Source: a virus
Length of the DNA stretch: 43,077 nucleotides
IMG/VR virus record: IMGVR_UViG_3300043399_000823
Location: 1-43,077 of that record
Direction: 5' to 3' (one strand)
Shown: positions 1 to 43,077 of the stretch, one piece after another
Layout of the letters: every line of letters begins with the position of its first letter
Numbering within the stretch: position 1 is the first letter of the stretch
Notes under the pieces: generated by a model
Seen by the model: the letters and a program-made list of their open reading frames with translations, nothing else
Told to the model about the DNA's origin: nothing
Databases searched by the model: none
Position numbers and translations under genes: made by a program

Positions 1-639
1 CTGGCGCACGAGGAAGAACATCGGGACGAATCCTTGCGCCAGGACCTCGCGCGCCGCCTGCTGCTGGCCGCGGCGCTTGCCGGTCATCACCTCGGTCGTG
101 GCCCCGACGAACAGTCGCAGCCGCCGGCTGCGGCGCTTCAGGCCGCTTGCGGCGCGCACCCGCAGGCACCACAGCAGGACTCCGGGGCTGGTCTTCGCGC
201 GGAGGACGAACGCCTCCTTGCGGGCGGCCCGCATCTGCTCCGTCGTCACGCGGACGCCGCCGCGGGCCGATGCGCCGCGCCGTCCGCCCACGGCGTTGTA
301 GCCGGTCGGGAAGGCGAGGTAGCGCGAGCCCTTCGCGCGGATCGGCTTGGCCTCGTCGAACGCCTGCACCAGCTTCGGCGCGTTGCTGTAGACCAGCGCG
401 GACGGCCGGAAGGTGCGGGGCGCCACCCCGCGCATCGGGTAGACGGCCAGCCGCCATGCATTGGCGATGGCCCGCCCCCGGTCGCTGAAGCCTGCGCCGC
501 GGGCCTGCGCGCGCAGCCCGGCCTGGATCTCCCTGCCCGCCCTCTCGACGCCGCGCCGCATGGACGCGGCCACGTCGCGGACCTCGGCATCCATCGCGGC
601 GCGCAGGTTGCCGGTAACGGCGGCCCGCAGCAGTCCCAT
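1..639 (-). CDS. Minor tail/head-tail protein, N-terminal part (continues at 43077)
   Basis: The reading frame opens at the ATG at 639, overlapping the TGA of the frameshifted tail chaperone, and runs off the contig start after 213 codons. Across the circular join it continues in frame into 42951-42843, giving a protein of about 245 residues. The sequence is basic and begins MGLLRAAVTG. It has an early Arg/Ala helix, a segment GSRYLAFPTGYNAVGGRRG, and a C-terminal helix. It resembles phage proteins of the DUF6441 type found next to tape measure genes, but that family name is from memory. Its place between the gpG/gpGT chaperone and the tape measure is where lambda has no extra gene, which suggests a tail-assembly or minor tail role. 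The function is not established. Confidence 0.7.
   Translation of the reverse strand, partial: MGLLRAAVTGNLRAAMDAEVRDVAASMRRGVERAGREIQAGLRAQARGAGFSDRGRAIANAWRLAVYPMRGVAPRTFRPSALVYSNAPKLVQAFDEAKPIRAKGSRYLAFPTGYNAVGGRRGASARGGVRVTTEQMRAARKEAFVLRAKTSPGVLLWCLRVRAASGLKRRSRRLRLFVGATTEVMTGKRRGQQQAAREVLAQGFVPMFFLVRQ
11..136. repeat. Terminal overlap, left copy
   Basis: Bases 11-136 are identical to 42952-43077 (126 bp). This is the usual sign of a circular or circularly permuted genome assembled as a linear contig, because the coding frame of the gene running through it stays open across the join. Bases 1-10 differ from 42942-42951 at three positions, all consistent with coding variation rather than random sequence. 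Confidence 0.9.
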
Positions 640-1486
640 CACCCCTGCCCCCGCCTGCGCCGATCCGCCTCGTCCCACTCGCCGGCCGTGCGGGCCAGGA
701 TGCCGAAGGCGTCCACCACCCACGCCGCTTGATCGCCCACGCCGCCAGCGTCCGGCCAGTGCGAGACGCCGCCCATGCCGCCGCGGCACACGTCCCAGAG
801 CGCCACGAAGTCGGCGAAGCACCGCGGCACCACGAGCGCCGGGTTCTCCGGCCACGCCTCGTCGGCCACGAGCCAGTCGCCCCCGCCGTCCGGTCTCAGG
901 CCGCCTCGGTAGGCGTCTGGGTCTCGGGCGACGGCGAGGGCGCCGCGGAGTTTTTTTCCGCGGCCTGCGTCACGTTCATCATGCCGCTGGCGTGCCAGCC
1001 GATCGCCTCGACCTCGCGCTGCGGCAGCGCGTCCAGCAGCTCGTCGGGCACCGCGCCGCGCTCGCGGCGGAACTCGGGCAGCCCGTCGCCATCCCAGCCG
1101 CGCAGCGCATGGCGCGCGGCGACCCAGGGCAGCGTGCCGAGGTAGCGTTGCCGCGCCGCCAGCAGGGCCGCGTAGACCGGCACCGTGGCGCACGCGGCCT
1201 CGATGCTGGCAAGACGCACCTGCGCGGCCACGTCGTCCAGCGCGGCCTCTGCGGCGTCGATCGCGGCCACCAGCTCGTCGGCGTTGCCCGGCGAGACCTC
1301 GCGCACCGCGGCGCGCAGGGCCTCATACATCTGGGCCTCGACGGGATAGAAACCGCCCTCGCGCGCGAGGTCGGCGCGGAACGCCTGGCGCTCGCGGAAG
1401 GTCAGCGGCGCGATCAGGTAGCGGCGGCCGTCCGCGCCGGGCGGCTCGAACCACTCGGCGTCGCGCCGGGAGAATATGGCGTTCAA
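639..1486 (-). CDS. Frameshifted tail assembly chaperone (gpGT-like)
   Basis: This is the inferred -1 frameshift product of the gpG-like gene. Ribosomes slipping on A AAA AAC (950-956, read on the minus strand) leave the gpG frame after about 179 codons. They enter an open frame of 103 more codons ending at the TGA at 641-639. The extension is W- and D-rich (for example DWLVADEAWPENPALVV and FADFVALWDVC), like the T domain of lambda-type tail chaperones, which recruits tail tube protein to the tape measure. The stop overlaps the next start codon. The slippery heptamer is canonical and in the correct frame. The slip itself is inferred, not observed. Confidence 0.75.
896..1486 (-). CDS. Tail assembly chaperone (gpG-like)
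   Basis: A 196-aa protein lying between the tail tube gene and the tape measure region, the standard place of the lambda G/T pair. It begins MNAIFSRRDAEWFEPPGADG, has a long helical middle and a Pro/Ser/Thr-rich tail, and ends at 896. The start is a TTG at 1486, chosen because an AGAGG sits 8 bases upstream and the frame is open only from there. Near its 3' end it carries the slippery run described separately. Family chaperones coat the tape measure during tail assembly and are absent from the virion. The identification rests on position, size and the frameshift rather than on strong sequence recognition. Confidence 0.75.
   Translation of the reverse strand: MNAIFSRRDAEWFEPPGADGRRYLIAPLTFRERQAFRADLAREGGFYPVEAQMYEALRAAVREVSPGNADELVAAIDAAEAALDDVAAQVRLASIEAACATVPVYAALLAARQRYLGTLPWVAARHALRGWDGDGLPEFRRERGAVPDELLDALPQREVEAIGWHASGMMNVTQAAEKNSAAPSPSPETQTPTEAA
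950..956 (-). promoter_or_regulatory. -1 ribosomal frameshift slippery site
   Basis: On the minus strand the codons GAA AAA AAC contain the heptamer A AAA AAC in the X XXY YYZ register. Two flanking CCGCGG hexamers (one just before, one about 9 bases after the A run) could form a hairpin with the slippery bases in the loop. A very GC-rich tract follows and could act as the stimulator. Confidence 0.8.
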
Positions 1487-1582
1487 GGTGAAGCCTCTTG
1501 TCGGAGAGGTGGGTGGCGGGAGAGGCCGACACCTCCCCCGCCGTCGCGCGCGCGAACGCGCCCGGCTGTCGGGCCGGTCTGG

Positions 1583-2758
1583 TCAGAACTGCGCCAGGAA
1601 GACGCCAGCGTCGGCGCCGTCCGCGCTGAACGCGATGGCGTCCGCGCCCAGCCCGTCGCGGGCCGTGGGGTTGTTCTGGGTCTGCCGGATGCTCGGCATG
1701 GTCAGCAGGAAGCGATTGCCCGCCGTGCTGCCCACGATGACCATCAGCGGCACGTTCGTCCCGTTCTGGAAGGCCGAAAACCGCGTCGGCGAGAGAGTGG
1801 TGTTCATCAGCGGGTCCAGCGCGCCGGTGATCGCGCGCTCCACCGGCACCGCGGCGCCGTAGCCCTCGGTCGCCTCGGGGTCGTCGGGCAGGACGGTCGT
1901 CACGCCCGCGTCGACCGTCACGCTGCGGGTCTGCGCCGGGAGGCGGTTGAACTGCATCCGGCCCGCCACGAAGCGGGGCGGCGTGGCGCGGACGGTGCCG
2001 AGCGCGCCGGACGGCACGGCCTGCGCCGTGGGAGCGGACACGAGCTGGCCGCGCATCGTGAACACCAGGAAGCCGAGGCCGCCGGTGGTGAACTCGGCGC
2101 TCCACGACCCGAGGCAGCCGGTGAACCGCCACAGCAGCCCGTCCGCGTAGAAGTAGACGGTCGCCGTGCGGTAGCCCGATGCGCCCTCGTCCGAGGTGGG
2201 CGAGTAGCGGACGTTGATCGGGATGTTGTAGGTCGTCGTGCCGGTCGCGGCCGACGCGAGCGTGCTGCCGAGCGACGCCACGCGGCCCGTGGTGTAGTCC
2301 GTGATGCCGGTCGTCTCGGCCGGGCCGGTGAGGATGATCGGCATCCCGCGGTAAATCTGCGCCGTGGTGGACGCGGCGACCGCCAGCGTGACGGAGGTCG
2401 TGGTGCCGGCGGTGGCCGTGCCCGTCACCGCCGACGCCGTCACCGTCTCGACCATCGTGCAGGCGCGCATGAGCGTGCCCCACTCCGGGGCCGTGCCGGG
2501 CGTCGTGCCGGCGCCGGCGCCGCGCAGCGGCACGCGGATGCGGATGCTGGTCTGCAGCCCGCCGACGATCGGCGCGGACACGTCCAGCGAGCCGGTCAGC
2601 TCGGGGTTCTGCACCGCGTTCTGCTGGAAGGTCACTTCGCAGTCGCCGCCGATCCAGTCGCTGGACGCCGGGCTGCCCCCGATCGCGTCCGCGCCCGCCG
2701 TGGTCTCCACCTTCGCGGCCACGGCAGCAAACCGCATCCGCACGAGAGCAGTGCTCAT
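1583..2758 (-). CDS. Major tail tube protein
   Basis: A 391-aa protein starting MSTALVRMRFAAVAAKVETT with the ATG at 2758, preceded by a GA-rich ribosome site. The opening (small first strand, then a segment ending TGSLDVSAPIVGG) and the large amount of Gly, Thr and Ala match siphovirus tail tube proteins. So does the position two genes after the capsid and head-tail genes and just before the gpG-like chaperone. At 391 residues it is longer than simple tube proteins. The middle (roughly residues 105-150, rich in TASAVTGTATAGTTTSVT) looks like an extra Thr/Ala-rich Ig-like or surface insertion, and the N- and C-terminal parts supply the tube fold. Not seen: any enzyme motif. Confidence 0.75.
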   Translation of the reverse strand: MSTALVRMRFAAVAAKVETTAGADAIGGSPASSDWIGGDCEVTFQQNAVQNPELTGSLDVSAPIVGGLQTSIRIRVPLRGAGAGTTPGTAPEWGTLMRACTMVETVTASAVTGTATAGTTTSVTLAVAASTTAQIYRGMPIILTGPAETTGITDYTTGRVASLGSTLASAATGTTTYNIPINVRYSPTSDEGASGYRTATVYFYADGLLWRFTGCLGSWSAEFTTGGLGFLVFTMRGQLVSAPTAQAVPSGALGTVRATPPRFVAGRMQFNRLPAQTRSVTVDAGVTTVLPDDPEATEGYGAAVPVERAITGALDPLMNTTLSPTRFSAFQNGTNVPLMVIVGSTAGNRFLLTMPSIRQTQNNPTARDGLGADAIAFSADGADAGVFLAQF

Positions 2759-2810
2759 GCCTCAGTCTCCGAGTTGTGGGATGCGGCGCGGGGCCGCGGG
2801 AAGCGCGCGG

Positions 2811-3251
2811 CTAGGCCGCGTATGGGTTGCCCGAGGGCGCGACCGCCAGCACCGTGAACCGCGCCTCGAAGGCGCCGGCAGGCGTGTCGGAATCCTCGGC
2901 CAGCAGCATCTCGAAGGTCGCGCCGTCGCTCAGCGCGTCCACCACCCCGGCGCCGAGGTCGTGCCCCTGCATCGCAGCGACGACGCGCGCGTGAAGCTCC
3001 GACAGCGCCTGCTCCGCGGCCAGGTCCGTCCCGCCCATCGCGTGGCCCGTCACGGTCACGCCGATGCGCCAAAACGTTTCCCCGGGCGACTGCTCCTCGT
3101 CCGCCGTCATGTCGCCCGCGGCGACCACGACCAGCGGCAGCTCCGACAGGTCCGGCGGCGCGCGGCGAACCCGCTCCACCGTCACGCCGGTCAGCACGGC
3201 GGCCAGCCTGGCGTGCGCCGCGGCCGTCACCGCCTCGCGGATGGGCGTCAC
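2811..3251 (-). CDS. Tail terminator/completion protein candidate
   Basis: A 146-aa protein whose ATG at 3251 overlaps the stop of the preceding head-tail gene (ATGA). The sequence MTPIREAVTAAAHARLAAVL followed by ELPLVVVAAGDMTADE has the form of tail terminator (lambda gpU-like) proteins: an N-terminal helix followed by strands, with an acidic middle. The place in the operon, between the head-tail adaptor and the tail tube, fits this job: ending tube polymerisation and joining tail to head. Sequence similarity to a named family is not certain by eye. Confidence 0.55.
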   Translation of the reverse strand: MTPIREAVTAAAHARLAAVLTGVTVERVRRAPPDLSELPLVVVAAGDMTADEEQSPGETFWRIGVTVTGHAMGGTDLAAEQALSELHARVVAAMQGHDLGAGVVDALSDGATFEMLLAEDSDTPAGAFEARFTVLAVAPSGNPYAA

Positions 3252-3553
3252 GGCGCGCGGGCCAGCGTCAGGCGCCAGGACGCGCCGGTCGCGTCCTGCT
3301 GGACGGACTCGACGCGGTAGCGGTCGGCGCCGACTTCCAGGGTGTCGCCGCGCGCCGGGCGGAACCCGAGCGCGGCGGGAACCATCGCCTCCACCGCCGG
3401 CGCCACCGCGCCGCCCAGGCCGAGCGCCAGGTCTTCGGGGCGCGACACCACGACGCGCAGGGCGAGGCCGGGGCCTCCCTCGCGCGGCGTGTATCGCGCC
3501 TCGCAGCCCAGCACTGAGCGGGCCAGCGCAGAGGCTGCGGCGGCAAACACCAC
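3248..3553 (-). CDS. Head-tail joining protein candidate
   Basis: A 101-aa protein with a GTG start at 3553, one base from the stop of the decoration protein gene. It contains TPREGGPGLALRVVVSRPED, then GDTLEVGADRYRVESVQQDATGASWRLTLARAP. This C-terminal strand pattern (a value laid out as GDxxxxGxxxYxVxxxxxDxxGxxWxLxL) is typical of the small head-tail attachment proteins of the lambda gpFII type. The neighbours support a role in the connector between head and tail. Confidence 0.6.
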   Translation of the reverse strand: MVFAAAASALARSVLGCEARYTPREGGPGLALRVVVSRPEDLALGLGGAVAPAVEAMVPAALGFRPARGDTLEVGADRYRVESVQQDATGASWRLTLARAP

Positions 3554-3554
3554 G

Positions 3555-3896
3555 TCAGGCGGTGCCGTTCAGCCGCACGCGGACCACCGTCGCGGCGCTG
3601 GCCTTGGCCGCGACCGCGACGCCGATCTTCGTGTTGCTGGTGCTGGTCTTGGTGCACCGCTTCGCGGCGTCGTCCCAGTAGACCGCACCACCCACGGCGA
3701 TGTCCTGGCCGGACACCGCGCCCTCGGCCAGCAGGTCGTGGACGCCGCGGGTCTGCAGCGTGACGGTGGCCGCGTTCGCTGCTCCGGCGATCGCCACCCC
3801 GAACAGCGTGCCCACCAGGGCGCCGGAACCGCTTGCCACCTCGTAGGGCGCGGCGAGCGTGATGCGGTCATCGTCCTGAACGTAGTTCTTGGCCAT
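3555..3896 (-). CDS. Capsid decoration protein (DUF2190-like)
   Basis: A 113-aa protein starting MAKNYVQDDDRITLAAPYEV, with a GGAGG ribosome site 8 bases upstream of the ATG at 3896. The segment GALVGTLFGVAIAGAANAATVTLQTRGVHDL and the following AVYWDDAAKRCTKTSTSNTKIGVAVAAK match the DUF2190 type of capsid cement protein, small beta-rich trimers that stabilise expanded HK97-fold heads. It directly follows the capsid gene in transcription order, as expected. Confidence 0.85.
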   Translation of the reverse strand: MAKNYVQDDDRITLAAPYEVASGSGALVGTLFGVAIAGAANAATVTLQTRGVHDLLAEGAVSGQDIAVGGAVYWDDAAKRCTKTSTSNTKIGVAVAAKASAATVVRVRLNGTA

Positions 3897-3953
3897 CTTC
3901 GGCCTCCATCATGTCTGTGGCGGAGCGGGGCGGCCGGTGGCCGCCCCATCGGC

Positions 3954-5954
3954 TCAGGCGCCGGCGTTGAACTGACCGCCGCGCCAGTCGATGGCGCCGC
4001 AGGCGAAGTCCAGCCAGACATCGACGCTGACCGCGCCGTCCGTGCCGGGCGGGTTCGTGATGCGCGTCTGCGGCCCCTCGGCGCCAGAGAGGAAGCCGTA
4101 GACGTAGACGGGCGCGACCGCCGGGTCGGCGAACAGATACCAGTTGTTCCCGGTGATGTTCGCGTCGACGATCGGCTCGTAGGTGCCGCGGAACGGGTTC
4201 GTCGTGGCCGCCGTCGCCGGCACATACTGCGCCGACGTGAACTGCCACGCGATCGTCTCGTAGGCCGGGCCGGTCAGCAGGTAGCGGCCCGACAGGTTGA
4301 GCTTCAGCCCGTCCGGCGAGGTCCGGTTGCGCAGAGCCTGGCGCGCCGCGCCGAGGCTGGTCACGTCGATCGCGGCGCCCGAGGCCGAGCGGTTGCCGCG
4401 GCCGGTGGTGAACACCGCGCTGCCGTCCGCGAGGTTCGGGCCGGCACCGGAGCCGGTCGTCACCTGCGCGAAGGCCGTCGCGTTCTCGAAATCGAGGATG
4501 CGGCGACCGATCATGCCCGCGAAGTCGTTGAAGGCGCCGAGCTCGTCGTTGATCAGCATCTGCCGGGTTACGCGCACGCCACGGGCGTAGGTCGCCATCG
4601 TGATCTGCTCGCGGCCCTCGGAGATGGTGCCCAGCGTGATCTGGCCGCCCTCCGCCAGCGCCGACAGCGCGGGGAAATCGCCCACGCGGAGGAAGCTGTG
4701 CGGCCGGAAGTCGTTGAACGTCCGGCGCGCCATGAACATCCGATAAGTCGGCTCGGCCAGGGCGTAGTCGGACAGCAGCACCTTGTTCAGCGCGCTGGAC
4801 AGCAGCAGAGGGAAGTCGCTGGTCGAGTGGAAGGACCGCTCGGCCAGCGCCACGCGGTTGCGCGGCACGTCCCGCTCGCCGCGGGCCGCCAGCAGCTCGC
4901 GCGCCATGTCCGAGATGCGGACGCCGCTCCACTCGCGGTGGCGGTCGGTCTGCGGCTTGTAGGTGCTGCGGATCTGCACCGCCAGCGCGTCCGCCATGGC
5001 GTCGCGCAGCACCACCGGATCGTCGCCGGACGGCCCCATGCGGACGGTCTGCACCGGGCTGATGGCCGGCGCGGCGGCGCCGCCGCGGGCGCGCTCGGCC
5101 GCCACCTCGAAGGCGCGGGCGCGCACGGCGTCGACGGACAGGCCGCCGGTCATCGCCTCGGCGCGCAGCGACGCGCGCACCTCCTCGGGCAGCAGTGCGG
5201 CGGCGGCGGTCAGCACGCCGTCGATGCCGGCGAGGCGCGAACGCTCGGCGGCGATGGCCTCCTGGCGAACGGCCTCGATGTCAACGGCGGGCTGGGGAGC
5301 GGGCGCCTGCGCGCCCGGCTGGGTAACGGCTTCGGACATCCGAGCCTCCGGGTTGAGCGGCGCGACGCCGCGGGTTGAAGCTTCCGGCGTATCTGCCGCG
5401 CCGGCCGGGTCGGAACGCACCTGCGCGCCGGCGTCGGCCGGCACGGGCACAAGGGAAATCTCGTGCGGCACCCATCGCACCGCCTCGCGGACGCGCACGG
5501 GCTGCCGATCGCTCGGCGGGGTGTCCTTCCACTGGTCCACCCGGTAGCCGACGCTGATGTTCCGCAGGATGCCGGCCTGCACGTCGCGCACGATGGGCTG
5601 CACCTCGGGACGGTCGGAAAACCGCACCTTCGCGTGCCCCTTGCCCTTCTCGATCCACGCGCGCTCGACCACGCCGATCACGTCGGCGAGGCTCCACTGG
5701 CTGTGCGAGTTCAGGACCGGCGCGCCGGCGTTCAGGCGCGACAGATCGACCGCCGCGTCGGTGACGGCCAGCCGCTCCACCCACTTCTCGTTGGTCCACA
5801 CGTCGCGCCGCGTCACCTCGGCGCCCGTGGTCCACACCAGCTCGACGGTGCGGGAATCGGCGTCAAAGGTGGTCGGCTCGAATGCCGCCAGGCGCTGAAA
5901 CAGCGTGTCGGGCTCGCGCCGGGTCTCCGGCGCGTCAGTTGTCTCTGCGTCCAT
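3954..5954 (-). CDS. Prohead protease-major capsid protein fusion
   Basis: A 666-aa protein with an AGGAG site 6 bases before the ATG at 5954. Residues 1-150 look like a prohead protease domain (ERLAVTDAAVDLSRLNAGAPVLNSH, GHAKVRFSDRPEVQPIVRDVQAG, and HEISLVPVPADAGA). The stretch 150-290 is an Ala/Glu-rich helical region like a scaffold delta domain. The rest carries capsid features, including a long helix region and TYARGVRVTRQMLINDELGAF, DFENATAF and NWYLFADPAVAPVYVYGFLSG. In family terms it is one polyprotein supplying protease, scaffold and capsid shell, cleaved during maturation. His in LNSH and Ser in ISLVPVPAD are plausible catalytic residues, inferred by family pattern. It lies between the portal and the decoration gene. 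Confidence 0.85.
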   Translation of the reverse strand: MDAETTDAPETRREPDTLFQRLAAFEPTTFDADSRTVELVWTTGAEVTRRDVWTNEKWVERLAVTDAAVDLSRLNAGAPVLNSHSQWSLADVIGVVERAWIEKGKGHAKVRFSDRPEVQPIVRDVQAGILRNISVGYRVDQWKDTPPSDRQPVRVREAVRWVPHEISLVPVPADAGAQVRSDPAGAADTPEASTRGVAPLNPEARMSEAVTQPGAQAPAPQPAVDIEAVRQEAIAAERSRLAGIDGVLTAAAALLPEEVRASLRAEAMTGGLSVDAVRARAFEVAAERARGGAAAPAISPVQTVRMGPSGDDPVVLRDAMADALAVQIRSTYKPQTDRHREWSGVRISDMARELLAARGERDVPRNRVALAERSFHSTSDFPLLLSSALNKVLLSDYALAEPTYRMFMARRTFNDFRPHSFLRVGDFPALSALAEGGQITLGTISEGREQITMATYARGVRVTRQMLINDELGAFNDFAGMIGRRILDFENATAFAQVTTGSGAGPNLADGSAVFTTGRGNRSASGAAIDVTSLGAARQALRNRTSPDGLKLNLSGRYLLTGPAYETIAWQFTSAQYVPATAATTNPFRGTYEPIVDANITGNNWYLFADPAVAPVYVYGFLSGAEGPQTRITNPPGTDGAVSVDVWLDFACGAIDWRGGQFNAGA

Positions 5955-5963
5955 GGGGAACTC

Positions 5964-7484
5964 CTACTCGGCCGGCGCCGGCTCCGTGGGCTGCGGGGCC
6001 TGCGGCATGGCCGCCCCCGTCGCCGCGATCTCGACCGCCGCCACCTGCGCCGCGTCGTGCGCCGTGCCGCTCTTGGCGAGCCGGCGCGGGTCGCTGTCGA
6101 CCACCACGCCCGCCGCGTCCCGCATCGCGTCGGCCTCGGCGATCTTCGCTATGACCTCCGCATAGGACCACCCGAGCATCGCCGCCGCGTCCTGCGGCGA
6201 AAGCAGCCCGGCGCGGATCTGCATGATGATCGCCGTGATGTCCTTCAGCGGGTCCACCACCTCGGGCGCCTCGGGCGTGTGCGTGAAGCCGCCGCCGACG
6301 CGCCACAGGCCCGCCATCGCGCCGGCCCGGTCGAACGCCTCGGCCACCGGCGCGCAGAGCTGCGGCAGGAGGATCGTCCACTGCACCTGGCCGTTCAACG
6401 CGCGAAACTCGATCTTGCCCGCCCGCAGGCTGCTGTAGTTGGCGCCGGTCAGGTCGCCCGAAACCTGGTCGTAGGTCAGGCCGCCGCCTACCGCCGCCCG
6501 CTCCAGCGCGCGGCGCGCGAATTGAAGGTGCGAGCCGCCGCCGGACGGGTTCACCACCTCGATCTCGCCCGCGCCCTTCCGGTAGATGATCATGCCGGGC
6601 TCGAACGTCTCGATCACGTTGCCGGCCGCGTCAGTGACGCGACCCTCGGCGGGCGTCAGCGTCTCCTCGCCGTTGTCGGTCACGATGGCCGACATGCACG
6701 CCTCGATCTTGGCCTTCATCAGAAGCGCGGCCTCGTAGTCCGAGAGGTCGCGCAGCACCGGCAGCACCGGCGTCAGCCACGAGATGCCGCGGACCTGGCC
6801 GGGCCGCTCCTGGCGGTAGACGTGCAACACGAACTCGGCCGGCACGCGCACGGACGGGCTCTGCGAGAGCGACGGCAGCAGCGGCCACGTCTCGCCCGGG
6901 TGCCGCGGCAGCAGCCAGTAGGCCACCGGACGCCCGCGCTCGGGGTCGATCTCGACGCCCTGCATGACCGCCGCGCCGTCGAAGATGCCCGTCTTCAGCC
7001 GGTCGAGGTGGTCTGCCTCCAGCACCTGCAGCGTCAGCCCCACGGGGTTCCGCTCGGTCGGCGGCCCGGGGATCAGCCTCACGATGGCCTCGCCGTCCGT
7101 CACGACCGCGCGCATCACCAGCGCCTCGATCGCGGCCAGCGTCTTCTTGCCCTCGGCGTCGCAGGCCGTGGTTGCGGCCCAGCGGCGCCAGGCCGCGTCG
7201 CGCGCGGCGTCGTCCCACGCGCAGGTGACGCCGGTCCCCACCGCGTTCGCGGCCCAGATGTCCACCATGCGCCGGGCGAAGGCGTCGTTGCGCACCGCGT
7301 CGCGGGCGTTCCACGCCGCGCGCTGGGCGCCGGCCGTGACCTCGCCGTTCGCGCTGCTGCCGCCCGCCATGCCTGCGGACTGCCGAAACCGGGTGTCCTG
7401 CGCCGTCTGATAGACGCGGAGCCCCGTCATGCGGGCGATGCGCGCCGCGGCCCGCTGCCGCCATGTCATCCGGGCCGCCATCAC
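5964..7484 (-). CDS. Portal protein (lambda gpB family)
   Basis: A 506-aa protein whose ATG at 7484 overlaps the end of the gpW-like gene. Characteristic pieces are ARDAVRNDAFARRMVDIWAANAVGTG near the N-terminus, VLEADHLDRLKTGIFDGAAVMQGVEIDPERGRPVAYWLLPRHPG in the middle, and QVSGDLTGANYSSLRAGKIEFR. That last stretch is a well-known stretch in lambda-type portals. The dodecameric portal occupies one capsid vertex, is the docking site of the terminase and the channel for DNA. Length and gene order (terminase, gpW, portal, protease/capsid) fit well. The C-terminus is Pro/Ala-rich. Confidence 0.92.
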   Translation of the reverse strand: MMAARMTWRQRAAARIARMTGLRVYQTAQDTRFRQSAGMAGGSSANGEVTAGAQRAAWNARDAVRNDAFARRMVDIWAANAVGTGVTCAWDDAARDAAWRRWAATTACDAEGKKTLAAIEALVMRAVVTDGEAIVRLIPGPPTERNPVGLTLQVLEADHLDRLKTGIFDGAAVMQGVEIDPERGRPVAYWLLPRHPGETWPLLPSLSQSPSVRVPAEFVLHVYRQERPGQVRGISWLTPVLPVLRDLSDYEAALLMKAKIEACMSAIVTDNGEETLTPAEGRVTDAAGNVIETFEPGMIIYRKGAGEIEVVNPSGGGSHLQFARRALERAAVGGGLTYDQVSGDLTGANYSSLRAGKIEFRALNGQVQWTILLPQLCAPVAEAFDRAGAMAGLWRVGGGFTHTPEAPEVVDPLKDITAIIMQIRAGLLSPQDAAAMLGWSYAEVIAKIAEADAMRDAAGVVVDSDPRRLAKSGTAHDAAQVAAVEIAATGAAMPQAPQPTEPAPAE

Positions 7485-7717
7485 CAGCCCCGGTTGAACG
7501 CGGCGCGCGTCACGGACGGCCGGCGGGACGCCGCCGACTGCGACGCGGAGAACATCGTCTCGATCGCGCGCTCCATCTCGGCCTGCGTCCGATAGACCAC
7601 CTCACGGCCGTCGCTGAAGCGCACACGCTGGATGCCAGACGCGTAGGCCGTCGCCAGCTCGCGCGCGTCGCTCCCCGCGGCCTCGGCCCGAGCCCATGCT
7701 AGAACGGCTGCGTCCAC
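7481..7717 (-). CDS. gpW-like head-tail connector
   Basis: A 78-aa protein with a GTG start at 7717 and an AGGAGA site 5 bases upstream. After an Ala-rich first helix it has YASGIQRVRFSDGREVVYRTQAEMERAIETMF. That is the gpW pattern: a short beta hairpin (V-R-F-x-D-G-R-x-V-x-Y) followed by a helix. Lambda gpW is 68 residues and plugs the portal after packaging. It lies between terminase and portal, exactly as in lambda. Confidence 0.85.
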   Translation of the reverse strand: MDAAVLAWARAEAAGSDARELATAYASGIQRVRFSDGREVVYRTQAEMERAIETMFSASQSAASRRPSVTRAAFNRGW

Positions 7718-7726
7718 GGAAATCTC

Positions 7727-9664
7727 CTATCGCAGCCAGCCGCCGCGGGGGCGCAGCCATGCCGACTGGCGCGCCACAGCCGGCGCCGCGACCGCGGGCG
7801 CCACCGCCGGCACGCCGGGCTCCGGCGCAGGCTCGGGAAGCGCCACCGTCAGTGGCGCCGGTTGCCCCAGCGCCCTCTCGGCCTCTTCCCAGAACCGATC
7901 GCCGCGCCTGTCCGCACCCGCGATCCAGAGCGCGGCCCGCGCGTAGACGGCGCAGTCGAGCGCCTCGTTCCTCTCGCGCAGCTTGGCCCATTCCTGCCGG
8001 GCAAAGCCGCGGCGGTCCTTCACCGTGCGCAGTTCCTCCGACACGAGCTGCCGGACAGCCTCACCGTCCAGCCAGGACGGCAGATGGACCCACCCGGCCG
8101 GGAACGCCTCGGCGTCGCCGCGCGAGAGCCAGAGACGGCGGTAGAGCTCGGCCTTCAGCGTCGAGACCGCCACCGTCCAGAGCCGCAGGCCCCGCGGCAG
8201 CTTCCGCCCGGCCTCGGTCACGTCCACCTGCGTCGGCCCGGTCACCGGCGCCGTGCTGCCCCACCGATCGGCGCCCTTGATCGCCAGCAGGCGCGGGTCG
8301 CGCAGCCGGCGCAGGTGCGAATACACGGCCTGCGTCACCAGGCCGCCCGTGTCGACCGCCGCCCGCGCCACCCGGACGCGCCCGCCGCCGTCCCGGCGAT
8401 AGTCGCGGTCCAGCACCCCGGTCAGCGCGTCCCACACCGCGGCCTGCGCCGGGTCGCCGTGGATCACCTCGCGGGCCAGCAGCCAGGACTCCAGGCCCCT
8501 GCCCCAGCCCCACACGTAGACCTCGATGCGGTCGCCCTGCACGTCGACGCCGGCCGTCACCGCCAGCACGCCCGCGGGCGCGGTGCCGGCAGGCCATTCC
8601 TCGCGTCGCTCCAGCAGCCGATCGGCCTCGGGCGCGTCGCCGCGCTCCTGCCAGGTCTCGCCGAGGGCGGTGTTCACGAACACCTGCTTCTGCTCCGGCG
8701 TCGTCGCCGCCAGGCACTCGGCCACCGTCTCCGCGATGGTGCGCCAGGGCGAGTAGAGGACCGACAGATGGAAGCCTGCGACCCGGCTGTCGGGGTTCTC
8801 GGCCCGCCAGCCGCCACCACGGCGCGCCGCCGTGGTGATGGCCTCCCACCGCTCGGCGTCGGTCCAGGCCGCGCCGCACTCCTCGCAGTGGTATGCCGCC
8901 GCGTCCGCCCGCTCGGCCGGCGTGCCGTCCTTGGGCCAGCGCACCTGCGCCCACCGAAGGGCCTGCGGATGCTCGCAGTGCGGGCACGGCACGAAATACC
9001 GCCGCTGGTCGCTCGCCAGATACTCGCCCTCGATGCGCGAGGAGCCCGCCAGCTTCGGGCTGCTGACGAGGACGATCTTCCGGTTCCAGAAATTCTGCGT
9101 GCGCTTGATGGCCTGGGCGACCGGATCGCCCTCGCCGCCGGCGTTCGCGTTGTAGCGGTCCACCTCGTCGCAGCAGACGACGCGGATGTTCTTTGCGGCC
9201 AGCCCGGTCGGCGCGTTGGCGCCCACGATGTAGAGCCGCCCGGAGGGGAACACCTTGTGCAAGGTGGTGTTCTGGCTGTCCCGCGACCGCGGCGGCGCGA
9301 TCTTCGACCGCAGCGACGGGCTATCCCGCAGCATCGGCGCCAGCTTGTCGCGCGACCACTCCTCGGCTGCCGTCTCGGTCGGGTAGACCACCAGGATCGG
9401 CCCCGGATCTTGCCCGATGTGGAACCCCACGAGGTTGTTGATGACCTCGGTCTTGCCCACGCGGGCCGACGCCATGACAACCACGCGCTCGACGCGCGGG
9501 TCGGACACCGCATCCATGATTCCGCGCAGGTATTCGGCCCGCGCCGTGTTCCACCGGCCGGGCTCGGCGCTCGTCTCGGGCGAGAGGTAGCGGAAATTGT
9601 CCGCCCACTGGCTCAGCGTGAGCCTAGGCGGTGGCGCCAGCCTCCTCAGCGTCCGCGTCACCAC
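7727..9664 (-). CDS. Terminase large subunit (GpA family)
   Basis: The packaging motor and DNA-cutting enzyme. The ATPase part begins LTLSQWADNFRYLSPETSAEPGRW, has a Walker A-like VVMASARVGKTEVINN and a Walker B-like IRVVCCDEVDRY. A Cys-rich metal-binding segment follows (CPHCEHPQ and later YHCEECG). The C-terminal nuclease region includes AVTAGVDVQGDRIEVYVWGWG and ALDCAVYARAALW. These are hallmarks of the lambda gpA/GpA family, which usually cuts at cos. The frame is open to an ATG at 9748, but that start would overlap the small-subunit gene by 125 bases. A GTG at 9664 is preferred here, giving 645 residues; 673 residues is the alternative. The stop is TAG at 7727. Confidence 0.93.
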   Translation of the reverse strand: MVTRTLRRLAPPPRLTLSQWADNFRYLSPETSAEPGRWNTARAEYLRGIMDAVSDPRVERVVVMASARVGKTEVINNLVGFHIGQDPGPILVVYPTETAAEEWSRDKLAPMLRDSPSLRSKIAPPRSRDSQNTTLHKVFPSGRLYIVGANAPTGLAAKNIRVVCCDEVDRYNANAGGEGDPVAQAIKRTQNFWNRKIVLVSSPKLAGSSRIEGEYLASDQRRYFVPCPHCEHPQALRWAQVRWPKDGTPAERADAAAYHCEECGAAWTDAERWEAITTAARRGGGWRAENPDSRVAGFHLSVLYSPWRTIAETVAECLAATTPEQKQVFVNTALGETWQERGDAPEADRLLERREEWPAGTAPAGVLAVTAGVDVQGDRIEVYVWGWGRGLESWLLAREVIHGDPAQAAVWDALTGVLDRDYRRDGGGRVRVARAAVDTGGLVTQAVYSHLRRLRDPRLLAIKGADRWGSTAPVTGPTQVDVTEAGRKLPRGLRLWTVAVSTLKAELYRRLWLSRGDAEAFPAGWVHLPSWLDGEAVRQLVSEELRTVKDRRGFARQEWAKLRERNEALDCAVYARAALWIAGADRRGDRFWEEAERALGQPAPLTVALPEPAPEPGVPAVAPAVAAPAVARQSAWLRPRGGWLR

Positions 9665-10187
9665 CCGCGCCGCGGTTGGCCCGGCGGCGAGTGCGATCTT
9701 TGACGGTATCGACGGCCTCGGAGGCGGCGAGATCGCCGCAGGCGTCATGCACCAGCTCCGTGAGCTTGTCCTGGATCGCCAGCGCGGTCTTCAGCCCCAC
9801 CAGCAGCGGGGCGGCGCGCGACGGCAGGGCCAGGAATTTGCCGCGCACCGCGTCGAACGCGGCGCCGATCGCGGCCTCCATCTCGTCCGCGGGCACGAGT
9901 TCGGCTCGAAGCTGCGCGTTGATCAGCTCCAGCTTGTCGCCGCGGAGCCGGCTTTCACGCGCGCGCCAGGCGTCCAGATCCTCGGATGCCGCGACACCCG
10001 GCTTGGACTCGGCGCCGAGCGCCTTGATCCCGGCCTTGACCACCGCGACGAAATCAATCCCGCCATCCGGCGCCGCCGGAAGTCGGCCATCGCCCTTGCG
10101 GCCCGCGATGGCCCGCTCGGTCACACCCGCCAGCCGCGCGAGCTGGCCCGCCGTGACGCTCTCGGGGAGAGGCGACGCCGTGGCCAT
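9624..10187 (-). CDS. Terminase small subunit
   Basis: A 187-aa protein starting MATASPLPESVTAGQLARLAGVTERAI. The first 30 residues form a helix-turn-helix of the Nu1 type, and the middle is helical with LRGDKLELINAQLRAELVPADEMEAAIGAAFDAVRGKFLALPSRAA, a pattern usual in lambda-type small subunits (oligomerisation and contact with the large subunit). It would bind the packaging start site and load the large subunit. The non-coding gap just upstream (10188-10331) is the obvious candidate target. The C-terminus is Arg- and Asp-rich and overlaps the large-subunit gene. Confidence 0.85.
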   Translation of the reverse strand: MATASPLPESVTAGQLARLAGVTERAIAGRKGDGRLPAAPDGGIDFVAVVKAGIKALGAESKPGVAASEDLDAWRARESRLRGDKLELINAQLRAELVPADEMEAAIGAAFDAVRGKFLALPSRAAPLLVGLKTALAIQDKLTELVHDACGDLAASEAVDTVKDRTRRRANRGAGGDADAEEAGATA

Positions 10188-10331
10188 CAGCCTAGCCCGC
10201 CGCGTGATGTAACCCTAGGCAATCGCCCAGACCCTAGGAAAGTAGCGCGCTTTTGCCCCCCGCATACAATCGGCACGGGGAAGGACCCAGAACGGTGGCA
10301 ATCGCGATCCGTCACGCTCGCCTCACCGCCA
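10188..10331. other. Candidate cos/packaging-start region with CCTAGG repeats
   Basis: A 144-bp gene-free gap directly upstream of the terminase small-subunit gene. It holds CCCTAGG at 10213-10219 and 10232-10238 (19 bp apart) and a partial copy CCTAG at 10191-10195. An AT-richer patch follows each. A GpA-type terminase normally works with a cos site near its own genes, so this gap is the best candidate in the genome for small-subunit binding and cutting. It may also hold a late promoter. No cut site can be read directly. Confidence 0.45.
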
Positions 10332-10958
10332 TCACGACACCACCGCCACGATGCCGCGGGTCACGTCCGCCTCCCAGCCGCTTGCCAGCAGCCGGACGCG
10401 GACCTCACCGCGCTGGACCGAGCCGCGGATGACGATGGCCTCCTGCCGCTCGAATGGGCCGGCGAGGACGGTGACGATGGCGCCGTCACATAGCGCCTCG
10501 TCGGGGCCGCCCGGCATTGAGAGGGCGAGCGACTTGCTCAGCCTCGCCATCAGCCGCTCGACCACGCCGACAGGGACCGGCGTCGGCGCCTCGGGCGCGG
10601 TCGAGAACAGCCGCTTGACGCCGCGGGTCGAGTGGATGGCGCGCCAGGGCTGCGAGGCCCGGTCGAACAGCACGAACAGGTAGCCCGGGAATGCCGGGGC
10701 GAGGCGCGGCAGCTCGTGCCGCTTGCGGTGACGCCGGGGCGCGCCGGGCAGGTCCGGCTTGGGGTCTAGGCGTTGGGTCGGGAGGAGGCTGGCGAAGTTC
10801 TGGTTCGCCAGTTCCTCGACCACCAGCGCCTCGGCGCCTCGGTGCGTCTGCAGCACATACCAGCGAGGGCCGGAATGGCTACCGCACTCGGAGGGGCGCG
10901 GCCCCTGCGAGTGCTGGCCCGCAGGATGGGAACGATCGGGCGCCGTGTCAACCGTCAT
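10332..10958 (-). CDS. NusG/RfaH-like transcription antitermination protein
   Basis: A 208-aa protein. Residues from about 30 (PRWYVLQTHRGAEALVVEELANQNFASLLPTQ) through FPGYLFVLFDRASQPWRAIHSTRGVKRLF form the NGN domain that binds RNA polymerase. DGAIVTVLAGPFERQEAIVIRG near residues 155-180 is a KOW motif. The protein is closer in size and style to RfaH-like NusG paralogues than to a housekeeping NusG, and it sits on a phage operon. It is the last gene before the packaging genes, so it could let polymerase read through into the roughly 23 kb of late genes on the same strand. The start is the ATG at 10958 with a GAGGGG site; a GTG nine bases upstream is the alternative. Confidence 0.88.
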   Translation of the reverse strand: MTVDTAPDRSHPAGQHSQGPRPSECGSHSGPRWYVLQTHRGAEALVVEELANQNFASLLPTQRLDPKPDLPGAPRRHRKRHELPRLAPAFPGYLFVLFDRASQPWRAIHSTRGVKRLFSTAPEAPTPVPVGVVERLMARLSKSLALSMPGGPDEALCDGAIVTVLAGPFERQEAIVIRGSVQRGEVRVRLLASGWEADVTRGIVAVVS

Positions 10959-10959
10959 G

Positions 10960-11217
10960 TCAGCCACCCCTCACTTCCAGCCCGGTGATTTCCCGCGGCA
11001 CCTCCAGCGGCACGCCGCCGAGCGCCACCACGGCCCGCTGCACCAGCCGCCAGTCGCCTTCCGCCAGCGCGGTCTGCAGCAGCGTGCGGGCGAGGAGGCG
11101 GGCCTCGAAATCGCGGCCCCGCTCGCCGTAGTCCGTTATGGCCTCGCGGTAGCCGGCAGCGTGGCCGGCGGCGAGGCGGACGCCTACGCCGGTCGTGGCC
11201 TCCGGGTGCAGCGTCAT
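10960..11217 (-). CDS. Hypothetical protein
   Basis: An 85-aa protein starting MTLHPEATTGVGVRLAAGHAAGYREAI, with an ATG overlapping the stop of the upstream gene (ATGA). The middle is helical (EARLLARTLLQTALAEGDWRLVQRAVVALGG) and no catalytic motif or membrane segment is seen. It lies just upstream of the NusG-like gene in the leftward operon. Translational coupling supports it being real; the function is unknown. Confidence 0.65.
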   Translation of the reverse strand: MTLHPEATTGVGVRLAAGHAAGYREAITDYGERGRDFEARLLARTLLQTALAEGDWRLVQRAVVALGGVPLEVPREITGLEVRGG

Positions 11218-11414
11218 CGCGCCGTCCTCCTGCCCACCACCGGGATGGCCGACTGGACGCACAGCCCCTGCACCTCGGCACGCTGGCTGGCGGCCACCTC
11301 GGCGACGCGGGCCAGGGCGGCGACGCACTCATCCTCGGCCGTGAAGTGGACCACGGACGGCAGGGCGTTGGTCCCGGCGAGGAACAGCAGCAGCGTCCAG
11401 ACTTGGATGGTCAT
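11214..11414 (-). CDS. Small exported or membrane-anchored protein
   Basis: A 66-aa protein beginning MTIQVWTLLLFLAGTNALPSVV, a hydrophobic N-terminal segment that could be a signal peptide or single membrane anchor. The remainder (about 45 residues) is soluble, with two Cys (ECVAALAR and GLCVQS) that could pair in the periplasm. Both ends overlap neighbours by four bases. The function is unknown; such proteins in early phage operons are often host-takeover or superinfection factors, but nothing here shows that. Confidence 0.6.
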   Translation of the reverse strand: MTIQVWTLLLFLAGTNALPSVVHFTAEDECVAALARVAEVAASQRAEVQGLCVQSAIPVVGRRTAR

Positions 11415-11620
11415 GCCGCACCCACCCCGCGCCGCGGGCAGTAGAGCCCCGCGCACGTCGTCTCAGCCCGGGGCGGGCAGGTGCAGCCCACCGTGACCGG
11501 CGGCGGCGGCCTGTGGTCCCGTGCCGCCCGCTCCAGCACTGCCCGGGCCTCATCTGCGAAGCCCTGGCGCAGCAGGTCCGCGGCGGCCGTGACCGCGGCG
11601 TGCAGGGCGTCCCCGCTCAT
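11411..11620 (-). CDS. Small Cys-containing hypothetical protein
   Basis: A 69-aa protein, MSGDALHAAVTAAADLLRQG onward, with a helical N-terminal half and a C-terminal CTCPPRAETTCAGLYCPRRG. The four Cys there could bind a zinc ion. The ATG overlaps the stop of the upstream coiled-coil gene and its own stop overlaps the next start. No function is recognised. Confidence 0.6.
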   Translation of the reverse strand: MSGDALHAAVTAAADLLRQGFADEARAVLERAARDHRPPPPVTVGCTCPPRAETTCAGLYCPRRGVGAA

Positions 11621-11778
11621 ACCCGCAGCCCCAGCGCCCGCCGCAGCTCGGCCAGCTCGGCGCGCAAGTCGGCGTTCTCGGTCCAGAGGCGGCGCGTCTC
11701 GGCGACCATCACCTCGTAGCGGGCGGCCTGGTCGGCGGGCGGGGCGGGCGGCTGAGCCGGCGGGGTGTCCGCGTTCAT
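11617..11778 (-). CDS. Small coiled-coil protein
   Basis: A 53-aa protein made of a Pro/Ala-rich start (MNADTPPAQPPAPPADQAAR) and one predicted coiled-coil helix with Leu/Ala at heptad spacing (RLWTENADLRAELAELRRALGL). ATGA overlaps occur at both ends. The leucine-zipper-like helix suggests a dimer or a partner-binding role. The function is unknown. Confidence 0.55.
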   Translation of the reverse strand: MNADTPPAQPPAPPADQAARYEVMVAETRRLWTENADLRAELAELRRALGLRV

Positions 11779-11993
11779 CGCTTGATGCCCAGCACGGCCA
11801 GAGAGAGGCGAGCATCACGGGAGAGGCGCGGCTGGCGCTTCTTCTTCTCCACCACCCGGACATCGGACATCACACCCGGACATCCGGACACCCCTATAGA
11901 GGTGTGTCCGGAATTGTCCGGATATGCTGTTTGTCTAATGTCCGGCTTTGTCCGGGTCTGTCCGGCCTTGTCCGGGTCGAATGTCCGGGTCAT
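11775..11993 (-). CDS. Small basic protein encoded across the iteron-like repeats
   Basis: A 72-aa frame starting MTRTFDPDKAGQTRTKPDIR at 11993, overlapping the primase stop, and ending in LSRDARLSLAVLGIKR with its stop overlapping the next start. The coupling at both ends argues that it is translated. However, its first 45 residues are dictated by the repeated CCGGACA words underneath, so the selective pressure may be on the DNA rather than the protein. The C-terminal half is strongly basic (VVEKKKRQPR), which would suit DNA binding. Function unknown. Confidence 0.45.
   Translation of the reverse strand: MTRTFDPDKAGQTRTKPDIRQTAYPDNSGHTSIGVSGCPGVMSDVRVVEKKKRQPRLSRDARLSLAVLGIKR
11856..11988. 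repeat. Iteron-like TGTCCGG cluster, candidate replication origin
   Basis: Ten exact copies of TGTCCGG or its complement CCGGACA lie in 133 bp: 11856, 11876 and 11884 as CCGGACA; 11905, 11915, 11939, 11949, 11959, 11969 and 11982 as TGTCCGG. Four consecutive copies (11939-11975) are exactly 10 bp apart, so they face the same side of the helix. The two orientations meet in a near-perfect palindrome at 11884-11911 around CTATAG. The cluster sits at the 3' end of the primase-helicase gene, the typical place for an iteron origin. Confidence 0.65.
11884..11911. repeat. Palindrome at the centre of the iteron cluster
   Basis: A 28-bp inverted repeat with outer arms CCGGACAC and GTGTCCGG (8 bp perfect), one mismatch, three more pairs, and a small TATA-containing centre. 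It marks the point where the repeat orientation flips and could be extruded or melted. Confidence 0.7.
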
Positions 11994-14038
11994 TCAGCGT
12001 CCCTCACAAGCCAGGCGTGGTCGTTGAAGCAGGCCGCGAGACCCCGCTTGATGAGGTCGCGGGATGCCCGGACGAACGCCTTCTGTTTCGCTTCCTGGGT
12101 GGCCGCGGTGCTGCGGCCGTAGAACTCGCGCCGCCATTCCGACATCCACACGCATCGCGTGTTGGGCGGGAAGTCCGGGCCGGCGGGTGCGGGATGGCTG
12201 GCCTTGGCCATGGCCTCGGACAGCGCCGTCATGGCCTGCTGGACGCTGTCCGGCAGCCTGGCGGGCGTGGCGGCGGGCACTTCGTCGCCCTCGGGCACGT
12301 CCACCACGCAGGAGGTCACGGGCTTGCCGCGGCGGTTCAGGCCCAGTTCGACCACCCGAAGCTTGAACGCGAAGGTGTCGCCTTTCGGGAGGTCGCGCTG
12401 CTTGGTGACGCGCACCGTGCCGATCTCGGCGCCCTCGGCGCGGACCACCTCGATCTCGGTGTCCGTGGCGGCCCGGAGGCTGCTGTGGCCGCGGGCGCCC
12501 TTCGCCTGGTCCTTGCCGCTGTGGTGGATGAACAGGACGTGGGCCTCCACCTCCTGGCGGATGAAGTCGGCGCTGTTCACGAGCGCGCCCATGTCCTCGG
12601 GGCTGTTCTCGTTGCCGCCGGCCAGCGCGCGGGCCAGGGTGTCCACCACGATCATCTTGACCGGCACGCCCATGTGTTCGGCGGCCTCGCGGACGGCCAG
12701 GGCCAGCCGCTCGCGGTCGGCGTCCGGGTCGAGGAGGTTGATGGGCACCGGGATGATGGCGAACGGCACGTCGACGCCGTCCAGGCCATGCTCGGCTTTG
12801 AATGCGGCGATGCGGTTTGAGATGCCGTCGCGGCCTTCCAGCGCGCAGTAGATGACGCCGCCGGCCTCAACCTCCCGGCCGCGCCACTTCCGGCCGGTCG
12901 CCACATGGATGGCGAGATCCGTCACCCAGAAGGTCTTCCCGGCGTTGCTGTCTCCGTAGACCACGGACAGCGCCCGCTCGGTCAGCAGGCCCTCGACGAA
13001 GTCGGCCGCGTCCAGGTTGGCGGTCACGTCCCCGAAGTAGATGAGCGGCAGGGACTGCGCGGGCCGCTGCTGCGCCGGCTTCGCTGGGCGGGCGGGCGTG
13101 TCCGGCATGTCCGGCGCCATGTCCGGCTCGGCCTGGAGGTAGTCCGGCACCGTGTCCGGCGGCGGCACGTCCCACCCTGGCGGCGGCGCGAACTCGATGC
13201 GGACGGTATGCGTGGAGGTCCGCGGCGGCGGCACCGACCGCGGCGCGGCCATGCCCTGGTCGAACGCCTGCCGCAGCGTCCTCTCCCCGTGGCGCTGGTC
13301 CTCGCAGCGGTGGCGGATGGCGTCGAAGGCGTTGCAGAGCGCGGCCCAGGCTGGTCCCTCGGCAAGCTCGCCGGCCGTGACCAGCCCGCCGATCGAGTAG
13401 GCCGCGCGGTTCAGGGTGTCGTGCTTGGCGCCGTCCGCGGCCCGCATGATGGCGCCACACTCGCGGTCGAGCGCGGCCAGGCCGTAGCGAGTGCCGTCGT
13501 GCGCCGTGGCGGGCAGCGGGCGGGCCTGGACCGGCTGCGCGGGCGGCGCCGGCGGGTCAATCAGGTCGAGGAGCCAGCCCGGCATCTCGGCCGGCATGGC
13601 GTCGGTCTCCAGGCTGTAGCCCGGAGACGGAGGCACGATCACATACCCGCCTTCGCCACGGACATCGACGCCCGGCGCAATCTTGCTGGCGCTGTTGCGG
13701 ACGCGCCGGCCGTCGGGGTAGCGGAACAGGAGGTGGAGCCCGCCCGACTGAGTGCGATGGCGGCGGGTCTCGGGGATGCGGTGCTGGTTCGCGGCCAGCC
13801 ACTCCAGCCCGAAGCGGCCCTCCTTCACGTCCAGGTCGATGACGGCCAGCCCGGACGCCGGCCCGGTCGGGACGCCGATCATGGCCGTGCCGGGGCGCTG
13901 GAACATGCGGCGCACTTCGCCGGGGTCGCGGGTGGCGTCCTTGAAGCCGTGTTCCGTTAGCGGGCGCTTGTTCGCGCCGCAGGGGAAGCACGGCCAGGCG
14001 CCGGCGAGGAAGGCGGCAGCGTCGGCGAGCGCGGTCAT
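11990..14038 (-). CDS. Primase-polymerase/RepA-like helicase
   Basis: A 682-aa two-domain replication protein. Residues 1-165 form an archaeo-eukaryotic-type Prim-Pol domain: hhhDhD in LAVIDLDVK, the SGGLHLLF motif, and APGVDVRGEGGYVIVPPS. After a Pro- and Asp-rich linker (about 290-345) comes a RecA-fold helicase: Walker A VVYGDSNAGKTFWVTDLA, Walker B VKMIVVDTLARALAGG, and VLFIHHSGKDQAKGARGHSS. Family members combine primer synthesis with DNA unwinding to start replication of phages and plasmids. The gene's linker carries further TGTCCGG words and its 3' end abuts the iteron cluster, so it may recognise its own origin. The C-terminal 90 residues are helical. Confidence 0.9.
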   Translation of the reverse strand: MTALADAAAFLAGAWPCFPCGANKRPLTEHGFKDATRDPGEVRRMFQRPGTAMIGVPTGPASGLAVIDLDVKEGRFGLEWLAANQHRIPETRRHRTQSGGLHLLFRYPDGRRVRNSASKIAPGVDVRGEGGYVIVPPSPGYSLETDAMPAEMPGWLLDLIDPPAPPAQPVQARPLPATAHDGTRYGLAALDRECGAIMRAADGAKHDTLNRAAYSIGGLVTAGELAEGPAWAALCNAFDAIRHRCEDQRHGERTLRQAFDQGMAAPRSVPPPRTSTHTVRIEFAPPPGWDVPPPDTVPDYLQAEPDMAPDMPDTPARPAKPAQQRPAQSLPLIYFGDVTANLDAADFVEGLLTERALSVVYGDSNAGKTFWVTDLAIHVATGRKWRGREVEAGGVIYCALEGRDGISNRIAAFKAEHGLDGVDVPFAIIPVPINLLDPDADRERLALAVREAAEHMGVPVKMIVVDTLARALAGGNENSPEDMGALVNSADFIRQEVEAHVLFIHHSGKDQAKGARGHSSLRAATDTEIEVVRAEGAEIGTVRVTKQRDLPKGDTFAFKLRVVELGLNRRGKPVTSCVVDVPEGDEVPAATPARLPDSVQQAMTALSEAMAKASHPAPAGPDFPPNTRCVWMSEWRREFYGRSTAATQEAKQKAFVRASRDLIKRGLAACFNDHAWLVRDAE
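13099..13159. repeat. Second TGTCCGG group inside the primase linker
   Basis: TGTCCGG occurs at 13099, 13108, 13120 and 13153, with AGTCCGG at 13141. They encode the PD repeats of the linker (PDTVPDY, EPDMAPDMPD). The density is far above the surrounding coding sequence and the word is identical to the main cluster at 11856-11988. It may be a second binding array for the same protein, or a by-product of a PD-rich linker. Confidence 0.5.
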
Positions 14039-14253
14039 GGCCGCACCGCCACATGGCTCGCGTGCAGCCGCATCGCCTCGCGGATCTCGGCCCAGGTCAG
14101 GCGGTCAGGCCCGGTCGCCACCAGCCACGCCAGCCGCTCGGCCTCGTGCCGGGCGAGGCGCGGTCGGAAGTCCTGGCACAGCACGAAGGCGCATTCCCAG
14201 GCACGGCGGCGCACCTCGGCCGGCGGCGGGATGAGGGCCGAGATGTCCATCAC
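14035..14253 (-). CDS. Hypothetical protein
   Basis: A 72-aa protein starting MMDISALIPPPAEVRRRAWECAFVL. It is mostly helical (ARHEAERLAWLVATGPDRLTWAEIREAMRLHASH) with no clear motif. Start and stop both overlap neighbours by four bases (ATGA). It sits directly upstream of the primase-helicase, so a replication accessory role is possible but not shown. Confidence 0.6.
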   Translation of the reverse strand: MMDISALIPPPAEVRRRAWECAFVLCQDFRPRLARHEAERLAWLVATGPDRLTWAEIREAMRLHASHVAVRP

Positions 14254-14822
14254 TCGGCCTCCGTCAGCAGTTCTAGCTGGGCGACGCTGAACTCCCGGAC
14301 GGGCGTCTCAAGCGCCACGCGCAGGGTCGAGATCGGGACGAGCCGGCCCCAGGTGTCGTTGGCCTGCTCATACTTGCCCTGGCGCACCTCGCGGTATTGG
14401 TGGAGGCGGCCTTCCTGCCGGCCGCCGCCGAACGCCCACCGCTTCAGGGCGAACACGTCCATGACGAACAGCTTGTCGGTGTCGAGGAAGTAGTAGAACA
14501 GCAGGTCGGCGCGCAGCTTGTAGAGCCAGCCCGGGTTGCTGCCGCGCTGCGCGTGGCTGTCCCGGTTCTCAAGGTTGCGGTTGCTCCACGTCTCAAGGAA
14601 CAGGTTCCCGGTCTGGCGGGCCTCGGCCTTCAGCTCCACGGCGTAGAGCCGGCCGTCGCGGCGCGCGTTGAACAGCACGTCGCCCACCACCTGCTGCAGC
14701 ATCGGCGCCAGGCGGCCCTTGTCGGTGACGACGAAGCGGCCGTCCGACTGCTCCTCGATGAACGGGCGCAGGCGCAGCATGGCGCGCGCCTCCACCATGC
14801 GGGCGCCGTCGAACGCGTTCAT
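14250..14822 (-). CDS. PD-(D/E)xK nuclease-like protein
   Basis: A 190-aa protein starting MNAFDGARMVEARAMLRLRPFIEEQ. Residues 45-75 read QQVVGDVLFNARRDGRLYAVELKAEARQTGN, which has the acidic residue (GDV) and the E-x-K (ELK) of the PD-(D/E)xK fold in the right order and spacing. The rest (RADLLFYYFLDTDKLFVMDVFALKRW) gives further core strands. This suggests DNA cleavage or a structure-specific role in replication or host DNA breakdown. It is coupled to the MT-A70 methyltransferase upstream, so a modification-cleavage pair is conceivable, but no target domain is visible. Confidence 0.5.
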   Translation of the reverse strand: MNAFDGARMVEARAMLRLRPFIEEQSDGRFVVTDKGRLAPMLQQVVGDVLFNARRDGRLYAVELKAEARQTGNLFLETWSNRNLENRDSHAQRGSNPGWLYKLRADLLFYYFLDTDKLFVMDVFALKRWAFGGGRQEGRLHQYREVRQGKYEQANDTWGRLVPISTLRVALETPVREFSVAQLELLTEAE

Positions 14823-15835
14823 GCGGCCTCCGCGCTGGCGTTGAAAAGCGATTCCTCGATCTGATTGCCCCACACGGTCCAGCCGCGCGCTTCGCGCCTG
14901 GCGAACATCTCGAGGTAAGGTCCGGGGCTCGCGCGCTCCAGCATGGCGCGCACCTGCTCGGGCTTGGCCGAGTGCGCGCCGCGGTCGACCTCGAGCCACG
15001 ACTTCAGGCTCCGGTCGTTGAACCGCTTGGCGTTGCCGCGGATGGCGGTCAGCAGGAACTCGTGGCTGTTCCGCCAGTAGTTGCCTATGCCCATCTGCGG
15101 CTTCACCCAGACCAGCGACGACCGGAACTCGAAGCCCCAGGCGTCGAAGATGCGCGGGCAGGCGAACAGGAAGGCGTTCGTCGTCCAGAGGTGCAGGTGC
15201 GCGTCGCCCGCAGCCAAGTCGCGGACCGGAAGCGCGCACAGCTCGTCCACGGTCATGCCGCCGTAGTGGTTGCTGGTCGCGGCGCGCGTGCCCTGGTTGC
15301 CGTAGAGCCAGGGCGGGTCCGCGTAGATGCAGCCGAACCGGCGGCCCTTCGCCACCAACTCCTCAAGGTGCTGAACCTTGCAGGTGTCCTCGGACGCCGG
15401 CGGCGCGCCTATGGCGGCGGCGTTGCGCAGCTTGGCGACCTCGGCGCGCAGCTGGCGCGTTGACCACTCCTCGGCCTCAGCGGCATCGAGGAGGGCGTCG
15501 GCGTCGTCGGCAGGAAGCGCCGCGACCTCGGCATGATGAGTGAAGCCTAAAGTATCACGGCGCCGTGATACTTTGAACCGCGCCGCCACCACAGCGGCAT
15601 TACGGCATGTCTCAAGCGACGGGCCGTCCCACTCGTCAGAGCGCACCAGCTGCGTGCGTGCGCGAGAGTAGCGATCGCCGAACGCCCACCAGTCGCCGAT
15701 CCACCACATGACGCTGCGCTCAGCCCGGCCCAGCGCGCGGCCGACATCGGCCCAATCCTCGACCGTCAGTGTCTCGGGCAACACCAGCCCGGCAGGCGTC
15801 GCCTCGCAGCGAGCCGGTAGCCTCAACGCCGTCAC
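14819..15835 (-). CDS. MT-A70-like adenine DNA methyltransferase
   Basis: A 338-aa protein with a GTG start at 15835 overlapping the VRR-NUC stop (GTGA). Residues 1-165 form a helical N-terminal region (TVEDWADVGRALGRAERSVMWWIGDWWAFGDRY) like that seen in host and phage ParB-associated methylases. The catalytic part has CIYADPPWLYGNQGTR with the DPPW motif, then HLHLWTTNAFLFACPRIFDAWGF, SSLVWVKPQMGIGNYWRNSHEFLL and the ending EMFARREARGWTVWGNQI. That order is characteristic of MT-A70 family N6-adenine methyltransferases. The likely substrate is phage DNA, for protection from host restriction or for gene control. Two methyltransferases occur in this operon. Confidence 0.9.
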   Translation of the reverse strand: MTALRLPARCEATPAGLVLPETLTVEDWADVGRALGRAERSVMWWIGDWWAFGDRYSRARTQLVRSDEWDGPSLETCRNAAVVAARFKVSRRRDTLGFTHHAEVAALPADDADALLDAAEAEEWSTRQLRAEVAKLRNAAAIGAPPASEDTCKVQHLEELVAKGRRFGCIYADPPWLYGNQGTRAATSNHYGGMTVDELCALPVRDLAAGDAHLHLWTTNAFLFACPRIFDAWGFEFRSSLVWVKPQMGIGNYWRNSHEFLLTAIRGNAKRFNDRSLKSWLEVDRGAHSAKPEQVRAMLERASPGPYLEMFARREARGWTVWGNQIEESLFNASAEAA

Positions 15836-16362
15836 CGTCCACCCTCCACCAGCGGAATCGCCCGTCCCGTCGCCGCGCCTGCCCGGACCAGCGTCACACC
15901 CGCCTCGGCCATGCCCTGCTGGACGCTCCAGATGTCGCGCCCGAGCAGCACGACGCACCCGCGCGCGCGCATCTCGGCGTGGATCTCGGCCTGCGCGTCT
16001 GACAACTCGCCCTTGGGCGCCTTCATCTCCACGAACAGCACGCGACCGCTCGGCGTCACCACAGTCAGGTCCGGGAACCCCGTGGTCGCGCCTGACGCCT
16101 TCCGCGCCGCCCCGAACCGCGCCCGCTTGGCCTTGTCGCGCGAGGTGGCGGCCTGCTCGGTGAAGGTGGCCTGGACAATGCAGCCCGCCTTCCGCAGCCA
16201 CGCCACGACGGCGCGCTGCTGGTCCCGCTCGGGCGTCGCGCGCTTCGCCTTCCGCGGCGCGCGCACCTTGGCGTCGCGGCGGACGCGCGCGGTCAGGCTC
16301 TCGGCGCCCAGCCGGTCCAGCTCCTCGACCAGCGGGATGTCGGTGCGGACGAAGGCGGTCAC
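15832..16362 (-). CDS. VRR-NUC domain nuclease
   Basis: A 176-aa protein from a GTG at 16362 that overlaps the stop of the HTH gene upstream. The segment TGFPDLTVVTPSGRVLFVEMKAPKGELSDAQAEIHAEMRARGCVVLLGRD is the VRR-NUC pattern: the PD, the E-x-K, then a Q and the helix that ends the fold. VRR-NUC proteins are single-strand- or junction-specific nucleases of phage replication and recombination. The N-terminal 70 residues are very basic (VRRDAKVRAPRKAKRATPERD), suiting DNA contact. Confidence 0.85.
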   Translation of the reverse strand: MTAFVRTDIPLVEELDRLGAESLTARVRRDAKVRAPRKAKRATPERDQQRAVVAWLRKAGCIVQATFTEQAATSRDKAKRARFGAARKASGATTGFPDLTVVTPSGRVLFVEMKAPKGELSDAQAEIHAEMRARGCVVLLGRDIWSVQQGMAEAGVTLVRAGAATGRAIPLVEGGR

Positions 16363-16859
16363 TCGAACCCCTCGCCGTTGTTCACGCTGACGCCGGCCGC
16401 GCAGGCCGGCGGGCACCGCGTCACCTTCCCGGCCGCGATGGCCTCGCGGACCAGGCGATCGGCCTCGGATTCCGAGACGGGCGGCAGCGCGGTCATGCGC
16501 AGCGCGCGCCCGATTGCCGCCTCCAGCGCCACTTTTTCCCCGACAGTGCGGAAAGCGGTCGCCTTGTTGGTGCCGGTCATCAGCATCGCCTGCGCGACCT
16601 GTCCGCGGTGCGTCTCGGCCACGGCGCGCTTGGTCTCGTGCCAGCCGCCCGGGCGCATGGCGCCGCCGAGGGCGCGCGGGTCGCCGGCCTTGCGGGCGCG
16701 CTCCAGCATCCCCTCGGCGCTGCCCTTCGTAATGCCGAGGATCGCCGCGATGTCGCCGAGGCTGCGGCGCTCTGCGCGCAGGTTCAGCACCTTCTCGCGC
16801 AGCGCGGCGAACTTCGCGGCGCGGCCCTCTCGCGGCGTCATCTCGGCGGCCTCGGTCAT
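16359..16859 (-). CDS. HTH protein, hypothetical
   Basis: A 166-aa protein. Residues 15-55 (KFAALREKVLNLRAERRSLGDIAAILGITKGSAEGMLERAR) form a helix-turn-helix reminiscent of sigma-region-4 or GcrA-type domains. The C-terminal half (VSESEADRLVREAIAAGKVTRCPPACAAG) contains two Cys near the end. A DNA-binding regulator of the leftward operon, or a protein guiding the neighbouring nuclease, is possible. No family name can be given with confidence. Confidence 0.6.
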   Translation of the reverse strand: MTEAAEMTPREGRAAKFAALREKVLNLRAERRSLGDIAAILGITKGSAEGMLERARKAGDPRALGGAMRPGGWHETKRAVAETHRGQVAQAMLMTGTNKATAFRTVGEKVALEAAIGRALRMTALPPVSESEADRLVREAIAAGKVTRCPPACAAGVSVNNGEGFE

Positions 16860-16863
16860 GGCG

Positions 16864-17121
16864 TCAGCGCCGCACCGCGATGTAGTCGAACCAGTCGCTG
16901 GCGTGCCCGGGCGTGCGCCGCCGCACCAGCGAGACAGTGCCGCTCTCGTATGCCCGCCACGCGTCGCGCGCGTCCGTCAGGGCGTCCTCCAGCGCGGATG
17001 GCAGCCTGCCGTTCGCCGTCCGCGTCACGTGCGCCAGGACGCGCTCGCGCGAGAGGTCGCCGGTGAAATAGATGTGCCGCTCGCCGCGCTTTGCCTGCGA
17101 GATCCAGGTGTCAAACGTCAT
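16864..17121 (-). CDS. Hypothetical protein
   Basis: An 85-aa protein beginning MTFDTWISQAKRGERHIYFTGDLSRERV. It has a hydrophobic-aromatic start, a helical middle (ALEDALTDARDAWRAYESGT) and a basic end (RRRTPGHASDWFDYIAVRR). The stretch VSLVRRRTPGHASDWFDYIAVRR resembles the closing strands of small phage proteins of unknown function. The start overlaps the upstream stop (ATGA). Confidence 0.6.
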   Translation of the reverse strand: MTFDTWISQAKRGERHIYFTGDLSRERVLAHVTRTANGRLPSALEDALTDARDAWRAYESGTVSLVRRRTPGHASDWFDYIAVRR

Positions 17122-17432
17122 GTCGGCTCCACGGAAAAAGCCGCCGCCGAGGCCGAAGCCCCGGCGGCGCAGTTGGCAGCGGCGGGGTGGGGCACCGCGA
17201 GGGACGCCGCTGCGGGGAGGGACCGAGAGACCCCCGCGGTATTCTGCGAGGCGGCGGGCGAATCCCAGGAACGCGGGCCGCCGCCTCGCTGCTCGCCCGA
17301 CCGGCCGGGAGTGACCGGGGCGTGCATCTGTTGGGAGGCGGCCGGAAGCCCGTCACGGCCGCCTCCCTGCGCGTTGGGGTCGGGTGGAAGAGGAGCCGCC
17401 CCGCCGCGCATCTCGTGGTTCTGGCCGCTCAT
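17118..17432 (-). CDS. Low-complexity hypothetical protein
   Basis: A 104-aa frame from the ATG at 17432, overlapping the GcrA-like stop, to a stop that overlaps the next start. Composition is Gly/Pro/Ala/Ser-rich (MSGQNHEMRGGAAPLPPDPN onward), so the protein is probably disordered. The four-base overlaps at both ends favour translation, but the sequence alone is weak evidence. Confidence 0.45.
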   Translation of the reverse strand: MSGQNHEMRGGAAPLPPDPNAQGGGRDGLPAASQQMHAPVTPGRSGEQRGGGPRSWDSPAASQNTAGVSRSLPAAASLAVPHPAAANCAAGASASAAAFSVEPT

Positions 17433-17914
17433 GCCGCGGCCTCGGTCGCCTGGGCGCGCTGATAGACGCGGCGGTAATGCTCGCGGCACCAGCTCGCGCC
17501 CACGCTCGGCGCGCCGCACATCACCGCGCCGCAGGTCGTTGGATAGGCCGTCACCCACTGGCAGGTGCGGTGATGGACCGGCCGCGCGACCGGCCGCTGC
17601 TGCTGCACAGCTTCCACCTGGCGCGGCTCGACGTAGGCCGCGGCCCGGCGCGCAGCCTCGCGGCGCTCCTCCTGCCGGATCACGTCGGCCGCGGACATCG
17701 CGGGCGTGGTGGCGAGCGGCTTCGGCGCCGTGGGCTTGCGCGCACCCATGGCCGGGATGCCGCCCCGGCCCTTCGCCCGCGCGTCACCCGCGGCACGGGC
17801 GCGGTGGACGAAGCCGATGACGCTGTTGCGGCTCACACCCAGCGCGGCGGCGATGGCGTTGCTCGTCGCGCCGGCCGCCCACATATCGAGGATCTGGTCG
17901 CGGGGCGCGCTCAT
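17429..17914 (-). CDS. GcrA-like cell-cycle transcription factor
   Basis: A 161-aa protein. Residues 3-40 (APRDQILDMWAAGATSNAIAAALGVSRNSVIGFVHRARAAGDA) match the N-terminal DNA-binding domain of GcrA, including the conserved SRNSVIGxVHR helix. The C-terminal part (TCQWVTAYPTTCGAVMCGAPSVGASWCREHYRRVYQ) keeps the Cys/His-rich GcrA ending that binds the sigma70 region of RNA polymerase. In alphaproteobacteria GcrA activates cell-cycle genes at methylated GAnTC promoters. The stop of the methyltransferase gene and this start overlap, so the two are translated together. A phage copy could redirect host transcription to phage promoters. Confidence 0.88.
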   Translation of the reverse strand: MSAPRDQILDMWAAGATSNAIAAALGVSRNSVIGFVHRARAAGDARAKGRGGIPAMGARKPTAPKPLATTPAMSAADVIRQEERREAARRAAAYVEPRQVEAVQQQRPVARPVHHRTCQWVTAYPTTCGAVMCGAPSVGASWCREHYRRVYQRAQATEAAA

Positions 17915-18690
17915 GCCATCCGCTCCACCGGATACTCCAGCGTCGCCTGCACCGGCCGCGGCGCGGGCTCGGCGTGGAACAGCGACGGCTGGCGCGCGGC
18001 CTCGGCGATGCGGCGGACGGCAAGGTCAAACCAGCGAGGATCTTGTTCTATGCCGATGAAGCGGCGCTGAGCATGCAGGGCCGCAACGCCTGTGCTGCCC
18101 GACCCCATGAACGGGTCCAGCACGACCTCGCCATCGTCGGTGAAGTCCTCGATCCATCGCATGAGCAGCGGCTGCGGCTTCTGTGTCGGATGCTCGCCTG
18201 ACACCTTCGCGTATTGCCAAACCGCGTGGTGCCCGCCTCCATTCCACCGCTTGCGCCCCGCACGGTGCAGGATCGCCACAGCTTCCCAGCCAGTGCCAGG
18301 CCGGTCGCCTGTGAACTGCGGCGCCCCATTGGGCTTGATCCAGACCCCGAGCCGGACCAATGGCAGGCCGGCCGCCTCTAGCGTCGCCGCATGTCGCCAC
18401 TCGCAAGTCAAGATTACCCAGCGCCGCGCGCACTCGACCCAGCGGCGGCAATCGTCGCGGAACTGCTGGTCCGTGACGCTGGCAAAGGTGATGAGGGCGC
18501 GCGACGCGGTGACGGATCGCGCGCCCTCATGTGTGGCATCCCCGAACGGCGGGTCTGTAATCACATGGTCGCAGTGGAGAAGCGGCGCGATCTCTCTGCA
18601 ATCCCCCAGCACCAGCACCGCGTCGCCCACGCGCTCCACCCGCCGCGCCCCGGCCGCCATAAGCTCCGCGTCGGTCGGCATCGCGCTCAC
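17911..18690 (-). CDS. Beta-class site-specific DNA methyltransferase
   Basis: A 259-aa protein from the GTG at 18690 (overlapping the upstream TGA); an ATG at 18681 would give 256 residues. It has the catalytic motif first (HVITDPPFGDATHEG) and the S-adenosylmethionine motif last (VVLDPFMGSGSTGVAALHAQRRFIGIEQDPRWFDLAVRRI), the order of the beta group (N6-adenine or N4-cytosine). A middle stretch GGGHHAVWQYAKVSGEHPTQKPQPLLMRWI contains the HPTQKP motif common in these enzymes. The target site is unknown. It is coupled to the GcrA-like gene, so methylation may serve transcription control as well as restriction evasion. It is shorter than CcrM and lacks the C-terminal CcrM extension. Confidence 0.9.
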   Translation of the reverse strand: MSAMPTDAELMAAGARRVERVGDAVLVLGDCREIAPLLHCDHVITDPPFGDATHEGARSVTASRALITFASVTDQQFRDDCRRWVECARRWVILTCEWRHAATLEAAGLPLVRLGVWIKPNGAPQFTGDRPGTGWEAVAILHRAGRKRWNGGGHHAVWQYAKVSGEHPTQKPQPLLMRWIEDFTDDGEVVLDPFMGSGSTGVAALHAQRRFIGIEQDPRWFDLAVRRIAEAARQPSLFHAEPAPRPVQATLEYPVERMA

Positions 18691-18800
18691 CGCCGGCCGT
18701 CCCGCCGCGGCTGCACCGCGTCCATCAGCCGCCACCACGCGAGGCACGCGACCACCGCGACGGCGCACCACACCAAAGCGAGGACGGACAGCAGGCGCAT
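18687..18800 (-). CDS. Small single-pass membrane protein
   Basis: A 37-aa frame starting MRLLSVLALVWCAVAVVACLAWW followed by a basic tail (RLMDAVQPRRDGRR). One membrane segment with a positively charged end predicts N-out, C-in insertion. The ATG overlaps the upstream stop by one base and its own stop overlaps the methyltransferase start, which supports translation. Confidence 0.5.
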   Translation of the reverse strand: MRLLSVLALVWCAVAVVACLAWWRLMDAVQPRRDGRR

Positions 18801-19051
18801 CAGCGGGCGACCTGCCTGCGACGGGCCGCGCGCTCGGCCTGCATCACGCGGGTCGTGCAGGCGTTCGTGCGCGAATACCACCGCTCGTAAGCCGCCTCGG
18901 CTGCCTCGCGGCGCGCGGCGACGGCCGACGAATACGGCCGCACCGCGACTAGGCGCTGAATGCGGAGGTGATGCATCCTAGTGACCGACGCACACAGCCG
19001 GCCCAGCGCCAGCCAGAACGCCGCGCGCGGGTTGCTCAGAATCAGATGCAC
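18800..19051 (-). CDS. Hypothetical basic protein
   Basis: An 83-aa protein. The GTG at 19051 is chosen because an AGGAGG ribosome site stands 9 bases upstream. An ATG further up (19078) would lie inside the preceding gene without a ribosome site. Sequence starts MHLILSNPRAAFWLALGRLC and is Arg/Ala-rich afterwards (AARREAAEAAYERWYSRTNAC). Its 5' part overlaps the 3' end of the upstream gene in another frame by 74 bases. Function unknown. Confidence 0.55.
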   Translation of the reverse strand: MHLILSNPRAAFWLALGRLCASVTRMHHLRIQRLVAVRPYSSAVAARREAAEAAYERWYSRTNACTTRVMQAERAARRRQVAR

Positions 19052-19385
19052 AACGGGCAACCTCCTGGACTCGTGCATTGAGACGGCGCGCCCTCGCGGC
19101 CCATTCCGCCGCCGCGCGCGCCAGCACCGGCTCGTGCGCCTCGCGCAGCAGCGCCAACTCCTCGGGCGTCACGTGCGCGCGCTGGCCGTAGTAAAGGCGG
19201 CGCACGGTCGGCTCGCTGATGCCGACTTCCTCCGCGACGATCTGCCGCGCCGCGGCGGCGTTGGCGCCGGCGGCCAGTTCGTCCACCAGCTCGCGGACGA
19301 TGGCTTGCGCCTCATCCAGTTCCGCCGCCGCCTGTCGCGCCTGACGGCGCTCCTGCACCCACTCGGAAAAACTATTCCGCGTCAC
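18978..19385 (-). CDS. Hypothetical HTH-containing protein
   Basis: A 135-aa protein from a GTG at 19385. Residues 45-75 (ARQIVAEEVGISEPTVRRLYYGQRAHVTPEELALLREAHEPVL) form a helix-turn-helix like those of small regulators. The N-terminal 40 residues are a charged helix (EWVQERRQARQAAAELDEAQAIVRELVDEL). The last 35 residues overlap the next gene in another frame and look less protein-like, so the true end of selection may be earlier. It is the second gene of the leftward early operon after the Cro-like gene. Confidence 0.6.
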   Translation of the reverse strand: MTRNSFSEWVQERRQARQAAAELDEAQAIVRELVDELAAGANAAAARQIVAEEVGISEPTVRRLYYGQRAHVTPEELALLREAHEPVLARAAAEWAARARRLNARVQEVARCASDSEQPARGVLAGAGPAVCVGH

Positions 19386-19435
19386 CGCGTCTCTCCCGTG
19401 CGATTCCTTGTCTCGCGGCTGGGGAGCAGCGAGAC

Positions 19436-19603
19436 ATGAGCGACGGAGGAGATGAGCGATGCAGAGAGGGCGACGGCGCGGGCGGCATCCCGCGCCGTCG
19501 TCTGAGCAGGGACGACGTGCGAGACCTGGCGCTGATCGCGGTGAGCGTGGCCCTCTGCTGGGGCGCGGCGGCGCTCGGCGCGTGGCTGATATTCAGGACG
19601 TGA
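19436..19603 (+). CDS. Small antisense-located membrane protein
   Basis: A 55-aa plus-strand frame in the gap between two minus-strand genes. It starts at the ATG at 19436 with a GGGGAG about 10 bases upstream. The first 33 residues are charged (MSDGGDERCREGDGAGG, then RRRLSRDDVRD), followed by one membrane segment LALIAVSVALCWGAAALGAWLIF and a short RT end. The clean charged-then-hydrophobic layout argues for a real single-pass protein. It ends 6 bases before the stop of the convergent Cro-like gene. Its transcription from the leftward-running region is unexplained. Confidence 0.5.
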   Translation: MSDGGDERCREGDGAGGIPRRRLSRDDVRDLALIAVSVALCWGAAALGAWLIFRT

Positions 19604-19608
19604 GCGCA

Positions 19609-19845
19609 TCATGCGGCGCCGCCTGCAGCATCTTGACGGGCGTTGACGGAATCCGGCGCCGGCCAGATGTCCGGGCGCAGCTCATGCGGCGCCAACCCGA
19701 AGGCGTCGGCCACCTTCACGACGTATTTCGGGGGCACGCCGTTACGCCATGAGTAGGGCGTCGTCCGATCTACGCCGGCTGCATCTGCAAGGGCTTCCGC
19801 GCCGACACGTTCAATCAGCGACGAAATGGGCATCGGGGAGGACAT
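19609..19845 (-). CDS. Cro/YdaS-like repressor
   Basis: A 78-aa protein, MSSPMPISSLIERVGAEALADAAGVDRTTPYSWRNGVPPKYVVKVADAFGLAPHELRPDI. The helix-turn-helix with a tryptophan in SWRNG and the VPPKYVVKVADAFGL continuation is typical of small Cro/YdaS antirepressors that pair with an Xre repressor. It is the first gene under the leftward early promoter, whose predicted start falls at or next to the ATG, so the message may be leaderless. It would bind some of the same GTTGG-N5-CCAAC operators to favour lytic growth. A second in-frame ATG at 19833 is the alternative start. Confidence 0.8.
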   Translation of the reverse strand: MSSPMPISSLIERVGAEALADAAGVDRTTPYSWRNGVPPKYVVKVADAFGLAPHELRPDIWPAPDSVNARQDAAGGAA

Positions 19846-19851
19846 GGCCGC

Positions 19852-19880
19852 ATGTTGGAATATCCAACTTTCCGCGTCAA
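19852..19880 (-). promoter_or_regulatory. Leftward early promoter PL
   Basis: On the minus strand TTGACG (19880-19875), a 17-base spacer, then CAACAT (19857-19852). The operator at 19854-19868 covers the spacer end and the -10 element, so a bound repressor would block RNA polymerase. The same element spacing and operator position recur in mirror image at the rightward promoter. Confidence 0.65.
19854..19868. promoter_or_regulatory. Operator OL1 (GTTGG-N5-CCAAC)
   Basis: A perfect 5-bp inverted repeat around AATAT, overlapping the -10 of the leftward promoter. It is one of four copies of the same operator in the switch region. Confidence 0.75.
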
Positions 19881-19887
19881 GCCTTAC

Positions 19888-19902
19888 GTTGGCCGGTCCA
19901 AC
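19888..19902. promoter_or_regulatory. Operator OL2 (GTTGG-N5-CCAAC)
   Basis: The same half-sites around CCGGT, starting 7 bases upstream of the leftward -35 and about 34 bases upstream of the repressor start. It may also control the repressor's own transcription. Confidence 0.75.
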
Positions 19903-19935
19903 ACATCCGCCGCCGGCCTGTGTTTTCGTTTGTCT

Positions 19936-20262
19936 ATGTCAAACGAGAACATGATTAGAACATTGCGCAAGGCTCGCGGCCTGACGCAGACTGCCCTGGC
20001 GGCCGAGATTGGATGGGAGCGAGGCACTATCGCTGCCATCGAAGCCGGCCATGACAAGCCGGGAGCAGACCTAGTGCGCGCACTTGCTGACTTCTTCGGA
20101 ACCACGGCCGACGCCATCATGGGCCGCAGCGGCGAGGCGACCCCGGCGGCAGCGCAGTCCGACGCGGAGGCCGAGCTTCTGCGCCTGTTCCGCGCCGCGC
20201 CCGACACCGGGAAGGCCGCGGTCCTCGCCACCCTTCGAGCCGTCACACACAGCCAGAACTAG
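19936..20262 (+). CDS. Xre-family lysogeny repressor (CI-like)
   Basis: A 108-aa protein starting MSNENMIRTLRKARGLTQTALAAEIGWERGTIAAIEAGHDKPGADLVRALADFFGTTADAIMG. This is a textbook Xre/HTH_3 domain (residues 5-60), followed by a short acidic helix (AEAELLRLFRAAPDTGKAAVLATLRAV) for dimerisation. It lacks the C-terminal peptidase domain of lambda CI, so a RecA-dependent self-cleavage is not expected and induction must work otherwise. It lies between the two divergent early promoters and their four operators, which fits a switch repressor. An upstream frame from 19852 exists but crosses the promoter region and is not favoured. Confidence 0.85.
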   Translation: MSNENMIRTLRKARGLTQTALAAEIGWERGTIAAIEAGHDKPGADLVRALADFFGTTADAIMGRSGEATPAAAQSDAEAELLRLFRAAPDTGKAAVLATLRAVTHSQN

Positions 20263-20277
20263 CCGGCCGGCAGGAAA

Positions 20278-20292
20278 GTTGGCGATGCCAAC
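20278..20292. promoter_or_regulatory. Operator OR2 (GTTGG-N5-CCAAC)
   Basis: Half-sites around CGATG, ending 8 bases before the -35 of the rightward promoter. The position mirrors OL2 at the leftward promoter. Confidence 0.75.
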
Positions 20293-20300
20293 ATTCCTGC

Positions 20301-20329
20301 TTGACCTCGCTTGTTGGAATGCCCAACAT
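20301..20329 (+). promoter_or_regulatory. Rightward early promoter PR
   Basis: TTGACC (20301-20306), a 17-base spacer, CAACAT (20324-20329), with the operator at 20313-20327 over the spacer and -10. Transcription would start near 20336, about 23 bases before the first gene at 20359. Confidence 0.65.
20313..20327. promoter_or_regulatory. Operator OR1 (GTTGG-N5-CCAAC)
   Basis: Half-sites around AATGC inside the rightward promoter. The centre-to-centre distance to OR2 is 35 bp, against 34 bp for OL1-OL2. Confidence 0.75.
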
Positions 20330-20358
20330 GGCGGCATCCCGATTGGAGATGCCGCTCC

Positions 20359-20571
20359 ATGCAGCAATGGTTCACCGCGCCGCCTGACAGCGGGCCGCCC
20401 GCCGTCACGGTCGACCTGGCGCCCGCCGACCTGTTCGCCGCGCTGCGCGGCATCCTCGTCCGCGCGCAGGACGCCGCGGTCCAGGCCGAGGCGGAGTGGG
20501 CGGTTGCCTACCTGACCAGCGCGCTCGTGGTCGCCGACGCGATCCGGCCTGACCTCGCGGGCCGCGCGTGA
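20359..20571 (+). CDS. Hypothetical protein, first gene of the rightward operon
   Basis: A 70-aa protein, MQQWFTAPPDSGPPAVTVDLAPADLFAALRGILVRAQDAAVQAEAEWAVAYLTSALVVADAIRPDL. The C-terminal two thirds are helical; no motif or membrane segment is clear. It is the first reading frame after the rightward early promoter and is followed by an overlapping start (TGATG). Position suggests an immediate-early protein. Confidence 0.6.
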   Translation: MQQWFTAPPDSGPPAVTVDLAPADLFAALRGILVRAQDAAVQAEAEWAVAYLTSALVVADAIRPDLAGRA

Positions 20572-20762
20572 TGGCCTCCGTCTTCCTCGGCCTCGCCGCG
20601 TTCGTCGGCGTCGTGTCGCTGGCGGTGTTCGCGCTCTCGACGGTGCCGCCGCGCTCTGAGAGCGATTCGGCCATCGCCGGCCTGTCTATCGCTGGCATCG
20701 TCGTCGCCATTGCGCTGGCTGCCGGCGCCTACGCCGCGCGCTCTGTGGGGTGCGCGGCATGA
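20571..20762 (+). CDS. Small two-pass membrane protein
   Basis: A 63-aa protein with two hydrophobic segments (ASVFLGLAAFVGVVSLAVFAL and IAGLSIAGIVVAIALAAGAYAA) joined by a short polar turn (PPRSESDS). The start overlaps the stop of the gene before. Small membrane proteins in phage early operons often act in superinfection exclusion, but nothing specific is visible. Confidence 0.6.
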   Translation: MASVFLGLAAFVGVVSLAVFALSTVPPRSESDSAIAGLSIAGIVVAIALAAGAYAARSVGCAA

Positions 20763-20968
20763 GCAACGAGCCCGTCACCATCATCATCCCGCGCGCCGCC
20801 GCCGTCTGGCTGCGAGGCGTGGTCGATAACCACGTCGTCTGGGCCACGCAGCGCCGCGACGCCTCGATTCACGACACGGAAAGCTATTGGCTGGAGGCGC
20901 GCACGCTCGATGCCGCGCTGCAGGTCCGGGCCGCGATTGACGAAGCGGTGGCGCATCATGGCGCTTGA
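20759..20968 (+). CDS. Hypothetical protein
   Basis: A 69-aa protein, MSNEPVTIIIPRAAAVWLRGVVDNHVVWATQRRDASIHDTESYWLEARTLDAALQVRAAIDEAVAHHG. The form (a VTIIIPRAAAVWL strand then a helix with WATQRRD) resembles small phage proteins of unknown role. ATGA overlap with the upstream gene. Confidence 0.6.
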   Translation: MSNEPVTIIIPRAAAVWLRGVVDNHVVWATQRRDASIHDTESYWLEARTLDAALQVRAAIDEAVAHHGA

Positions 20969-21218
20969 CCAGAGCAAGCTCACGGTGAGCGAGGCAAGCC
21001 CGGACGGCTTCGTCCTGCTTTCGCACTGCGTCGCGCACGTGATGCGGCACGGCGTCAACAAGTGGACGCTCTGCATCGGGAGCATTCAGCGCGACGTGGG
21101 CACCGGCATCAGCGTCACGCACCACCTGACTGCGGAGGACGTGTTCACGCTGGCAGATGCGTTGTTTTCTGCCTTGGCGCGTGCCGCGAAGGAACAAGAG
21201 GCTGAGGAGGCCGCCTGA
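20958..21218 (+). CDS. Hypothetical protein
   Basis: An 86-aa protein starting MALDQSKLTVSEASPDGFVLLSHCVAHVMRHGVNKW. It has a beta-rich front with HCVAH and a helical end (AEDVFTLADALFSALARAAKEQEAEEAA). It overlaps its neighbour by 11 bases in the same operon. Function unknown. Confidence 0.6.
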   Translation: MALDQSKLTVSEASPDGFVLLSHCVAHVMRHGVNKWTLCIGSIQRDVGTGISVTHHLTAEDVFTLADALFSALARAAKEQEAEEAA

Positions 21219-21219
21219 C

Positions 21220-21474
21220 ATGCCCGACACCGACACCGACGCCGCGGGCATCGCGGCTGACCGCCTGCGGTCCATCGTGGAGCGCGTCGAACGGCTGGAG
21301 GAGGAGCGCAAGGCGCTCGCCGACGACATCTCGGACATCTACGCCGAGGCCAAGGGCGCCGGCTTTGACGTGTCCGTGGTGCGCCAGATCGTGCGGCTGC
21401 GGAAGAAGGAGCCCGCCGAGGTTGAGGAGCATCAGACGCTGCTGGACCTCTACCTTCGCGCGCTGGGGATGTGA
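21220..21474 (+). CDS. gapR: GapR-like nucleoid protein (DUF2312)
   Basis: An 84-aa protein, RLRSIVERVERLEEERKALADDISDIYAEAKGAGFDVSVVRQIVRLRKKEPAEVEEHQTLLDLYLRALGM. The coiled-coil then IYAEAKGxGFDVxxxRQIxRLRK then LLDLYLxALGM is the DUF2312/GapR family nearly in full. In Caulobacter GapR is an essential small DNA-binding protein that prefers overtwisted AT-rich DNA ahead of replication and transcription, helping topoisomerases. A phage copy could manage supercoiling during phage replication or displace the host protein. The first 10 residues (DTDTDAAG) are a short acidic lead. GAGGAGG stands just upstream of the start. Confidence 0.93.
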   Translation: MPDTDTDAAGIAADRLRSIVERVERLEEERKALADDISDIYAEAKGAGFDVSVVRQIVRLRKKEPAEVEEHQTLLDLYLRALGM

Positions 21475-21478
21475 CGCC

Positions 21479-21757
21479 ATGCTCTGCGACCGATACCGCG
21501 CCATGAGCCTCGCGCGAGAGTCCGCCGCGCTGCTGGCGGACGCGCACGCCGCGCTGGACCGCCGCGCGACGCTGCTTGACGACCCGACCGCCGCCGCCGT
21601 CGCTGCGTGCGAGGCCGAGGCGCTGGCCGCCGAGAGCGAGGCGGCGCACTGGCTGGCGGGCGGTGACACCGTGCGCGCCGCCGAGTGCCAGGCCGAGGCT
21701 CGGGCCGCGCGACGGCGGGCCGTGGCGCTGGCTCGGGTGGAGGTGGCCCATGCGTAG
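21479..21757 (+). CDS. Ala-rich hypothetical protein
   Basis: A 92-aa protein starting MLCDRYRAMSLARESAALLADAHAALDRRATLLDD; most of it is Ala/Glu-rich helix (AACEAEALAAESEAAHWLAGGDTVRAAECQAEARAARRRA), probably a coiled coil. It follows the GapR-like gene by 4 bases. Function unknown. Confidence 0.55.
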   Translation: MLCDRYRAMSLARESAALLADAHAALDRRATLLDDPTAAAVAACEAEALAAESEAAHWLAGGDTVRAAECQAEARAARRRAVALARVEVAHA

Positions 21758-21872
21758 CGCGGCTGTCTGGACGGGCCTGTGCGTCGCTGTGGCGATGGTC
21801 GCTGCGCCGCTGATGCTGGTCGCGCTGCCGCACGCGCTGGCGGTGGTCGTCGCTGTGGCGGGGGCGCGGTGA
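21750..21872 (+). CDS. Small single-pass membrane protein
   Basis: A 40-aa protein, MRSAAVWTGLCVAVAMVAAPLMLVALPHALAVVVAVAGAR, almost wholly hydrophobic, with one or two membrane segments. It overlaps the upstream gene by 8 bases, and its stop is the last clear gene end before the CGCNN array region. Confidence 0.45.
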   Translation: MRSAAVWTGLCVAVAMVAAPLMLVALPHALAVVVAVAGAR

Positions 21873-21948
21873 TGGGCGCCGTGGCGATGCTGGCACCGCT
21901 ACGGCAGCACAGATGGAGTGTGGCCCGCGCCAGCCCATAGGTTTTCTG

Positions 21949-22018
21949 CGCACCGCAGCGCGTCGCATCGCTCCGCTCCGCGACGCAGTGCCGCGCATCG
22001 CCCTGCAACGCAACGCCC
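21949..22018. repeat. CGCNN pentamer array, left block (14 units)
   Basis: Fourteen uninterrupted pentamers of the form (C/T)GCNN in strict 5-bp phase (70 bp), where NN changes (AC, AG, GT, AT, TC, TC, GA, AG, CG, AT, CC, AA, AA, CC). It is followed by TT and then, 27 bases on, the start of the next gene. The last units (TGCAA, CGCAA, CGCCC, TT) recur at the end of the third block. A 5-bp period cannot come from codons. Confidence 0.9.
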
Positions 22019-22046
22019 TTTCAACGACACACCACGGGAGACACTA

Positions 22047-22640
22047 ATGCAAGCATCCGTCGCCACGCTGACCATCCGGGGCCTTACGCCTCTTTCGCAG
22101 AGCCGCGGGCACGACGAGCCCATGCTGGAGGGCGAGAGCCGCGACGCCTATGACGCCCGGACATGGCGCAGCAAGCTCAACGTCGCCACGCGCGGCGGCG
22201 AGCCCACCGTCATCATCCCGGCGCACGGGCTGCACCAGGCCATCGCCGCCGCTGCCAAGTATTCCAAGCGCCAGATCCCGGGCCAGGGCAAGGCGACATG
22301 GACGGCCAAGTTCCTGAGCGGCATCGCGCTCCTGGAAGACCCGTCGCTCAACCTCGATCCGGCCACGGTCGGGCACGTCACCATCAGCGCGAACGCGGAC
22401 GGCGTGCGCGGCAGCGGGAAGCGCGTGCCGCGCCGGTTCCCGCAGATCCCCGAGTGGTCGACCACCTTCGAGGTCTACGTCCTCGACCCGATCATCACGC
22501 AGGAGGTGTTCCGCGAGATGGTGGAGATCGCGGGCATGTTCATCGGCTTGGGCCGTTTCCGCCCTGAGAAGGGCGGCACGAACGGCCGTTTCAGAATCGA
22601 GCGGCTGGATTGGGTCGACAACCGCAAGCTGGCCGCTTGA
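22047..22640 (+). CDS. Conserved phage protein flanked by pentamer arrays
   Basis: A 197-aa protein, MQASVATLTIRGLTPLSQSR onward. It contains DAYDARTWRSKLNV, VIIPAHGLHQAIAAAAKYSKRQIPGQGKATWTAKFLSGI, RRFPQIPEWSTTFEVYVLDP, and a Gly-rich ending IGLGRFRPEKGGTNGRFRIERLDW. A conserved protein of this build is common in tailed phages near recombination genes; its function is not known to me. The glycine-rich loop GLGRFRP-GG-GRF and the opening strand with TPL are loosely like RAMP/Cas7-type RNA-binding folds, which is only a visual impression. It is enclosed on both sides by CGCNN arrays. The start at 22047 follows a GGGAG site. Confidence 0.75.
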   Translation: MQASVATLTIRGLTPLSQSRGHDEPMLEGESRDAYDARTWRSKLNVATRGGEPTVIIPAHGLHQAIAAAAKYSKRQIPGQGKATWTAKFLSGIALLEDPSLNLDPATVGHVTISANADGVRGSGKRVPRRFPQIPEWSTTFEVYVLDPIITQEVFREMVEIAGMFIGLGRFRPEKGGTNGRFRIERLDWVDNRKLAA

Positions 22641-22646
22641 TGACCG

Positions 22647-22721
22647 CGCTCTGCATCGCGTCGCAGCGCTGCGCAGCGCCGCGCAGCGCGTCGCTTCGCC
22701 CCGCTTCGCCGCGCAACGCTC
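22647..22721. repeat. CGCNN pentamer array, middle block (15 units)
   Basis: Fifteen consecutive (C/T)GCNN pentamers in one phase (75 bp) starting 7 bases after the stop of the 197-aa gene. The changing NN includes TC, AT, GT, AG, TG, AG, CG, AG, GT, TT, CC, TT, CG, AA, TC. It runs into a short C-rich stretch and two hairpins. Confidence 0.9.
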
Positions 22722-22727
22722 CCCTCA

Positions 22728-22749
22728 CCCACCCGGTTCGCCGGGTGGG
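22728..22749. repeat. TTCG-loop hairpin between the arrays
   Basis: Arms CCCACCCGG and CCGGGTGGG (9 bp perfect) around TTCG, a very stable RNA hairpin. There is no T run after it, so it is not a clear intrinsic terminator. Confidence 0.8.
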
Positions 22750-22754
22750 GCTGG

Positions 22755-22772
22755 GGAACGGTGCGCCGTTCC
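22755..22772. repeat. Second hairpin between the arrays
   Basis: Arms GGAACGG and CCGTTCC (7 bp perfect) around TGCG, five bases after the first hairpin. Together the two stems split the pentamer region into two arrays. Confidence 0.75.
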
Positions 22773-22787
22773 GCCTGCGCGCCACAG

Positions 22788-22897
22788 CGCCGCGCAGCGC
22801 AGCGCGCCGCGCCGCGCCGCATCGCATCGCTGCGCTTCGCTCCGCTTCGCAGCGCATCGCCCCGCGCCGCGCCGCAGCGCCCCGCAACGCAACGCCC
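22788..22897. repeat. CGCNN pentamer array, right block (22 units)
   Basis: Twenty-two uninterrupted CGCNN pentamers in one phase (110 bp). It ends CGCAA CGCAA CGCCC TT, the same ending as the left block, 26 bases before the next ATG. The block is the longest of the three. Confidence 0.92.
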
Positions 22898-22923
22898 TTC
22901 CCGCCACCCTGGAGCCCTATGCC

Positions 22924-23424
22924 ATGTTGACCACTGAGCTATCGGCCGATGCCCGCGCCGTGGCCGATGTTCTGATCGCCACGCCGGTCGGCGAGCTTGC
23001 TTCGCTGCCGGCGTTGTCCGCCGCCATTGGGCGCGACATCACGGCCTGCCGCCACGTCCTGGCGACCGCTCGCCGTGTCGCCGAGCGTGAGGCCGGCGCC
23101 GTCTTCGCGTGCGAGCCGCGCGCCGGATACCGCCGCGTCAGCGCCGAGGCCGCCGCCCAGGTGGTCGGGGGCGCCGCGCGCGGCCACATCAGGCGCGCGG
23201 CCCGGCGTGCCCGTCGCTCCATCGTGGAGGCGACGAAGCGCGCCAACGACCTCACGCCCGAGGCCATGCGCCGCGCGTCGGCCGAGATCACGGTCCTGGG
23301 CATGATGGAGCACCTGTCGCGCGACGCGGTGGCACTGCCGAAGGCCGACGCGCCCGCCAAGCCCGAGCCGGTCGCCATCGCCGCGCGCCGGCTGTTCGGC
23401 ATCGCGGACGGGCCTGCGGCATGA
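22924..23424 (+). CDS. Hypothetical protein downstream of the arrays
   Basis: A 166-aa protein starting MLTTELSADARAVADVLIATPVGELASLPALSAAIGRDITACRHVLATARRVAEREAGAVFACEPRAGYRRVSAEAAAQ. The first 70 residues look like a winged helix (a three-helix body with a GYRR wing). The rest is a basic helix (RGHIRRAARRARRSIVEATKRAND) and a disordered tail. A GGAG lies upstream of the ATG. It probably binds DNA or RNA; no family is recognised. Confidence 0.7.
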   Translation: MLTTELSADARAVADVLIATPVGELASLPALSAAIGRDITACRHVLATARRVAEREAGAVFACEPRAGYRRVSAEAAAQVVGGAARGHIRRAARRARRSIVEATKRANDLTPEAMRRASAEITVLGMMEHLSRDAVALPKADAPAKPEPVAIAARRLFGIADGPAA

Positions 23425-23738
23425 GCGGCGCCACCACCTTCCCCGCCGCCGTGCGCGACCTCGCCCTCGTCGCTGCCTACGCCGTCAGCAAGCGCGACCC
23501 GCGCATCGCGGCGGCCTGCGAGTGGATGGACCGCGCGCGCGACCATGAGGCTTGCGCGCTGCGCCAGCCGCCGGGGTCTGCGCAGCGCGAGATCGCGCGG
23601 GACCGGGCGAACCACGCCGCGGCCATTGCCAACGTCTACACGCTATTATCTGAGGGCGAGCCGGCCGAGGCGCGGCGCTGGGTGCAGCGCGCACGGCTGT
23701 GGCGGCAGCGGCTGCGGGATGCGGGGGCGTGGGAATGA
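23421..23738 (+). CDS. Hypothetical helical protein
   Basis: A 105-aa protein, MSGATTFPAAVRDLALVAAYAVSKRDPRIAAACEWMDRARDHEACALRQPPGSAQREIARDRANHAAAIANVYTLLSEGEPAEARRWVQRARLWRQRL. Helical, with regularly placed Arg and Trp. ATGA overlaps at both ends of the operon. Function unknown. Confidence 0.6.
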   Translation: MSGATTFPAAVRDLALVAAYAVSKRDPRIAAACEWMDRARDHEACALRQPPGSAQREIARDRANHAAAIANVYTLLSEGEPAEARRWVQRARLWRQRLRDAGAWE

Positions 23739-24205
23739 GCGGCGCCGCCAGCCTCACCGCCGGTCTGCACGCCGCAGCCGAGCCGCTGCTATCGTGCGAC
23801 CACGCCGCCGCGCCGCTGCGGTTTGCGGCGTCGGGCCTGTCCGACGACCTGACGGCCTGCATGGCCGGCATCGTGCCGCTGATCCTCGAATGCGAGGCCG
23901 CCGCAGAGGCCATGGAACGCCACGCGAAGCGGCTGCGCACGGCGTTGGCCGACGCGATGGACACCGCCGGGGCGACGACAATCAAGACGGGCCACCACAC
24001 GGCCAGCGTCAGCAGCGGGCGCGCGGCGGTGGTCATCACCGACCCGGCCGCCATCCCGCCCGAGCTCATGCGGACGCCGGCGCCGGTGCCCGACAAGGCC
24101 GCCATCGGCGCGCTGCTGAAGGCGGGCCACGCCGTCGAGGGCGCCGTCCTGGGCAACGGCGGGCAGCCCATTCTGACAATCAAACCGAGGAGTCCGAAGT
24201 CGTGA
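23735..24205 (+). CDS. Siphovirus Gp157-like protein
   Basis: A 156-aa protein. A helical front (PLILECEAAAEAMERHAKRLRTALADAMDTAGATTIKTGHHTASVSSGRAAVVITDPAAIPPELM) leads to PDKAAIGALLKAGHAVEGAVLGNGGQPILTIK. The run IKTxxHTxSVxxGRxxVVITDxxxIPxEL followed by PDKxAIxxxLKxGxxVxGAxL is the Gp157 family pattern, linked to phage resistance in Streptococcus thermophilus and found next to recombination genes. The next gene (RecT-like) starts with an overlapping GTG. Confidence 0.8.
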   Translation: MSGAASLTAGLHAAAEPLLSCDHAAAPLRFAASGLSDDLTACMAGIVPLILECEAAAEAMERHAKRLRTALADAMDTAGATTIKTGHHTASVSSGRAAVVITDPAAIPPELMRTPAPVPDKAAIGALLKAGHAVEGAVLGNGGQPILTIKPRSPKS

Positions 24206-25041
24206 ACGCACTCACCACCCGCGGCGGGACCGCCTCACTGGCGCCGCAGACCTGGGCCGAGGCGCGCCAGTTCGCGGAGATGCTGGCGCAGTCATCGATG
24301 ATCCCGAAGGACTACGCCGGGAAGCCGGCCAACATCATGGTCGCCGTCCAGTGGGGCGCCGAGGTCGGGCTTGGACCGCTGCAGGCGCTGAACGGCATCA
24401 GCGTCATCAACGGCCGCCCGTCCATTTGGGGCGATGCCGCCCTGGCGCTGGTCCGCGGGCACTCCGCGTGCGAATGGCTGCGCGAGGGCATCGCCGGCGA
24501 GGGCGACGCGCGGCACGGCTGGTGCGAGGTGAAGCGGCGCGGCTCGCCCGAGCCCGAGCGCCGCGAGTTCAGCGTCTCGGACGCCAAGCGCGCGGGCCTG
24601 TGGGGCAAGGCCGGGCCGTGGCAGCAGTATCCCGATCGGATGCTCCAGATGCGCGCCCGCGGCTTCGCCATCCGCGACGTGTTCCCGGATGCGCTGCGCG
24701 GCGTGATGACCGCGGAGGAGGCGCAGGACATGCCGGCCGAGCCCCGCGACGTGCCCAACCTGGCGGCGCCGCCGCCCGGCTCGATGCGGGAGGCCGTGGC
24801 GCAGATGGCGCGTCCGCCCGCCGAGGACCGCGTGTCTGCCGGCGTCTCGGCGCTGGTCGAACGCATCGCCGCCGTCGCAGACCTCGCCAGCCTGGAGGCG
24901 CTGACTGGAGAGCCGGCCATCGTGAAGCAGCGGGCATGGCTCGCGGACAACCGGCCGGACGAGGCGGAGCGGATCACCCGCGCGGTGAATACCGCGCTGG
25001 AGCGGGTGGCCGATGACGCGGAGCCCGGCGCCGATGCCTGA
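24202..25041 (+). CDS. RecT-like single-strand annealing protein
   Basis: A 279-aa protein from a GTG at 24202 with a GAGGAG upstream. Core: TWAEARQFAEMLAQSSMIPKDYAGKPANIMVAVQWGAEVGLGPLQALNGISVINGRPSIWGDAALALVRGH, then FSVSDAKRAGLWGKAGPWQQYPDRMLQMRARGFAIRDVFPDAL. Phage proteins of this type are usually annotated as RecT-superfamily recombinases. It would anneal single-stranded DNA during phage recombination or replication. Partner nuclease: none in this operon, though VRR-NUC and PD-(D/E)xK proteins are encoded on the other side. The C-terminal 70 residues are an acidic tail. Confidence 0.75.
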   Translation: MNALTTRGGTASLAPQTWAEARQFAEMLAQSSMIPKDYAGKPANIMVAVQWGAEVGLGPLQALNGISVINGRPSIWGDAALALVRGHSACEWLREGIAGEGDARHGWCEVKRRGSPEPERREFSVSDAKRAGLWGKAGPWQQYPDRMLQMRARGFAIRDVFPDALRGVMTAEEAQDMPAEPRDVPNLAAPPPGSMREAVAQMARPPAEDRVSAGVSALVERIAAVADLASLEALTGEPAIVKQRAWLADNRPDEAERITRAVNTALERVADDAEPGADA

Positions 25042-25255
25042 CCCCTCGACCCTGCGCCGCCACGCCGCCGAGTTGCGCGCCGCGGCGGCCGCGCTGGACG
25101 GGCTGGCCGAGACGCTGGCCGCCGGCGTGGTGGTGCCGCGGCCGGCGGCGGCTGGCACCAGGACGCGCGACGGGGTGGCCGTCGTGGAGCTGGGGTATCC
25201 GGTGGAGGCAGCGGCCGTGGAAGCGATGCGGGTGCTGGGGGTGGGGGATGGGTGA
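25034..25255 (+). CDS. Hypothetical protein
   Basis: A 73-aa protein, MPDPSTLRRHAAELRAAAAALDGLAETLAAGVVVPRPAAAGTRTRDGVAVVELGYPVEAAAVEAMRVLGVGDG; an upstream ATG at 25013 is the alternative start and overlaps the RecT-like gene more. A helix then two strands; no motif. It is coupled to the excisionase-like gene. Confidence 0.5.
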   Translation: MPDPSTLRRHAAELRAAAAALDGLAETLAAGVVVPRPAAAGTRTRDGVAVVELGYPVEAAAVEAMRVLGVGDG

Positions 25256-25499
25256 GGCGCGATGGATTGATCGCCGCGACCTGGCGGCGCGCCTGTCGAT
25301 CGACCGGAGCGCCATCCCGCGCCTGCAACGCCGGGGCAAGCTGCCGCCGCCGTCCTATCACCTTGGCCCCAAGTCCCCGCGCTGGGACGTGGAGGCGGTG
25401 GACGCGATGTTTGCTGGCAGGGTAGCGTCGGCCGCTCCATCCATTGACGACTTGGTGCAGGACGCCGCCGATGCCATTCTCCAAGGCCGGGCCGCCTAG
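25248..25499 (+). CDS. Excisionase-like DNA-binding protein
   Basis: An 83-aa protein, MGEARWIDRRDLAARLSIDRSAIPRLQRRGKLPPPSYHLGPKSPRWDVEAVDAMFAG. This is the winged helix of AlpA/Xis-type excisionases: a short first helix (DRRDLAARL), a recognition helix (SAIPRLQRRGKLPPP) and a wing (GPKSPRWDVEAVDA). Its 3' end overlaps the integrase start by 29 bases, as in many integrase-excisionase pairs. It would tilt the integrase toward excision. Confidence 0.78.
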   Translation: MGEARWIDRRDLAARLSIDRSAIPRLQRRGKLPPPSYHLGPKSPRWDVEAVDAMFAGRVASAAPSIDDLVQDAADAILQGRAA

Positions 25500-26502
25500 A
25501 GAGAAGATCGTCCGCCGCACGCTGGCGGACGGCACGGTCAAGGAATACCGCTACCGCCTGCCGCCGAAGCGAGACGCCACGGCTGCCGCTCCGAAGATCC
25601 TGCCCGGCAGCGTGGACGCCATGCTGGAGGCATGGCGCCGCAGCCCGGAGTGGTCCGACCTCTCGCCCCGGACCCGCGAGAACTACAGCATCTATGTGCG
25701 GGCACTTGCGCCGATCGGCCGCGCGCCGGTCGCGGACGTGAAGCGCCGGCACATCATCACCTTGCGGAACGCCATCGCCGCGAAGCGCGGCAACGGCGCC
25801 GCGACCGGCTTCATGCGCGCGACCTCGGCGGCCTGGGCCTGGGCGATGGACAACGACCTGGCCGAGACGAACCCGGCGCACCGGGTCAAACCGCTGAAGC
25901 GCGGCACCCTGCCGGCCTGGACTGAGGAGGTGCTAGCCGCCGCATTGGCCCGCCTTGATGAGTCGCTGCGCCGGGTGGTGGTGCTGGCGGTCTACACGGG
26001 CCAGCGCCGCGGCGATCTGTGCGCGCTCACCTGGTCCGCCTTCGACGGCGCCACCATCCGCCTGCGGCAGCAGAAGGAGCGCGGCCCTGAGGCCGGCAAG
26101 CGCGAGCTGGTCATCCCGTGCCACCGCGCGCTGCGGGAGGAGCTTCTGCGCTGGCGCGCCGACCGCGGCGACGCGGTGACGATCCTGGTGCAGCCCCGCG
26201 GCAAGCCGTGGACGGACACGCACCTGTCGCGCGAGCTGGGCAAGGCGGTGAAGGCGCTGGGCCTCGGCCGCTTCACGCTGCACGGCCTGCGCAAGCTGGC
26301 GGCGGTGCGGCTGGCGCAGGCCGGGTGCAGCCCGCACCAGATCGCGGCCATCGGCGGCTGGCGCAGCCTGTCCATGGTGCAGCACTACACCGCGGCGGCG
26401 GACCAGCAGGATCTCGCCCAGGCGGCCGTGCATCGGCTGGAAGTCGCTGGCCAGAAAACGGGCCGCACAAATGGAAAATCTCTCGGTAAAACAGGAGGAT
26501 AG
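25471..26502 (+). CDS. int: Tyrosine recombinase (phage integrase)
   Basis: A 343-aa integrase starting at the ATG at 25471 inside the excisionase gene. The N-terminal arm-binding region has LADGTVKEYRYRLPPKRD. The core-binding domain follows (SVDAMLEAWRRSPEWSDLSPRTRENYSIYVRALAPIG). The catalytic domain shows the Arg in VYTGQRRGDLCALTW, HGLRKLAAVRL (His-x-x-Arg), and GGWRSLSMVQHYTAAADQQD with the nucleophilic Tyr. The position usually held by a second His is Trp (GGW), which is common. It marks the phage as temperate. attP is expected just downstream. Confidence 0.95.
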   Translation: MPFSKAGPPREKIVRRTLADGTVKEYRYRLPPKRDATAAAPKILPGSVDAMLEAWRRSPEWSDLSPRTRENYSIYVRALAPIGRAPVADVKRRHIITLRNAIAAKRGNGAATGFMRATSAAWAWAMDNDLAETNPAHRVKPLKRGTLPAWTEEVLAAALARLDESLRRVVVLAVYTGQRRGDLCALTWSAFDGATIRLRQQKERGPEAGKRELVIPCHRALREELLRWRADRGDAVTILVQPRGKPWTDTHLSRELGKAVKALGLGRFTLHGLRKLAAVRLAQAGCSPHQIAAIGGWRSLSMVQHYTAAADQQDLAQAAVHRLEVAGQKTGRTNGKSLGKTGG

Positions 26503-26619
26503 ATGAAAGCCATCTATGTGATGATTATGGTAACTGCCTGAAACTCCGCGCCGTTTTCTTGGCCTAGCGCATCCTGCCCGGAAAACGCGCGGCGATGTTC
26601 CGCCGATGTTTCCGCGCCC
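26503..26619. other. Gap after integrase, candidate attP
   Basis: A 117-bp gene-free stretch between the convergent integrase and the minus-strand gene cluster, less GC-rich than the rest in its first part. It holds an imperfect inverted repeat, CGTTTTC against GAAAACG, about 21 bases apart. A repeated CGATGTT(T)CCGC follows at about 26592-26616. Integrase arm or core sites would fit, but the core itself cannot be read without a host junction. Confidence 0.4.
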
Positions 26620-26733
26620 TCACCACCGCCGCCCCACCACGACCCCGGCGGCGAACGCCGCGACCAGCGCCAGGCCGGCGACCGCGGCGGCCCAGGCGAG
26701 GCCGTCGGCGAGGAGTGGGCCGATCAGGTCCAT
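26620..26733 (-). CDS. Small membrane protein
   Basis: A 37-aa frame, MDLIGPLLADGLAWAAAVAGLALVAAFAAGVVVGRRW, one long membrane helix ending in RR. It is the last minus-strand gene before the integrase. The clean membrane layout supports it, while its length makes it uncertain. Confidence 0.45.
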   Translation of the reverse strand: MDLIGPLLADGLAWAAAVAGLALVAAFAAGVVVGRRW

Positions 26734-26748
26734 GGCGTCAGTCTCCGC

Positions 26749-27054
26749 TCAGACACTTGCCGCCTCGACCTCGCACTCGAGCACGTCGTTGGCGGCGCAC
26801 TTCACTGGGTCGCGCTCCGTGGCCCAGCGCCATGCTTCTTCGTCTATCTCGCTGGCCCAGGCGTCGGCGTCGTCGCGGGTCCAGCCGCGCGCCAGGACGG
26901 TCGTGACGAAGGCGGCGCGGTAGGTCTGGCACCAGCCGCCGATGGTGGGTTCCCTGACCCTGCCGCACTCGCCGGTCTCGGTCACGCCGCACGTCCCGTC
27001 GCACGGTTGATCGTCCTCAGGGCAGTAGGTCGATTGCCGGTCTGCATCGCTCAT
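26749..27054 (-). CDS. Cys-rich hypothetical protein
   Basis: A 101-aa protein. The first 40 residues contain six Cys (YCPEDDQPCDGTCGVTETGECGRVREPTIGGWCQTY), a possible zinc site or disulfide cluster. The rest is helical (TRDDADAWASEIDEEAWRWATERDPVKC). ATGA coupling with the gene upstream. Function unknown. Confidence 0.6.
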   Translation of the reverse strand: MSDADRQSTYCPEDDQPCDGTCGVTETGECGRVREPTIGGWCQTYRAAFVTTVLARGWTRDDADAWASEIDEEAWRWATERDPVKCAANDVLECEVEAASV

Positions 27055-27251
27055 GGCGTGGCCGCCCGCAGGAGCAGGTCACGGACGATCTCGATGCTCT
27101 TGAAGTCGCCCGTGACCCGGACCCGGTGCCCGGTCGGCTCATGAGTGAAGCTGAGATGAGCGGGCGCGTCGGCTTCGCCACGGGCTACAGAGCGGGCCTC
27201 GGCCAGCCCTTCCATGATCCGTGCGGCCAGGGCCGATTGGTCCTCGCTCAT
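27051..27251 (-). CDS. Hypothetical protein
   Basis: A 66-aa protein, MSEDQSALAARIMEGLAEARSVARGEADAPAHLSFTHEPTGHRVRVTGDFKSIEIVRDLLLRAATP. A helix followed by a beta hairpin (AHLSFTHEPTGHRVRVTG) and a final helix, a small alpha-beta fold. Coupled at both ends. Confidence 0.55.
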   Translation of the reverse strand: MSEDQSALAARIMEGLAEARSVARGEADAPAHLSFTHEPTGHRVRVTGDFKSIEIVRDLLLRAATP

Positions 27252-27448
27252 TCCCCTGCCTCCGCCATGGCCGCCGCAATCGCCACCGCGCCCACGGCTC
27301 CGAACAACCAAGAGATCGTCGCCAGGAAGCCGGCGCCAAAGCCCTCGATCTGAGTGCCGGTGAGCCACGCGACCCAATGGCCCAGAAGTATCAGCGCAGT
27401 CGGGATGCCAAACAGGCACCCGGCGCCGACGATCATCGCCCGCTTCAT
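27248..27448 (-). CDS. Small two-pass membrane protein
   Basis: A 66-aa protein with two hydrophobic segments (MIVGAGCLFGIPTALILLGHWVAWL and FGAGFLATISWLFGAVGAVAIAAAM) separated by TGTQIEG. The start at 27448 overlaps the upstream stop (TGATG). A membrane role is clear; the function is unknown. Confidence 0.6.
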   Translation of the reverse strand: MKRAMIVGAGCLFGIPTALILLGHWVAWLTGTQIEGFGAGFLATISWLFGAVGAVAIAAAMAEAGE

Positions 27449-27699
27449 CAGCCGCCCACCATGCGGACGGCGCGCCTGATTTCGTCTGCCGCATTGTGCA
27501 TGTGGTCGGACGCCTGCCCCCGCTCCGTGATGCTGTCGGCCTCCTTCAGCGCCGCCAGGGCGATCTGAAGCATCTCGATCGTCCGGGGCTCGACTTCCGA
27601 CAGACGCAGCGAGCATACGCCGCCGCCGCCCGCGCCGATCTCGACAGCGAAAATGGCGCCTTCAGCGCCGGTCGTCGTCGTCTGTTGCTCAGTCTGCAT
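27448..27699 (-). CDS. Hypothetical protein
   Basis: An 83-aa protein, MQTEQQTTTTGAEGAIFAVEIGAGGGGVCSLRLSEVEPRTIEMLQIALAALKEADSITERGQASDHMHNAADEIRRAVRMVGG. A strand pair at the front and a helical end. It overlaps the neighbouring genes slightly. No family recognised. Confidence 0.55.
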   Translation of the reverse strand: MQTEQQTTTTGAEGAIFAVEIGAGGGGVCSLRLSEVEPRTIEMLQIALAALKEADSITERGQASDHMHNAADEIRRAVRMVGG

Positions 27700-27925
27700 T
27701 GCGGCTGCCCTCCACGATGCGCAGCGCGTCCGCCATCCCTTGCAGCCGCCCCGACAGGCGCCACAGGTCAGACAGCGCGTGGAGCCGGTGCCCGTCGATC
27801 AGGCCAGCGGGGATCATCAGCTTCCGCGTGGCCTCGTCTACGCCATCGCCGGCGTCGGCTAGATCGTCAGCGAGCCGCATGATGTCCACACGTTCCACGG
27901 TCGTGGTCTGTCGGGTGTCAGCCAT
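27689..27925 (-). CDS. Hypothetical protein
   Basis: A 78-aa protein starting MADTRQTTTVERVDIMRLADDLADAGDGVDEATRKLMIPAGLIDGHRLHALSDLWRLSGRLQGMADALRIV. Helical throughout; the ATG at 27925 is preferred over an earlier one (27940) because it overlaps the upstream stop less. No motif seen. Confidence 0.55.
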   Translation of the reverse strand: MADTRQTTTVERVDIMRLADDLADAGDGVDEATRKLMIPAGLIDGHRLHALSDLWRLSGRLQGMADALRIVEGSRNAD

Positions 27926-28253
27926 GTGCCAGCACTCCATCGATGGTGGCCGCGATGTTCGCCCGGCTGTCGTGCTCGGCGTTCATGTCGCGCACCGTGA
28001 TCAGCGCCTGCTCTAGCCGAGCGCACCGCCTCTCGTATTCAGCCGCCGCCGCATTGGCGAAGACCCGGCCCATGCTGCGGTTCGCGGCCAGCGCCGCCGA
28101 TGCGGCGTCTCGAAGCCCCTTGCCCTGCTGCTCGACCACCTGGCGCAGCTCGCCCAGCTCCCGCAGCACCTCGGCCAGATCGTCGCGGGTCACATGCACA
28201 GAGGTTCCGCACGCGGCCAGCAGCGCCGCCCGCACCCGCGCCTTGGGCGTCAT
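27918..28253 (-). CDS. Coiled-coil hypothetical protein
   Basis: A 111-aa protein, MTPKARVRAALLAACGTSVHVTRDDLAEVLRELGELRQVVEQQGKGLRDAASAALAANRSMGRVFANAAAAEYERRCARLEQALITVRDMNAEHDSRANI. The first half contains a probable coiled coil and a short DNA-binding-like helix pair. ATGA overlap with the chimeric gene upstream. Function unknown. Confidence 0.6.
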   Translation of the reverse strand: MTPKARVRAALLAACGTSVHVTRDDLAEVLRELGELRQVVEQQGKGLRDAASAALAANRSMGRVFANAAAAEYERRCARLEQALITVRDMNAEHDSRANIAATIDGVLAHG

Positions 28254-28981
28254 TTCCGACGCCCCTTGCCGCGGCGCCGCCCGCCCACGAACGGCTCCGT
28301 CCCCTTCGGGCCCAGCCGCCGGTAGAGCGTCCGCAGGGGGATGCCGCTCCGCTCGGCCGCCGCCGTCACCGTCACCGCCGGGTCCGTCCATAGGCGCTTG
28401 GCCTCCTTCCACTGCTCGGCGGCGTCCACATCGCGCGTGGCCCGCCGCTTGGCCGCGCTGGCGCGGGCTGCCGCCGTGGCGGCCCGCTGGTTCTCGGCAC
28501 CGATCGCCTCGGCCAGTGCCAGCGCGTCCGCAGCCTCGGGCTGGTAGCGGTAGCGCCGGCCGGTGCTGGCGACGCACAGGACGGCGCCCCGCTCGGTCAA
28601 CGCCCGCAGCGCGGCGAGGGCATCAGCCACCGTGCTGGCCCAGACGCCGGGCGTCGCCACCCAGACCTCATCCTCGCCGTGGAATCTGCGGCCGTGCCGC
28701 CCTGTCGCCTCGCGTGATCGCTCGTTTAGTCGAGAGATCGGTCGGGCCGCGATCACCTCGGCGAATGGGTTTCCCTCGAAGTCGGGAGACACCAGGTTGC
28801 AGGATTGCGTGCAGACAACCAAGAAGTCCTCACCCCGCTCGAAGCCGCCGTGCATCTCGATCGGGATGTCGACTGGCAAGCGAAAAGGCACTCCTTGCCT
28901 CCAACCCGCTCGCAGGAGGGCTTCAGCGTCAGCAATGTCTTCCGGCTCCGGCCTTGGCATCGGCTTCTTCTTTTTCGCCAA
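28250..28981 (-). CDS. Chimeric protein: unknown N-terminal domain + resolvase-like/HTH C-terminal half
   Basis: A 243-aa frame that reads as two parts. Residues 1-100 (PEDIADAEALLRAGWRQGVPFRLPVDIPIEMHGGFERGEDFLVVCTQSCNLVSPDFEGNPFAEVIAARPISRLNERSREATGRHGRRFH) contain a VVCTQSCNLVSP core like a family with a VVSQxCDxV signature seen beside HTH genes. From residue 100 the sequence EVWVATPGVWASTVADALAALRALTERGAVLCVASTGRRYRYQPE resembles the back half of a serine-resolvase catalytic domain, and DPAVTVTAAAERSGIPLRTLYRRLG an HTH. The catalytic Ser of a resolvase is not present, so the C-terminal part is a remnant. GC falls upstream of the junction (near 28680). The fusion may be a cut-and-join event. 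Confidence 0.5.
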   Translation of the reverse strand: MAKKKKPMPRPEPEDIADAEALLRAGWRQGVPFRLPVDIPIEMHGGFERGEDFLVVCTQSCNLVSPDFEGNPFAEVIAARPISRLNERSREATGRHGRRFHGEDEVWVATPGVWASTVADALAALRALTERGAVLCVASTGRRYRYQPEAADALALAEAIGAENQRAATAAARASAAKRRATRDVDAAEQWKEAKRLWTDPAVTVTAAAERSGIPLRTLYRRLGPKGTEPFVGGRRRGKGRRK

Positions 28982-28983
28982 CT

Positions 28984-29637
28984 TCAGTCGGGCGACATGA
29001 TCTCGAGACCGCTCTCCAAGAACCCATTCGCGCCGTCGGAGACGGCAATGCGCCGTCGCCGTTCAGCCGCCAGGGCAGCCTTGGGCGCCAACACAGCAAG
29101 CGCCTGCTTGATGGTATCGACATCCAGTTCTGGCGCCGCGAGAAGGCCCTTGAGGGTCACGCCCCCGGCGATCGGGGTGGTCCAGAAGCGATACACCTCG
29201 CGGAGATCCTGGACTGCCGCTTCTCCGACCAGCGCTTCGTGGAGCGCGGCGACCCTCAGGCCACGTGGACCCTGTGCCTCGATGCCATCGAGCCAGGAGT
29301 AGACGGTCTTCCTCTCGACCCCGGCAGCCTCCGCGATCGCGGAGACAGGAAGGCCTGCATCCTTCAGGCGACGGACCCGCTCCTGGGTCGTGAAGGCGCG
29401 CGCACGGACAATGCTCGGCGCAGCATCGAGTACGAGAACTTGGCCTAGTGTGGCCTTGACCTCCTGGACGATGATCCGCAGCGAAGCAGGCCTCGTGAAT
29501 CCCCCCAGCCTCTGCGCGAACACCGACGCGCTAGCGTCGGAGCGCCCCGACCATGCCGAGCGCTGGACAACATGCGTCGGGACGAACGCAGGGGCGCTCC
29601 CGCGCGAAAGCACCGGGTATGTTGCAGCCAGACTCAT
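28984..29637 (-). CDS. HTH protein of a lower-GC cassette
   Basis: A 217-aa protein from the ATG at 29637, overlapping the stop of the truncated upstream frame. Residues 95-130 (ERVRRLKDAGLPVSAIAEAAGVERKTVYSWLDGIEAQG) form a helix-turn-helix. The C-terminal half is helical (LREVYRFWTTPIAGGVTLKGLLAAPELDVDTIKQALAVLAP). The VTLKGLLAAPELDVDTIKQAL segment is like proteins found with the partner gene downstream. A role as regulator or antitoxin-like partner is guessed from gene pairing only. Base composition is visibly lower in GC than the phage backbone. Confidence 0.6.
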   Translation of the reverse strand: MSLAATYPVLSRGSAPAFVPTHVVQRSAWSGRSDASASVFAQRLGGFTRPASLRIIVQEVKATLGQVLVLDAAPSIVRARAFTTQERVRRLKDAGLPVSAIAEAAGVERKTVYSWLDGIEAQGPRGLRVAALHEALVGEAAVQDLREVYRFWTTPIAGGVTLKGLLAAPELDVDTIKQALAVLAPKAALAAERRRRIAVSDGANGFLESGLEIMSPD

Positions 29638-29861
29638 GCCCGCCCCCACCAGACATCGAACGCGAATGGCTTCGCCGAACTTCGGAACATCTGCTCGGCC
29701 AATTCCCTCAATGCAACAAGATGCCCTCGGACTTCGTCCGGGTCCAGTTTCGTGCCCGGGGAAAACTGCCGACCATGGTCGATATCAATGACAACAAAAT
29801 CGCTTTCTGGGCAAATCGACCTCTTAAGCGATATCTCTCTTGAAGCCTTAGCAGATATCTC
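29634..29861 (-). pseudogene. 5'-truncated gene remnant
   Basis: An open frame of 75 codons after an upstream TAA, with no ATG, GTG or early TTG start, ending in a TGA that overlaps the next start codon (ATGA). The sequence has coding character: DFVVIDIDHGRQFSPGTKLDPDEVRGHLVALRELAEQMFRSSAKPFAFDVWWGRA. It looks like the C-terminal end of a third gene of the cassette whose front part has been lost. Confidence 0.5.
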
Positions 29862-29866
29862 TTAAG
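29823..29866. promoter_or_regulatory. Inverted repeat CTTAAG-GATATC, candidate operator or junction
   Basis: CTTAAG, one base, GATATC at 29823-29835 faces GATATC, one base, CTTAAG at 29854-29866: 12 of 13 bases match in inverted orientation, with an 18-bp spacer. It is the most AT-rich place in the region and lies at the front of the cassette. It could be an operator for the HTH protein or a recombination site. Confidence 0.55.
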
Positions 29867-29919
29867 GTCGCCAGCACGAACAGCGGGGCGCGTCGCTCCG
29901 CAGACCCCGGAAATTGCAA

Positions 29920-29949
29920 ACGGCCCGGCAGGTCTCCCCGCCGGGCCGT
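29920..29949 (-). terminator. Rho-independent terminator of the late operon
   Basis: Read on the minus strand, a 10-bp GC stem (ACGGCCCGGC with GCCGGGCCGT, 10-base loop) is followed by TTTGCAATTT. It lies 20 bases after the last late gene and would end the long leftward late transcript. Confidence 0.85.
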
Positions 29950-29969
29950 CTGCGCGTCCGCGCCGTCGC

Positions 29970-30308
29970 TCAGTAAGCCGCGACCAGCCCCTCGGCGAGC
30001 AGCGTGGCGCACACGTCCGTCTCCCCGGCGACGATCCGCGCCAGGTAGCGGCCGTATTTCTCCCTGCGGTCCTTCTGCGTCGTCACCGTGACCGCGGCGC
30101 CGACGGGCAGCAGCGCGGACAGCCTCGCCGTCGCAGCGCGCGCCCGCTCCCGTTCGGCCGGGTCGCGGGCCAGCATCTCGGGCGCGTCGATGCCCAGGAG
30201 GCGCAGGCGCGCCTCGTGGAGGACGCTGAAGCCGAGGTCGATGCGCACGTCGACGGTGTCGCCGTCCACGACGCGGATGATGATGGCGCGGTAGGTCCAC
30301 ATGCTCAT
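29970..30308 (-). CDS. SNase-like (thermonuclease family) nuclease
   Basis: A 112-aa protein, MSMWTYRAIIIRVVDGDTVDVRIDLGFSVLHEARLRLLGIDAPEMLARDPAERERARAAT, continuing VTVTTQKDRREKYGRYLARIVAGETDVCATLLAEGLVAAY. The staphylococcal nuclease signature is complete: VDGDT, RLLGIDAPE (catalytic Arg, Asp, Glu) and the Arg in KYGRYLARI. No signal peptide is present. As the last late gene, following the lysis genes, it would act inside the cell late in infection or be released on lysis. SNase-type proteins degrade DNA and RNA. Confidence 0.88.
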   Translation of the reverse strand: MSMWTYRAIIIRVVDGDTVDVRIDLGFSVLHEARLRLLGIDAPEMLARDPAERERARAATARLSALLPVGAAVTVTTQKDRREKYGRYLARIVAGETDVCATLLAEGLVAAY

Positions 30309-30871
30309 GCCTTCCTCGCCGAATCGAACGCCGCCATGAACCTGCCCACCGCGCCGGACGTGGCGGGCGCAGGCGCGGCCGGGATCTCCGGCTGCGGGTC
30401 GGGCGCAAGGAACAGCGCCCGCTCTGCCTCGCGCCGCAGCACGAGGCCCTGGAGCCGCTGCCCGCCCGCCATCGTCCAGCGGCCGAACTCGGCGCCGGCC
30501 TCAGTCCACATCGCATCGTTGACCCGCCGCAGCAGCGTGGATGCCGCCAGCCGCCCCGGCCCAAGGTTGTGCGCGAAGCTGACCAGCGCGCCAAACTGGT
30601 TATCCGCCAACGGCACGCGGACCAGCCGCTCCACCGCCGCCGAGAACCGCGCGAGGTCGCGGCGGAAAAGCGCATCGCACTCGGCCACGGTCAGCGGCGC
30701 GGTGTCGCGCGTGACGGGGCGGCCGTCCGCGGCGAGCGTGCTGCCCCATCCGATGGTCCACACTGCGGCCGGGCACAGATACGGCCCGATCCGGCCGTCC
30801 GGGAGCCGGCGGTGCAGGCCCTCGAACCGCTGGATCAGGTCCGCAGTCGCGGCGTTGACGGCGCGCGGCAT
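30305..30871 (-). CDS. Endolysin (GH24 lysozyme family)
   Basis: A 188-aa protein, ATADLIQRFEGLHRRLPDGRIGPYLCPAAVWTIGWGSTL: the Glu in FEG and Thr in TIGWGS are the lysozyme catalytic residues, in the Cys-Pro form CPA common in this family. The middle NQFGALVSFAHNLGPGRLAASTLLRRVND and EFGRWTMAGGQRLQGLVLRREAERALFL complete a T4/P22-like fold. No signal-arrest helix at the N-terminus, so it needs the holin. The last 35 residues are a Pro/Ala tail with a basic end. Confidence 0.92.
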   Translation of the reverse strand: MPRAVNAATADLIQRFEGLHRRLPDGRIGPYLCPAAVWTIGWGSTLAADGRPVTRDTAPLTVAECDALFRRDLARFSAAVERLVRVPLADNQFGALVSFAHNLGPGRLAASTLLRRVNDAMWTEAGAEFGRWTMAGGQRLQGLVLRREAERALFLAPDPQPEIPAAPAPATSGAVGRFMAAFDSARKA

Positions 30872-31377
30872 CAGCGGGGCGTCGCGCTGACGAAGCCCTG
30901 GCGCATGGCCCGGTCAACAAACCAGAACGCGAGGATGGAGGAGAATATCGCCATGTCGGCCTCGCCATAGGCCCCGGCCAGCGCGTCCAGCATGGTGGCG
31001 CCGCCGCTCGCGGCGATGGCGACTTCCACCATCTTGTGGCCCATATACAGCAGCACCAGCAGGTAGGTGACGATGGGGCGCACCGTCGCGGAGAGCGTCG
31101 CGGCGATGCCGCCAGCAGAACGCGCCTCCGACACCTGGGCCTTGACGCCTTCGATCAGCGCCTGCGCGTCGAGCTGCGTCACGGCGAGGTCGGTGCGCAC
31201 GCCAAGCTCTCGCATCCGGAACTCGGCGGCGCGCTCAGCCTGCGCGCCGTGCAGCTCGGTCATCTTGTATTCGTGCTCGCGGTCGCGCTGCTTCTCGCGC
31301 GTCTCCAGCCAAGCCGTGCTCAGGCGAAACAGGCCGCCGAGGGCGCCGCCGATCAGCGTCTCAATGCCAGGGATCAT
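30871..31377 (-). CDS. Holin, 3-TM type (GTA holin-like)
   Basis: A 168-aa protein, MIPGIETLIGGALGGLFRLSTAWLETREKQRDREHEYKMTELHGAQAERAAEFRMRELG, followed by a membrane portion with segments in VRPIVTYLLVLLYMGHKMVEVAIAASG and FSSILAFWFVDRAM. The layout (hydrophobic front, long charged helix, two membrane helices) matches the 3-TM holins of gene transfer agents and related phages. The stop overlaps the endolysin start. It would form membrane pores for lysozyme release. Confidence 0.82.
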   Translation of the reverse strand: MIPGIETLIGGALGGLFRLSTAWLETREKQRDREHEYKMTELHGAQAERAAEFRMRELGVRTDLAVTQLDAQALIEGVKAQVSEARSAGGIAATLSATVRPIVTYLLVLLYMGHKMVEVAIAASGGATMLDALAGAYGEADMAIFSSILAFWFVDRAMRQGFVSATPR

Positions 31378-31625
31378 GCCTCCCTCCTTTCCGTCAGCAG
31401 TCGATCGAGCTTGGAATCCAGGCGGTCCAGCCGGTCCAGCACGCGCCCCACATCCGCGTGCAGGTCCGCCTTCGTGGCGTATTCGCGGGCCAGCGATTCC
31501 CTGGTCCGCGCGATGCACTTCTCCATGTCGCGCAATCTGCCGAGCGCCTCTTTCAGGAAGTAGGCCAGCGGCCCCAGGGCGAGCGTCACCACCGCCTGCC
31601 AAAGCAGGCTGGCCGATATCTCCAT
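31374..31625 (-). CDS. Membrane-anchored coiled-coil protein of the lysis cassette
   Basis: An 83-aa protein, MEISASLLWQAVVTLALGPLAYFLKEALGRLRDMEKCIARTRESLAREYATKADLHADVGRVLDRLDRLDSKLDRLLTERREA. One N-terminal membrane helix is followed by a coiled coil with Leu heptads (LHADVGRVLDRLDRLDSKLDRLL). It lies just upstream of the holin; it may be a holin partner or spanin-like, but no lipobox Cys is visible. Confidence 0.6.
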   Translation of the reverse strand: MEISASLLWQAVVTLALGPLAYFLKEALGRLRDMEKCIARTRESLAREYATKADLHADVGRVLDRLDRLDSKLDRLLTERREA

Positions 31626-31639
31626 GTCTCGATTCCCGC

Positions 31640-31930
31640 TTAGAGGACGCGCGAGGCGCCGACTGAGAACTCGACCTCGGCCGCCGCCGCGGACGGCCCG
31701 GCGCACGTCGCGCGCACGGCGTAGTCTCCCGGCTCCGTCACGGTCAGGTCGGCGTAGTAGGTGGAGGCGCTCTCAGGGACCGGCGTCAGTGCGGACGTGC
31801 TGCCGGTCGGCGCGCGCGCGGTGAACGCGACGCCGGTCGCGGTCACGCCCGCGCCGGTCTCGTTGGCGAAGGTCGCGCGCACGCGGACCGTCTCGCCGGG
31901 CCAGAACGCCAAACGGGTGCGGTTGCTCAT
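31640..31930 (-). CDS. Ig-like small virion protein candidate
   Basis: A 96-aa protein, MSNRTRLAFWPGETVRVRATFANETGAGVTATGVAFTARAPTGSTSALTPVPESASTYYADLTVTEPGDYAVRATCAGPSAAAAEVEFSVGASRVL. The strand pattern, with TYYADLTVTEPGDYAVRATC, is an immunoglobulin-like fold of surface-exposed phage proteins. It overlaps the repeat protein gene by 4 bases. Confidence 0.65.
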   Translation of the reverse strand: MSNRTRLAFWPGETVRVRATFANETGAGVTATGVAFTARAPTGSTSALTPVPESASTYYADLTVTEPGDYAVRATCAGPSAAAAEVEFSVGASRVL

Positions 31931-33573
31931 GCGCTGTAACCCTCGACGGTGACGACGGTGGAGACGGCCCGCCCGACGACGGCATTGGATCGGACGGCGA
32001 CGGACAGCGCGGTATCGGCCAGCACCGCACGCGAGACGGAGGCCCGCGCGCGCACGACGCGCGTCACGATTCCCGGCATCGCGTAGAGCGTGCCCACGCC
32101 CGCCAGCGTCGCCGAAGCGGACGCCGCGCGAGTGGCCGCGGCGGTCAGCGCACCCTCGCCGGTAAGGCTGGCCGTCGCGCCGCGGACGCGCAGCGCAGGG
32201 GCGGAAAGGACGCCGGCGCCATGCAGCGCGGCGGCGATGGCGCGTAGGCGGGCCGATGCCGCCGCCAGGTCGCCCGCGCCGGTGAGGGCGGCGGCCGTCG
32301 ATCGACTGCGGCCGGTGGCCGCGGTCAGCGAGCCCGAAGCATCCAGCGCGGCGGCGCCGGTGGCCGAGAGCGTGACGGTAGCGGCCAGGGCGCCGGCGCC
32401 ATTGAGCGCGGCCGTGCCGCCCCGCAGGCGGGCCGTGGCGGCGTCCAGCGTGCCGGCGGCGGCGAGGGTGGCCCCGACGCCGCGCGCCCGCGTAGCCGCG
32501 GCGGCGAGGGCGGCAGCGCCCTCCAGGGCGGCGGCGGCGGCGCGCGACCGCGAGGCGGAGGCAGCGAGGTCGCCCGCGCCGGTCAGCGACGCCGTGGCGC
32601 CGCGGGTCCGGGCAGCGGCGACCGCTACGGTGCCGCCACCAGCGAGCGCGGCGGATACCGGCCTAGCCCGGCCTGCGTTGACGGCGAGCGCGCCGGCGCC
32701 GGTCAGCGCGGCCGATGCCGGCCGGGCGCGGCCAGCGTCCGCAGCGAGGACGCCCGCGCCGTCCAGGGCAGCGTCGGCCGACCGGCTGCGCGTCGCCTCG
32801 GCGGTCAGCGTGCCGGCGCCGTCCAGGGCAGCGGATGCGGCTGCGGCGCGGGTCGCGGACGCGGCGAGCGTGCCGGCGCCGGTCAGCGCGGCGGACGCCG
32901 CGCCGGGCTGGACGCGAACGGCGTTGGCGACCAGAGCGCCGGCGCCGGTCAGCGTCGCCGCGGCCGGCCGGTCGCGCGTGCCGCCAGCGGCGAGTGCGCC
33001 GGCGCCGTCGAGCGCGGCGGATGCGGCAACTGCGCGGCCCGCCGTCGCGGACAGCGCACCAGACGCGGCCAGGGCGGCGGATGCGTCCCTGCTGCGGCCG
33101 GCTGCCGCGGCGAGGGCGCCGGCTGCGGCCAGCGTCGCCCCTGCGGCGCGGTCTGCTGCTGCGGTAGCGGCCAGGGTGGCAGCGCCGACCATCGCGGCGG
33201 ACGCCGGCCGCTCGCGTGCGGCAGCGGCATAGAGCGCACCGTCGGAGGTCAGCGCCGCGGCGCCAGCCCGGGAGCGCGCTGCGGATGCGCCCAGCGCGCC
33301 CGCAGCGGTGAGCGCGGCATCGGCGGCACGGTCGCGCGTCGCGGCTGCGGCGAGCGCGGCGGATGCGGTCAGCGCGGCCGATGTGGGCCGCTCGCGCCCA
33401 GCCTGCGCCGCGAGCGTGCCCGCCGCTGCCAGGGAGGAAGACGCGGCTCGCGCTGCGCCGGCCGTGGCCGTCAGCGTGCCCGCGCCGGTCAGCGCGGCGG
33501 ATGCGGCCTTCGCGGTCCCGCCGTCCGGTAGCGCCGAAAGTGCGGTCTGCGAAAGCGCGCCGAAGCCGAGCAT
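31927..33573 (-). CDS. 57-bp-repeat tail-associated protein (Ala-rich)
   Basis: A 548-aa protein built of about 25 tandem units of near 19 residues, form SAAL-GAG-LAA-A-R-R- (for example ALTAAGALGASAARSRAGA, ASAALDGAGALAAGGTRDRP). Each has a hydrophobic/Gly LxGAGxL turn and an RxR end. The last 52 residues (IVTRVVRARASVSRAVLADTALSVAVRSN) are a different domain. The repeats suggest a beta-solenoid or stalk. Position between the fibre genes and the Ig-like gene points to a virion surface protein. Repeat number can change by recombination. No function is known. Confidence 0.7.
   Translation of the reverse strand: MLGFGALSQTALSALPDGGTAKAASAALTGAGTLTATAGAARAASSSLAAAGTLAAQAGRERPTSAALTASAALAAAATRDRAADAALTAAGALGASAARSRAGAAALTSDGALYAAAARERPASAAMVGAATLAATAAADRAAGATLAAAGALAAAAGRSRDASAALAASGALSATAGRAVAASAALDGAGALAAGGTRDRPAAATLTGAGALVANAVRVQPGAASAALTGAGTLAASATRAAAASAALDGAGTLTAEATRSRSADAALDGAGVLAADAGRARPASAALTGAGALAVNAGRARPVSAALAGGGTVAVAAARTRGATASLTGAGDLAASASRSRAAAAALEGAAALAAAATRARGVGATLAAAGTLDAATARLRGGTAALNGAGALAATVTLSATGAAALDASGSLTAATGRSRSTAAALTGAGDLAAASARLRAIAAALHGAGVLSAPALRVRGATASLTGEGALTAAATRAASASATLAGVGTLYAMPGIVTRVVRARASVSRAVLADTALSVAVRSNAVVGRAVSTVVTVEGYSA
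32080..33530. repeat. 57-bp tandem repeats in the Ala-rich gene
   Basis: The DNA repeats with the protein at about 57-bp period; many neighbours share blocks such as GCGCCGGTCAGCGCGGC. The array is about 1.4 kb long, roughly 25 units, with two slightly longer or shorter units. This is coding DNA with no spacer structure. Confidence 0.8.
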
Positions 33574-33576
33574 GGG

Positions 33577-34080
33577 CTAGGCGCCTAGCGCGGCGGCGTC
33601 GCGGAACAAGTTATCGAGGCCGGCGTCGTCCATGCCGCACGCCTGACCGATCAGCGCGACGAGCGGATGCGCGCGGTCAACGGTGTTGCCGAACTCCCAC
33701 GCAACGCGCGCGACGGTGCGAGGCGGCTCCGCGAGAGCGTCTATCGTGGCCTCCACTTGCGGCAGCAGGCCGGCAAGCGTCACGGCCGCGCGCAGGCGCC
33801 ACAGCGCGACCTCGGCGGGCACGGGCGGCGGAAGGGCCGGCGGCGCGGGCTCCAGGCGCCACGCTTGCCACCACGCCCCGGCGCGCTCCTGGGGCTCGCA
33901 CTCAACCGCAACCATGCCGGCCGCGGCGGGCGGCTCGGTAGGCTGGACGCGGAACACGCCCCACTCGGCGAGCGAGTCGTCGGGCATTTCCACTGGGAAC
34001 GATGTGCCCGGGTGATCGGCGCGCAGATGGTCCGCGCTGTAAGGGTAGACGCAGCCAAGATCTGTGACGCGGATGTGCAT
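33577..34080 (-). CDS. Hypothetical tail-region protein
   Basis: A 167-aa protein starting MHIRVTDLGCVYPYSADHLRADHPGTSFPVEMPDDSLAEWGVFRV, followed by AWWQAWRLEPAPPALPPPVPAEVALWRLRAAVTLAGLLPQVEATIDALAEPPRT. The first half (strands with Trp and Pro: DDSLAEWGVFRVQPTEPP) is like small proteins that accompany tail fibre genes as assembly aids. The C-terminal half is helical. It may be a fibre chaperone; the role is inferred from position. Confidence 0.6.
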   Translation of the reverse strand: MHIRVTDLGCVYPYSADHLRADHPGTSFPVEMPDDSLAEWGVFRVQPTEPPAAAGMVAVECEPQERAGAWWQAWRLEPAPPALPPPVPAEVALWRLRAAVTLAGLLPQVEATIDALAEPPRTVARVAWEFGNTVDRAHPLVALIGQACGMDDAGLDNLFRDAAALGA

Positions 34081-34089
34081 CTCGGGCTC

Positions 34090-34803
34090 CTACGAAAACC
34101 GCAGCGCGATTGCCGAGATATTTGCCTGCTCTGCCGACGTGTCGAATGTTCCGGTGAGCGTGTAAGCCGGCGCGGGTGAAGCGGTCATGCCGGGGGCGCG
34201 GCCGACGAAATGCCCGCGCCGCCGCGTGTTTGTCGCAAACAACAGGTTAGTCGTAGCTGTGAGCGGAGGCGACGGCGCGACACTCATCGACCCGCCAGCG
34301 TTGGTGCCGAAGGCGCCGATGATAAGGTCGTGCTGCCGCAGACCCGTCAGGCTCGCTGATATCGTCGTCCCGACCACCGCGCTGAACGCGCTGCCGTTCG
34401 CAGCGAGCGCCGGGGCGTTGCCCGTGGTCGAATAGAGCCGCCACACCGTCAGGTGCCCGCGCGTCGATGTCGCGCCGCCGCTGTAACTACCGCTCCACGT
34501 CGCGGCCGTCCCGATTCCAGGCGGCGCGGCAATCAGCCAGTAGGCAGCGTGGTTAAAATCCATGTTGTGCTGGACCAGCCGCGTAGCCGCGACGCCGTCG
34601 AGCGTAACGCTGGTGAAATTCAGCGAGTTCGCCGTGCTCGATGATGCGTATGTGAGAAATAGGATGTAGCGATTTGCCACGCTAGGGCCGAGCAAAACAG
34701 TCGCGTTGAAAGTGAAATTGCCGCTGAGGCTCGTCTGCGAGCTGCTGCCGCCCTGCACGAAAAACCCCGGCGGCACTGCCGCGCGCAGCCGATGGGCGCG
34801 CAT
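34090..34803 (-). CDS. Tail fibre/tip protein with Ig- or lectin-like fold
   Basis: A 237-aa protein from the ATG at 34803, which overlaps the stop of the upstream gene by one base. It is beta-rich and Ser/Thr/Gly-rich: GGSSSQTSLSGNFTFNATVLLGPSVANRYILFLTYASSSTAN, AAYWLIAAPPGIGTAATWSGSYSGGATSTRGHLTVWRLYSTTG. This looks like an adhesin domain at a tail fibre end. An upstream open frame to 34947 lies inside the previous gene and is not favoured. Confidence 0.65.
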   Translation of the reverse strand: MRAHRLRAAVPPGFFVQGGSSSQTSLSGNFTFNATVLLGPSVANRYILFLTYASSSTANSLNFTSVTLDGVAATRLVQHNMDFNHAAYWLIAAPPGIGTAATWSGSYSGGATSTRGHLTVWRLYSTTGNAPALAANGSAFSAVVGTTISASLTGLRQHDLIIGAFGTNAGGSMSVAPSPPLTATTNLLFATNTRRRGHFVGRAPGMTASPAPAYTLTGTFDTSAEQANISAIALRFS

Positions 34804-35486
34804 CAGGCGACGTTGCCCACGTGCGCGCCGTAGACCTGTGCGCCCACTTTCCAGAGTTCGATCAGCGCCCATCCGGTCGTCGGTAGTGGCGGCGATATGC
34901 CCGCAACGAAAATCACGCCGGTCGGGCCAAACGTCGTATCGGTCCACGTCAGCGACCGCGCGCTGCCGTCGTCAACCATTAGCAGCACGCTTTGACCCGC
35001 CAGGAAATTCGTCCCTTTCGGCGTGCGGCTGGCTCCCAGCACGATCGTCTGGATGCTGCCGTTCGCCGGGTCGATTTCAAATGCGGCGGCGTCCGTGATG
35101 GAAAATACCGGCTCGGTGTAGCCGCGCAGGCGCACGTTGGACAAGACGTTGTCGCCGCCGTTTACGTCGGCGCGCCACCGCGTGAATGAGGCGGCTGTCG
35201 CAGTCAGGAACACCTCGCAAGCGCCGGCGGGGATGCCGCCGCCCTCGCCCGAGCCGAGCCAGTCGTCGCCGGTTGTGGTGAGCGTCAGCGTGTTGGTCGC
35301 GCTGTAGGTGTAAAGCCCCGACACCCACTCGCCGGCCGCGTTGAGCGCGATGGCGTAGGCGGTATCGCCCACGACCATCGCGTTGGCGAACCGCCGAAAG
35401 CCGGCGACCGCGCCCGTCAGCGTGTAGACGCCGGTGCCCGCGCTGGTCGCGGTCTCGCGGACTCTGTCGCGCCAGACGTGCGGCAT
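34803..35486 (-). CDS. Tail fibre/tip protein
   Basis: A 227-aa protein starting MPHVWRDRVRETATSAGTGVYTLTGAVAGFRRF at 35486. The MPHVWRDRVRETxT opening with YTLTGAVxGFRxF, YAIALNAAGEWVSGLYTYSATNTLT and GAQVYGAHVGNVA is a recurrent phage tip protein pattern. It has beta-rich parts likely to be surface structures. A far upstream start (35801) would run through another gene and is rejected. Confidence 0.75.
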   Translation of the reverse strand: MPHVWRDRVRETATSAGTGVYTLTGAVAGFRRFANAMVVGDTAYAIALNAAGEWVSGLYTYSATNTLTLTTTGDDWLGSGEGGGIPAGACEVFLTATAASFTRWRADVNGGDNVLSNVRLRGYTEPVFSITDAAAFEIDPANGSIQTIVLGASRTPKGTNFLAGQSVLLMVDDGSARSLTWTDTTFGPTGVIFVAGISPPLPTTGWALIELWKVGAQVYGAHVGNVA

Positions 35487-35497
35487 CGCGCGCGGCC

Positions 35498-35881
35498 TTA
35501 GCTGATGGTGAAGGTGTGCGCGCCGGCCGCGACGGTCAGGCTGTCGCCAACCTGGATGTCTCGCGCGGCAGCGAGAGCGCCGACATTCAGCGCCTCGCCG
35601 CCCGTCGCGGCCGTGTAGACGGCGATGCTCGCCATCGAGCCCCACGCGCTGCCGGTGCACGGGCCGAAGGTCTCCGAAGTCGCCAGCGTGACGACGCCGT
35701 TCGCCTCGGTAAACGTGCACTGCTGGCGCGCGTAGCCGTTGCCGCTCGGCTCGCCGGTCAGGCCCGCGTCGGTGTGGCCCGTCCCGACTGCCAGCCACCA
35801 CGCGGTCGGGCGCGTGACGGTCTCCGCGGTGAACATATACTTGCCGGCAAGGCTCTCACCGTAGTCGCTGAAGTTCGCCAT
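35498..35881 (-). CDS. Small tail fibre-associated protein
   Basis: A 127-aa protein, MANFSDYGESLAGKYMFTAETVTRPTAWWLAVGTGHTDAGLTGEPSGNGYARQQCTFTEANGVVTLATSETFGPCTGSAWGSMASIAVYTAATGGEAL. This pattern is common in siphovirus tails, with the LxVG-GxxxxxxxEPxxxGYARQxxTF piece. It is beta-rich and ends in a strand. Function unknown beyond tail tip. Confidence 0.75.
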   Translation of the reverse strand: MANFSDYGESLAGKYMFTAETVTRPTAWWLAVGTGHTDAGLTGEPSGNGYARQQCTFTEANGVVTLATSETFGPCTGSAWGSMASIAVYTAATGGEALNVGALAAARDIQVGDSLTVAAGAHTFTIS

Positions 35882-35902
35882 GATGCTCTCCTGTGCGAGC
35901 GG

Positions 35903-36832
35903 TTACGGGCTGGATTCCAGCGCGGCGACGCGCGCTGCGAGGTGCTGGACTGCGTCCACGAGGTGCTGGACTGCGTCCACGAGGTCCGCGATGATCGGCA
36001 TCGGGTCGACGCCCGGCAGCGCGTCCGGGCCGCCGTGTCGCATCACGGCGAGCGGGTTCACCGCCTCCAAGTCCTGCGCGACAAAGCCCGCCTGCCGCGC
36101 GGCCGGCGCGGGAAAGGGTGCGGTCGGCTTCCACGTCCAGGTGACAGGCGCATAGGACAGCACGCGCGCTAGCCCGTTGGTCACAGGCTGGATGTCGTCC
36201 TTGAGGGCGCGGTCGGAAGTGGCGGTGAAGGCCGGCCCCTGCGCGGCCACGCCGAAGGTGGCGAGCGTGCTGGTGATCTGAAGCCGCTCCACCTCACCGA
36301 TGACGACATTCCAAGTGTTGGTGTTGGTCGCGTAGCCGAGGTAATCGCCGGAATCCCAATTCACCGACCGGAATGTCCCAGACTGCAACAGCCCGGTATT
36401 CGTCGCTGTCAGCGTCAGGCTCGCCGCGGTGAGCGCGCCGTCGATTGCCGCCGTCCCGGTCACGCCCAGCTTGGCAACCGTCACCTGCCCGTCCGTTTCG
36501 ACGGTAGGCAGGTTGGCGGCCGTGGGCACTAAGGCGATGTATTTGGTGCCCGTCGCCCATGTGATAGCCGACGTGCCGCCGCCCGACGTGCGCCGGATCA
36601 GCGCGCGCGTCAGCGTCGGCGGCGAGCCGGTGTTGTAGACGCCCTCTCCGACCTCGAAAGTCTGCGGCGCGGTCAGACTGTCCACCACGACGTAGGCCAC
36701 ACGCGCGCCGTTGCCGACGCCGGCCTGCGCGGGCGTGAGGTAGCCCGTCACTGCCGACCCGATCTGATAGGTGCCGCTCGTGGTGGAGGTCGCGACCAGC
36801 ACCCGGTCGGCGAGGACAATCGGCGTGCCCAT
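35903..36832 (-). CDS. Tail fibre with C-terminal S74 chaperone-peptidase domain
   Basis: A 309-aa protein. Residues 1-110 have a beta-rich N-terminus (VLVATSTTSGTYQIGSAVTGYLTPAQAGVG, FEVGEGVYNTGSPPTLTRALIRRTSGGG). The end, from about 205, has the S74 motif SDRALKDDIQPV (Ser-Lys dyad) and TWKPTAPFPAPAARQAGFVAQDLEAVNPLAV. The domain trimerises fibres and may cleave itself off. A tandem 7-residue duplication VDAVQHL-VDAVQHL follows, from a 21-bp repeat. It is a likely receptor-binding fibre. Confidence 0.85.
   Translation of the reverse strand: MGTPIVLADRVLVATSTTSGTYQIGSAVTGYLTPAQAGVGNGARVAYVVVDSLTAPQTFEVGEGVYNTGSPPTLTRALIRRTSGGGTSAITWATGTKYIALVPTAANLPTVETDGQVTVAKLGVTGTAAIDGALTAASLTLTATNTGLLQSGTFRSVNWDSGDYLGYATNTNTWNVVIGEVERLQITSTLATFGVAAQGPAFTATSDRALKDDIQPVTNGLARVLSYAPVTWTWKPTAPFPAPAARQAGFVAQDLEAVNPLAVMRHGGPDALPGVDPMPIIADLVDAVQHLVDAVQHLAARVAALESSP
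35941..35982. repeat. 21-bp tandem duplication in the fibre gene
   Basis: Two identical 21-bp units (35941-35961 and 35962-35982) encode a repeated 7-residue unit near the C-terminus of the S74 fibre, in the coiled part after the catalytic motif. They look like a recent slip duplication. Confidence 0.85.
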
Positions 36833-37611
36833 CAGAGATCCTCCTCAATGGCGAAGTCCGCGCGCCACAGCAGATGCGACACGCGCACCGCGGCGGGCGG
36901 CTCGCTGAAATGCCCGAAGGCGCCCGTGGCGGCCGCGTCGGTGTGCAGCCGCGCGCCGAACACCTGGCCCGTCGTGCCCACCGTCTCGGCGGCGGCGATC
37001 ACGTCGTTCGCCTCGGCCGTGGTCAGCGTCGGGACCGAGAACGCAAGCCGCCGATACGGCGTCCCGCGCAGCACCGTCCGCACGCCCGACACGCCGGCCC
37101 GCGCGTTCGCGCCGGGGTCCGCGGCGCCGAAGCTGAACCCGTAGGCGGCTTGCCGAGCCGTCACCAACGCCGGGCCGATCCACAGCCGGCCGAGTTGCAG
37201 ATACGAGTCCGCCGCCGTGCCAGTGAACTGGAGCCGCACGTATCGCGCGGACACCGCGGCCGACCCGACCCAGCACCACAAGCCATGCGCGGCCATGACG
37301 CTGCCAAGCGCAACGGCGCCAGTGTCCAGCGCATTCGTCGCGTCGAGCGTGCTGCCCGCCGTCAGTCGCACCGTCGAGAGGGTATTCGGCAGCACGCCGT
37401 CGCGCGGCGCGGCAATGGCGACGAAACGGAAAGACTGCGCCGATTGCAGGTCCGCGCGCAGGTCCAGCGTTGTCGCGCCCCAGGCGCCCGAGCGCCACAC
37501 CTCGACAATCTGCGGCGCCTTCAGGTTGCTGACGCTCAGCGTGCCGGCCGTGCTGGAGGCCGTGAGCCCCGCGGCGTCCGCGAGGTTCACCCAGGAAAGC
37601 AGGATGCCCAT
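36832..37611 (-). CDS. Distal tail/tip protein candidate
   Basis: A 259-aa protein starting MGILLSWVNLADAAGLTASSTAGTLSVSNLKAPQIVEVWRSGAWGATTLDLRADL. A beta-sandwich front (jelly-roll like, with RYVRLQFTGTAADSYLQLGRLWIGPALVTARQ) and a second half with RTVLRGTPYRRLAFSVPTLTTAEANDVIAAAETVG, a pattern of tail tip proteins that sit after the hub protein. Its stop overlaps the fibre start. Confidence 0.65.
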   Translation of the reverse strand: MGILLSWVNLADAAGLTASSTAGTLSVSNLKAPQIVEVWRSGAWGATTLDLRADLQSAQSFRFVAIAAPRDGVLPNTLSTVRLTAGSTLDATNALDTGAVALGSVMAAHGLWCWVGSAAVSARYVRLQFTGTAADSYLQLGRLWIGPALVTARQAAYGFSFGAADPGANARAGVSGVRTVLRGTPYRRLAFSVPTLTTAEANDVIAAAETVGTTGQVFGARLHTDAAATGAFGHFSEPPAAVRVSHLLWRADFAIEEDL

Positions 37612-37615
37612 GCGG

Positions 37616-39247
37616 TCAGCCCCAGAGGGTCAGCGTCACGGCATCGCCGCGCGCGGATACGTTGGTGACGATCATCCGCCGCGCAGTCGCCAGCGCCTTC
37701 ACGCCGGGCCAGCGCAGCGTCACGAGATCGCCCGGGTCCATGGTCGGCCAGAGCCAGCCGCCCGCGTTCGGGCGGATGGGCGCCTCGAACATGCGCCGCG
37801 GCGTGCCGAACGCACTCAGCAGCGAGTTGGCCAGCGCCTGCGCATCGGACTCGGCGTCGAATGGCGTCACGAGTTCCGGGCCGTCCTCGGCAAGCGGGTA
37901 TTGGTCCAGCACGCCGGGCGCCCATGCCGTGGCGGTGCGCCACGGGCGGCCGTAGTATTCGCGGTTTGCCGCCGTCACCACGCCGGCCAGTTCCTCGCCT
38001 GACTGCGTGCGGCCAAGAAGCTGATAGCCACACCGCACACGCCACCAAGGCACGCGAGGTGGCCCGATCTCCTCGGGCGGCGCGGCCAGCATCCACGGCT
38101 CAATGGCAAACGGGCTGCCGGCAGCGCTCTCGGGCGCTGTCAGCGTGCCGCCGAGGAATGCACCGGATGCGTCCGTGCCCCACCAGCCGAAGACGCCGGC
38201 CGCAAGCGCGTCCATCGCTTCTGCCACCGTGCCGCCGGTCAGGTAGAGCCCGCACACGCCTGCGCGCCACGCGAATCCTGATCCGCTCACGCCGGTCTGT
38301 CCGCCCGGACCGTTGAGCAGCGCCGCCGCGATGTCGGCCGCGCTCGTGCCGCCGCTCGCCGTGGCGTCGCACGTCAGCAGCGAGGGTGTGGCAGCGACAC
38401 GGACAAGGCCCAGCGCGCGGCAAGTGACGAATGCGCTTGCTGACACGTTGGCCGCCACCAAGGCGTCGTAAGTGGCCACGTCGTAGCTACGCGGAAAATC
38501 CAGCAGCACGCCGCGATCTCGCACGAAGACCGTGCCGGTCAGCGCGCCGTCGCTGATCTGGTAGATGAGCAGCGCGGGGTCGACCAGGACCGGCTCGATG
38601 TTCTTCTTCGTGCCGAACAGCCGCGGCTTGTTCCGGCCCGCGAGCGTCGCCGGTCCCTCGGGGCCGCCGACGCCCGAGTAGACATTGCACGCTGGCCCGG
38701 CGAGGTCCGACGCCGCAGACCGCAGCGGAACGGACAGGCGCTGCGTGCCCGACGCCGCGGCGCCCGCGGTGAAAGTGGCAATCGTGCTGAAGGTATTCAG
38801 GCTCGCGTGCTGCGGCCGGCGATGCGGGCCGCGGCGCAGCGTCACCGTTCGCCCCGCCGTTGACCAGTCGCCAGCCAGTTCGTCCAGGCGGCCATCGGCA
38901 TTGAGCAGCAACAACTCGCCCACGCTCACCGCAAGCCGCCGCGGCTGGTCAGGGTAGACCGGCAGCGCGCGCTCGATGGCGACCGGCTCAGCCAGCCGCG
39001 GCGGAAACGGCACGTTGGCCGCCAGCGCGTCGCCCGACTCTCCGATCCAGCCGCGGTCGCTGACGCGCACCACCTGCTGCGCCGCCGCGCTGCTGCCCGT
39101 GCCGCCGCTAGGCCGGTCAGGTGCGGCCATCGGCGCCATGCCCGGCGCGACGATGCCGAACGGCGCCGGCCCGCTGGACTCGCTCGGTGGTGCGATGGCG
39201 CCAAGCTCGACCAGCCAGACGGCATCCCCGTCGCCCGCCGCGATCAT
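37616..39247 (-). CDS. Tail hub/baseplate protein candidate
   Basis: A 543-aa protein starting MIAAGDGDAVWLVELGAIAPPSESSG; features include VVRVSDRGWIGESGDALAANVPFPPRLAEPVAIERALPVYPDQPRRLAVSVGELLLLNADGRLDELAGDWSTAGRTVTL and a C-terminal DPGDLVTLRWPGVKALATARRMIVTNVSARGDAVTLTLWG. Beta-rich, with Pro-Tyr hub signatures and a large middle of GTDASGAFLGGTLTAP type. Position directly after the tape measure suggests a tail-tip hub. The ATG at 39247 overlaps the tape measure stop. Confidence 0.6.
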   Translation of the reverse strand: MIAAGDGDAVWLVELGAIAPPSESSGPAPFGIVAPGMAPMAAPDRPSGGTGSSAAAQQVVRVSDRGWIGESGDALAANVPFPPRLAEPVAIERALPVYPDQPRRLAVSVGELLLLNADGRLDELAGDWSTAGRTVTLRRGPHRRPQHASLNTFSTIATFTAGAAASGTQRLSVPLRSAASDLAGPACNVYSGVGGPEGPATLAGRNKPRLFGTKKNIEPVLVDPALLIYQISDGALTGTVFVRDRGVLLDFPRSYDVATYDALVAANVSASAFVTCRALGLVRVAATPSLLTCDATASGGTSAADIAAALLNGPGGQTGVSGSGFAWRAGVCGLYLTGGTVAEAMDALAAGVFGWWGTDASGAFLGGTLTAPESAAGSPFAIEPWMLAAPPEEIGPPRVPWWRVRCGYQLLGRTQSGEELAGVVTAANREYYGRPWRTATAWAPGVLDQYPLAEDGPELVTPFDAESDAQALANSLLSAFGTPRRMFEAPIRPNAGGWLWPTMDPGDLVTLRWPGVKALATARRMIVTNVSARGDAVTLTLWG

Positions 39248-42200
39248 GCCGCCGCCTGGAGCCGCGCGACGCGAAGCTCGTCGCGGAGGCGCACGATCTC
39301 GCCGCGCAGCAGGCCAAGCTCGTCGGTGAGTGGCGTGGTGACGGCGGTAAGCGCGCGCTCCAAGTCGCCTCCGAACGCAGGCAGGTCCAGCGCGGCGCCG
39401 AGTGCGCGGACCTGGCTCTCCACCATGGCCTGAAGCGCCTGACCTTGCGGGCCGGTCGCGTAGAAGTCCCGCCCCGCCGAGATGAGCGCGCCGCCGGCCT
39501 GGACCACGGCGCCGAGGTCCGCGCGCTGGATGCCGGCGGAACGCGCCGCGGTGACCGCGTCGCCGAAGTTCCGCTGAAGCTGCGCGAACCGCTGTTCCGG
39601 CGACATGCGCTCGGTCTGAAGGCTTCCGAGGAACGCCGTCAGCACGTTCTGGCGCTGCGCCACCGCCGAGAGGCCGTCGAGTTCACGCCGCGCCTTCAGC
39701 TTGTTGATTTCTTCCTCGCGGAGTTGGTTCAGCCGCTCGGTCTCAAGCCCAAGGTCACGCGCGCGCTGAATCGTGGCGTCGAACTGCTCGCCGACTTTCT
39801 TGATTTGCTCGGCGAAGTCGTCCGTGGCGTCCGCGGTCTTCACCAGCGGCTCGTAGACGTTGCGGACCCAATCGACTTCGGACAGCACCATCTCAATCGG
39901 CCGCGCGTCGCCGGCCCGGGCCTCCAGCATCCGCTGCACCGCCGGGCTGTCCGACCGCAGGCCCGCCAGCGCCCAGCCGGTGGAGCGCAGGGCGTCGCTG
40001 ACGTTGTTCGGGTTGGGCGACTGCCCGCCGCCGACGAAGCCCGCCATGGCGTCCGGCGAGGCGTCGCCGAACCGCAGGCCGCGCTTGGCGAACTCGGCGT
40101 TGACGATCTCGGCCTGGCGCTTGGCCTCCTCGACCAGCGCCTCGCTGTCGCCGAAATTCTTGCCGCGGTAGCCGGTGACGACGAGGCGGCCGTTCTCGAT
40201 GCCGAGGATGGCGTCGCCGCCGGAGAACTGCTTGCCCGGCCCCAACAGGCTGCCGCCTGCGCCGCCAATCGCGCCGCCGATCAGGCCGCCGATGATGGTG
40301 CCGATGCCGGGGATGATGGAGCCGATGGCCGCGCCCGCAAGCGCGCCGCCGCCCGCGCCGATCATGCCGTTGGTCGACTGCGCCGGGGTCTTGGCGATGA
40401 AGCTGGACAGCAGCGTGCCGGCGCCGAAGCCGAGGCCCACGCCGCCTAGGAGGCCGCCCAGCGTCGCGCCGGTGCCGAGCACGCCGGCTCCGGCGCCGGT
40501 CGCGGTCCCGGCGGAGATGGCGCCCGCGGATTCCAGCGCGATGGCACCAGCGGTTTCAGCGGCAAGCGCGCTGGCCGCAGCCGCGCCGGTCGGGGCGATC
40601 ACCTGCGTCGCCAGCAAGCTACTCAGGCCCGTGCCGATGCCCGACAGGCCGAGGCTGCTGGCGAGGCTGGATGCGCCGCTCGATAGCTGCGAGCCCAGCG
40701 CGGACAGCCCGAGCGTCTGGAACAGGCCGCCCATCATGCCGCCGCCGCCGGCATCGCCGCCGACCGCGCCACCGATCGCGCTGCCGGCCGCGTTCGTCGC
40801 CACCGACCCGAGCGCCCCGCCGAGCGTCGGCCGCGACGTGCCCAGGATCGCGTTGGCGAACGGGTTGATGACCGCCATCTTCAGCATGTCGGCGGCGATG
40901 CTCGTCAGCACCGATTTCGCCAGACTGCCGAAATCCAGCGCCGCCTTGCCGCCCTGCGCGAAGGCGTTGACGAGCCCCTGACCGATGCGGTCCAGCGCAT
41001 TCCCGCCGATCTGCGCGAGCGCGTCCCTGGACTGCTTGGCGAACTGCTCAGCCTCGCGCGCCGCCGCCGCCGCCTCCTCACGTGCGCGGCGCGACGCGGG
41101 CGAGTATTGCGCCACCGCGTCGTTAAGCTGTTCCTGCGTGATGCGGCCGGCTTCGCGCGCTGCGTTCAGCGCATTTTGCTGCTCCGTCCACTTCTCATCC
41201 TCGCTCGCCGCCGACTGCGCGAGCGACACGCCGCGGCTGACGAGCTGCTGATACTCGCGCTCGGCCTCGCTGACTTGCTCCGTCGCCCGGGCCGTCCGAC
41301 CCGAAGCGGCGACCGCGCGCTCGGCCCGGTCCTCCAGCTTCGCCAGGGCCTCGTCGCGCTCCTTGTCGGCCGCGGCACGCAGCCGGCGCGCCTCATCGGG
41401 CTCGACGTTGCCGCGCGACAACATGCCTTCAATTTCGGTGACGCGCTTGTTGTGCTCCTCACGGATGGTGCGCTCTTTGTCGAGCTGCTTGCGCAACTCG
41501 GCCAGCGCCTCCTCATCCCGACGCCGCTGCCCTTGGCGCCCCGCCGCGTCCGCCGCCTCACGCTCGGCAAGGCGCTGAACGATCCCCTCGCGCTCCAGCT
41601 CGTCGGCCTCGCGATTAAACCGCTCAATGTCTGCCAGCGCCGCGGCACGCTCGCGTTCCAAGCCCGCGCGCCGTTCGCGTAGCGCGGCGATGGCGGGGTC
41701 TTGGTCCGCGACACGCTGCGCCAGGGCCAGCCGGTCGCCGGTCAGCCCGGACGGGATCAGGTTCGCCCGCGCGTCCGCGATGGCGGCATCCTGCTCGGCG
41801 GCCCGCGCGTCCAGGCCCGACAGGCGGCGCCGGGCCGCTGCCTCGCTACCGCGGACCTGTTCAACGGTCGGGTCGCCCAGCCCGGCCGCCTGCCGCGTCC
41901 GGTCCACGGCCGACGCCGCCAACTGAGCCGCCCGCGCGATGGCCTGGGACAGCCCGAGCGCCCGGTCCAGGTCCGCGGCGAAGCGCACCATGGACTGGCC
42001 CAGGATGCCAAAGCTGCGGGCCATCGTGGGCGGCAGCTTCTCGAACTCGCGGTTGATCTCCGCGCCCGCGCGCAGCAGGGCAGGCAACGCCACGTCGGCG
42101 GTGAGCTTGCCTTCCTCGCCCATCTTCCGAAGCTGGCCCACGCCCACGCCCAACTGACGCGCGAACGCCTCGGCCAGCGTCGGCATGTTCTCCAGCAGTG

Positions 42201-42846
42201 ACCGAAGCTCGTCGCCCTGCAGCCTGCCCGAGGCGAGCGCCTGGCCAAGCTGCATGACTGTCGCGCTGGTTTCCTGCGCGCTTGAACCGGCGATGATGCC
42301 GGCCTGCTGCACCGTGCGGACCAGCGCGAGCACCTGGTCGTTGGTGGCACCGATCTCGCGCGCGGCGATGGCGAAGCGGGAGAACGCGCCCGCGCTCTCG
42401 GACACGGCCACGCCGGTCTGCTGCGACAGGCGATAGAGGCCCTCGTATGCCGCCGACGCGGACGCGATCGAGCCCGTGGCCGCCTGAAGGCGGGCGAGGC
42501 TCTCGGTCGCGCTGTCGCCGGCCCGGGCCACCGCCACGCCGGCCGCGACGACACCGGCCGCCAGCGCGGCCATGGCCGCCGCCGCCCCGGTCGCGCCGGT
42601 GGTCACGCCGGCGAAGACCCGCTCCGCGCCGCCCAGGCTCACGCCGAGGTTGCCGAACGCCCGGGCCGCTCCGTCCGACGCCGCCGCCACGCCCTGGAGC
42701 GCGGGCTGCGCCTGCGCCGCCGCGGAATCCACCCGGCGGAGCGCGCGATCACCCGCCGCGCCGACTTCCTCCAGGGCGCGGCGCGTCGGCTCGGCGTTGT
42801 CCGCCGAGAGCCGGATCGAGATGGTGCGGGCGGCGGTGCCGCTCAC
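39244..42846 (-). CDS. Tape measure protein
   Basis: A 1200-aa protein with a GTG start at 42846 overlapping the stop of the gene before (GTGA). It has the standard tape measure front: EPTRRALEEVGAAGDRALRRV, SRFAIAAREIGATNDQVLALVRTVQQAGIIAGSSAQETSATVMQLGQALASGRLQGDELRSLLENMPTLAEAFARQLGVGVGQLRKMGEEGKLTADVALPALLRAGAEINREF, the usual phage tail length-measure motif. The middle is a charged coiled coil (AREREAADAAGRQ..). There is a hydrophobic, Gly-rich part (residues about 670-860), which may pass through the host membrane. At 1200 aa the tail should be about 180 nm by the usual 0.15 nm per residue. Confidence 0.92.
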   Translation of the reverse strand: MSGTAARTISIRLSADNAEPTRRALEEVGAAGDRALRRVDSAAAQAQPALQGVAAASDGAARAFGNLGVSLGGAERVFAGVTTGATGAAAAMAALAAGVVAAGVAVARAGDSATESLARLQAATGSIASASAAYEGLYRLSQQTGVAVSESAGAFSRFAIAAREIGATNDQVLALVRTVQQAGIIAGSSAQETSATVMQLGQALASGRLQGDELRSLLENMPTLAEAFARQLGVGVGQLRKMGEEGKLTADVALPALLRAGAEINREFEKLPPTMARSFGILGQSMVRFAADLDRALGLSQAIARAAQLAASAVDRTRQAAGLGDPTVEQVRGSEAAARRRLSGLDARAAEQDAAIADARANLIPSGLTGDRLALAQRVADQDPAIAALRERRAGLERERAAALADIERFNREADELEREGIVQRLAEREAADAAGRQGQRRRDEEALAELRKQLDKERTIREEHNKRVTEIEGMLSRGNVEPDEARRLRAAADKERDEALAKLEDRAERAVAASGRTARATEQVSEAEREYQQLVSRGVSLAQSAASEDEKWTEQQNALNAAREAGRITQEQLNDAVAQYSPASRRAREEAAAAAREAEQFAKQSRDALAQIGGNALDRIGQGLVNAFAQGGKAALDFGSLAKSVLTSIAADMLKMAVINPFANAILGTSRPTLGGALGSVATNAAGSAIGGAVGGDAGGGGMMGGLFQTLGLSALGSQLSSGASSLASSLGLSGIGTGLSSLLATQVIAPTGAAAASALAAETAGAIALESAGAISAGTATGAGAGVLGTGATLGGLLGGVGLGFGAGTLLSSFIAKTPAQSTNGMIGAGGGALAGAAIGSIIPGIGTIIGGLIGGAIGGAGGSLLGPGKQFSGGDAILGIENGRLVVTGYRGKNFGDSEALVEEAKRQAEIVNAEFAKRGLRFGDASPDAMAGFVGGGQSPNPNNVSDALRSTGWALAGLRSDSPAVQRMLEARAGDARPIEMVLSEVDWVRNVYEPLVKTADATDDFAEQIKKVGEQFDATIQRARDLGLETERLNQLREEEINKLKARRELDGLSAVAQRQNVLTAFLGSLQTERMSPEQRFAQLQRNFGDAVTAARSAGIQRADLGAVVQAGGALISAGRDFYATGPQGQALQAMVESQVRALGAALDLPAFGGDLERALTAVTTPLTDELGLLRGEIVRLRDELRVARLQAAA

Positions 42847-43077
42847 GCGCGGCGCCCCAGCTCGGCCGCGACGGCGCGCGCCAGGACGCCCGGCGCGCGG
42901 GCGCGTTCGGCCGCCACGTCGAGCCGCTTCCGCAGGCTCACCTGACGCATCAGGAAGAACATCGGGACGAATCCTTGCGCCAGGACCTCGCGCGCCGCCT
43001 GCTGCTGGCCGCGGCGCTTGCCGGTCATCACCTCGGTCGTGGCCCCGACGAACAGTCGCAGCCGCCGGCTGCGGCGC
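42843..43077 (-). CDS. Minor tail/head-tail protein, C-terminal part (continues from 1)
   Basis: This is the other end of the gene opened at 639. It covers the overlap (42952-43077) and then runs MRQVSLRKRLDVAAERARAPGVLARAVAAELGRRA to the TGA at 42845-42843. The final helix is basic and is followed at once by the GTG of the tape measure gene. Confidence 0.7.
   Translation of the reverse strand, partial: RRSRRLRLFVGATTEVMTGKRRGQQQAAREVLAQGFVPMFFLMRQVSLRKRLDVAAERARAPGVLARAVAAELGRRA
42952..43077. repeat. Terminal overlap, right copy
   Basis: Identical to 11-136. See the left copy. The ten bases before it (42942-42951) differ from 1-10 at three positions. Confidence 0.9.

Follow-up and report, generated by a model that had tools for sequence, protein, structure and literature searches.

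The window analysed here is a 43,077-nt stretch of viral DNA (IMG/VR record IMGVR_UViG_3300043399_000823, positions 1 to 43,077) with a GC content of 72%. It contains a locus with the order array, vipr, array, hairpin element, array, vap, in a single sense throughout:

21949-22018, plus strand: array 1, 14 YGCNN units ending TGCAA CGCAA CGCCC; predicted guide RNA (vrRNA), 5' of vipr
22047-22640, plus strand: vipr, 197 aa, RAMP/Cas7-like, with the glycine loop (G-loop) IGLGR170FRP; phrog_4652
22647-22721, plus strand: array 2, 15 YGCNN units; predicted vrRNA, immediately 3' of the vipr stop codon
22722-22787, plus strand: inter-array element with the hairpin CCCACCCGG-TTCG-CCGGGTGGG plus another stem; putative tail of the vrRNA or processing element; RNA fold z -2.7
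22788-22897, plus strand: array 3, 22 YGCNN units ending CGCAA CGCAA CGCCC
22924-23424, plus strand: vap-like gene encoding a predicted winged-helix protein of 166 aa; most loci have a homologue close to vipr

The counts of 14, 15 and 22 in-phase pentamers in the original prediction were exact, as was its count of three units, over the three arrays together, with TGC instead of CGC. The ending it described as common to the left and right blocks, YGCAA CGCAA CGCCC TT, was also confirmed for arrays 1 and 3; array 2 ends in CGCAA CGCTC and then runs into the hairpins. When the 43-kb window was simulated with Markov models of order 2 and order 4 (200 runs), the longest YGCNN tract was usually 4 units and at most 6-7; the next longest same-sense tract of the window itself has 4 units. 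Some arrays are partly self-similar. When the middle base was left free (C-N-C/NN, the rule of the relatives described below), array 3 extended to 24 units from 22778, and the final 10 bases of the inter-array element may therefore be array units. Judged by its length, array 3 may offer room for two overlapping vrRNAs. Arrays 1 and 3 have no obvious structured tail and both run towards genes, while the element 3' of array 2 forms a stable structure comparable to the inter-array hairpins of relatives; a scan against Rfam, hammerhead included, returned no RNA at the gathering threshold. Homologous arrays are found in relatives at the position equivalent to array 1.

The enclosed 197-aa protein had no family in Pfam and NCBIfam scans and was assigned by PHROGs to phrog_4652, a group of unknown function. 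A profile of 33 homologues compared with solved chains matched 36pp_D, the Vipr protein of Escherichia phage SUSP1 (E 3.8e-5), with the glycine loop inside the alignment. It was this PDB sequence match that led to Vipr; literature searches by the repeat motif found nothing. Aligning the 197-aa family with the SUSP1 Vipr gene product in hhalign gave an E value of 5.6e-7 over 123 columns, and the AlphaFold2 model of the protein (pLDDT 88) retrieved Csm3/Cas7-type RAMP chains in Foldseek (best E 1.5e-6). Based on the two matches to SUSP1 Vipr and the RAMP-like model, the protein belongs to the Vipr family of RAMP proteins, and as a stand-alone RAMP with an RRM core and a G-loop it displays one of the features by which Vipr systems are recognized. 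Its fold and glycine-rich loop are similar to those of the RAMP proteins of Class 1 CRISPR-Cas (Csm3/Cas7), and by analogy with these an RNA-bound filament would be expected for the window Vipr. Unlike Class 1 CRISPR-Cas, which comprises a repeat-spacer array and several cas genes, the window has pentamer arrays, no CRISPR repeat-spacer array and no other cas genes (none turned up when the flanking genes were scanned against Pfam, PHROGs and NCBIfam), and its periodicity is 5 nt as opposed to the 6 nt of the Class 1 thumb spacing (PMC13142463). Acetobacteraceae were rejected as hosts, the gene being present in 1 of 300 genomes.

VIPR (Viral Interference Programmable Repeat) was described in a bioRxiv preprint (April-June 2026; PMC13142463) as a phage RAMP protein acting with guide RNAs (vrRNAs). 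A vrRNA consists of 9-16 pentamers, each a GGY triplet plus two variable letters (NN), and has a structured, invariable tail at its 3' end (PMC13142463). Double-stranded DNA is recognised by the NN letters, a single base being passed over from one NN pair to the next, and this guide role was demonstrated experimentally for SUSP1; the complex represses transcription, with competing phages and satellites as natural targets (PMC13142463). Seven types are distinguished, with "GGY/NN motifs, or a related consensus" (PMC13142463). When the SUSP1 locus was read as the window had been, its GGY/NN arrays lay in the sense of vipr, and it thus served as a positive control and as a pointer to the likely transcribed strand in the window. 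The window resembles the type II VIPR of SUSP1 and of a Pseudomonas fulva prophage in its homologous small phage RAMP protein, its flanking same-sense phased pentamer arrays (triplet plus NN), the length of these arrays (~9-16 units and longer) and its Vap1-like neighbour. It differs in having CGC/NN (C-N-C in its clade) rather than GGY/NN, Arg170 rather than the Asp of SUSP1 in the G-loop, and hairpin elements between arrays; moreover, targets are known for VIPR whereas none were found for the window arrays. The locus was not filed as type II VIPR because it lacks the GGY/NN consensus, and although intergenic arrays of a fixed triplet and variable NN are characteristic of VIPR, CGC qualifies solely as a "related consensus" in the wording of PMC13142463.

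A further VIPR feature, the vap accessory gene, is represented by the 166-aa neighbour, homologues of which gave 58 hits over 67 distinct loci among the matches listed, usually directly 3' of vipr. Its similarity to SUSP1 Vap1 in hhalign was modest (E 5e-5, probability 67%), and its AlphaFold2 model (pLDDT 93) received weak support from Foldseek; from the secondary structure of the model, a winged-helix protein is predicted. The phage or prophage origin that is typical, though not universal, of VIPR is indicated by the virus record and by nearby integrase and RecT-like genes.

Protein searches recovered 50 loci at first and later at least ~85 in all among the matches listed. Phased pentamers were present beside the gene, defined as within ~1.5 kb, in 64 of 69 distinct loci among these matches. 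The original prediction had tied its own fate to an enrichment of pentamers beside homologues in other phages, and it stood because they do occur there. Strongly phased windows (26 of 30 positions fixed) occurred at 1.83 per kb beside the gene compared with 0 in 392 kb of more distant DNA of the same loci, and 315 of 317 had the sense of the gene. Conversely, an IMG/VR scan for ten YGCNN units that made no use of the protein returned 119 stretches, ~50 of which encode a homologue (E < 1e-3). Some of these loci are distant relatives that were matched on the opposite strand and, read in the sense of the gene, carry mostly the canonical GGC/NN. A long YGCNN tract in a locus without a vipr gene (L089) was set aside as a simple TGYGC microsatellite. 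Arrays of CGC or CAC type were also found in phages of 53-58% GC. The richest locus, L021, has 14 arrays with different NN series on both sides of vipr (4980-7560, ~150-bp spacing), separated by a covarying two-hairpin element with no Rfam match at the gathering threshold. Across 14 inter-array elements from seven loci (L006, L018, L021, L024, L025, L034 and L041), a common two-hairpin structure was obtained with 99% of cells paired; four pairs showed changes on both sides, and the pairing was lost when the partners were slid. Since a single locus supplies half of the rows, this covariation is supportive rather than decisive.

Relatives without YGCNN carry other phased triplets: CAC/NN (L028, L030, L035, L037, L038, L042, L046 and L307), CTC/NN (L040, L308, L312 and L329), CGA/NN (L036) and mixed C-N-C (Rhizobium phages). 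The AT-variant tracts that had been guessed to lie near the same protein thus exist as CAC and CTC. Positions 1 and 3 of the units are C in 95-99%, the middle base alone differs, and NN is far less constrained. Glycine-loop residue 170 was Arg in all 51 CGC proteins and Gln in all 8 CAC proteins among the matches listed, and in the same set it was the sole alignment column to separate the two fully, the next best overlapping by 16%. At Arg-type loci the middle base was G in 80%, T in 13% and A in 7% of units, and at Gln-type loci it was A in 97%. Arginine with guanine and glutamine with adenine are textbook side-chain/base pairs. Mapping the triplet labels onto a tree of 67 distinct proteins required at least 10 changes, and for CAC at least 3; independent switches between CGC and CAC number ~4, two of them on well-supported branches, and with so few a sign test for residue 170 is unable to reach significance. 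The proposed residue-170 rule draws on perfect separation and chemistry, with few independent events. Where distant homologues have Asp or Glu at the equivalent position, the arrays are GGC or GGT, as in SUSP1 and in four genomes found by protein alone (L401, L402, L404 and L405); a fifth genome found in this way, L400, combines Arg with CGC. Exceptions to the rule occur outside the C-N-C clade, for example L126 (Gln with GGC). In L050 (Rhizobium leguminosarum Vaf-46), L043 and L044, vipr lies next to several C-N-C/NN arrays that are degenerate, with an inconstant middle base and a fixed triplet that seems looser. GCA/NN arrays, another scaffold consensus, occur in L111, L162, L052, L061 and L097, which encode distant homologues with the G-loop GFGDFRP or GFGDLRP.

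Overall, the window very likely contains a phage-encoded VIPR locus with a CGC/NN scaffold, the arrays of which are guide RNAs. The basis for this assignment is the RAMP fold, the Vipr homology, the linkage of arrays and gene, their strand concordance, the vap homologue and a triplet that changes in step with residue 170. By analogy with SUSP1, each array would be transcribed as a vrRNA and coated by Vipr subunits, probably one per pentamer, which would hold the fixed C-G-C triplet and leave the two variable letters exposed. The exposed letters would then base-pair with double-stranded DNA belonging to a competing phage or prophage, one base remaining unread between pairs, and the bound complex would repress its target. 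On balance, we favour the idea that the scaffold letters form an exchangeable, protein-read code in which residue 170 selects the middle base (Arg taking G and tolerating U, Gln taking A), giving closely related phages mutually orthogonal guide scaffolds. The variable fixed triplet (CGC here; CAC, CTC and CGA in relatives) and its separation by residue 170 appear to be new; the C-N-C consensus may already be listed in the supplement of PMC13142463, the main text of which makes no mention of the residue-170 correlation. VIPR has been proposed as the ancestor of CRISPR, and its code with a one-base skip is new to biology. In this clade, code letters that were supposed to be constant change between close relatives, and a residue that perhaps sets them comes into view; if true, the residue-170 rule would explain how a RAMP protein reads its repeat, and orthogonal systems could be predicted from sequence alone.

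Searches for natural targets gave null results. A search through 2.65 Mb of unique phage DNA with 241 guides (85 loci), allowing skips of 0-3, yielded no excess over 12 shuffles at any skip. Exact 10-unit scans of IMG/VR with arrays 1 and 2 returned no match, and 8-unit seeds of the three arrays returned 8, 44 and 16 stretches with extensions at chance level; the seed taken from array 3 codes for a short AAGIL(K/N)(D/E)K-like peptide common to unrelated genes. Array 3 also matched L105 perfectly over nine pairs in the wobble register, but this was discarded as not significant against shuffled guides. Single guides compared with several hundred bacterial genomes (Xanthobacteraceae, Rhizobiaceae and Alphaproteobacteria) yielded nothing beyond the control. 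Read as first and second codon positions, the NN series gave a z of 2.1 in the predicted phase and 1.8 and 1.3 in the others, well below simulated coding targets in what is a weak test. The targets of metagenomic phages whose hosts are unknown may be unsampled. Since no natural targets were found, we infer an RNA-guided function in the window clade by homology to SUSP1.

Alternatively, the arrays could be sites in DNA or RNA at which just the enclosed RAMP protein docks, serving autoregulation or as a packaging mark, with NN merely unconstrained. We consider this improbable: the missing targets, the weakly coding-like NN composition and the placement of arrays on both sides of vipr would fit such a role, but the homologous SUSP1 system uses its NN letters as guides by experiment (PMC13142463), and autoregulation would not call for several arrays in a locus, as many as 14 in L021, that differ in their NN series. 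The original prediction had itself proposed a docking site covering 5 nt per subunit or a leader RNA element, with the enclosed gene and a RecT-like protein as candidate binders. Because the product of the enclosed gene is an RNA-binding protein of the RAMP type, both the 5-nt spacing per subunit and the RNA element are plausible and this candidate binder was well chosen; the NN letters, however, are most likely information in the form of guide letters, as opposed to spacing within a docking site. The RecT-like protein fared differently. Single-strand annealing sites occupied at 5 nt per monomer would suit a RecT-like gene ~650 bp downstream, yet SUSP1 has the same architecture, with equivalent arrays beside vipr and no RecT annotated in the 4.4-kb region retrieved, the arrays are linked to the RAMP gene, and changes of the triplet track a residue of the RAMP protein; RecT is not needed to explain the arrays, and this role is scarcely credible. 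Equally negligible is tandem-repeat slippage or a compositional artefact, which the high GC content and partial self-similarity might suggest but which is opposed by Markov controls of at most 7 units, the lack of any phased window over 392 kb from the same contigs, the freely varying NN and the arrays of 53-58% GC phages.

A phage-encoded VIPR locus is thus the preferred reading, and several other features were noted around it. Directly upstream lies a gene for a GapR-like nucleoid/DNA-binding protein (21157-21474, plus strand; Pfam PF10073, E 9e-32). The RecT-like annealing protein is encoded downstream of vap (23545-25041, plus strand; phrog_561, E 3e-55), and past it follow a small DNA-binding/excisionase-like protein (25248-25499) and then an integrase (25444-26502). 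Further along the window, imperfect 60-bp tandem repeats occur at 32645-33134 (~8 copies, within a large open frame) and at 33366-33508 (~2.4 copies).
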